In this document: positions 1 through 34,344 of the stretch, piece by piece
Layout: each line of letters opens with the position of its first letter
How positions within the stretch are numbered: the first letter of the stretch is position 1
Virus record (IMG/VR): IMGVR_UViG_3300008339_000244
Span: 1-34,344 of that record
Direction: 5' to 3' (one strand)
Origin: a virus
DNA length: 34,344 nucleotides
The notes under the pieces: model-generated
What the model was told of the DNA's origin: nothing
The model's input: the letters and a program-made list of their open reading frames with translations, nothing else
Database searches by the model: none
Position numbers and translations under genes: made by a program

Positions 1-84
1 CTCAATAATGTGTTCTCAGTTAGTTTTACATCGTACAACGAAAGCGGGCGAACCGCCTACGATTCCTGCAGGGAGTAAAACGAA

Positions 85-756
85 ATGAATACAGAAAAAA
101 ACCCTTTATTGTTCGAAGATTGTTTGTTAGTTGTCGATGCTACGGAAATAGAGTCACCTACGGTCCTCAAACGAAAAAAAAGAACTGCCATTCGTGAAAT
201 TCGAGATGCGCGTAGGATCAAGACCGCTAGTGAAGCAATCGAGCCTCTGACTACAGAAAACGAACTCGTCGGCTTCACGAAAGGTCAATTCAGTCTAATT
301 GATTTGCTTAAAGCGTGCGTCGAAAAAATCGGACCATCATATCTAACTCTTTCAACATGGACAGCAAATGGGCCGGAAATAAGCATGATTGCCGATTGGC
401 AACATGCTGGAAAGCTGATCGAGTCAAGATTTTTGATAGACGCTTCATTCGCTCGTCGAGATCCTCAGGCCGCCGATATGCTGCGTAAACGGTTCGGTCT
501 ATCGAATGTTCGCGTGAGCCAGTGTCATGCAAAGTTCGCAACTTTCAGAAATGATAATTGGAAGCTAGTATTGCGGACTTCGATGAATTTGAACATGAAC
601 CCTCGGTTTGAGGACTTCACAATTGCAAACGACCCGGAGCTATATGATTTCACCGAAACTATTATGAACGAATTGTTCGCACGACAAAAAGAAGGAATTA
701 CAATGGCACCAGGGGACCGAAGCAATGTCGGCAGAACTTTCCGAGAAAATCTCTAA
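85..756 (+). CDS. Phospholipase D-like domain protein upstream of terminase
   Basis: This 223-residue protein carries a single PLD-like half-site near its C-terminus. The segment CHAKFATFRN gives the His-x-Lys of an HKD-type motif, and RTSMNLNMNPRFED follows it with the Ser/Asn-rich strand typical of this fold. The N-terminal 60 residues are charged and probably disordered. PLD-like proteins of this size sit just upstream of terminase genes in many phages; their role (nuclease, or DNA processing during packaging) is not established. A GGGAG ribosome site lies about 10 bases before the ATG. The gene overlaps the next one by 32 bases, so the two are probably co-translated. The first kilobase is clearly more AT-rich than the terminase that follows, which suggests a separate origin. 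The fold is fairly certain and the function unknown. Confidence 0.75.
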   Translation: MNTEKNPLLFEDCLLVVDATEIESPTVLKRKKRTAIREIRDARRIKTASEAIEPLTTENELVGFTKGQFSLIDLLKACVEKIGPSYLTLSTWTANGPEISMIADWQHAGKLIESRFLIDASFARRDPQAADMLRKRFGLSNVRVSQCHAKFATFRNDNWKLVLRTSMNLNMNPRFEDFTIANDPELYDFTETIMNELFARQKEGITMAPGDRSNVGRTFRENL

Positions 757-1099
757 CACTCAACCCGCTGTCGAGCAAGTATTCAAATGGGTAATTGCCG
801 GCAACTCGGAGGCCGACATTCGGGAAGCAATCGCGGAGAAGTTCCCAACCGAACGACCAGAACAGCTATTGTCGGCTGTTATGTTCAGATTGCGATTCGC
901 TGCGGAAGCGGAATCGGATGTTGTCTTTGGATGGTGCGTCGAAACAACCAGAGATTTATATAGGCGAATGGTTGAAATAGGAGACTTTTCAGGGGCGCTG
1001 CGTGCGGTTAAACAGATGGCCGAATTAGTGAGCAAGCATGTTCAAAACAGGCGAACCGGCGAAGAAGAAACCGAAACCGAGATCGCGGAAACAATCTAA
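725..1099 (+). CDS. Putative terminase small subunit
   Basis: A 124-residue helical protein immediately upstream of, and overlapping, the large terminase gene. The N-terminal half (around VFKWVIAGNSEADIREAI) could form a helix-turn-helix-like DNA-binding unit. The C-terminal part, with DFSGALRAVKQMAEL, resembles the oligomerisation helices of small terminases. In phages of this type the small subunit recognises the packaging site and stimulates the large-subunit ATPase. The assignment rests mainly on size, helical character and position. The 62-base overlap with the large subunit suggests translational coupling. It could be another small packaging protein, but no better terminase-small candidate is present. 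Confidence 0.6.
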   Translation: MSAELSEKISNTQPAVEQVFKWVIAGNSEADIREAIAEKFPTERPEQLLSAVMFRLRFAAEAESDVVFGWCVETTRDLYRRMVEIGDFSGALRAVKQMAELVSKHVQNRRTGEEETETEIAETI

Positions 1100-3170
1100 T
1101 CCAACCACCTACGATTCTTATCGTGAGTCGCAGGCGGAGATCAACCGCAAGCGGAGCGAGGCGGGGCGCGACATCTCGCCGATGCCAGCGGTGGAGAACC
1201 CGGAGCGTCGGGGGGCTTGCCGGCTCAGTCTGCGCCTGTTCTGTGAAACCTACCTGTCCGGGTGGTTCCCTCTCGAATGGTCTCCGGACCATCTGAAGGC
1301 GATTGAGAAGTTAGAGGGATGCGTCCTTCGAGGGGACCGCTATTGTTTCGCCATGCCGCGTGGCGGGGGCAAAACTTCGCTCTGTCGCGCGGCGGCAATG
1401 TGGGCCGTGTTCTACGGCCATCGGTTTTATGTGATGCTTGTCGCGGCGGCCGACGACCTTGCTCAAGGTCAACTCCTTGACAAGATCAAAGACCAGATCG
1501 AGACGAACGATTTGTTTCTGGAAGACTTCCCAGAGGTCTGCTATCCGGTTCGCCGGCTGGAGCGGATTACGCATCGCTGCCGTGGGCAGACACTGGACGG
1601 CGAATCAACGCTTATTAAGTGGGGCGAGAATGAAATTGTCATAGCCACGGTTCCAGGCTCGGTTGCGTCTGGATCGGTGATTCGTTCGGCTGGCATCACG
1701 GGCAGCAAGCTTCGCGGCCCCTCGGCAACCAGGGCGGATCGGACGATCATTCGCCCGGACCTGGCCTTGATTGACGACCCATCTACCGATGAATCGGCAA
1801 CGAGCGTCATGCAGAACGGAACGCGCGAACGGCTCATCAACGGAACCGTCCTCGGCATGGCCGGGCCGAAACGCAAGATTGCGGCAATGATGGCCTGCAC
1901 GGTCATTGCTCCCGGCGACCTAGCCGAGCGTTTTCTTGACCGCGACCGATCCCCAACGTGGCAGGGCGACAAGTCGAAGATGATTTACACGTTCCCCGTC
2001 AACGAAAAGCTCTGGGAGGAATACCGGCGGATTCGCAAAGAGGCGCTAGTCGATGGTCGTGGTTATGCCGAGTCGAATCAGTTCTACATCGACAACCGCG
2101 AGTCCATGGATGAAGGGTGCGTAGTTGGCTGGCCTCAGCGGTTCGAGGATACGGACGTTTCGGCCGTGCAGACGGCGATGAACAAATGGATTGACTCTCC
2201 GCGCATCTTTGCGGCCGAGTACCAAAATGAACCGATCGCCGACGGCAGCGAATCGCAGATTATCGAGATCGACGCGGACGCATTGTGCAAGAAGCTGAAC
2301 AACGTCGCAAAGTGGGAAGTTCCGCGCGAGTGCTCTCGGTTGACGGCGGGCATCGACGTTCAAGGCGGAATCATCTTCTTTCTTGTCATGTCCTGGAATG
2401 AGAAGTTCGGGGGCTCAGTTGTTTCGTATGGCACGTTCCCGGAGCAATCGAGGGACCACTTCACGGCGGCGGACGCGCGGCCGTCATTGGCCGAAGTGTT
2501 CCCCGGCATGGTCGAAGACGCGCAGATATATCAAGGCGTTTTCGCGTTGGCGAATCGACTGGCTGAAAAGGCATTTGTCCAGCAGGAAACCGGAGCCGTG
2601 CTGCGCATTGAGCGGATCCTGATAGACTCAGGCTGGAAGCCTGACATTGTTTACAAGGCTTGCCGAGAGTCGCCATACGCTTCGATCATGACTCCCAGCA
2701 AGGGATACGGCATCACGGCGGCTAAAGTTCCAGTTGCGGAGTGGCCAAAGCGGAGTGGCGAGCGTGAAGGCTGGAATTGGCGAATGTCGGCGCCGGAACG
2801 CGGGCGTGGCCGGCTGGTGAAGATTGATACGTATCTATGGAAATCGTTCGTGGCGGAACGTCTGTTAGCGCCTAAGATGACTCCGGGCTGCATCGACCTA
2901 TTCGGATCGCAACCGTACATTCACCAGCTATTCGCGGACCACTGCACGGCGGAATTCCGGGTCAGAACCACGGGGCGCGGGCGTGTGCTCGACGAGTGGC
3001 AGAATCGACCGGGCCGGAATGAAAATCACTGGTGGGACTGCCTGATCCTGGCAAGCGTGGCCGCCTCGGTCCAGGGGCTCAAATGGAGCTTGACGGGTGG
3101 GCAGCCGCAACCGGCGAAACCGAAGCGGAAACTGAACATCGAAGACCTTTATCAGAGAGCAGGAGCATAG
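1038..3170 (+). CDS. Terminase large subunit (packaging ATPase and nuclease)
   Basis: This 710-residue protein is the DNA-packaging motor. Residues 106-114 (MPRGGGKTS) are the Walker A P-loop, and DLALIDDP at 241-248 is the Walker B strand with its acidic pair. The C-terminal half starts a nuclease domain with LTAGIDVQGG (Asp440 a candidate metal ligand), continues with ILIDSGWK, and ends with NHWWDCLILA (Asp667), the usual last acidic residue of terminase nucleases. The length and the order ATPase then nuclease fit the family; the GpA-like branch is likely but not proven. The N-terminal 50 residues are basic. The start at 1038 lies inside the small-subunit gene and its ribosome site is weak; the next in-frame ATG would remove only the disordered basic tail. 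Confidence 0.93.
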   Translation: MFKTGEPAKKKPKPRSRKQSNPTTYDSYRESQAEINRKRSEAGRDISPMPAVENPERRGACRLSLRLFCETYLSGWFPLEWSPDHLKAIEKLEGCVLRGDRYCFAMPRGGGKTSLCRAAAMWAVFYGHRFYVMLVAAADDLAQGQLLDKIKDQIETNDLFLEDFPEVCYPVRRLERITHRCRGQTLDGESTLIKWGENEIVIATVPGSVASGSVIRSAGITGSKLRGPSATRADRTIIRPDLALIDDPSTDESATSVMQNGTRERLINGTVLGMAGPKRKIAAMMACTVIAPGDLAERFLDRDRSPTWQGDKSKMIYTFPVNEKLWEEYRRIRKEALVDGRGYAESNQFYIDNRESMDEGCVVGWPQRFEDTDVSAVQTAMNKWIDSPRIFAAEYQNEPIADGSESQIIEIDADALCKKLNNVAKWEVPRECSRLTAGIDVQGGIIFFLVMSWNEKFGGSVVSYGTFPEQSRDHFTAADARPSLAEVFPGMVEDAQIYQGVFALANRLAEKAFVQQETGAVLRIERILIDSGWKPDIVYKACRESPYASIMTPSKGYGITAAKVPVAEWPKRSGEREGWNWRMSAPERGRGRLVKIDTYLWKSFVAERLLAPKMTPGCIDLFGSQPYIHQLFADHCTAEFRVRTTGRGRVLDEWQNRPGRNENHWWDCLILASVAASVQGLKWSLTGGQPQPAKPKRKLNIEDLYQRAGA

Positions 3171-3171
3171 C

Positions 3172-3360
3172 ATCCCTGGAATAACTTGTTCCAACCCGAA
3201 GTGCTCATCTGACCGCTTGCCGGTGCTCTACACTCGCAAGCGGCTCAACAAGATCGTCCGCGTACGCAAGTGCCGAGAATGTGGAATGCGAGCGTACACG
3301 GTCGAAGTCGTGCAGACGTATTTCAAAATCAAACCTAAACCAGAGAGGTCAAATTCATGA
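3172..3360 (+). CDS. Zinc-ribbon protein without a canonical start codon
   Basis: An open frame just after the terminase encodes a compact zinc ribbon: CSNPKC, then about 24 residues, then VRKCRECGMRAYTVE. The second half resembles the zinc ribbon of NrdR-type regulators, without the ATP cone. The frame is open from 3136 to the TGA at 3358-3360, but no ATG, GTG or TTG lies before the first Cys pair. An ATC at 3172 sits 6 bases after a perfect AGGAG (3161-3165), the best start on sequence grounds. The stop overlaps the next ATG (ATGA), as in the rest of this operon. Alternatives are a +1 frameshift from the terminase or a sequencing error. It is probably a small DNA- or RNA-binding regulator. 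Confidence 0.55.
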   Translation: MPGITCSNPKCSSDRLPVLYTRKRLNKIVRVRKCRECGMRAYTVEVVQTYFKIKPKPERSNS

Positions 3361-3581
3361 CGACCGAAGAAGCATTCGAGATTTTTTCCGAACGCAACAC
3401 TACTCTGAAATTTGAACGGCTGGACAGCGGTATGAACACCGTGACATGCACTTATGATGATGATGGGGTTGAATTCGGCAAATGCGCCGAAGAAGTCCCA
3501 TGCGGACACCTCGTCGTTATCCTGCAAATGTTCGCTCGATCCATACAGATCGAGAAACTGTCCAGAAATAGACTTACTTAA
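3357..3581 (+). CDS. Small acidic hypothetical protein
   Basis: A 74-residue protein whose ATG overlaps the stop of the zinc-ribbon frame (ATGA), so it is probably translated by coupling; GAGAGG lies 8 bases upstream. It is rich in Asp and Glu in the middle (TYDDDGVEFGKCAEEV) and contains two Cys residues. No family is recognised. It is the last gene before the terminator at 3682 and is AT-richer than the head genes that follow. Operon position and coupled start support a real gene. Confidence 0.6.
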   Translation: MTTEEAFEIFSERNTTLKFERLDSGMNTVTCTYDDDGVEFGKCAEEVPCGHLVVILQMFARSIQIEKLSRNRLT

Positions 3582-3629
3582 TTTACACACTTCCAACAAA
3601 GACCCGTATCGTATAACCTCGTACTAGAC

Positions 3630-3747
3630 AACCAGAAACCCGGCGACATCGGAGCCTAATTAACTCCCATGAATCGCCAACAAAAGGCCATGCGGGGCCG
3701 CAATCCCCGCGTGGCCTTTTTGTTTCTGGCTCGCCGGGTTTCTGGTT
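3630..3747. repeat. 17-bp perfect inverted repeat enclosing a terminator
   Basis: AACCAGAAACCCGGCGA at 3630-3646 is repeated as its exact reverse complement at 3731-3747. The two arms are 84 bases apart and enclose the hairpin terminator at 3682-3724. The arms could pair in RNA to make a larger nested structure, or act as protein sites in DNA. The right arm ends 21 bases before the ATG at 3769, so an RNA fold could affect translation of the head module. Confidence 0.75.
3682..3724 (+). terminator. Strong intrinsic terminator between packaging and head modules
   Basis: AAAAGGCCATGCGGGG pairs with CCCCGCGTGGCCTTTT across a 7-base loop, giving a 16-bp stem with one U-G wobble, followed by TTTTTG. 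The A-run on the left arm means it could also stop transcription from the other strand. It lies 100 bases after the last packaging gene and 45 bases before the head genes. Confidence 0.8.
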
Positions 3748-3768
3748 TTCTCAATCGAGGGAACCGCA

Positions 3769-4020
3769 ATGGCTCTTCCTGATCCGACAACCCTAATCAC
3801 GCAAGCCCTCGAAGACCCGCAAAGCGTGTCGGCTGACGGGCTCTCCGTGTCCGCACGTTCGATGAACGACGTGATTAAGGGCTACCTATTCGGCGCGCAA
3901 GTGGCCGCGCTCGCTTCCCGGCGTGTTGGCATCCGACGAACGCAATTGATTCCGCAAGGGCCGTTTGTCGGTTCGGTCACCGCTGAACCGGGTGGCATCG
4001 TTCCTTACTTCGGGTGGTGA
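3769..4020 (+). CDS. Small head-tail joining (gpW-like) protein
   Basis: An 83-residue protein directly before the portal gene, where lambda-like phages place gpW. The centre (DGLSVSARSMNDVIKGYLFG) matches the gpW-like pattern of a short strand followed by a helix, and a basic region RRVGIRRTQLIPQGPFVG follows. gpW proteins plug the portal vertex after packaging. The start has a GAGGGA ribosome site about 8 bases upstream, and the stop overlaps the portal ATG (TGATG). The family call rests on size, pattern and position. Confidence 0.55.
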   Translation: MALPDPTTLITQALEDPQSVSADGLSVSARSMNDVIKGYLFGAQVAALASRRVGIRRTQLIPQGPFVGSVTAEPGGIVPYFGW

Positions 4021-6842
4021 TGTTCCAAGGATTGCGAAACTGGTTTGGCGGCGGAACGCCTGTTCCCAAACAGACGCGGGCTCAGACTGCGGCAACTCTT
4101 GCGATCCAGGCCAGATATGACAACGCAATTCCGACGCCGGAGAACATCCGCAATTGGATCAACGTCGATTACTACAGCGCGAAGACTGCAAACAACTACA
4201 TTGCTCGCCGACAATTGCGTATCAGGTCACGCTATGAAGTTGCCAACAATCCATTCCTGTTCGGCATCACTACTTCAAACGCTTCCGACCTTATTGGGAC
4301 CGGGCCGACCCTACAGATCCTTACTCGCGACAACCGCTACAACGACGAAGTTGAACAGGCTTGGAAAAGCTGGTGTGATTGCGTTGGATTCGTCGGCAAG
4401 CTCAACACCATCAAGCTCGCCAAAACCGTTGACGGAGAAGGGTTCATAGTTTTCAAAACCTATGAAGGACTTGATAATCCGGTCAAGCTCTACCCATGCG
4501 ACATCGAGGCCGATCAGGTTACAACCCCAATGCCTGCCAACTTGCAGGAGTATTGGGTGGACGGGATGCAGCTTGACCCGGTGACGGGGCAGCCGACGAA
4601 ATACGCGGTGCTCGCTCAACATCCCGGCGATATGTATTTCGAAAGCCCGCTCGATTTCAAGTGGGTGGATAAACAATTCGTCTGCCAGTGGTTCGTCAAG
4701 TTTCGACCCGGCCAGGTTCGCGGCATCCCGGTTTTCACGTCTTCGCTTGACCTGTTCAACGACATGCGCGGATTCCGCAATTCGGTCATGCAGAATGCTA
4801 AGCTGGTCGCGCAGCATACGGTCATGCTGGAGACAGAAGCGCCGGCCGATACGGGTGATGAAGACCTAGAGTATGAGCCGTTCAAACGGGTCCCAATCAA
4901 TAACGGGATGCAGACTGTTTTGCCCGCTGGCATGAAGGCCAGCACGCTTGACCCGAAACAGCCTGGCACATCTTATCAGATGTTCCAGATCCAGTGCATC
5001 ACCGAGGCTTGCCGACCGCTTTCTTACCCGGTCAATCTTGCTCTCGGAACGTCTCAGGACTTCAATTTCTCCTCTGCAAAATTGGATCATATCAACTATC
5101 GGCATTCGCTCACCGTGGAGCGAGAGGACTGCAATAAAACCATCCTGGCTCGCTCGTTTCAAGCATGGTACACCGAGGCCGTTTTATGCGGAGCGATCCG
5201 AGCCTATGACGGGATGAAGTTACCGCCGCTTGAATGGCACTGGCCAGGGTTCGAGCCGCTTGACGCACAGGCCGACGCGGACGCCGATCATTCGCGGCTC
5301 AGCAACGGCACTCTGACATGGCGGGAGTTTTGGGCTAAACGCGGGTTTGACTGGCGCGACGTGATGGCTCAGCAACAACGCGAACGCGAAGAGATTGATA
5401 CGCTCGGTTTGCAGTTCGGCGAACCGACCAAACAATCAGTAAGCGAAAAGGACGATGACGGCGAACCGCTGGGGGCCAGCAAGCCCGAACGCATCAAAGC
5501 GGCTGGCGAGTTCCGCGAAGAGGATCACCCGCGCGGTGATGACGGCAAGTTCGGTGAAGGTGGCGGCGGAAGCGGCAAGCCGACGCGCGAAGAATTCGAC
5601 AAGATTCAAGAGGATGCTGAATCGTATGAGGTAAGCACGGATGGCATTGATGATGTTCTGAACGAGATGATTGATAGCGGGGACTCCTCTAATCTTCCTG
5701 ATGCTGTTGACGCAGTTAAGAAATCAATCTTCGATAAGTTTTCAGCGGTGGCTAAGGAATACGAGAAATCTGGGGCAACCGACGACGAGATTGAACTGAT
5801 TGAGAAAGCGATTGAAAAGGGCAAGAAAGAAATCGACGCGGCGTCCAAGGTTGTTGAGGAAGCAAGTTCCGCGGTGTCGGACGCCATCGAGAATTACGAA
5901 TCGGCTAAGGCTGATATCGAGTCATTGGAAGACCCGGATGAGCCGGAAGAACCCGAACCGGAAAAGTACCCAGACGAGCCGGAAGAAGAGGGGAACGAAG
6001 ATTACGAGCAGGAACATGCCGAATGGGAAGAGGCGTGTAAGGAAGTTGACAAATTCAACGAGGAAGCATCTGAAAGGCATGACGAGGCAGTTGCTCAGTA
6101 CGAGGCCGAAATTGAGGACAACGAAAAGCAACGTGCCGAATGGAAGAAAGAAAAGCCGAAGCTGAAAAAGAAAATCAAAGAAGCAAAGACCGCTCTTGAA
6201 AAGGCCCATGACGATCTTGGCGAAGCGGTAACTGATGCGGCTTTTAATTGCCAGCAGGCCGCCGGGGAAGTGTGGGAAAAGGTAGATAGTCGATTCGACA
6301 AGTCTAAGGAATCGAAATCGTCTCGACGTGCGAGAATCCGCGCGTTCGACGAAAGCAAAGTCAAACGCGACGATGACGGTAAATTCGGTGAGGGTGGCGG
6401 TTCATCATCCTCAAGCAAGGCCGAAGCGAAGACGCAAAAGAAGCTGAACAAGCTCACGTCGCGTGCCAAAGAGCTACCGGCAAAGGTGGTTCGAAAGGCG
6501 GTGGGATTCGTCAAGAACACCTACGCCAAGCTGGAAAAGAAGTACGGAAAGACCGGGGCGCGGCTCGTCATGCTCGGCATGATTGCCGTATCGCCGGTTC
6601 CCGTTCCAGGCACGTCTTTACTCCCGATCGCACTAGCGGAAGGTGTGAAGCAGATTCGCAAGCTGCTCAATCTGTCGGCGGAAGAGGGCGAGACGCTCGA
6701 CGCCGAAACTCTGGCCGCGCTTATCCGAGAACACCTCGAAGAGTTCTACGCGGACAACGATGAAGACATGCCAGAGATCGACGACGACGAACTGTTGAAG
6801 GTGGCTGAATCGCTGGTAGAGGAGGCCGCTAATGTCTCGTAA
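4020..6842 (+). CDS. Lambda-type portal protein with long charged C-terminal extension
   Basis: The N-terminal 480 or so residues are a lambda-family portal: LRIRSRYEVANNPFLFGI, DLIGTGPTLQ, then LQEYWVDG and YAVLAQHPGD are typical. The portal forms the dodecameric DNA gate of the head. About 440 further residues are unusual. From residue 507 comes a linker DDGKFGEGGGGSGK, then a highly charged, Glu/Lys-rich coiled-coil stretch (including repeated PEEPEPEKYPDEPEE-type acidic runs), a second near-copy DDDGKFGEGGG at 784, and a final domain with a hydrophobic segment (ARLVMLGMIAVSPVPVPGTS) and an acidic tail. Ordinary portals of this family are about 500-550 residues. ATG 4020 is preferred over the in-frame GTGs at 4014 and 4017. 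The end overlaps the capsid gene by 11 bases. Confidence 0.88.
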   Translation: MFQGLRNWFGGGTPVPKQTRAQTAATLAIQARYDNAIPTPENIRNWINVDYYSAKTANNYIARRQLRIRSRYEVANNPFLFGITTSNASDLIGTGPTLQILTRDNRYNDEVEQAWKSWCDCVGFVGKLNTIKLAKTVDGEGFIVFKTYEGLDNPVKLYPCDIEADQVTTPMPANLQEYWVDGMQLDPVTGQPTKYAVLAQHPGDMYFESPLDFKWVDKQFVCQWFVKFRPGQVRGIPVFTSSLDLFNDMRGFRNSVMQNAKLVAQHTVMLETEAPADTGDEDLEYEPFKRVPINNGMQTVLPAGMKASTLDPKQPGTSYQMFQIQCITEACRPLSYPVNLALGTSQDFNFSSAKLDHINYRHSLTVEREDCNKTILARSFQAWYTEAVLCGAIRAYDGMKLPPLEWHWPGFEPLDAQADADADHSRLSNGTLTWREFWAKRGFDWRDVMAQQQREREEIDTLGLQFGEPTKQSVSEKDDDGEPLGASKPERIKAAGEFREEDHPRGDDGKFGEGGGGSGKPTREEFDKIQEDAESYEVSTDGIDDVLNEMIDSGDSSNLPDAVDAVKKSIFDKFSAVAKEYEKSGATDDEIELIEKAIEKGKKEIDAASKVVEEASSAVSDAIENYESAKADIESLEDPDEPEEPEPEKYPDEPEEEGNEDYEQEHAEWEEACKEVDKFNEEASERHDEAVAQYEAEIEDNEKQRAEWKKEKPKLKKKIKEAKTALEKAHDDLGEAVTDAAFNCQQAAGEVWEKVDSRFDKSKESKSSRRARIRAFDESKVKRDDDGKFGEGGGSSSSSKAEAKTQKKLNKLTSRAKELPAKVVRKAVGFVKNTYAKLEKKYGKTGARLVMLGMIAVSPVPVPGTSLLPIALAEGVKQIRKLLNLSAEEGETLDAETLAALIREHLEEFYADNDEDMPEIDDDELLKVAESLVEEAANVS

Positions 6843-9219
6843 ACGACGCAGGCACCAACCGAAAATTATCGCCAGCAAACCAAGGCCGAAAAGCCCTGAT
6901 TCTGCTCGCGAGTTCACCATATCCGCGGCGGGCGTGGCGTGTGCGATCCAAGCAGAGATCGGCGTTGGCACCGAGAAGAAGTTGGCACGCTTCGAGGGTA
7001 ACGCTTACACCGGCGCACCGATGACGCCAGAGGGCTGGAAAATGCCCGTGGTGGTCGATCTGGACGGCGTGATTATTCCGTCCCAGCATCGGCCAGCACT
7101 TCGCCAACACGATCACAACCAGATTGTCGGGCACACGGACACCGTGAGCGTTGACGCTTCCGGAATCAAAGTCGGCGGCGTGTTCAGCGGCGAGAAATCG
7201 CATTCGAACAAAGTCACCGAGCCGGCCGCCAACGGGTTTAAGTGGCAGTTGTCAATTGGTGCAACCCCCAACGACGACAAGATGGAATTTCTGCCGAGTG
7301 GTGAAGAGGCGGAAGTCAACGGGCGCACGGTGCGCGGGCCGCTCAATATCAGTCGTGAAACAGTGATTGGCGAGATCAGTTTTGTTCCTCTGGGCGCGGA
7401 TGGGATGACCTCCGCAACCGTTTCCGCTTCCCAACGAAAGGCTACGAAAATGAACGTGAAGAAAATGCTGCTCGCATCGGGCAAGTACTCCGATGAAGAC
7501 ATCGAAAAGATGGACGAGAGCGAGGCGAAGGCCGCGCTGAAAAAGTGCATGGCCGCCTCCGACGATGAGCCGGACGGCGACGAGGAGAAGAAGAAAGCTG
7601 AGGCTGCCGAAGACGATGACTTGGAGATGGAAGACGAAAAGGAAAAGAAGAAGGCCGAAGCCGCTCGCAAGAGTCGAATTGCGGCCAATCGTCGCGCCGA
7701 GGCCGACGATCTGCGCCGGGCCGATAGCATCCGCGAAGTGGTGCGGAACTACGGCATCACGACGACCGAGATCACGGCAAGCGGAAAAACGCTAACCGTG
7801 AATCTGGCCGCTCACGCCATCGAAAACGGCTGGAGCAAGGAGAAGACCGAACTCGTCGCACTGAAGGCCGCGCGGCCGGGCGCCGGCGTTGGCGTTCCGG
7901 GTGGGCTGGCCTATTCGACCAGCAACCCGCAACTCACGGACGCCGTGCTGGAGGCCGCTCTGCTCGAAGCGTGCGGCAACTTCCGCCTGGACGATTCCGA
8001 TTTCTACGCCAAGGGCGACGACGGCCAACGTCGAACGACCGCCCGCGAAGAAAAGCGCATCCGGGCTGAACTTGACGCTCGCTACACGGACAAAGTGCGC
8101 CAGACGGCTCACACACTGTTCAAAGGCCGAATCGGCTTCCAGCAGGCCTTGACCACGATTGCCGCCGCGAACGGATACCGCGGAAGGGAAGTGATTAGCG
8201 ACCCGGCAAGCTGGGGTGAAGTGGCTTCCGCACTTCAAGCCTCTTCGCAGATCCGTGCCGACGCCAGCACGGTGACGATCAACAACGTGCTTGCGAACGT
8301 GCAAAACAAGTTCATCCTGCAAGGCTATCTCTACACCGAGCAATCGTTCATGGAGATTGCCCAGATTCTTCCGGTGAAGGATTTCAAGCCGACAAAGAGC
8401 GTTTCGTTGTTCGGCGACTTTGTGTTCAAGGAACTCGCGCCATCCGGCGAGATCCAGAACGCGACGATGGGCGACCAGGCGTTCGCGAATCAGGCCGGGC
8501 TTGTGGCTCGAATGCTGACAATGCCGCTGCAATACATCATCAACGATGACCTCGGAATCCTCGGTCAAGTTCCAGCCATGTTGGGCCGTGGTTGGGGGCT
8601 CAAGGTCAACAGCATCGTGTGGACGCCGTTCATGAGCACGGCGAGCAAAGACGACGGCGGCTCGACCGCTTTCTGGGCCGCAACTCACACGGTTACCGGC
8701 CAGCAGGGTAACAGCAACTACAGCAGCGGGGCGGGCTCCGCGCTGGGATCGGCTGGCCTTCAGGCCGCGAAACTCCTGTTTGATAACCAGGTTGACCCGG
8801 CTGGACAACCCCTCGGAGTCGAGCCGGAAATTCTTCTTTACCCGCCGGCGTTGGATGTGACCGCGATGGAATTGATGAAGTCGCGGGACATCATCATGGG
8901 CGGGCTGGCTTCGACCAGTTCGGCCAGCAAGCAACCCTCGACAAACATCTGGGGCAATCGGTTCAAGCCGGTCATGAGCCGCTACCTGTCAAATTCGACT
9001 TTCACCGGCTACTCGGCGACAGCGTGGTACTTGCTCGCCAATCCGTCGATTCTTCCCACGGTGCAGATCGCGGCATGGAACGGCAATATGGTTCCGACCG
9101 TGCAAACGGCCGGCCAGGACTGGCAGTTCAACACGCTCGGAATCTCCATGCGTGGATTCGGCGGCGTGGGCGCGACAGTCCAGAACTATCGCGGTGGCGT
9201 CAAGTCGGCCGGCTCGTAA
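6832..9219 (+). CDS. Prohead protease-scaffold-major capsid fusion protein
   Basis: This 795-residue protein joins three functions usually split over two or three genes. Residues 20-205 are a prohead serine protease: RQHDHNQIVGH (candidate His93/95) and KWQLSIGATP (candidate Ser141), then ETVIGEISFVPLGA. Residues 210-290 are a strongly charged Glu/Lys/Ala helix, as expected for a scaffolding domain. Residues 300-795 are a Mu-gpT-like or HK97-fold major capsid protein, with QGYLYTEQSFMEIAQILPV and INDDLGILGQVPAMLGRGWG. The protease would cut itself and the scaffold away during head maturation. No stop or frameshift separates the parts. It starts 11 bases inside the portal gene, preceded by GAGGAGG. 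No separate capsid gene is present. Confidence 0.88.
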   Translation: MSRKRRRHQPKIIASKPRPKSPDSAREFTISAAGVACAIQAEIGVGTEKKLARFEGNAYTGAPMTPEGWKMPVVVDLDGVIIPSQHRPALRQHDHNQIVGHTDTVSVDASGIKVGGVFSGEKSHSNKVTEPAANGFKWQLSIGATPNDDKMEFLPSGEEAEVNGRTVRGPLNISRETVIGEISFVPLGADGMTSATVSASQRKATKMNVKKMLLASGKYSDEDIEKMDESEAKAALKKCMAASDDEPDGDEEKKKAEAAEDDDLEMEDEKEKKKAEAARKSRIAANRRAEADDLRRADSIREVVRNYGITTTEITASGKTLTVNLAAHAIENGWSKEKTELVALKAARPGAGVGVPGGLAYSTSNPQLTDAVLEAALLEACGNFRLDDSDFYAKGDDGQRRTTAREEKRIRAELDARYTDKVRQTAHTLFKGRIGFQQALTTIAAANGYRGREVISDPASWGEVASALQASSQIRADASTVTINNVLANVQNKFILQGYLYTEQSFMEIAQILPVKDFKPTKSVSLFGDFVFKELAPSGEIQNATMGDQAFANQAGLVARMLTMPLQYIINDDLGILGQVPAMLGRGWGLKVNSIVWTPFMSTASKDDGGSTAFWAATHTVTGQQGNSNYSSGAGSALGSAGLQAAKLLFDNQVDPAGQPLGVEPEILLYPPALDVTAMELMKSRDIIMGGLASTSSASKQPSTNIWGNRFKPVMSRYLSNSTFTGYSATAWYLLANPSILPTVQIAAWNGNMVPTVQTAGQDWQFNTLGISMRGFGGVGATVQNYRGGVKSAGS

Positions 9220-9311
9220 GGCTGACCGTCGCCCCGTTCGCCACTTAATACATTCAGGCGGTGTGATTTTCCAACATTCGCGGCCATGCCGCTTTTCAGG
9301 AGTTTCAAGAA

Positions 9312-10244
9312 ATGGCTCAGACCCCAGCGAATTACGTCTTCCCGGGAGCAAGTCTCCCGTACACCGGAGCGGGGACCGAAGTTCCCGGCCAGGTGATTGA
9401 AGTCGGCACGGTTCCGATGATTGTGGAAACCGTTGACCCCAACGCGGCGACCGCGATGAATCTGTCATCGGGCGGCGTTTGGAACGTCCCTAAGGACACC
9501 AGCACATTTTCCGCCGGCGATGCGGTCTATTGGGACAGCAACGGTTCTCCCGTGACTGGCACGGCATCCAGTGGCGCGGCAACCAGCACGGCCAGCGGAA
9601 ACAATCTGATGGGGCTTGTGACCCCTCTTGGCGCGGCATTGACCGGGGATTCCTACGTTCAGGTGCTGCTCACGGCCGCGAAGCGTACGACGACGATTGC
9701 CGGCAGCGTGACGGCGGATGATATCACGGGCTCGGATAGCTCGCTCGGCATCGCGGGCAAGGCTGGCAACAACGGTGCGGGTGGCGCTATCGTCATCGCT
9801 GGTGGTGCGGGCAATAACGCATCGGCCGGCGGTGCCTTGACGCTTCGCGGTGGCGCTGGTGACGGAGCGGCTGATGGTGCTATCGCCATTGGCGATGCCA
9901 ACACGGTCAGCGTCACGTTCGGAGTCAATCCCCGTATCCCGGTTGCTGCCGTGGTTCCCGGTGGTACTGCCATCGGAAACGCCAATGCTCTGAGCGAGGG
10001 GTTCAACCTCGTGACGGGTGCGGACAACACGGCGGCCGTTATCCTTCCGGCAAGCGTGGCCGGCAAGGTGGTGCATGTGAAATCGAACACGTCTGGAAAA
10101 ATCCTGATCGTGTTCCCGCCAGTGTCGAGTGCCATCAACGGGGCGTCAGCCAACGCCGCTTACAATCACGCGAATTTGGCAATCAGGACTTACTACTGCT
10201 ACAACTCGACGTTGTGGCTCACCGATCCGGAAACACCGACCTAA
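9312..10244 (+). CDS. Capsid decoration protein with DUF2190-like N-terminus
   Basis: A 310-residue protein placed right after the major capsid gene. Residues 1-125 follow the DUF2190 (capsid cement) pattern: NYVFPGASLPYTGAGTEVPG, VWNVPKDTSTFSAGDAVYWD, NNLMGLVTPLGAALTGDSYVQVLL (in parts). A low-complexity Gly/Ala/Asn-rich stretch follows (about 145-190, with GGAGNNASAGGA), and then a beta-rich C-terminal domain ending in a Tyr-rich strand. Such proteins stabilise the mature head and may display binding domains. AGGAG lies 9 bases before the ATG. The upstream 92 bases hold no gene. The stop overlaps the next start (TAATG). Confidence 0.75.
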   Translation: MAQTPANYVFPGASLPYTGAGTEVPGQVIEVGTVPMIVETVDPNAATAMNLSSGGVWNVPKDTSTFSAGDAVYWDSNGSPVTGTASSGAATSTASGNNLMGLVTPLGAALTGDSYVQVLLTAAKRTTTIAGSVTADDITGSDSSLGIAGKAGNNGAGGAIVIAGGAGNNASAGGALTLRGGAGDGAADGAIAIGDANTVSVTFGVNPRIPVAAVVPGGTAIGNANALSEGFNLVTGADNTAAVILPASVAGKVVHVKSNTSGKILIVFPPVSSAINGASANAAYNHANLAIRTYYCYNSTLWLTDPETPT

Positions 10245-11623
10245 TGCAAACGACAATCGAACGAAATGCCGCGCGACGTAAAGCCGTCGCGTCGGCTCTG
10301 ACAATCGACGGCTGGCTCTCGGAGCGTGAGGCTTGCGAGCTTTACGATCTCGCGCGAGACGCTAAGGGGCCGATTATTGAAATCGGCTCATGGAAAGGCC
10401 GGTCAACGGCTGCGCTTGCTCTCGGTTCGATGGACGGCGGGAAACATCCCGTCTATGCCATTGACTCGTTTGGAGGCGTTGGCGTTGCTCGATTTACCGA
10501 TGGCGGTGAAAAGCCGACCAAACCGACGACCCCCGAGCAACTTCGAGCCAACCTTGACGCGGTGGGAGTCAACGGGCTCGTGAAGATCATTCCGTTCCCA
10601 TCACGGGAAGCGGTTGACAAAGTTCCAAATTGTTCTGTGCTATTCGTGGACGGCGACCATTCTTATGAAGGAGCCGCGGGAGATATTGACGCATACTTCC
10701 CGAAGGTGCTACCTGGTGGAACGATCATGCTCCATGACGTTACCGAGGGCGACCCCGGCGTTGTGCAAGCCGTCGATGAAAAGATCATGACCCGGCCGCA
10801 CGAATACAGCGTCAAGCGTCGGGTTGACTCGGCAATCGTTGTCAAGAAACAGGCCAGTCAGAAGCTCGAAATTGTTCTTGGATTCCCTGGCCGACCGAGT
10901 GAATTTGGAGCGGTTCGCGGGTTGCTCCATGCGAGCGTTGGCATTCATTCCGTCCATGTGCTCAACTCCCGCAATGGCTGGGATGACTTCAATTTTCTCT
11001 GGGCCGAGGCGTTGAATCTGATGGAGCAAGGGCGAGCTACTCATTTCGCCATGCTCCATACGGACATTTGCCCAGCGCCAGGATGGATTGATACGCTTGT
11101 TGAGGAAATGGATACGCACGGTGCGGACCTCGTTTCAACCATCATGCCAATCAAGGATACGCGGGGCGTGACATCGACCGGAATCGGTGACGCTCGCGAT
11201 CCGTGGAAAGCATTTCGACGCTACACCGTTCGCGAAGTTTTGGCGATGCCTGACACATTCAGCATTGCCGACACGGAATACGCGAACGACGCCACGAAAC
11301 ACATGCTGCACAATACCGGGTGCTGGGTCACTGACCTACGCAACCCGGCATTCAGGGCGGTTGATGAAAATGGTTTTCTTCGATGCTGGTTTGATTTCCC
11401 GACTCGGATTGCCCGCAACGCTGAAGGGAAATGGCAGAATGCCCGCGAATCAGAGGACTGGTTTTTCTCCAGAAAGATTGCGGAATTCGGCTTGAAGACG
11501 TTCGCAACCCGCAAGGTTACGGCTACCCATGTAGGCGATGCTCACTACACGAATTTCACCGAGTGGGGAGATTACAAGAACGGCGACGAGGACACCGCGC
11601 CGATCTGGAGGCCAAAGGGTTGA
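10244..11623 (+). CDS. Methyltransferase-glycosyltransferase fusion protein
   Basis: A 459-residue two-domain enzyme. Residues 20-205 are a class I SAM methyltransferase of the Methyltransf_24 type: motif I IIEIGSWKGRS (44-54), an acidic strand VYAIDSFGG, LFVDGDHSYEG (123-133) and GGTIMLHD (148-155). Residues 210-459 look like a GT-A glycosyltransferase: EIVLGFPGRPSEFGAVRGLL at the start, FAMLHTDICPAPGWIDTL (258-275) with an HTD in place of the usual DxD, and an ADLVSTIMP strand. Both domains could modify a sugar on the virion or host surface. Its place between decoration and connector genes suggests virion glycan modification, which is inference. The start is the ATG at 10244, overlapping the previous stop. 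Confidence 0.75.
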   Translation: MQTTIERNAARRKAVASALTIDGWLSEREACELYDLARDAKGPIIEIGSWKGRSTAALALGSMDGGKHPVYAIDSFGGVGVARFTDGGEKPTKPTTPEQLRANLDAVGVNGLVKIIPFPSREAVDKVPNCSVLFVDGDHSYEGAAGDIDAYFPKVLPGGTIMLHDVTEGDPGVVQAVDEKIMTRPHEYSVKRRVDSAIVVKKQASQKLEIVLGFPGRPSEFGAVRGLLHASVGIHSVHVLNSRNGWDDFNFLWAEALNLMEQGRATHFAMLHTDICPAPGWIDTLVEEMDTHGADLVSTIMPIKDTRGVTSTGIGDARDPWKAFRRYTVREVLAMPDTFSIADTEYANDATKHMLHNTGCWVTDLRNPAFRAVDENGFLRCWFDFPTRIARNAEGKWQNARESEDWFFSRKIAEFGLKTFATRKVTATHVGDAHYTNFTEWGDYKNGDEDTAPIWRPKG

Positions 11624-11994
11624 GCAACCTACACGCTCGCGGCCGCGCGTTTCTCGAAAGGGTATCATGGGCCGCGATTGTTACCGAAACCGTTACGCTC
11701 TCCATTCGTGGGGCAAACGATAAATCGTTTACCACGATTGAAGGCGTGACGGCGTTTCGGCGCGTGCTTGACAACGAAACGGCAGCGGTATTTGGCGGCC
11801 ATCTGGAACAGCAAGAAATTGTGTTCCACTTGCGAGTATCCACGATTACGGCCGGCGTGGTCGTTTCGCCTGGCTGCAAGATCACAGACGCGGCTGGGGT
11901 GGTTTACATCATCCCGCCGGATACGCCGGGTGCGGTGCAGTTGCAGCAGTGGGCCGATCGGTGGAAGTGCGTTTGCGTTAAGGCGGTCAGCTGA
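11620..11994 (+). CDS. Head-tail connector or head-closure protein (hypothetical)
   Basis: A 124-residue, beta-rich protein. The chosen start is the TTG at 11620, which overlaps the stop of the previous gene (TTGA). The upstream extension of this frame to an ATG at 11431 lies wholly inside the methyltransferase-glycosyltransferase gene and reads as a shadow. Strands such as EIVFHLRVSTITAGVVVSPG and DAAGVVYIIPPDTPG resemble small head-closure proteins between capsid and tail genes. Position is the main argument; no family is firmly recognised. Confidence 0.55.
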   Translation: MSNLHARGRAFLERVSWAAIVTETVTLSIRGANDKSFTTIEGVTAFRRVLDNETAAVFGGHLEQQEIVFHLRVSTITAGVVVSPGCKITDAAGVVYIIPPDTPGAVQLQQWADRWKCVCVKAVS

Positions 11995-12431
11995 TGGCGT
12001 CGATTCCGATCCTGATTTTGAACGACGTGAAGGCGCTGATTGCCGCCACAGCGCCACGGTTGACGATCAAGATTCGGAAGTCGCTTGAACTTCTGGAAGG
12101 TGACGCGGGATGGCTGCCGGTTTGCTTGCTGATTCCGAATGCTCAGGTGAATGAGGATGAGGGATTCGAGGGAGCGTTAATTCGCGAGTACATCATTCAG
12201 ATAGCGATCATCTGGGCCGGCAACATGCAGATAGATAGCGACCTGGAAGACATGACGGCGGCGCTGAGCAACATCCCGAAGGCGCTGAACGTGACATCGT
12301 TGACGACCGCTACAACCGTGTTTGATTCGACGGTGAACTTTAGCCCGACATATGACGCGGCGGCCATCCCCAGAATGTACGATCATTCGGTTATCGACGT
12401 TACCTACCTGTCATCGGAGCTCAGGAACTAA
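11994..12431 (+). CDS. Tail-terminator or tail-completion candidate (hypothetical)
   Basis: A 145-residue mixed alpha/beta protein overlapping both neighbours by one base (TGATG at the start, TAATG at the end). It begins with a helix (ILILNDVKALIAATAPRLTI) and then has strands WLPVCLLIPNAQ and YIIQIAIIWAG. The size, fold pattern and position before the tube genes fit tail-completion proteins, which cap the tail tube where it joins the head. The family is not recognised with certainty. Confidence 0.5.
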   Translation: MASIPILILNDVKALIAATAPRLTIKIRKSLELLEGDAGWLPVCLLIPNAQVNEDEGFEGALIREYIIQIAIIWAGNMQIDSDLEDMTAALSNIPKALNVTSLTTATTVFDSTVNFSPTYDAAAIPRMYDHSVIDVTYLSSELRN

Positions 12432-12958
12432 TGGCAATCACACAAGGGCAGGTAAGTATCTCGCTATCGTCGAAAGTCTCGATAGGGAAATCGCGGACTC
12501 CGCTGAACGCGACTACGGACGATCAAAGCTACAACACGACGCTGAGCATGGGCTCAATTGGCGCGGGATCCGGGGCGTTCGACCAAGTTTACACCGATGT
12601 GCGGACATTGGCAGGCGGTGCGAGCGAGACGCTCGACCTTTACGGAAGTCTCGTCAACGCGTTCAACGAAACGATTAACTTTGCACGCATCAAGAGTATC
12701 AGTGTCGAATTGCTCACGACGACGCTCGCCACGTCCATCACGGTGGGCAATGCCGCTTCCGATCCGTGGACCGGGCCCCTCGGCGGAACGACGCCAACGG
12801 TGACGATTCGCAATGGCGGGTTCTTCGCGGTTGGTTGCACGGATGCCACGGGCATCGGGACCGTGACGAATGCCAGCGCCGACAAGCTGAAGATTTTGAA
12901 CAACGATGGGGCAGTGACGGCCACTTACCGAATCACTATCATCGGCGCGACAACATAA
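12431..12958 (+). CDS. Virion structural protein (hypothetical)
   Basis: A 175-residue Ser/Thr/Gly-rich beta protein in the tail-connector block. It has no signal peptide or membrane segment. The C-terminal part (DKLKILNNDGAVTATYRITI) looks like an Ig-like or tube-type beta strand pair. It overlaps the preceding stop (TAATG). It could be a head or tail decoration protein or one of two tube subunits, with the following gene. Composition and position support a virion protein, but no named family is recognised. Confidence 0.55.
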   Translation: MAITQGQVSISLSSKVSIGKSRTPLNATTDDQSYNTTLSMGSIGAGSGAFDQVYTDVRTLAGGASETLDLYGSLVNAFNETINFARIKSISVELLTTTLATSITVGNAASDPWTGPLGGTTPTVTIRNGGFFAVGCTDATGIGTVTNASADKLKILNNDGAVTATYRITIIGATT

Positions 12959-12968
12959 GGGGAACCGC

Positions 12969-13385
12969 ATGGCATTGACACCACTGGCCGGCAAGGCGGC
13001 GCGATTGCAAACCGTTATCAGCGCAGTGACCGTAAACCACGAATTCGAGGATTGGGGTTTGAGCCTCAAAACCGAACTGATCGAGGTCAACGGGTTCGAG
13101 AAAACCGCTGACGCGGACGGCAACTATTGGAATGCTTACTTGCAAGGTCTCAACAGCGGGCAGGCCGATTTTGGCGGCAAGTACAACTCGTCGAAGACGT
13201 TCACCACGTCTTTCAAACCCGGCGTTTCCCTAACGTATACGTCGCTCTATTGCGGGCTCACGACCGCCATCGGTTTCACCCTCACGGGCAAATGCGAGTC
13301 CATCAACGTGACCACGGCGGTTAAGGGCGCTGGTCAGGTCAAGGGCGTGTTCCAAGTCGAAGGCGTGACAACTTACCCGACGTAA
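12969..13385 (+). CDS. Major tail tube protein candidate
   Basis: A 138-residue beta-rich protein with an early charged loop (FEDWGLSLKTELIEVNGFEK) and C-terminal strands VKGAGQVKGVFQVEGV, in the pattern of small siphophage tube proteins. It is followed, after one small gene, by the frameshifted tail chaperone and the tape measure. That is the canonical order tube, chaperone, tape measure, so position supports the call. AGGGGAACCGC precedes the ATG. The preceding gene is the alternative tube candidate. Confidence 0.55.
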   Translation: MALTPLAGKAARLQTVISAVTVNHEFEDWGLSLKTELIEVNGFEKTADADGNYWNAYLQGLNSGQADFGGKYNSSKTFTTSFKPGVSLTYTSLYCGLTTAIGFTLTGKCESINVTTAVKGAGQVKGVFQVEGVTTYPT

Positions 13386-13396
13386 ACGAGGCCAGA

Positions 13397-13615
13397 ATGG
13401 GCGTTCCGAAGTTTGTTCAAGAGTTTTGCGCAAAGGCAATCGGCCTTCCGGTTGCGTTCATTTCGCCGATTGCGTCATTTGATGGCGTCGTTCAGGCGGC
13501 GTGGGTGGAAGGCAAGCGAATCAAGTACGAAATCAAGGAAACCAACGGCCGCATTCGATTGGCGTTTGCGGATCAGTGTTCCCATCTAACTCCAAAGGTG
13601 ACTGTCAGTGGATGA
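13397..13615 (+). CDS. Small hypothetical protein in tail module
   Basis: A 72-residue basic protein (KEFCAKAIG-like helix, then EGKRIKYEIKETNGRIRLAF strands). It starts 11 bases after the tube candidate and its end overlaps the GTG start of the chaperone gene by 8 bases. No family is recognised. Tight packing between two tail genes supports a real gene. Confidence 0.55.
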   Translation: MGVPKFVQEFCAKAIGLPVAFISPIASFDGVVQAAWVEGKRIKYEIKETNGRIRLAFADQCSHLTPKVTVSG

Positions 13616-14368
13616 ACAGCAGTCTCTCGGCGTGCCCTACTCGTTCGAGTGGCGCGGGCGAACGATCCGATTTTCCGGCATTACGCAGGCGGTCAAAGCC
13701 GCTTGTGTGTCCGCTGGGAAGATGACCGCGATTCAAGAGGCGGAAGAGTACGCCAAAATTCGCTGGTCGGAACCGACGCCGGAGAATGCCGCGGCGAAAA
13801 AAGAGTTTTTTGAACGACTGGAAAACCAGATCACGGCAGGCGATTTCCGATGGGGCTCGGCGCGGCAGGAGGCATGGCGAAAAGGGCCTGATGGAATGGC
13901 TTGTCTAAGTATGGCCATGCTCGCCGGCGGCGGCAATCCGATGACCCGAGACGAACTGGAAGAGATGGCACGGGAAAAGCAAAAGGAATTCGCGGCGGTG
14001 ATTGTGCTGGCCTTGTGGGACTGTAACAACCCAAAAGTGGAGCGGCCAGCGGAAGTGGCGAAGCTGGCCGCGCTGATCCACCAGACACCGCCGCCGTATA
14101 CTCCGCGCTCGTCGGCGAGCCCTATTGGCTTAGCCTCACCGACATTGGAAAGCTCACAGACCGGCAAATTGTAGACGTATATTTTGCCAAGCGTGGCGAG
14201 CAGACCGAGACGACGCCTATACCCGACCCGCAGACCGAGGATGATGTTCGCGCGTGGTGCTTGAGTGTGGCGGCCACGTTTGGGATCACGACGGAAGAGC
14301 TTGAATCGTGGACAGAGAAATGTCTGATTGAGTGGCGGAAAGAGAAGGGAGGCGGAGCAAATGGCTAA
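13608..14368 (+). CDS. Tail assembly chaperone, extended by -1 frameshift (G/GT type)
   Basis: Frame 0 runs from a GTG at 13608 to TAG 14172-14174 (188 residues, helical). A second open frame in -1 continues to TAA 14366-14368 and encodes coherent protein (YSALVGEPYWLSLTDIGKLT, then VRAWCLSVAATFGITTEELE), overlapping the next gene. The two join at the slippery heptamer C CCA AAA (14030-14036), in the correct frame, with a hairpin five bases downstream. Shifting there gives a product of about 253 residues. This matches the G and GT proteins of lambda and most siphophages, made in a fixed ratio to load tube protein onto the tape measure. The tape measure gene follows directly. The -1 frame has a stop at 14024-14026, so the shift must lie after it. 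Confidence 0.82.
14030..14071 (+). promoter_or_regulatory. Programmed -1 frameshift signal (slippery site plus hairpin)
   Basis: C CCA AAA at 14030-14036 fits X XXY YYZ, with CCA and AAA as frame-0 codons. After five bases, GCGGCCAGC (14042-14050) pairs perfectly with GCTGGCCGC (14063-14071) around a 12-base loop, a 9-bp GC-rich stem at a spacing suitable for pausing the ribosome. It would send a fraction of ribosomes into the downstream tail chaperone frame. Confidence 0.8.
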
Positions 14369-15338
14369 GAAAACAGACCCGTTTGCCGCCATCTCTCAAA
14401 GCCTTGACAAGCTCGGTGAGCTATTTGAAAAGTCGCTTACGGCACCGTTGGCGGTGGCAACGCAACAAGTACACCAGTTAAGCGATAGTATTTCTAGTGG
14501 TTTGGCTAACGCGATAGGGACAGTAGCTACTGGAGCTATGAGATCTCTTGCAGGCGCTACAAATGTCTTTAGCGCGGCCGCCGGTCAAGCTGTTCAGCAG
14601 ATGCTGGCGTTCGTCACGAAGGCCGATCCGGGCGCGGCGTTCAAGTTCAATCTGGCACTGAACGACCTGGCTGGAACGATGGGTCAAATTCTCGTTCCTG
14701 TTTTGGAATCGGTTACTGAATTCGTTCGCGAGTATGCCGATGTTTTGCAAAGTCTCAAGCCAATTCTGACAACAGTCATGGGCGCGCTGGCTGGCGTGGT
14801 CAAGTCGCTTGTTGGTCTAATTGACCCTTTAGCTAAGGCGTTCGCTCCCGTTCTGCAATTGCTCGGAAGCCTTTTGCAGCAGGTTGTTTTGCCGATCCTG
14901 CAAACCATCACTTCCCTAATTTCATCCGGCCTTGCGATTTTGACGCCGATACTGGAAGTTCTAGGAGCAGTCCTAAACAACACCGTTGTTCCGGCGGTTG
15001 CATTACTCGCCGATGGGCTAAAGCTGCTCGCGGATATGATTAAATACGTCACCGATCTTATCCCCGATCTTGGATTGACCGACAAGGGCGAAAAGGGCGG
15101 CTCGATGGGCGCGGCCGTTCGACCGGCCGCCTATGGGAAGATTGAGGACATCGGCAAGAGAACGACGCTGGCGGCTCTCAACACTGGCCGGAATGCCGGA
15201 TTGACTGAGGACGGAAAAGCAGTCACTGGAAGGCTCGACAAAATTTCTAACAGTCTCAGCGAAATCGCTAATGATCTTGGCAAGCGAATGGGCGCGGCCG
15301 CGAACTGGGCCGAGAAGACTTACAACGACCTGTTTTAA
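14361..15338 (+). CDS. Tail tape measure protein (short)
   Basis: A 325-residue protein directly after the frameshifted chaperone, in the tape measure position. The N-terminal half is helical. The middle has repeated hydrophobic helices (LKPILTTVMGALAGVVKSLV, LAKAFAPVLQLLGSLLQQVV), as in tape measure membrane-insertion segments, and the C-terminus is a charged helical tail. Tape measure length sets tail length, and 325 residues would mean a tail of only about 50 nm (about 1.5 Angstrom per residue). ATG 14361 with GGGAGG eight bases upstream is chosen over an in-frame TTG at 14328. The gene overlaps the chaperone extension by eight bases. Confidence 0.75.
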   Translation: MAKKTDPFAAISQSLDKLGELFEKSLTAPLAVATQQVHQLSDSISSGLANAIGTVATGAMRSLAGATNVFSAAAGQAVQQMLAFVTKADPGAAFKFNLALNDLAGTMGQILVPVLESVTEFVREYADVLQSLKPILTTVMGALAGVVKSLVGLIDPLAKAFAPVLQLLGSLLQQVVLPILQTITSLISSGLAILTPILEVLGAVLNNTVVPAVALLADGLKLLADMIKYVTDLIPDLGLTDKGEKGGSMGAAVRPAAYGKIEDIGKRTTLAALNTGRNAGLTEDGKAVTGRLDKISNSLSEIANDLGKRMGAAANWAEKTYNDLF

Positions 15339-15347
15339 GGACATCGG

Positions 15348-16415
15348 ATGCCTGACTACGCTACACCGTGCAAAGTTCCAACCGGGTTCGACCTCGGCAA
15401 AGATGAGCCTACAGGCTCATCGTATTGGGTGGAAAAGATTGACAACGAATCGCCAGCATCTGGCGAGTGGTCGAATCGGTACGCACGCACGACGCTATAC
15501 GCATGGATTCCTGATAGCGAAGTCGGTATGTACAACTTTACCAATGCGGTTCTTGGATACACCTACACAACAGCAGATCGAAAGCTGCGGCGTGTCAATC
15601 CAATTGCTCACCCTAAATATAACGGGTTATACGCTCAGAAAATCACCTCATGTACGGGCATTTCTTACGAGCAAAAAGCAGACGGAAGCCCTCCGCCGGC
15701 TCAGGCGAATAGCTTGCGGAAGTTCGCACAATACCGCAAGAATCTGGTGAGCGTCGATTTTGCTCCGCCACGGTACAACATCCGCGAAGATACTGACCCG
15801 CAGATTAGCGGTACTGGCTCGTCGATCGGCGAATTTCAGCGAAACGTCGATTATGACACGACGAGCAATATTTATGACGTGACGATTCAAACCGGCCAAT
15901 TTGGTTTCGCTGAAGGTGCGGCAGGTGCGCCGGGGCCGCCGAACGCAAAGACTTTTCCGGGCGAACTGAATTTCTTCGAGGTCAAAACCACGTTCTCGCT
16001 TCGCTGGCGGTTGCTCCCTCAGGATTTTGTTTATGATACGCTCAACTATCCAGTGTTCCCGTACCCCACCAAAGTCGGCGGCGCGGTCGGGCGTGTGAAT
16101 TCGGCGGATATTTGGGGATACTCGAAGGGCACGCTACTTTTGCTCGAACCCGAGATCGACAGATACGTTTCTGGGACGCTTCGAAACTCGGATGGACGGA
16201 CACCGCTTTTTATGTGCGACGTTACCTATCCGATCATTCATTTTAATCCGCCGAGCTACGGCAGCACTTACAAAGGGCACAACCTCAAACCGTGGTGGAA
16301 GACCGGCGATACAACGATTACTTACTATTTGGTGACGAGCGACAAGACGACGACGGGAATTCGCATTTACGGCGAATACGATTTCAGCAAACTCTTTACC
16401 CATTGGAGTCTGTAA
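15348..16415 (+). CDS. Tail tip or distal tail protein (hypothetical)
   Basis: A 355-residue beta-rich protein, Tyr/Pro/Gly-rich, with no signal peptide or membrane segment. It follows the tape measure, where distal-tail and tail-tip proteins are encoded. Recurrent strands (FEVKTTFSLRWRLLPQDFVY, TTGIRIYGEYDFSKLF) and an AAGAPGPPNAK loop are visible. AAGGA precedes the start. No recognised family; a role in tail tip or baseplate is inferred from position. Confidence 0.6.
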   Translation: MPDYATPCKVPTGFDLGKDEPTGSSYWVEKIDNESPASGEWSNRYARTTLYAWIPDSEVGMYNFTNAVLGYTYTTADRKLRRVNPIAHPKYNGLYAQKITSCTGISYEQKADGSPPPAQANSLRKFAQYRKNLVSVDFAPPRYNIREDTDPQISGTGSSIGEFQRNVDYDTTSNIYDVTIQTGQFGFAEGAAGAPGPPNAKTFPGELNFFEVKTTFSLRWRLLPQDFVYDTLNYPVFPYPTKVGGAVGRVNSADIWGYSKGTLLLLEPEIDRYVSGTLRNSDGRTPLFMCDVTYPIIHFNPPSYGSTYKGHNLKPWWKTGDTTITYYLVTSDKTTTGIRIYGEYDFSKLFTHWSL

Positions 16416-16418
16416 GCA

Positions 16419-18203
16419 ATGCGGCCGGGCGTTCGCGTTAAACCTGGAGTTGTCACGGTTCAAGCTGCCGAAGCCATCAACGATGCGCTGAGGCGGCTCG
16501 CTGAACTCGAAAGCATGCTCGCGCCGAAATCAAATGGCCCGCCAGTTTACGAGAAGCTGGTTGCCAAGATCACGGCCGTTTCCGCCGGGGCTTATTCGTG
16601 GACGGAGCAATTCTACACGTCCACGGGCGTCTATGAAGACTTGTTGAATGGCAGGGTAGGCACGCCAACGAACATGCCGGCCTATGAGCGGAATTCTCTG
16701 GTTGCAACGTCGTTCCCGTTCTACGCGGAATTGACGCGGCGAGTGGTGGTCGATGGCTCGCCGGTTTATGAGTTCACGGCGACAGCGCCGGCCGTGCAAC
16801 CTGTTTTCAAGGACGACAAGGGCGGAAGTGTAACGTCAGGGACCCACAAGATAAACAATTCGACTGTGGTCGATACCGCAGGCGTTGCAGTAACAACGAT
16901 TGATGACGCAGCGGCTGCCGCTCCCGGAATCATTTCTCTTTCCGCGCAGACACTTGGCGACGGTGACAAGTCTTTCAAAAAGTCCGTCCTCGTCAACATC
17001 GACGAAGCAACTGACAAATGGTTGAAGGCTACTAATCGTTCGTTCATCAAGTTCTTGAACACGGTAAGCTATTTCGGCATCGCGAACAGCACGACGACGG
17101 CGACGGTTGCGACCGATCCGGAGAGCATCGTTGGCAAGATGTTTCTTGTGTATCCGTTCACGGCGGACAGCACGCGGGCGCAGCTATGGATCAACGGGCT
17201 CGGGCGGTTTTTCAACGATGCGTCTAGCGGGGCGAACGAGGACTTCTTGAACCGAAACGGCGTCAACGCCAGTATGTACAAGCTGGTTGATGCGCCGACA
17301 TCGGATGATTTTTATGATGCGTGTGTGACAATCGGAGATGCGGATTCGTGGTTTAATTATTACTCTGGGACAGACCCAGGCGCATGGGAGGTGCGCGGGC
17401 TTGCTAATGACACTGGATCACCTGCTAAGTTCTCTGGCTTCAATTTGGCGCGCGGCGGGTTTTACGTTGGCGGGGAATCTGGTGATGCTGGCATTGCTTA
17501 TGTCCAACAAGACGGCGACGGCGGATCGAGGCCAACAATCGCGTCAATTTGGACTACCGAATGGAAAACAAGCCCGTCCGGATACCAGTACCATTACATG
17601 GGGCCATCACTGGCTAACCCGCCAAGTGGGACCAATTGCTACATCAATTGGGGCGCTGGCTGTTTCGGCATCTCGACAACGTATCAATCGCATTTCGGTA
17701 CTGTTGCTGCAAATCAGTACAAGGCGGAATTTGTAGCTTTTGACTTGACTCCTGGATTTGAACTTGAGCGCCACGGCATCTGGCAGGATTACACATTCCC
17801 CGGCGTCAAAGTCGCGGGCGGCATCGTCTATGACAGGGGGCCGGTTCCGTCGAACGGTGATATCTGGTACGCCGACACGGTCGGCGGCAATCTACAAGTT
17901 CAGAAGCTGGCAATCGGCACGACCGGGCAAGTTCTGGAAGTGGCTGCCGGGCTCCCGGCGTGGGTGACGAAAAAACAACAGCGATCAGGTGTGCAGGCCG
18001 TGACCGTGATTGGCGGCACGACTTACACGGTTACATTCTCTTCCGCCATGCCGAGTGCGAATTACTCAGTGACATTCGGGACGGACTTTTTCACGACCAC
18101 GTCCGAGCCGAAGTACACGAACAAGACGACGACCACGTTCGACATCGTTTTGACCGTTGCCGTTGCTGGCAATGTGGATTGGTTTGTTTCCGAGTACATT
18201 TGA
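16419..18203 (+). CDS. Tail fibre or receptor-binding protein
   Basis: A 594-residue protein that begins three bases after the previous stop. It has a short helical N-terminus (AEAINDALRRLAELESML) that could trimerise, long Gly/Ser/Thr/Tyr-rich beta regions, and a C-terminal section typical of phage fibres: NGDIWYAD, then LAIGTTGQVLEVAAGLPAWV, then a terminal beta-sandwich (TYTVTFSSAMPSANYSVTFG). The GxxGQVL...GLPAW element is common before fibre tip domains. It probably binds the host surface. The exact receptor cannot be read. Confidence 0.7.
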   Translation: MRPGVRVKPGVVTVQAAEAINDALRRLAELESMLAPKSNGPPVYEKLVAKITAVSAGAYSWTEQFYTSTGVYEDLLNGRVGTPTNMPAYERNSLVATSFPFYAELTRRVVVDGSPVYEFTATAPAVQPVFKDDKGGSVTSGTHKINNSTVVDTAGVAVTTIDDAAAAAPGIISLSAQTLGDGDKSFKKSVLVNIDEATDKWLKATNRSFIKFLNTVSYFGIANSTTTATVATDPESIVGKMFLVYPFTADSTRAQLWINGLGRFFNDASSGANEDFLNRNGVNASMYKLVDAPTSDDFYDACVTIGDADSWFNYYSGTDPGAWEVRGLANDTGSPAKFSGFNLARGGFYVGGESGDAGIAYVQQDGDGGSRPTIASIWTTEWKTSPSGYQYHYMGPSLANPPSGTNCYINWGAGCFGISTTYQSHFGTVAANQYKAEFVAFDLTPGFELERHGIWQDYTFPGVKVAGGIVYDRGPVPSNGDIWYADTVGGNLQVQKLAIGTTGQVLEVAAGLPAWVTKKQQRSGVQAVTVIGGTTYTVTFSSAMPSANYSVTFGTDFFTTTSEPKYTNKTTTTFDIVLTVAVAGNVDWFVSEYI

Positions 18204-18233
18204 TACAATAGGCGTCAACAATTGGAGGCTGAC

Positions 18234-18497
18234 ATGGCATCGGCGTTAACATCATACACGCAAACCGTTCGGACTGGCGGTGACGCTCCTTCCAACCAGG
18301 CTGAAATTGCGGTAGGCACGTTGGCAACTCCCGCACAGGGGTTCATGCTCACGACAGACGGCCAATTCAACTACACGACCCTCGGCGACCAGGTGGTGAC
18401 GGACGCGGCTGGGACGTGGGCAGTCGGCGTGCAATACGCGATGGGCATCAAGTCGATTGATGCTTCGACAACGGCAGTGGGCAAACTGTTCTGGTAA
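18234..18497 (+). CDS. Small virion-associated hypothetical protein
   Basis: An 87-residue neutral protein between two fibre-like genes, starting at ATG 18234 with GGAGG five bases upstream; an in-frame TTG at 18222 is a less likely start. It is beta-rich (AEIAVGTLATPAQGFMLTTD) and lacks Cys and a signal sequence. An extended -10-like TGATACAAT lies at 18201-18209 without a clear -35, so a local promoter is only possible. The family is unknown. Confidence 0.55.
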   Translation: MASALTSYTQTVRTGGDAPSNQAEIAVGTLATPAQGFMLTTDGQFNYTTLGDQVVTDAAGTWAVGVQYAMGIKSIDASTTAVGKLFW

Positions 18498-18507
18498 GGG
18501 GTCAGTT

Positions 18508-19524
18508 ATGCCACTAAATCTCAAGCTGGGTTTGTCACCGGGCGGAACGTATAACGCCACCCCCTCCACCTGCAACCTCGCCGCCAGTCTCACCTCTGGC
18601 GTGGCCAAAGCTGTCGCGAGCGTGACCGCGTACTGGCTCAAATATACAGTTCCGGCAAACGGTCTGGTTTACATCCTGCCATCACTGAGCGGGTCACCGA
18701 CTTACGCGGTCTATAAAAACGGGTCATGTTCCTCACTCCCAGCGGCATCAACGACGGCTATCGGCGGGTATTGGCTTAGCGTATCGGCGGGCGACGTAAT
18801 CCGAATTAGCATCACAGGCATATCAACTGGCACTTTAACACTGACTGATTATGCGATTGGCAGCCCCGATGGTGTCTACATTCGCTCACCGCAATTCTGT
18901 TTTACCGACGCCGGAGCAACAACGCCATGCGGAGTTGGCGATTCGGTTTACACATGGGTTGACGCGACGGCTAATGCTCGCACTCTCACGCAAGCAACCA
19001 GTAGTTTGCGTCCAACCTATCAGGCTGATGGAGTGTTTTTTGATGCAACCGATGATCGAATGCTGTCAGCGTCCGGTGCGTTCCCAACGCCGACAGCAAT
19101 GCAACATGCGGTGTTCGTTAAGATTAAGATGGCTGGGTCGCCTGTCAACAACGGGGGCATTGCCACACTAAAAGGCGCAACGACTGCTGGCGGGTGGACG
19201 ATGCTCGAAAAGGCTGGATCAGCTAGCCCCAATTGGGGCACTTACGACAGTGCTGGCAGTGCTAACCGACCGGCGAACACGGCGCTGGCGTCCGGCAGCA
19301 CTTATACGCTTGGCATGAACGGCGGCACGTACCGCCTCAACGGCGCGAACGACGGCACTTATCCGGGAAGTTTTTCTGACCAACCGCTGGTTGGGCAACT
19401 TCAAGTCGGGAGGGAGAATGTCGGCCGCGTTTGCAACGGTTACGTATCGGGGATTTTAGTGTACTCGGCCCCGGTTGATTCGACGGTGCAATCGGCGGCG
19501 GAATCTTTGCTGGGGGCACTATAA
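18508..19524 (+). CDS. Lectin-like (concanavalin/LamG-fold) tail adhesin
   Basis: A 338-residue protein. The N-terminal 130 residues are a beta domain with three Cys. From about residue 140, the pattern DSVYTWVDATANARTLTQ, then LRPTYQADGVFFDATDDRML, matches the opening strands of LamG or concanavalin-like domains in phage fibres. GQLQVGRE and NGYVSGILVYSAP close that domain in the usual way. It probably binds carbohydrate on the host or in the environment. ATG 18508 follows the previous stop by ten bases. The stop overlaps the next start (TAATG). Confidence 0.7.
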   Translation: MPLNLKLGLSPGGTYNATPSTCNLAASLTSGVAKAVASVTAYWLKYTVPANGLVYILPSLSGSPTYAVYKNGSCSSLPAASTTAIGGYWLSVSAGDVIRISITGISTGTLTLTDYAIGSPDGVYIRSPQFCFTDAGATTPCGVGDSVYTWVDATANARTLTQATSSLRPTYQADGVFFDATDDRMLSASGAFPTPTAMQHAVFVKIKMAGSPVNNGGIATLKGATTAGGWTMLEKAGSASPNWGTYDSAGSANRPANTALASGSTYTLGMNGGTYRLNGANDGTYPGSFSDQPLVGQLQVGRENVGRVCNGYVSGILVYSAPVDSTVQSAAESLLGAL

Positions 19525-19928
19525 TGAAGCACCGCATCCACCTGATCGCGTTTGAGAGCGACCCAACTGCCCGGCCTTGGGTGATTGGGCTGTTCCAGCA
19601 ATTTGGCACCGGCGGGAAAGCTGAGATGCTGAACTGTAATGAGCCAATTGCTAGTGCGGTAGATGCTGCTGGGCCAGTAATTGCTAAGTGCTGCTCGTTC
19701 GTTGTCGGTGACACAACGATGACGCGATTGCTCGATTTGGTTGCCGCAAATCAGGTTCCGGCCGGGATCACTTACGTTGTTTGCGACGAAATCGGCAAAG
19801 AGTACGGCGTTGTCAAAAAAACAAATTGGCCAGATTCTTCGGTGGTCGGAATGGAGTTCGACCTGGCTGGAGCGATGAATCGCGTGGGAGTGCGGTATCT
19901 GACGGAACAGCGTGACATCGCCAAGTAG
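19524..19928 (+). CDS. Hypothetical protein after tail adhesin
   Basis: A 134-residue alpha/beta protein (RIHLIAFESDPTARPWVIGL, then AITYVVCDEIG-type strands), coupled to the lectin gene by a TAATG overlap. It has no signal peptide or membrane segment. It may be a fibre-assembly chaperone or another tail protein by position, but no family is recognised. Confidence 0.55.
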   Translation: MKHRIHLIAFESDPTARPWVIGLFQQFGTGGKAEMLNCNEPIASAVDAAGPVIAKCCSFVVGDTTMTRLLDLVAANQVPAGITYVVCDEIGKEYGVVKKTNWPDSSVVGMEFDLAGAMNRVGVRYLTEQRDIAK

Positions 19929-19940
19929 GGAACGCCTCCC

Positions 19941-20018
19941 ATGCTCCCGCTATTAGCCCTGACAATCTTTGTCGCGGTGTTCCTGCTGGGCGTTGGGATT
20001 GAGAGGAAGCGGCCATGA
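19941..20018 (+). CDS. 25-residue single-pass membrane peptide
   Basis: ATG 19941 opens a 25-residue frame that is almost entirely one hydrophobic helix (LLALTIFVAVFLLGVGI) followed by a basic tail ERKRP. Its TGA overlaps the next ATG (ATGA), the same coupling used along this operon, which supports real translation. The positive-inside rule predicts the C-terminus in the cytoplasm. It could be a small lysis or superinfection protein; the function is unknown. Confidence 0.5.
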   Translation: MLPLLALTIFVAVFLLGVGIERKRP

Positions 20019-20401
20019 ACCGGCGCCTATTCATGCTGAGCATCGCGGCAGCGGCGGTCGGGTCCGAATACCCGGCACCAATGCCGCCAGCGACCGAGAT
20101 TCAACTGCCGGGAACGTGGGAACTCGATTGGGGCGGCACAATACAGACGTGCTATTTCTCCCGTGACGGCAAATACGATTCGTGTCGGTTCGGTGGTGGC
20201 AAATGGTACAGCGAAATTCAGCCTGACGGGTCGATTAGCGTTCGGTTTAACGAAGGGGCTGCGCAGTATCAAATGGATTTTGACAGAGATGGTTTCGGGC
20301 ACGGCGTCCGATTGTACTTTCTCGAAGATGGCGAAGTCAAGTACGGAGAGCCGGTCACTGTGCGGATGCGGCGAACTGGCAACGGGGAAAAACGGCCATG
20401 A
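20015..20401 (+). CDS. Secreted small protein, lipocalin-like pattern
   Basis: 128 residues, starting by ATGA overlap. The N-terminus (MNRRLFMLSIAAAAVGS) is a signal peptide with a twin Arg. The mature part begins with PGTWELDWGG and continues with short strands (TCYFSRDGKYDSC, GSISVRF), like small planctomycete extracellular proteins with a lipocalin-like pattern; this resemblance is by eye only. It ends with ATGA coupling to the next gene. The role is unknown. Confidence 0.55.
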   Translation: MNRRLFMLSIAAAAVGSEYPAPMPPATEIQLPGTWELDWGGTIQTCYFSRDGKYDSCRFGGGKWYSEIQPDGSISVRFNEGAAQYQMDFDRDGFGHGVRLYFLEDGEVKYGEPVTVRMRRTGNGEKRP

Positions 20402-20502
20402 GCAATTTTGAACTAGCTGGCGTGGCATACGTTGCATTGTGCATCGCTTCATTCGTGTTTCTGGTGTGGCAGTTCCGGCGAGAGAGCAGAGGTGAGCCAT
20501 GA
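20398..20502 (+). CDS. 34-residue membrane peptide
   Basis: ATG 20398 overlaps the previous stop, and TGA 20500-20502 overlaps the next ATG at 20499. The peptide has one membrane helix (VAYVALCIASFVFLVWQF) and a basic C-terminus RRESRGEP. The double overlap supports a real gene. It is of the same type as the 25-residue peptide at 19941. Confidence 0.5.
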   Translation: MSNFELAGVAYVALCIASFVFLVWQFRRESRGEP

Positions 20503-20768
20503 TCGCGATCTTAGCAGCGCTGTTGCTCTACCCTGCCCCAAAAGAAGAGTGGCAGGAACTACAAGAGCATGAAGTACGAGACGGAGACAAGGTATACATG
20601 GTGTACGAATGGAGCGCCCGCCCAATTCTATGCACTGTCTTCGCCAATGACAGGAACGGGTTTCGCCGATTCCGCAGCAACTACGGGCTTGAATGGCCCG
20701 ATGAATTTGAAGGTGGTACAAATTGGACCGCTTGGGACTATGGCGTTAAGGTCTACAAAAGGAGGTGA
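20499..20768 (+). CDS. Small protein with N-terminal signal or anchor
   Basis: 89 residues. A short hydrophobic start (MIAILAALLLYPAP) is followed by a soluble, aromatic-rich domain (ARPILCTVFANDRNGFRRFR, then NWTAWDYGVKVYKRR). It is probably exported or anchored. It is coupled by ATGA to the upstream peptide, and the stop lies within the GGAGGTG ribosome site of the next gene. The family is unknown. Confidence 0.5.
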   Translation: MIAILAALLLYPAPKEEWQELQEHEVRDGDKVYMVYEWSARPILCTVFANDRNGFRRFRSNYGLEWPDEFEGGTNWTAWDYGVKVYKRR

Positions 20769-20775
20769 ATCGGCC

Positions 20776-20982
20776 ATGAGCGATATCGTGTTCTGGGTCT
20801 TCAGCGTGATGCTCTTGCTTAACTTCCTAGCCTACGTTCATACGGCGCGACTGGCTCGAAAATACCGGCGCGAATGTGAGCAGTACAACGAGCGGCGAGA
20901 GATCGAGCTTGATGCGTTTTCAGAGGCGATCCTGGAAGAAATCAATAACAAAGTTGGGAAGAAAACAACCCCTTGGCAATAA
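20776..20982 (+). CDS. Small membrane protein with coiled-coil tail (spanin-like topology)
   Basis: The start is ATG 20776 with GGAGGTG eight bases upstream. 68 residues: an N-terminal membrane helix (IVFWVFSVMLLLNFLAYVHT), then a highly charged helix (ARKYRRECEQYNERREIELD). This N-in, helix-out layout resembles inner-membrane spanins, but no lipoprotein partner is evident, so the comparison is topological only. It sits within the chain of small membrane proteins. Confidence 0.5.
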   Translation: MSDIVFWVFSVMLLLNFLAYVHTARLARKYRRECEQYNERREIELDAFSEAILEEINNKVGKKTTPWQ

Positions 20983-20984
20983 CC

Positions 20985-21266
20985 ATGAGCGACTTCTTTA
21001 TTCTCTTCATCGTGTTTTGGGTGGCAATCGCGTTACTGGTTGCATGGATAGTCAGGAGCGCACCAATTAAGGCAGCGATACCGAAATGCTCATGTGGCCG
21101 TAAAATGGTAGTCGTTGGCCTGTTGCCCGATGACTCGCAAGGCCCGCAACGAGTTTTCCAAGTGTGGGTGTGTCCAACGATGGAACACGCGGGCCAAGCA
21201 GTTACTGAGGCGGGCACGGTCAAACCAGACGAATGGGAAAGAAAGAGGGACCAATGGCAGCAATAA
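20985..21266 (+). CDS. Membrane-anchored protein with Cys motif
   Basis: 93 residues from ATG 20985, two bases after the previous stop. A membrane helix (FFILFIVFWVAIALLVAWIV) is followed by PKCSCGRKMVVVG and, later, VWVCP, which could form a small metal-binding knuckle. The rest is polar. It overlaps the next gene by 13 bases. The function is unknown. Confidence 0.5.
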   Translation: MSDFFILFIVFWVAIALLVAWIVRSAPIKAAIPKCSCGRKMVVVGLLPDDSQGPQRVFQVWVCPTMEHAGQAVTEAGTVKPDEWERKRDQWQQ

Positions 21267-21499
21267 AAGAGATTAAAGCGGCGGTATGGACTGTGCGATT
21301 TTCACACAAGGCCAATATGCCGAACGGGCACGCATATCGTACCAATGTTGCCGCCCATGTTCTCACAAACTGCCCCCATAAAGCGATATTGTTGGCCACG
21401 GATGGCAAGGACGATGTACTCGTAACAAACGTGACCAGACAAACGGCAGCGAACTGCGCTCTGATTGACCAAGACTTATTTGTTGAAAGGGACCAATGA
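21254..21499 (+). CDS. Small hypothetical protein
   Basis: 81 residues. ATG 21254 is chosen because AGAGGGA lies just upstream; an earlier in-frame ATG at 21233 lacks a good ribosome site. The protein is soluble, with strands AVWTVRFSHKANMP and KAILLATDGKDDVLVTN. The stop overlaps the next ATG (ATGA). The ribosome site GGGACCA is shared with the next gene, a small local repeat. Confidence 0.45.
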   Translation: MAAIKEIKAAVWTVRFSHKANMPNGHAYRTNVAAHVLTNCPHKAILLATDGKDDVLVTNVTRQTAANCALIDQDLFVERDQ

Positions 21500-22317
21500 A
21501 AAAAGTATTGATTGCATTGCTGTTGTTCGCCGGTCTGGCGAGCGGTCAAACGCTCCCACTGGAGATTTCAGGCGGTAACGCCAAAGTCGTCCAGGTTGAT
21601 CGGGTGGTCATCGTCAAGGACGACGTGACGCTCGTCTCCAGCTTTCCGTTCACCGTCAAGGCGCCTCCAGGTGGGGCAATCTATTCGTGGCAGTTCCCGT
21701 CAACGGTGACCGCTACCGACATGGGCGAAACGCTTGAAGTCACGGACGCGCCAAAGGGTGGCCTGACGATCAGCGTCAAAATTGTGGTCGTCGATTTCAA
21801 GGCCCAGAAGTTGACTACGAAATTCGGCAAGGTGTCATTCGCCGTGGGCGATGTTCCACCGGGGCCGGGGCCGGGGCCGAAGCCGCCCGAACCGAAGCCT
21901 CCCGAACCGAAGCCGCCTGAACCGGACATTCCTTCTACAGCACCGATTCCGGCACCAGGATTCCGGTTCATAGTGTTCTACGAATCCGACCCGATGGACA
22001 TGGCTCATCAACGATTGACGCCTCAGCAATTGTCAATCACTACTTCCGCTTTGATTCGTGATTGGGCGGATGCGAACTGCGCAAAAGGTCCAGACGGCAA
22101 GACCCCGGAAGGGCGATGTTGGGACTGGGATGTGGACACGACGAGCGTGAGTGAGCTATGGCGGAATGCCGTGACCCGAAGCCAGCTAAAGAGCGGCGGC
22201 AACAAGCAACCGTGGATTCTCATTTCCAACGGTGACAAGAAAACAGGCTACGAGGGGCCGCTACCGGCCAACGTCGCGGACACGCTCGACCTACTCAAGA
22301 AGTACAAGGGGAACTGA
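21496..22317 (+). CDS. Secreted protein with Pro-rich linker
   Basis: 273 residues. A clear signal peptide (MKKVLIALLLFAGLASG) precedes a beta-sandwich domain (about 20-115) with PPGGAIYSWQFPSTVTATD. A linker with three KPPEP units follows, and then a C-terminal alpha/beta domain (160-273; FRFIVFYESDPMDMA and PWILISNGDK) of thioredoxin-like appearance but without CxxC. This architecture is common among planctomycete extracellular proteins, but that is inference. The C-terminal domain has only two Cys (in DANCAKG and GRCWDW). It is one base from the protease gene and may work with it. Precise function unknown. Confidence 0.6.
   Translation: MKKVLIALLLFAGLASGQTLPLEISGGNAKVVQVDRVVIVKDDVTLVSSFPFTVKAPPGGAIYSWQFPSTVTATDMGETLEVTDAPKGGLTISVKIVVVDFKAQKLTTKFGKVSFAVGDVPPGPGPGPKPPEPKPPEPKPPEPDIPSTAPIPAPGFRFIVFYESDPMDMAHQRLTPQQLSITTSALIRDWADANCAKGPDGKTPEGRCWDWDVDTTSVSELWRNAVTRSQLKSGGNKQPWILISNGDKKTGYEGPLPANVADTLDLLKKYKGN
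21880..21924 (+). repeat. Three 15-bp tandem repeats encoding KPPEP units
   Basis: AAGCCGCCCGAACCG and two near-identical copies (one or two third-base changes) run in tandem from 21880 to 21924. A GGGGCC-type run stands just before at 21861-21879. Together they encode the PGPGPGP and KPPEP linker of the secreted protein. Such repeats can gain or lose units by slippage and so vary linker length. Confidence 0.85.
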
Positions 22318-22318
22318 C

Positions 22319-23182
22319 ATGGCGCTGGATTACTACAAGGGCACGATCCCGATTCTCGACGACAACCCGGCGAACGAAGCTGCGGTGATGGCGTTGGCCT
22401 TCCCTGGCGCAAAGGGGCAATACGGCCATCGCGATGTTGGGTTCGGAGCCATTCCGCGAGATTACGGTATCACCCCGCAACAGACTTTCGGCTCCCCTCC
22501 GAGTGGCATCAAGCTGTATGATCCCAGCGAGTACGATGCCCTCTACGATGAAGAGGAGGCCACGTTATCGAGCTTGGAGCATCTATACCTCCGTGGCGGC
22601 AAACCGGCATTCGTCAACCTTGACCAGAACGGACACGGTGACTGCTGGGCGTTCTCGACTGGTCAAGCGATCATGTTTGACCGGCTCAAGCAGGGGCTTC
22701 CGCTTGTCCGCCTGAATCCTCATGCGACAGCGGTTATCCTCAACCAACTCAACGGTGGTTGGTGTGGGTTGAGCGCCAAGTCGGCTCGCGAACTCGGCAT
22801 GGCGGAAGACGGCTCCGGCGAAGGCCAGTGGCCGGGGCACTCTCGCAGCCGGTCTTATGATACTCCTGCCCTTCGTGCTTCGATGGCGAAATACAAGGTG
22901 CAAGAGGAATGGGTGGACCTTACCAAACAGGTCTACGATCAGAACCTCACCAACGCGATGCTGGCCACCTGTCACTTCCTGAAGATTCCGACGCCTACCG
23001 ATTACAGTTGGTGGGGGCATTCGGTCGTGTCCATCCGCCACGTTCGCATTGAGAAGGGCCGTTGGGGTCGGTTGATTCTCAACTCATGGGCGAATTGGGG
23101 ACGCTTCGGATTGTCCGTCATCGAAGGCTCGAAGCTCAACACGATGGGAGCCCTGGCCATCCGTATGACGAAGGCCGCGTAA
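22319..23182 (+). CDS. Papain-like (C1-type) cysteine protease
   Basis: 287 residues from ATG 22319. The papain set is complete: Gln103 (oxyanion hole) lies six residues before Cys109 in GHGDCWAFSTG, the His is His234 in WWGHSVVSIRHV, and Asn255 with Trp257 stands in LILNSWANWGRFG. This order and spacing match peptidase family C1. No signal peptide is seen on this start. An N-terminal stretch of about 90 residues could be a propeptide or an inhibitory region. C1 proteases are unusual in phages. Its place beside holin-like and secreted genes suggests a role in lysis or cutting host-surface protein, which is inference. A virion-borne protease is the alternative. Confidence 0.82.
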   Translation: MALDYYKGTIPILDDNPANEAAVMALAFPGAKGQYGHRDVGFGAIPRDYGITPQQTFGSPPSGIKLYDPSEYDALYDEEEATLSSLEHLYLRGGKPAFVNLDQNGHGDCWAFSTGQAIMFDRLKQGLPLVRLNPHATAVILNQLNGGWCGLSAKSARELGMAEDGSGEGQWPGHSRSRSYDTPALRASMAKYKVQEEWVDLTKQVYDQNLTNAMLATCHFLKIPTPTDYSWWGHSVVSIRHVRIEKGRWGRLILNSWANWGRFGLSVIEGSKLNTMGALAIRMTKAA

Positions 23183-23215
23183 CAAACCATTCGCCCGTTT
23201 AACCTGGAGATTGAA

Positions 23216-23548
23216 ATGGCATTGCGAGAAAGACCAACCGAGATTGCCCCGGAAGCGTGGGGCATCGTTACCAAAGTGGTGCGTGGGAACATCGGCGACA
23301 TTGACCGGAACTACGCGATCCACGTCGGCGAAGAGTGTGCCAGCTTTGCAGCGGGCCAAGCGTTCCCCGATCCGAAAGACGGCTCCATCCCCGTTATGAG
23401 CGATGCCACGCTGTGCTCGGACCTGAGCAACGAAGAGTTCCTTCAGTGCTGCGACGACTTAGCGGTGGGCAAAGTCAAGGGTCTGATCCCGTGGGCCACC
23501 ATCGCCAAGAAGATTCTTGAAGCGTTGCTCCCGCTACTCATCAAGTAA
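23216..23548 (+). CDS. Hypothetical protein after C1 protease
   Basis: 110 residues, with CTGGAGA eleven bases before the ATG. It has four Cys residues (EECASF, TLCSDL, QCCDDL) and a hydrophobic C-terminal helix (PWATIAKKILEALLPLLIK) that could be membrane-active. Its position right after the protease suggests a partner, such as an inhibitor or membrane-acting helper; this is inference. A weak GGGCA-CGGA-TGCCC hairpin follows at about 23572-23586. Confidence 0.5.
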   Translation: MALRERPTEIAPEAWGIVTKVVRGNIGDIDRNYAIHVGEECASFAAGQAFPDPKDGSIPVMSDATLCSDLSNEEFLQCCDDLAVGKVKGLIPWATIAKKILEALLPLLIK

Positions 23549-23607
23549 CCTCGACGACGAGACTAAAAAACCTGGGCACGGATGCCCCTTTCTTTCAAGG
23601 AGTCCCT

Positions 23608-24039
23608 ATGCGTGCGTTCCTTTCCTGTCTGGCGTGCCTGCTGCTTGTGGGCCAATCGTCCGCCGCGATCAATGACCCGCCGCCGTCTCCGTTCCCGCCA
23701 GCGCCTGCCGAAAAAACAATCACGCTGATGGTGGGCTGTGAGTCCGGCAAATGCACTCCGGTCAAGGTGCCGGTGGGTTCGCTGCTCACGACGAGCGGCG
23801 GAATCATTGTTCCGTTGCGAACCGAGAACGGCGTAACGATCTACCGCGACCACGAAACCTACAAGGGGACCGGCATCTGCCAGGGCCGCAATTGTGCCGG
23901 GGCCGCGACATGCGGAGCTGGTGGCAATTGTGCGTCCTGCTTGTCGTGTGCCGGGGCTCAGCAATCGGCTGGAAGCGTTCGGTATCAGCGGATGCCGGTA
24001 GGCTCGGTTCAAAGCTCATGCCCGACATGCCCGAAGTGA
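23608..24039 (+). CDS. Secreted Cys-rich protein
   Basis: 143 residues with a signal peptide (FLSCLACLLLVGQSSA), a Pro-rich spacer (DPPPSPFPPAPAE), a small beta domain and a Cys-dense tail (GICQGRNCAGAATCGAGGNC, ASCLSCAG, SCPTCPK). Disulfides or metal binding are likely in the tail. AAGGAGT precedes the ATG. The style is that of small extracellular planctomycete proteins. No family is recognised. Confidence 0.55.
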   Translation: MRAFLSCLACLLLVGQSSAAINDPPPSPFPPAPAEKTITLMVGCESGKCTPVKVPVGSLLTTSGGIIVPLRTENGVTIYRDHETYKGTGICQGRNCAGAATCGAGGNCASCLSCAGAQQSAGSVRYQRMPVGSVQSSCPTCPK

Positions 24040-24082
24040 CAAAGGAGGGATGCGAAGATGAGTCCCGCCGAAGGAGCCTACC

Positions 24083-24448
24083 ATGATTTTGTTAGCCGAC
24101 GTTACGCTGACGTGGCAAGAAGCCGTTTTGGTCCTGCTGGCAACGCTCGGGGCGGGGACGTTTCCGAGCTTGAACGAATGGCGCAAGAAGCTATTCGGCA
24201 CGGTTTGGCAGCGGCTGGCAGCGATTGTATTTCAGTTGCTGGGGCACGAGAAGCGAATATCTCTGATCGAAGAGGCGATGAAAATTTGGCTCGAGATGAT
24301 GCCGCCGGAACAGAAGCAGCGCGTCGAGGCGTTGTTGAATCAAGCGGCACAACGTGGCGAAATGTCGGCAGAGGATACGTTAGACCGTGCCCTGATCGAG
24401 CTGGCGAAAAAACATCCACCGCCCGAACAATCTGGGAAGCAATCATGA
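24083..24448 (+). CDS. Membrane protein with helical tail (holin-like candidate)
   Basis: 121 residues. An N-terminal hydrophobic segment (EAVLVLLATLGAGTFPSL) is followed by a long amphipathic, charged helical tail (EKRISLIEEAMKIWLEMM, EALLNQAAQRGEMS). AAGGAG precedes ATG 24083. A longer frame starting at 24058 overlaps it but looks random in composition. With one membrane helix and a cytoplasmic tail it could be a class III-like holin or an anchor. It is followed by a coupled 35-residue membrane peptide. Function inferred only from position. Confidence 0.5.
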   Translation: MILLADVTLTWQEAVLVLLATLGAGTFPSLNEWRKKLFGTVWQRLAAIVFQLLGHEKRISLIEEAMKIWLEMMPPEQKQRVEALLNQAAQRGEMSAEDTLDRALIELAKKHPPPEQSGKQS

Positions 24449-24552
24449 AGCTGGCGTATCAACCGCGAATTGCGTCAATCGTTTGTGCGGCCTCGATCTG
24501 GACCGCCCTTCTCTGGGCGGCGGCACTGGTGGCGATGGATAAATTGAAATGA
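24445..24552 (+). CDS. 35-residue membrane peptide
   Basis: ATG 24445 overlaps the previous stop (ATGA), and its TGA overlaps the next ATG at 24549. The peptide has a basic start (MKLAYQPR) and one membrane helix (IVCAASIWTALLWAAALVAM). It may pair with the upstream holin-like protein. The function is not known. Confidence 0.5.
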   Translation: MKLAYQPRIASIVCAASIWTALLWAAALVAMDKLK

Positions 24553-24734
24553 CAATCCCCCGCAATGCGAACCGGGTGTCAATCTCCACCGTGGGCGTGG
24601 GGAGCGAGTACACCGACGAGGAAGCCGAATTCCTCCGGGCCGCGGAACGCTACCGGGTGCGGACGCATAAGCGGTTTCTGAACGCGGTGGACTATTTCCG
24701 GATCGCACGGGAGTTGGGGTGGAAACGCGAATGA
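24549..24734 (+). CDS. Small helical hypothetical protein
   Basis: 61 residues, coupled by ATGA. The C-terminal two thirds (EEAEFLRAAERYRVRTHKRF, then DYFRIARELGWKR) form two basic amphipathic helices, perhaps a nucleic acid-binding helix-turn-helix. Similar short proteins occur in planctomycetes as far as can be told by eye. The function is unknown. Confidence 0.55.
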   Translation: MTIPRNANRVSISTVGVGSEYTDEEAEFLRAAERYRVRTHKRFLNAVDYFRIARELGWKRE

Positions 24735-24802
24735 GCCGCTACCCATCGCTCACATGGGAGAATCTGGCCACGGCCGCGCTGATTTCGCGGCCTGGCCGTT
24801 GA
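24731..24802 (+). CDS. 23-residue micro-ORF
   Basis: ATG 24731 overlaps the previous stop and opens a 23-residue frame ending in TGA 24800-24802. The overlap pattern is the only support. From 24803 to 24895 no further gene is seen. Confidence 0.25.
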   Translation: MSRYPSLTWENLATAALISRPGR

Positions 24803-24895
24803 TACTCGCCCATTGGCTGCTTAACCGAGGGGAGGTGATGCCACGTGTCGAATAAAATGCGTGAGCCTCTGACCGAGGCGGTGATCCACTAATCG

Positions 24896-24928
24896 AAGCG
24901 GCCGGCGAGCAATCGCTGGCCGCTTTTG
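24896..24928 (+). terminator. Intrinsic terminator ending the late operon
   Basis: AAGCGGCCGGCGA pairs with TCGCTGGCCGCTT across a GCAA loop (one G-T wobble), followed by TTTTGTTTG. It closes the long late transcript before the promoter at 24938. Confidence 0.8.
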
Positions 24929-24937
24929 TTTGTTGCC

Positions 24938-24967
24938 TTGACTATACTAGGGAAGTGTGGCTATATT
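24938..24967 (+). promoter_or_regulatory. Sigma70-type promoter of the RHH gene
   Basis: TTGACT (24938-24943) and TATATT (24962-24967) are separated by 18 bases, directly after the terminator and 21 bases before the ATG at 24989. The spacer holds CTAGGGA (24947-24953), shared with the next promoter. Confidence 0.7.
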
Positions 24968-24988
24968 GGTTGCAAGGAGCAAAACAAA

Positions 24989-25186
24989 ATGCCGCGTACC
25001 CGCAACCGTTCCCAACTTAACGTCGATGTGCCGCCCGATGTGCGGCAATCGCTCACCCAGCGAGCCGAACAGGAAAACCGCTCGCTGACCGCTACCCTGA
25101 TCCGGGCCATCCGTGTCTACCTTTCTCGCCCGGTCGAGGGCGAATTAGACCTGACCGAGCAAAAAACGACCAAAGCCAAACGCTAG
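24989..25186 (+). CDS. Ribbon-helix-helix transcriptional regulator
   Basis: 65 residues, with AAGGAG eight bases before ATG 24989. A basic start (MPRTRNRSQLNVDVPP) supplies the DNA-contacting strand, and DVRQSLTQRAEQENRSLTAT and LIRAIRVYLSRP form the two helices of an Arc/CopG-type RHH domain. A basic tail follows. Such proteins bind tandem short sites as dimers. It has its own promoter, and the CTAGGGA heptads in this and the next promoter are plausible operators (inference), which would make it autoregulated. An upstream TTG-started extension of the frame crosses the promoter and is not used. Confidence 0.75.
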   Translation: MPRTRNRSQLNVDVPPDVRQSLTQRAEQENRSLTATLIRAIRVYLSRPVEGELDLTEQKTTKAKR

Positions 25187-25233
25187 GAATTGCTGGGAAA
25201 ACGAACAATTTCCACTATTTTTCTGTTTCTCCC

Positions 25234-25262
25234 TTGCAATGTCTAGGGACTAGGGGTAGAAT
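25234..25262 (+). promoter_or_regulatory. Sigma70-type promoter of the small-gene cassettes
   Basis: TTGCAA (25234-25239) and TAGAAT (25257-25262) have a 17-base spacing, 48 bases before the ATG at 25310. The region is AT-rich upstream. The spacer contains tandem CTAGGGA and CTAGGGG. Confidence 0.65.
25243..25256 (+). promoter_or_regulatory. Tandem heptad, candidate RHH operator
   Basis: CTAGGGA (25243-25249) and CTAGGGG (25250-25256) are adjacent 7-base repeats within the spacer. A third copy, CTAGGGA at 24947-24953, is in the RHH gene's own promoter. Both begin exactly nine bases after the first base of their -35 boxes. RHH repressors such as the omega family bind 7-base repeats, so this is a sensible operator. 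No binding data exist here. Confidence 0.5.
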
Positions 25263-25309
25263 CTTATTAGTGAAGAACGGAAACGAAACCCAAACACGGA
25301 GAACTGAAC

Positions 25310-25417
25310 ATGAAAACTATCAACAGCCTGATTAACTTTTCTATCAAAGCCGCCCTAGCCTTTGCTGATGGGTTTGCGGTTGGGGCCGCCCGTGCCGAGA
25401 CCCGCAAGGCACGCTAA
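25310..25417 (+). CDS. 35-residue small protein, first of the hairpin cassettes
   Basis: ATG 25310 with GGAG eight bases upstream opens a 35-residue frame: a basic, amphipathic, Ala-rich peptide (SIKAALAFADGFAVGAARAE) ending in TRKAR. It is the first gene after the 25234 promoter and is followed by the first GC-rich hairpin. The function is unknown. Confidence 0.5.
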   Translation: MKTINSLINFSIKAALAFADGFAVGAARAETRKAR

Positions 25418-25426
25418 CCCACACCC

Positions 25427-25449
25427 GCCCGGCGCGACGTGCGCCGGGC
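25427..25449 (+). repeat. Cassette hairpin, copy 1 (inverse orientation)
   Basis: GCCCGGCGC and GCGCCGGGC flank a GACGT centre. The stem extends by one more C-G pair at 25426 and 25450. Copies 2 and 3 have the reverse-complement centre ACGTC. No T-run follows. Confidence 0.85.
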
Positions 25450-25483
25450 GGTATCCGAGACACCGAATTGAAAGGGGCTGACC

Positions 25484-25693
25484 ATGACCGCGACCAGCCA
25501 ACGCGACCCGGAATTGTCGGTTGAAGGGAAAACCCTGAAGGACATTTACAAAAAGCTGTGCCGGATGCTTTCCGTATCAGGTCCGCGAGTACTGAAAGTT
25601 GAGACTGAGCACGGAGCCGTCATCTGTACATCGCTTTACGACGGAGACTCGTTCATCAAGGACAAAAACGGCCGAATGATCTACTCGTCATAA
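25484..25693 (+). CDS. Small hypothetical protein in hairpin cassette
   Basis: 69 residues, with AAGGGG just before the ATG. A charged helix (KTLKDIYKKLCRMLSV) precedes strands VLKVETEHGAVICTSLYDG. It lies between hairpin copies 1 and 2. No family is recognised. Confidence 0.6.
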   Translation: MTATSQRDPELSVEGKTLKDIYKKLCRMLSVSGPRVLKVETEHGAVICTSLYDGDSFIKDKNGRMIYSS

Positions 25694-25708
25694 TCACGAC
25701 GACCTTTA

Positions 25709-25731
25709 GCCCGGCGCACGTCGCGCCGGGC
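25709..25731 (+). repeat. Cassette hairpin, copy 2
   Basis: GCCCGGCGC, centre ACGTC, GCGCCGGGC; a flanking A-T pair extends the stem to 25708-25732. It stands 15 bases after the preceding stop and 282 bases after copy 1. Confidence 0.85.
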
Positions 25732-25752
25732 TTCCTGGAACGAACACGGAGC

Positions 25753-25971
25753 ATGAACATGAAAAAGTGGAACTATAAAGTAGTCAAGACGCAGCGCGGG
25801 TCACAGGGCCAATGGTTCCGCTACCCGGCAGCGGCCACGTTCGCGACCAAATCAGAGGCCGAAGACTACGCCCGCAACTTTGCCGCCCAGCAGCGTGGCG
25901 TCGCTGGCACGCGCGTTCTGGTTGTCGCCCGCAAGGGTGGCGAGACGCTTAGTTTTGCCGTTGCCGAGTAG
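25753..25971 (+). CDS. Small basic protein in hairpin cassette
   Basis: 72 residues from ATG 25753. The second ATG, 25759, has the better distance (nine bases) to GGAG and may be the true start. The protein has strands WNYKVVKTQRG and TRVLVVARKGGETLSFAV around a helix with FATKSEAEDYARNF. This resembles small double-stranded RNA-binding or AP2-like folds only loosely. It lies between hairpins 2 and 3. Confidence 0.6.
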   Translation: MNMKKWNYKVVKTQRGSQGQWFRYPAAATFATKSEAEDYARNFAAQQRGVAGTRVLVVARKGGETLSFAVAE

Positions 25972-25981
25972 CCCTCACACC

Positions 25982-26004
25982 GCCCGGCGCACGTCGCGCC
26001 GGGC
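25982..26004 (+). repeat. Cassette hairpin, copy 3
   Basis: Identical to copy 2 over the 23-base core, 273 bases further on and ten bases after the preceding stop. It stands 21 bases before the ATG at 26025. Confidence 0.85.
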
Positions 26005-26024
26005 AACTGAACGAGGAGATGGCC

Positions 26025-26252
26025 ATGAAAACTCTGCACCGCCGCAAACCGCTGTACGCTCGCCTAGCTGACGGCTTCTGCGCCGCCCTACCGGGAGCGT
26101 GGGCAACGTCCGCTCTAGTCGCGATTGCCGCGAACGTCGGCGAGCACAACCGCAACCTGGCCGCGTTCGCCGCGGTTGGCGCGTTTATCGCGGCCGCCGC
26201 AACTGTCGCGTGCGGGCTCGTCGCCATGTTCGATGGCGAGGACACGATTTAG
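26025..26252 (+). CDS. Small two-helix membrane protein in hairpin cassette
   Basis: 75 residues from ATG 26025, which has GAGGAG at a good six-base distance; the ATG at 26019 abuts the ribosome site and is unlikely. A basic start (MKTLHRRKPLYARLADGF) is followed by two hydrophobic helices (WATSALVAIAANV; FAAVGAFIAAAATVACGLVA) and a short acidic tail. No family is recognised. The 144 bases that follow hold no convincing gene or strong structure. Confidence 0.6.
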   Translation: MKTLHRRKPLYARLADGFCAALPGAWATSALVAIAANVGEHNRNLAAFAAVGAFIAAAATVACGLVAMFDGEDTI

Positions 26253-26396
26253 ACCACCAGACCACGGCAGGCGCTCGCAAGAGCACGGTGTGGCGTGCGG
26301 GCCGACATGGGCCGGTTCTCGCCTGTCCGACATCCACAGCACGCGGATGCGGGCCTGCCATTTATTCACAATCAAAAACAGGAACATGAGGAAAAC

Positions 26397-27230
26397 ATGA
26401 GCGATCGCAATTGCAACAAGACGGCACCGGCATCAATCCCATTCGTTGTAATAACGCAAGGGTTTGACGTAAAAAAGCCTGGAATTGCTCGCGTCGTAGT
26501 TACCCCGGAACAGGCCGCAAAGTGGCTTGCAATTAACGACGGCAATAGGCGGGTTCGGCCTGGTCTTGTCAAATACTTATCTAGTCAGATTAGTTCGGGT
26601 GAATGGATGCCCGATCACCCGCAACCAATAGCGTTTTCCGATGCTGGGAGATTAATTGACGGGCAACATCGACTTCATGCAATCATTGTGGCCGGAGTCT
26701 CGGTAGAGGCCAGAATAGAGTTTGGAGTTCCTGACAAGATGCGCGAATACCTGGACACCGGAATCAGTCGTGGATTGGAAGATCGAGTCTGTCTTATTGA
26801 GGATCACCGTTACAACAAAGTTGCTTCACAAATAGTGAACTATTTGTTCACTTCGATGACTTCATCGACAACAAGACCCTCACCAGAACAAGCACGCGAA
26901 ATATTCGAGAGTCATCGAGATTCGATCACATGGATTTCACAGCACAAAAAAAACGACCAGGGAATCGGCCGCGTTTCCGTTGTGGTTGCGGCTATGGAAT
27001 ACTACGAACGGGACCGGGAAAAAGCAGCCGACTTTTACAGCTCTCTAGTGATTCCAGATGGTCCGGTTCAGCAGTCCAGGATTCTACGAGACTATCTCTT
27101 ACAAGCAAACCGCATAACAGGAGGAAGCACCGGCAGGGTTCAGGTTTATGGCCGATGCGTCGGCGCTATGAAGGCGCACCTAGAGGATAGAGAAATTAAA
27201 ATTATTCGAGTTGCTAACTGGAACCGATAG
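26397..27230 (+). CDS. ParB/DGQHR-like domain protein
   Basis: 277 residues from ATG 26397 (AGGA upstream); a 34-residue GTG-started extension seems unlikely. The N-terminal half has the ParB-like pattern: RVVVTPEQAAKWLAI, then YLSSQISSGEWMP, then GRLIDGQHRLHAIIVAG and EYLDTGISR. The DGQHR core is the nucleotide-binding element of this superfamily. The rest is helical. Relatives occur in phages, with roles in DNA binding, nucleotide hydrolysis or transcription. The gene is visibly AT-richer than both flanks, suggesting recent acquisition. Confidence 0.7.
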   Translation: MSDRNCNKTAPASIPFVVITQGFDVKKPGIARVVVTPEQAAKWLAINDGNRRVRPGLVKYLSSQISSGEWMPDHPQPIAFSDAGRLIDGQHRLHAIIVAGVSVEARIEFGVPDKMREYLDTGISRGLEDRVCLIEDHRYNKVASQIVNYLFTSMTSSTTRPSPEQAREIFESHRDSITWISQHKKNDQGIGRVSVVVAAMEYYERDREKAADFYSSLVIPDGPVQQSRILRDYLLQANRITGGSTGRVQVYGRCVGAMKAHLEDREIKIIRVANWNR

Positions 27231-27298
27231 CCCAGATCGAGAAAATTGCGAACGGGCCGCTCGATGGCGACACCAATTTAACCACGAAGGAAGCGACC

Positions 27299-27502
27299 AT
27301 GAACGACCTTAACGAAAAACTGACGGCGGCGGCTACGACGATGGATATGGTTGTTTCGGACCTGGAGGCAGCGATGCGGATAATGAGCAAGCCGACGCCG
27401 CAAGGGCCGAGCGCCACCGAGCGGATGAGCATGATGTTCCTCAAGAAAAAGCTGGACGAAGCAAAGGCGTTGCGGTTCGACTTATTTACAGTAGTGGGGT
27501 AA
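27299..27502 (+). CDS. Small helical hypothetical protein
   Basis: 67 residues with GAAGGAAG upstream of ATG 27299. It is almost fully helical and Met-rich (MDMVVSDLEAAMRIMSK, MSMMFLKKKLDEAKALRF), perhaps a coiled coil. It is followed after two bases by the next gene. No family is recognised. Confidence 0.55.
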   Translation: MNDLNEKLTAAATTMDMVVSDLEAAMRIMSKPTPQGPSATERMSMMFLKKKLDEAKALRFDLFTVVG

Positions 27503-27504
27503 AC

Positions 27505-27750
27505 ATGACATTCGCAAACCATCACCCGGAACTGCTGCCAGTCTCGCCACTGGCCCCCGATGACCGGGACGCGCAGCTTGTCGCCCGCGGAGTCGAGTAC
27601 ATCGCCGAAGACATTTACCAAAGTGCAATGGCTCATTTGCGTGCGGCGATCGGCGGCGATGCTGACCGGCTTGACCGTGCGATTGAAGAACTGACGTTCG
27701 CCCGCATGGTCGGGCGCGTGCCGGGTGCCGAAACCGTTGACTGGATGTAA
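27505..27750 (+). CDS. Small acidic helical protein
   Basis: 81 residues. An N-terminal Pro-rich stretch precedes helices (RDAQLVARGVEYIAEDIYQS, DADRLDRAIEELTFARM). It stands two bases after the previous gene and 26 bases before the CsrA-like gene. No family is recognised. Confidence 0.55.
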   Translation: MTFANHHPELLPVSPLAPDDRDAQLVARGVEYIAEDIYQSAMAHLRAAIGGDADRLDRAIEELTFARMVGRVPGAETVDWM

Positions 27751-27776
27751 TGCTCTAACCACGAAAGGATTCTCCG

Positions 27777-27995
27777 ATGCTTGTGTTAGCAAGAAAAACT
27801 GGCGAGAAAGTGATGCTCCGCGACTGTGACGGCAAACTGATCTGCGAAGTGTCAGTTACGGAAATTGACGGGCGCGTTATTCGGCTCGGGTTCGAGGCCG
27901 ACAAGAGCGTACAGATTTTCCGCGGTGAGGTAGACGAGCGGTTGTACCCAGCGGCGGCCACGATTCCGCTTGACACTGCCCTCGCACTGGAATAG
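27777..27995 (+). CDS. csrA: CsrA/RsmA-family RNA-binding regulator
   Basis: 72 residues. The start MLVLARKTGEKVML matches the first strand of CsrA (MLxLxRxxGE), ICEVSVTEIDGRVIRLGFEA the middle strands, and VQIFRGEVDERL the RNA-binding strand with Arg49 in the place of the key CsrA Arg. The length is typical (about 60-75). CsrA dimers bind GGA in mRNA leaders and block or stabilise translation. A phage-borne copy could redirect host carbon metabolism or control late phage messages (inference). AAGGA lies seven to ten bases before the ATG. The 213 bases that follow, to 28208, hold an ATGCCGT/ACGGCAT hairpin at 28003-28020, a smaller CGGCC/GGCCG hairpin near 28053 and no clear gene. Confidence 0.88.
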   Translation: MLVLARKTGEKVMLRDCDGKLICEVSVTEIDGRVIRLGFEADKSVQIFRGEVDERLYPAAATIPLDTALALE

Positions 27996-28208
27996 ATTGC
28001 TCATGCCGTTCGCACGGCATCTATCTATCAGAGGGATCATCCTAACATTATTTCTCGGCCTTCGGCCGCTTCCCGTGAGTTGCTGACGCCTACCTCTGGG
28101 GATCACCAACTGCGAGCACGGGGAGCGATCGAGGGCCAACGTACAATCCGGCACGATGTCGGAACGGACGGGCAGGATGCCCCATTTCTTCTATCGCAGA
28201 GACTACAC

Positions 28209-28604
28209 ATGGAAGACGAGACCGAATTCATGACCCCGCCGCCAACTTCGGAGCGGTTGGCAATCAATCTGGGGAACGCGATCAATAACGCGGAGATCAG
28301 GGACGCACACGACCGATTCCCGCCGGCAATCGACGTGCCCGCCATGCTCTCGCTGTGGGTGTTCCCGCGTGGCGACGACGATCGCGAGGGCGGGCATCCG
28401 CAACCGGCCTACATGCTCGCCGATACTCTGGTCTGCCTGGATCAACCGGTGAGCAAGTTTACCGGCGTGAAGGTCCAGTTCACGGACCCGATCGACCGCG
28501 ACGAGGCCGAGCGCGTGGCTCGGTGGTTCCGATTGAACGGGTGGAAGCGAGCCGAGGCGAAAGCGGATTTCGAACGGTTGGAGATTGGGGAGGCGGGAGC
28601 GTGA
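28209..28604 (+). CDS. Hypothetical protein coupled to helicase
   Basis: 131 residues from ATG 28209; the start is uncertain, since the frame is open further upstream to a TTG at 28080 and an ATG at 28230 is also possible. The protein is acidic, with strands AMLSLWVFPRGDDD and SKFTGVKVQFTDPID and a helix ERVARWFRLNGWKRAEA. The TGA overlaps the GTG start of the helicase (GTGA), so it is probably translated together with it. No family is recognised. Confidence 0.55.
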   Translation: MEDETEFMTPPPTSERLAINLGNAINNAEIRDAHDRFPPAIDVPAMLSLWVFPRGDDDREGGHPQPAYMLADTLVCLDQPVSKFTGVKVQFTDPIDRDEAERVARWFRLNGWKRAEAKADFERLEIGEAGA

Positions 28605-30043
28605 AGTATTCAGAATTTTTAGCTCGGAAATCACAAGTAATCGGGATGAGCGGTTTTGAACCGCTATGGATGCCGAGTTTCCTGAAACCGTTTCAGTCGT
28701 CCCTCGTTGAGTGGTCGATTCGAAAAGGCCGAGCGGCACTGTTTGAAGGCTGCGGGCTTGGCAAAACTCCCCAATCGCTTGTATGGGGAGAAAACGTCAT
28801 CCGGCACACAAACAAGCCTGTCCTATTGATTGCTCCGCTTGGCGTGACCGCCCAAACATTGCAGGAAGCCAACAAGTTCGGCATTGACGCGGAGCGTTCT
28901 AAAGATGGAACGTGGAAGCAAAAGCGGATCGTAATCACGAACTACGAAAGCCTGTCTAAATTCAATTGGACAGAATTCGGCGGGGCGATATGCGACGAAT
29001 CGCAAGCAACAAAAAACGCCGACGCAAAACGCACGGCTGAAATCACTGAGTTCATGAGACAACTGCCATTTCGGCTTTTCTGCTCAGCGACGCCGGCACC
29101 GAACGATTACGTTGAACTCGGAAATTCGTCGGAAGCCTTGGGGGAACTTGGATTCCAAGACATGATTACTCGATTCTTCAAGAAGGGAACGAGCAAGGAT
29201 CATTTGGGGTGGGGTCGGACAACCTACCGAATGATGGCGCATGCCGAGCATGATTTCTGGCGATGGGTTTGCTCGTGGGCGAGAGCGTGCCGCAAGCCAT
29301 CCGACCTTGGATTCGATGACGCCGAATACATCTTGCCAAAGTTGATCATGAAGCAAACGACGGTATCGGCTCGGACGAAAAAGCCCGGATGCCTTTTCGA
29401 CATGCCGGCGGACACACTGGAAGAGCAACGCGAAGAACGTCGCCGGACCATGCCGGAACGCTGCGAAGCGGCTGCCGCTCTTGTTGCCGACACTGGCAAG
29501 CCCGCTCTTGTCTGGTGTCATCTCAATCCAGAGGGTGACCTGTTGACTCGCCTGATTCCGGGAGCGGTTCAAGTGTCTGGCAAAGATTCGGACGACGCGA
29601 AGGAAGAGGCATTCCTTGCGTTTTGTTCCGGACAGATTCAAAAGCTGGTAACGAAACCATCGTTGGGGGCGTTGGGTTTGAATTTCCAACATTGTGCTCA
29701 CCAGACGTTTTTCCCGTCGCACTCGTTCGAGCTGTTCTATCAAGGCGTTCGTCGGTCGTGGCGGTTCGGGCAAATGAAAGATGTTGTCATTGACATCGTG
29801 ACGAGCGAAGGCGAGTCAAAGGTTCTCGCCAACTTGCAACGAAAAAACGACCAGGCCGAGATCATGATGGAACGACTTGTTGCCTTGATGAACGATCATC
29901 TCGACGTGAAACGGAACGATAATTTCCCGAACCCCACCGAGGCTCCATCATGGCTGAGCGGTTCTATTTCGTCTGTAAGTGTGAAGCCAAATGGTTCAGC
30001 AAAACGAAAGAAAGCCGCTGTCCAAGATGCGGCCGCTGTTTAG
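28601..30043 (+). CDS. SF2 (SNF2-like) DNA helicase
   Basis: 480 residues from GTG 28601, in a strong GGGAGGCGGGAGC context and overlapping the previous stop. The motifs are Walker A ALFEGCGLGKTPQSL (46-60), Ia LLIAPLGV, motif II ICDESQ (131-135, DESQ in place of DEAH), motif III CSATPAPND (161-169) and motif VI YQGVRRSWRFGQ (380-391). The GRTTYRMMAHAEHDFWRWV and RKPSDLGFDD segments are typical of the phage helicases placed in replication regions. It would unwind or remodel DNA with ATP. The last 40 residues are basic and disordered and share their DNA with the zinc-ribbon frame at 29950. Confidence 0.88.
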   Translation: MKYSEFLARKSQVIGMSGFEPLWMPSFLKPFQSSLVEWSIRKGRAALFEGCGLGKTPQSLVWGENVIRHTNKPVLLIAPLGVTAQTLQEANKFGIDAERSKDGTWKQKRIVITNYESLSKFNWTEFGGAICDESQATKNADAKRTAEITEFMRQLPFRLFCSATPAPNDYVELGNSSEALGELGFQDMITRFFKKGTSKDHLGWGRTTYRMMAHAEHDFWRWVCSWARACRKPSDLGFDDAEYILPKLIMKQTTVSARTKKPGCLFDMPADTLEEQREERRRTMPERCEAAAALVADTGKPALVWCHLNPEGDLLTRLIPGAVQVSGKDSDDAKEEAFLAFCSGQIQKLVTKPSLGALGLNFQHCAHQTFFPSHSFELFYQGVRRSWRFGQMKDVVIDIVTSEGESKVLANLQRKNDQAEIMMERLVALMNDHLDVKRNDNFPNPTEAPSWLSGSISSVSVKPNGSAKRKKAAVQDAAAV

Positions 30044-30168
30044 TGTCAAACGAACGAATCAATCCACCGTGGGAGAAAGACAATGGCGGTTATCAATCAA
30101 GTGGTGACGGACAGATACGCGATTTACAATTCGGATTGTCTGGAAGTGCTTCCAACGATCCCGGATAA
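29950..30168 (+). CDS. Zinc-ribbon protein overlapping helicase and methyltransferase genes
   Basis: 72 residues in the frame between the helicase and the methyltransferase. VCKCEAKWFSKTKESRCPRC gives a complete zinc ribbon (CxC, 13 residues, CxxC). The N-terminal 31 codons overlap the disordered helicase tail, and the last 28 overlap the methyltransferase start, so nearly all of it is double-coding. The ATG follows a Pro/Thr-coding stretch without a strong ribosome site. The Cys pattern makes chance unlikely but not excluded. It could bind DNA or the neighbouring enzymes. Confidence 0.5.
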   Translation: MAERFYFVCKCEAKWFSKTKESRCPRCGRCLVSNERINPPWEKDNGGYQSSGDGQIRDLQFGLSGSASNDPG

Positions 30169-31084
30169 GTCGGTTCACCTGTCGGTATATTCGCCTCCGT
30201 TTTGCGGGCTGTACCAATACTCGTCCTCTACTCGCGACATGAGCAACTGCCGCAGCTACGCGGAGTTCTTCGAGCATTATGAGTTCCTTGTGGGCGAGAT
30301 TGCCCGCGTGACGATGCCGGGCCGCATTTCTGCCGTGCATTGCATGGACGTTCCGAACGACGGGGCGAACGCTGGGGCTGGGCTCACAGATTTCCCAGGC
30401 GACATCATCCGCCTGCATCAGAAGCTCGGATGGCAATACATCGCTCGCCATTGTGTTTGGAAAGAACCGTTGGGCGTTAGAAATCGAACGATGGCGAAAG
30501 GGCTCACACACAAAACGGTTATTGATGACTCGTCATTGTGTGACGTGGCGAGTGCGGATTATTTGTTGCTGTTTCGCAACAAGGGAAAGAACCCGGTTCC
30601 AATTCATCATCCAACTGGGCTCATGCGATACGCCGGTGAGCGGTCGATTCCGAGCGACATCATGAAATACCGCGGATGGCAAGGCAATCAAATTCAGAAC
30701 CGTTACAGTCAGTGGATTTGGCGTCAGTACGCTTCCGCGTTCTGGGATGACGTTCGCATCGGTCGTGTGTTGCCCTACAAGGAAAGTCGCGAACCGGAGG
30801 ACGAGAAACACATGCACCCTCTTCAGCTCGATGTAATCGAGCGAGTAGTCGTTCTACGATCCAATCCAGGAGAGGTCGTGTTGACCCCGTTCCTTGGAGT
30901 TGGCAGCGAAGCATACGGAGCAGTTGTTAACGACCGAAAGGCGATCGGGATCGAGTTGAAACCGAGCTACTACAATCAAGCCGTTAAAAACATGGAAGCC
31001 GCCGCGTTACCAATCAACGAACAACCCGACTTATTCGCCGTGGTCGATGACGAAATGGACGATCAGTACGAGGAAGTGGCTTGA
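30083..31084 (+). CDS. Beta-class DNA methyltransferase (N4C or N6A)
   Basis: 333 residues. Motif IV comes first, YSPPF (36-40), after YNSDCLEVLPTIPDKSVHLS; the SAM-binding motif I comes last, VLTPFLGVGSEAYGA at about 267-281, followed by AIGIELKPSYYNQAV. This order is that of beta-class methyltransferases. SPPF (not DPPY) leans to N4-cytosine, but N6-adenine is possible. The NIPxQ-type central region has RDMSNCRSYAEFFEHYEF and MPGRISAVHC. It follows the helicase and probably protects phage DNA from restriction, or marks replicated DNA. GGGAGAAAGACA precedes the ATG. No cognate endonuclease is seen nearby. Confidence 0.88.
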   Translation: MAVINQVVTDRYAIYNSDCLEVLPTIPDKSVHLSVYSPPFCGLYQYSSSTRDMSNCRSYAEFFEHYEFLVGEIARVTMPGRISAVHCMDVPNDGANAGAGLTDFPGDIIRLHQKLGWQYIARHCVWKEPLGVRNRTMAKGLTHKTVIDDSSLCDVASADYLLLFRNKGKNPVPIHHPTGLMRYAGERSIPSDIMKYRGWQGNQIQNRYSQWIWRQYASAFWDDVRIGRVLPYKESREPEDEKHMHPLQLDVIERVVVLRSNPGEVVLTPFLGVGSEAYGAVVNDRKAIGIELKPSYYNQAVKNMEAAALPINEQPDLFAVVDDEMDDQYEEVA

Positions 31085-31099
31085 CTGCATCGGCTGATC

Positions 31100-31171
31100 A
31101 TGGCGATGGGTGAGAAAATCTACATCATGTCGCAGCATTTGACGCGACTAGCCGAAAGGAAGAATGCGTGA
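31100..31171 (+). CDS. 23-residue micro-ORF coupled to next gene
   Basis: ATG 31100 opens a 23-residue basic, helical frame (ATGs also at codons 3 and 10) whose TGA overlaps the GTG start of the next gene (GTGA). AAGGAAG within it is the ribosome site of that gene. It may be a leader peptide that couples translation. Confidence 0.35.
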   Translation: MAMGEKIYIMSQHLTRLAERKNA

Positions 31172-31359
31172 TCTGTCGGCACAAGGTTTACATCAACGGC
31201 AAGGACAAGCGAGCCGGCGTTCGCAATTGCCGCAACGCGGCGAGCATAACGGCCAGGCTCGATGGCTGCAAGCGTGCGGCGTGGCGTTGCCGGCGTCATG
31301 CGGGCATGGAATTGGAAAAGACGATACTGACTAAGCGGAAGTCACAACACCAGGAGTAA
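31168..31359 (+). CDS. Small Cys/His-rich zinc-binding protein
   Basis: 63 residues from GTG 31168, with AAGGAAG about five bases upstream. Cys/His pairs (ICRHKVY, RNCRNAAS, GCKRAAW, RCRRHAG) suggest a small zinc finger of the kind found in other tiny planctomycete proteins. The GTGA overlap with the micro-ORF supports this start against an ATG at 31164 in another frame. The function is unknown. Confidence 0.6.
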   Translation: MICRHKVYINGKDKRAGVRNCRNAASITARLDGCKRAAWRCRRHAGMELEKTILTKRKSQHQE

Positions 31360-31362
31360 TCA

Positions 31363-31800
31363 TTGACCGCGAGCACCAATCTATGCGAATCGTGCCATCG
31401 CTCGCTTAGCGGCCAGATGTGGCATCGCCTCGACGACATGACCATTTGCGGTCCTTGCTATCGCGAGGCGTCCAGCATCGGCCTTCCCGTGACGTGCCAG
31501 CATTGCGGCTGGCATGGCGTGACCAACGGCACGCGGGAAACCAATGAGGACATGATCGAGCATGACGCTTGCGCCGATTGCATCTGGTGGTTCCGGCTCG
31601 CCGGCGAAAGTGACTTGCCTGATTCGATCCGGATCGGTGGCGAGCATTACACACTGACCGAGAACCCGATGGCACGCTGTGGCGGCCGGGTGCGGATGCT
31701 CAATGGGCTTGACCTCGGGCCGGTCAATCTGTGGAGCAATGGGACGATCCCGGAAAGGTGGCGAGAGTTGCTGCCTGACAATGCGAAGTGGATCACGTAA
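31363..31800 (+). CDS. Multi-zinc-finger hypothetical protein
   Basis: 145 residues from TTG 31363, with CAGGAG six bases upstream. Four CxxC pairs (CESC, CGPC, CQHC, CADC) in the first 75 residues suggest two treble-clef or rubredoxin-like zinc sites. The C-terminal half is an ordinary alpha/beta tail. Such proteins may be LIM-like adaptors or nucleic acid binders. Located in the replication region; family not identified. Confidence 0.6.
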   Translation: MTASTNLCESCHRSLSGQMWHRLDDMTICGPCYREASSIGLPVTCQHCGWHGVTNGTRETNEDMIEHDACADCIWWFRLAGESDLPDSIRIGGEHYTLTENPMARCGGRVRMLNGLDLGPVNLWSNGTIPERWRELLPDNAKWIT

Positions 31801-31846
31801 AGTTGGCCATGCAAAGTGAATTGATAACCACTATGGAGTTTACACC

Positions 31847-32050
31847 ATGTATTTCGTGCAGAAGAAGACAGAGCCGATGATTATGACCAACACGGACGGT
31901 AGTAATCCAGTGTACGTCAATCGGTGCGTCAACAACTGTGTCAACAGGTTCGGGTCATACACGCTCGTCGTGCAGAGCGCTGATCAGGCGAGCAATGGCA
32001 CGCGTCCATTCTGCGAGCGTTGCATGATCGCACGGGAGCGAAGGAATTAA
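31847..32050 (+). CDS. Small Cys-containing hypothetical protein
   Basis: 67 residues. YVNRCVNNCVNRFGSYTLV and FCERCMIARERR give two CxxC-like pairs that could hold one zinc. TGGAG stands about ten bases upstream of the ATG. The last gene before a 331-base region with no gene. No family is recognised. Confidence 0.55.
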   Translation: MYFVQKKTEPMIMTNTDGSNPVYVNRCVNNCVNRFGSYTLVVQSADQASNGTRPFCERCMIARERRN

Positions 32051-32130
32051 CGGAAGCACGTTTCGGCGTGTGTGATGTCACCGCGGTTAGTCTCGCTTGG
32101 TGAATCACTTTAGCGAGTGTGTTACTCGCG

Positions 32131-32174
32131 CCCTCGGCCGGTTGGTTTGATGATACGGCCGGCCGGGGGATTTT
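32131..32174 (+). terminator. GC-rich terminator in the 32051-32381 gap
   Basis: CCCTCGGCCGG (32131-32141) pairs with CCGGCCGGGGG (32159-32169) with one T-G wobble, loop of 17 bases, then ATTTTG. The T-run is short. Upstream, CTCGCT (32092-32097), AGCGAG (32112-32117) and ACTCGC (32124-32129) could form alternative stems, as in an attenuator. Confidence 0.5.
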
Positions 32175-32179
32175 GATAC

Positions 32180-32208
32180 TTGACTTTCAAAGCGTGATTG
32201 ATTACATT
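32180..32208 (+). promoter_or_regulatory. Sigma70-type promoter after the terminator
   Basis: TTGACT (32180-32185) and TACATT (32203-32208), spacing 17. It lies 12 bases after the GC-rich hairpin and would transcribe the long hairpin at 32263 and the gene at 32382. The -35 is the same as at 24938. Confidence 0.5.
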
Positions 32209-32262
32209 GATTTTGCCGCTGATATCGGCACCATTCGAATCGAGAGGATCAAGCGAAACTAA

Positions 32263-32348
32263 CGGCTCTTTACCCCTCCCGCGGGCTCAGGAAAACGCAT
32301 TCTCGGTGGCGTTGCCTGGATATCAACCGCGGGAGGGTTAAGGGGCCG
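32263..32348 (+). ncRNA. Long structured RNA or palindromic element
   Basis: Positions 32263-32284 and 32327-32348 form a 22-bp helix: 19 Watson-Crick pairs, two G-T wobbles and one mismatch. The 42-base cap folds further: CAGG (32288-32291) with CCTG (32315-32318), and AACGC (32294-32298) with GCGTT (32309-32313), leaving a 10-base loop. No T-run follows, so it is not a simple terminator. It begins about 50 bases after a promoter and ends 33 bases before a start codon, fitting a leader RNA, a small RNA or a replication site. Confidence 0.6.
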
Positions 32349-32381
32349 ATTACGTCCATTGTTATCAGTGGAGAACCTCAC

Positions 32382-32570
32382 ATGAACGACATCGCCATAA
32401 CGGAAATGACCAACGGCATCCGCCTGATCGTGCTGGCGTTCGCGCTGCGGTGCGACGACCTGGCCGGGTTCGCGGAAGATATTGCCGACGAGACAGCGGA
32501 GGCGTTTGCCGAGGCCGTGAGCGTGGCGCGGGCGCCGTTGCCTACGCCGGATGTAGAGATTGAGTTCTAG
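32382..32570 (+). CDS. Small acidic protein
   Basis: 62 residues, very acidic in the second half (CDDLAGFAEDIADETAEAFA) with a hydrophobic first helix (IRLIVLAFALR). TGGAGA precedes the ATG. The strong negative charge resembles DNA mimic proteins, but no family is recognised. Confidence 0.55.
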   Translation: MNDIAITEMTNGIRLIVLAFALRCDDLAGFAEDIADETAEAFAEAVSVARAPLPTPDVEIEF

Positions 32571-32610
32571 CCGCTAGTGGTTTGGTTGGGTTCGACTCCC
32601 AGCAAGCGGA
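32571..32610 (+). other. tRNA 3'-half-like sequence (possible att core)
   Basis: GGGTTCGACTCCC (32588-32600) is a textbook T-arm: TTGGG and CCCAG close a 7-base TTCGACT loop. CAAGCGG and a discriminator A follow (32603-32610), as the 3' acceptor strand of a tRNA; CCGCT at 32571-32575 can pair with AGCGG. No anticodon arm is present and no full tRNA can be folded upstream. Phage attP cores often copy a tRNA 3' end, so an attachment site is possible. A tRNA remnant is the alternative. Confidence 0.45.
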
Positions 32611-32653
32611 AGGTGTGATTTTGTGACCAATTGAACTTTGTGGAGATTTTGAC

Positions 32654-33277
32654 ATGAGCAAGTGGAAACAGGCAGCAACCAAGGGGCAGGGCGATTTTGA
32701 GAAGCCGCCACAAGGCAATCACCAAGCCGTTCTCGTGGCACTCATTGACATGGGCATGCAGGAGAACACATTCCAGGGTGAGACGAAGATTCAGCATCGT
32801 GTCTATCTTGTGTGGGAACTGACCAGCGAGAAAGACAGCAAGGGCAACAATTTCGTTGCCGGAATTGACATGACCTTTTCAATGAATGAGAAAGCCAAAC
32901 TGCGTCAGTGGGTCGAGTCGTGGCGCGGCAAGAAACTCGCCGAAGGTGAAGAGTTCGATTTCTCCGTTCTCCCTGGCAAGAAGTGCCTGCTCAGCATCAC
33001 CGAGAAAAACGGATACAACGTGGTCTCGGGCGTGGCCGGACTGCCCAAGGGGATGGTTGTTCCCGATCCGACGCACAAGCCTTTTCTGTGGTCGCCGGAC
33101 GACATCGGCGAAGACGGCGAGATCAAGCTGCCCGATTGGATTCCCTGGCTGTTCGGCAAGAGCGTCAAGGAACACATCGAAAACCGAGTCGAGGAAAATG
33201 TTGGTGGCGATGCTCGCGAGCCAAGCCGAAGTGAACAAGGGAAGACGTTGCAGCAAGAAGCCGCCGAAATGTTTTGA
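32654..33277 (+). CDS. Putative phage ssDNA-binding (OB-fold-like) protein
   Basis: 207 residues. The pattern GNHQAVLVALIDMGMQ, HRVYLVWELTSEKD, FSMNEKAKLRQWVESWRGKK, EEFDFSVLPGKKCLL and GYNVVSGVAGLPKG is well known among phage proteins beside primases and recombinases. The C-terminus is charged and ends in acid and Phe (EAAEMF), as in SSB-type tails that recruit partners. Placed directly before the primase-polymerase, it probably coats ssDNA at forks, which is inference. TGTGGAG lies eight or so bases before the ATG. Confidence 0.6.
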   Translation: MSKWKQAATKGQGDFEKPPQGNHQAVLVALIDMGMQENTFQGETKIQHRVYLVWELTSEKDSKGNNFVAGIDMTFSMNEKAKLRQWVESWRGKKLAEGEEFDFSVLPGKKCLLSITEKNGYNVVSGVAGLPKGMVVPDPTHKPFLWSPDDIGEDGEIKLPDWIPWLFGKSVKEHIENRVEENVGGDAREPSRSEQGKTLQQEAAEMF

Positions 33278-33322
33278 GCCATTGATTCGCCCAGACTCTT
33301 TTCAACAAACCGAGTGGACAGC

Positions 33323-34344
33323 ATGACGTACAAGCCATCATGGAAGATCCGGGCAACCAGCTCGACATCGGGCGGGATGATCGCAGACCGAGCAGAACTG
33401 GAGCGAGGTCTGCGACTTCTCGCCGATCCCAAATCTGGCTGTGAAATCATGGCGCTGCCGTCCGGAAGATTTACCAATCTTGCCAGCACGGACATTGAAG
33501 GGCTGATAACCGCTGTCGATGGGATGCCGAATGGAATTGGGGTCTATGTTCGCATCAACCCGGTTCCGGTTGGGCTGGGCCGTTGCGCCAAGAAAGCGGA
33601 CATCAATAACCGGCGATGGCTTTACATCGACATCGACCCACTGAAACCAGAGACGGAGAAGGACAACCCGGCAACGGACGAAGAAAAGGAAGGCGCTAGG
33701 CAAGTTGGCGCGTCCGTCAATGAATACCTGTTGTCGTTGGGCTGGCCTGCACCACTGGTGTTCGACAGCGGCAACGGCTGCGCGATGCTTTACCGAGTGG
33801 AGCTTGAGGCGACATCGGCGATTCAATCACTGTACCGCAAGTTCCTGTTGTCGCTTCAAAACAGATTTGCCGATCAACCAGGCAGCATCGACGGCTCGGT
33901 ACACGACGCCCCGCGGCTTATCAAGCTGCCGGGCACATGGGCAAAGAAAGGCCAATGCTCCGACGATCGACCGTATCGACCGTGCAAGATTGTATTTGCC
34001 CCGACTGAGCAAGTCATCATCACGGCCAACATGATAGCGGCAGTGTGTGAAGAGAAGACCGAGGCAGGCGGGAAGCAATCGGACGGGTTCACGCTTCGGG
34101 CGACGAATAGCGGGCCAGGCGGTTACGGTCGGGCGGCGCTCAATTCCGAGTGCGCCCGGTTCGCGATGGCTCGACCAGGTGAACGCAACAACGCTCTGAA
34201 CCGGGCGGCGTTCTGCTTGGGGCAGCTTGTCGCCGGCGGAGAAGTTGACGGCGCTGAAGTCGAGACGCGACTGACGGAAACGGCGGCATCGTTGGGCCTT
34301 GAACAACCAGAGATTGCCAACACGATCCGCAGCGGCATGACGGC
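33323..34344 (+). CDS. AEP-type primase-polymerase, 5' part (cut by window end)
   Basis: 340 residues are visible from ATG 33323 and the frame stays open at the window end. RRWLYIDIDP (98-106) holds the two catalytic Asp (103, 105) of the archaeo-eukaryotic primase fold; FDSGNGCAMLYRV and GSIDGSVHDAPRLIKLPGTW are the other core motifs. Residues 265-340 (GERNNALNRAAFCLGQLVAG) are the helical PriCT-like domain that often joins to a D5-type helicase, so a helicase domain may follow outside the window. It would make primers or short DNA at phage forks. Confidence 0.88.
   Translation, partial: MTYKPSWKIRATSSTSGGMIADRAELERGLRLLADPKSGCEIMALPSGRFTNLASTDIEGLITAVDGMPNGIGVYVRINPVPVGLGRCAKKADINNRRWLYIDIDPLKPETEKDNPATDEEKEGARQVGASVNEYLLSLGWPAPLVFDSGNGCAMLYRVELEATSAIQSLYRKFLLSLQNRFADQPGSIDGSVHDAPRLIKLPGTWAKKGQCSDDRPYRPCKIVFAPTEQVIITANMIAAVCEEKTEAGGKQSDGFTLRATNSGPGGYGRAALNSECARFAMARPGERNNALNRAAFCLGQLVAGGEVDGAEVETRLTETAASLGLEQPEIANTIRSGMT

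Follow-up and report, generated by a model that had tools for sequence, protein, structure and literature searches.

At positions 22319..23182 (plus strand) of the 34,344-nucleotide stretch of viral DNA analysed here, which is referred to below as the window, lies an ORF with an ATG start that codes for a predicted papain-family (C1) cysteine peptidase of 287 residues. Its catalytic residues are Gln103 (codon at 22625), Cys109 (22643..22645), His234 (23018..23020) and Asn255 (23081..23083). No signal peptide was found in it; the region up to about residue 95 (22319..22603) is prosegment-like, as judged by alignment of the model and by conserved motifs. A single base separates the papain ATG from the stop codon of the preceding gene (21496..22317, plus strand), which codes for a 273-residue protein, called the partner below, with a signal peptide, a beta region modelled with low confidence, a Pro-rich spacer and a C-terminal thioredoxin-fold domain. 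Upstream of the partner, on the same strand, come a small protein with an N-terminal membrane helix and a charged coiled-coil-like tail (20776..20982; no family match), which its sequence makes a candidate for a holin- or spanin-like function, a second small protein for which the TM scan also places a membrane helix at the N-terminus (20985..21266; a holin-like candidate), and a small protein identified by its position between the latter and the partner (21254..21499). Downstream of the papain, again on the plus strand, are a 110-residue protein with a short hydrophobic C-terminus (23216..23548), a secreted, Cys-containing protein with a signal peptide (23608..24039) and a 121-residue protein with an N-terminal hydrophobic segment, a coiled-coil-like tail and no family match (24083..24448). 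Several relatives have a comparable short protein after the papain (homology of the 110-residue protein to the corresponding L014 protein is not significant), and secreted Cys-rich proteins are often found downstream of it.

A single-sequence search with the window papain reaches no Pfam or PHROG family, touches cathepsin K at only E=0.08, and yields no close relatives in IMG/VR, in 50,697 phage records or in 84,980 genomes. The way into the family led instead through the window's capsid protein to its capsid relatives, one of which (G008) has a papain that is 36% identical to that of the window, retains the catalytic residues and lies above the cut-off of Pfam Peptidase_C1 (PF00112), whereas the window protein alone lies below it. 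The profile made from these two sequences matches cathepsin K at E=1e-7 and found 26 viral loci; a 25-sequence family profile matches chymopapain at E=3e-11 and cathepsin K at E=4e-10, and Gln103, Cys109, His234 and Asn255 are invariant in all 25 aligned phage papains. The AlphaFold2 model of the window papain (mean pLDDT 83.7, pTM 0.87) matches xylellain with a Z-score of 19.9 (rmsd 3.0 over 214 residues) and procathepsins B, H, K and L with Z about 19. The alignment with the procathepsins starts at residue 15, which is why the N-terminus looks like a prosegment; PRD and ESEW motifs within the N-terminal region are conserved across the family. Judged by its sequence and its modelled fold, the ORF encodes a true papain-family peptidase, and the sequence-only reading, which had picked out the Gln, Cys, His and Asn of the C1 proteases, is borne out on the residues as well as on the family by the family profile, the Pfam match of the relative and the match of the model.

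Each of the 20 records examined contains exactly one papain. A second, distant subfamily is found in G001, L114 and others: the L114 protein matches xylellain at 1.4e-8, and the G001 protein has Gly in place of the catalytic Asn. Two capsid relatives that lack the window's subfamily have, after their tail genes, another papain. In G004 it is a membrane-anchored protein (hhalign 5e-5, with the triad aligned); in G001 it is the subfamily-2 papain together with a partner. Other papain subfamilies thus fill the same place in these phages. Papain-like motifs were also seen by eye in G007 and G014, but hhalign gave them no support and they are excluded from the counts; the papain-like proteins of G004 and G014 have no matches among isolated phages. 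The G016 copy (L045 10004-10831) contains one TGA within the matched stretch, just before the likely start codon.

The partner is the main addition to the sequence-only reading, the prosegment-like N-terminus and the replacement of one papain subfamily by others being the further ones. One gene family precedes the papain in 26 of 27 viral loci (gene calling is unclear at the exception, L057). Among phage contigs picked for the papain only, the partner is present in 17 of 17 and the next most common gene family in 4 of 17. A partner-like gene also lies upstream of the subfamily-2 papain in all nine loci fetched, six of the nine being called by HMM and the others by eye, from an export segment and a thioredoxin-like domain. 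In about half of the loci the gap between partner and papain is -4 to +10 bases; in some an HNH-like or other ORF intervenes, and in L050 (4466-5014) and L136 (5193-5813) this is a homing-endonuclease-like ORF. The papain is therefore one half of a two-gene module of fixed gene order, with a membrane-targeted thioredoxin-fold protein as the other half, and this module has spread through otherwise unrelated phages.

Across the family, the partners carry either a signal peptide or a membrane segment; a beta region is frequent, and there is a Pro-rich spacer as well as a C-terminal domain that is conserved (PWxxISNGKTGFEGPLP...LLKKYG). The C-terminal domain is confidently modelled with a thioredoxin fold; its structure matches, at a modest Z of about 7 (7.3 for TrxP), are nearly all thioredoxins or thioredoxin fusions. 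The partner differs from thioredoxins in being tethered by a Pro-rich arm and in lacking CXXC, which is absent throughout the partner alignment, so that it is probably not redox-active. The partner has a conserved Gly-Gly end, which was weighed as a possible site of cleavage by the papain; that idea was dropped, since several partners lack it and a Gly-Gly end can encode the GGAGG ribosome site of the next gene.

The surroundings of the module, with their small membrane proteins, resemble a lysis cassette. In 24 of 28 loci at least one of the two genes before the partner encodes a small protein with a membrane helix, where background frequency would predict 23%; because the loci are partly related, the significance of this excess is indicative only. 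One of these proteins is a PHROG holin at 3e-9; for most of the small membrane proteins of the loci PHROG holin matches are weak or absent. In G001, G234 and L136 the papain is followed immediately by the gene of a trypsin-like protease that has H, D and S and is secreted or linked to the membrane (Trypsin_2 at 3e-12 in G001); when the other loci were scanned generally for trypsin and CXXC motifs, no further trypsin-like neighbours appeared. The G234 protease (L118 15036-16169, minus strand) is fused to a CXXC-containing thioredoxin domain, and in L046 (2470-3000) and L071 (11164-11568) the papain is followed by an exported thioredoxin-like protein whose motif is CGPC or CEPC. The papain lies directly downstream of tail genes in the window and in several relatives. 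The position of the module relative to head and tail genes nevertheless varies: it is found between the scaffold and capsid genes in L066, on the strand opposite to terminase in L056 and at the edge of the element, next to an integrase-like gene, in the prophages L074 and L127.

Tailed phages, as is taught, lyse bacteria with a holin and a peptidoglycan hydrolase. No muralytic Pfam family is present in the three forward frames of the window, which do encode portal, capsid, terminase, methyltransferases, CsrA and cement protein, so that the absence of a usual endolysin that was remarked upon in the sequence-only reading holds. The window has no terminal repeat and may for that reason be incomplete, but the result is the same in three relatives that are probably complete, since they have exact terminal repeats: G022 (33.0 kb, repeat of 127 bases), G029 (51.5 kb, 126) and G021 (67.4 kb, 118). 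Pfam searches of called ORFs of 110-400 residues in G022 and G029 (all 21 of 21 families listed) and of called ORFs in G021 (25 of 27 families listed) show Peptidase_C1 and no lysozyme, amidase, transglycosylase, CHAP or NlpC. PF01510, PF00959 and PF01464 are found in none of 32 records, and the papain itself has no lysozyme, amidase or transglycosylase match. Profile searches of this kind would miss a new muralytic fold. In addition, a 151-residue ORF of L114 (2242-2697), which shares a cassette with partner and papain, looks by eye like a permuted NlpC/P60 protein (YiiX-like), and some of these phages may therefore use a muralytic enzyme too.

Genome matches to the papain are found in a Planctomycetaceae MAG, a Gemmataceae MAG, one further bacterial genome and a scaffold labelled 'Alphaproteobacteria'. 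In the GTDB grouping all the matched genomes except this last scaffold fall in one family: chromosomal copies are concentrated in the Gemmataceae, with 7 of 95 genomes matching. By comparison, matches number 2 of 392 in a phylum-wide draw and 0 of 369 in the phylum of G040. The partner-papain pair lies within multi-megabase contigs in G822, G870 and G234, and Gemmataceae (Planctomycetota) are the supported hosts of the module-bearing phages. The chromosomal papain of G862 (L128 8977-9711, minus strand), with neither a partner nor phage genes nearby, is possibly a relic. The scaffold binned as Alphaproteobacteria (L073; VBAH01000059.1, 199 kb) has the module together with genes that end in the HVRGCWALDLLLGKE motif, which L067 shows as well; it probably comes from a planctomycete or a planctomycete phage and was misbinned. 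A purely proteinaceous wall of the host cannot safely be assumed, because some planctomycetes have peptidoglycan, the anammox planctomycetes being a case in point (PMC4432595). Genomes of isolated Gemmata phages were not available according to an earlier paper (PMC5707555), and release without lysis is known from one deep-sea planctomycete phage (PMC10945688).

With the C1 peptidases of MEROPS the phage papain shares its fold, the Gln-Cys-His-Asn set and the prosegment-like N-terminus; it differs in the PRD and ESEW motifs of its own, its thioredoxin-fold partner and its phage encoding. The nearest solved structure, xylellain (PDB 3ois), is about 20% identical. Proteins labelled 'Peptidase C1A' in BFVD, from uncultured Caudovirales phages, match its predicted fold (best E 1.3e-8, TM 0.64-0.69) at 14-18% identity and have no described module or function. 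CHAP and NlpC/P60 enzymes and the pseudomurein endoisopeptidases PeiW and PeiP of archaeal viruses are papain-fold enzymes that cut wall peptides (PMC10318531, PMC2989375), and the likeness extends to a cysteine peptidase encoded in a phage genome at a cassette-like location and to a host-specific enzyme adapted to the wall (PMC10318531, PMC2989375, PMC4592898). These endolysins cut peptidoglycan or pseudomurein, whereas the phage papain is C1 by sequence, and it has an exported partner where they have a wall-binding domain. In the part of the literature that was searched, no C1 papain is described as an endolysin.

A lysis-gene-like position in phages with no recognisable wall-cutting enzyme suggests that these phages may break out with a protease. 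That the papain opens the envelope, as the sequence-only reading had proposed, is the best-supported interpretation in the light of the module, its cassette setting, the trypsin-like proteases beside it in three phages, the other papains of relatives, the lack of muralytic Pfam families and the Gemmataceae copies. Against it count the NlpC/P60-like ORF of L114, which makes a protease-only mechanism less certain, the moron-like variation in genomic position, the scarcity of family matches among the holin candidates, the lack of a partner beside at least one chromosomal copy (G862), the Gly that replaces the catalytic Asn in G001 and the presence of peptidoglycan in some planctomycetes. We judge it somewhat probable that partner and papain constitute an envelope-disrupting, protease-led lysis module of Gemmataceae phages. 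A fuller version, in which these phages lyse by proteolysis, with a holin-released C1 papain and a periplasmic thioredoxin-fold tether replacing the muralytic endolysin and a trypsin-like helper assisting in some, is offered more tentatively, as a reading that may well not hold in all its parts. Synthesis of the papain would take place in the cytoplasm, where, lacking a signal peptide and bearing a prosegment-like N-terminus, it would stay as a zymogen-like C1 peptidase until the small holin-like proteins breach the inner membrane and give it access to the periplasm. The partner, exported or membrane-anchored, would there hold out its thioredoxin-fold domain on a Pro-rich arm and might position or activate the papain, which would cleave protein parts of the envelope and let the virions out. 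Release at lysis, the protein nature of the substrate, the role of the partner and zymogen control are all inferred.

The variability of its genomic position, its presence in prophages and the fact that otherwise unrelated phages have only partner and papain in common are also what one would expect of a moron. The pair might then serve host takeover, with the exported partner and the protease cleaving a host protein involved in the envelope or in defence (superinfection exclusion being one example of the purpose), and with lysis itself left to an unrecognised muralytic enzyme. That explanation is unlikely: it does not sit well with a papain that is single-copy in every papain-containing record and accompanied by small membrane proteins, with probably complete genomes in which no other lysis enzyme is recognised, or with the other papain-like ORFs that follow the tail genes in relatives lacking the window's subfamily. 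Since it lies just downstream of tail genes in the window and in several of the relatives, the papain could also be part of the virion, packaged in it or bound to the tail, and break down a surface layer of protein during entry. A virion protein would have no need of the exported or membrane-anchored partner with which the papain is paired everywhere, and the position relative to tail genes is not constant; we consider an entry protease quite unlikely.

There is precedent for the idea that the papain is a C1-fold hydrolase of stem peptides or of protein linked to peptidoglycan, which would make it a muralytic endolysin whose catalytic domain is new: CHAP, NlpC/P60 and PeiW/PeiP put the papain fold to use on wall peptides (PMC10318531, PMC2989375), and peptidoglycan is present in some planctomycetes (PMC4432595). 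Sequence and fold point rather to the C1 proteases, prosegment included, and trypsin-like proteases adjoin the papain in three phages, so that a hydrolase of peptidoglycan peptides strikes us as improbable. Phages do need processing proteases, and a place in head or tail maturation was accordingly considered for the papain. The window's capsid protein (6832-9219; major head and protease protein in PHROG) has an S78-like protease domain of its own, a fusion common to all capsid relatives of the window phage, and a separate S78 protease is present in the G022/G029 gene set. The papain lies 13 kb from the capsid gene, beside a partner that is exported. A maturation protease is very improbable indeed, and the packaged head protein that would have told against the sequence-only reading is not seen here, the head protease being a domain distinct from the papain.

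If the preferred reading, a protease-led lysis module, is correct, its use by unrelated phages of one host group would reveal what the integrity of the Gemmataceae envelope depends on, and a phage enzyme could be used to test the long-standing question of what planctomycete walls are made of. The module would further supply a means of opening planctomycete cells and a marker by which planctomycete phages could be recognised.

Several other genes of the window deserve mention. The portal protein (4014-6842) has 942 residues and is extended at its C-terminus by a long acidic stretch that resembles repeats; the portals of relatives are about 490 residues long. Between the capsid and tail genes, ORF 10214-11623 fuses a methyltransferase domain to a glycosyltransferase-like region, and the C-terminal half of this fusion is shared with G002. 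At 27777-27995 the phage encodes a CsrA-like global regulator (Pfam E 8e-11).
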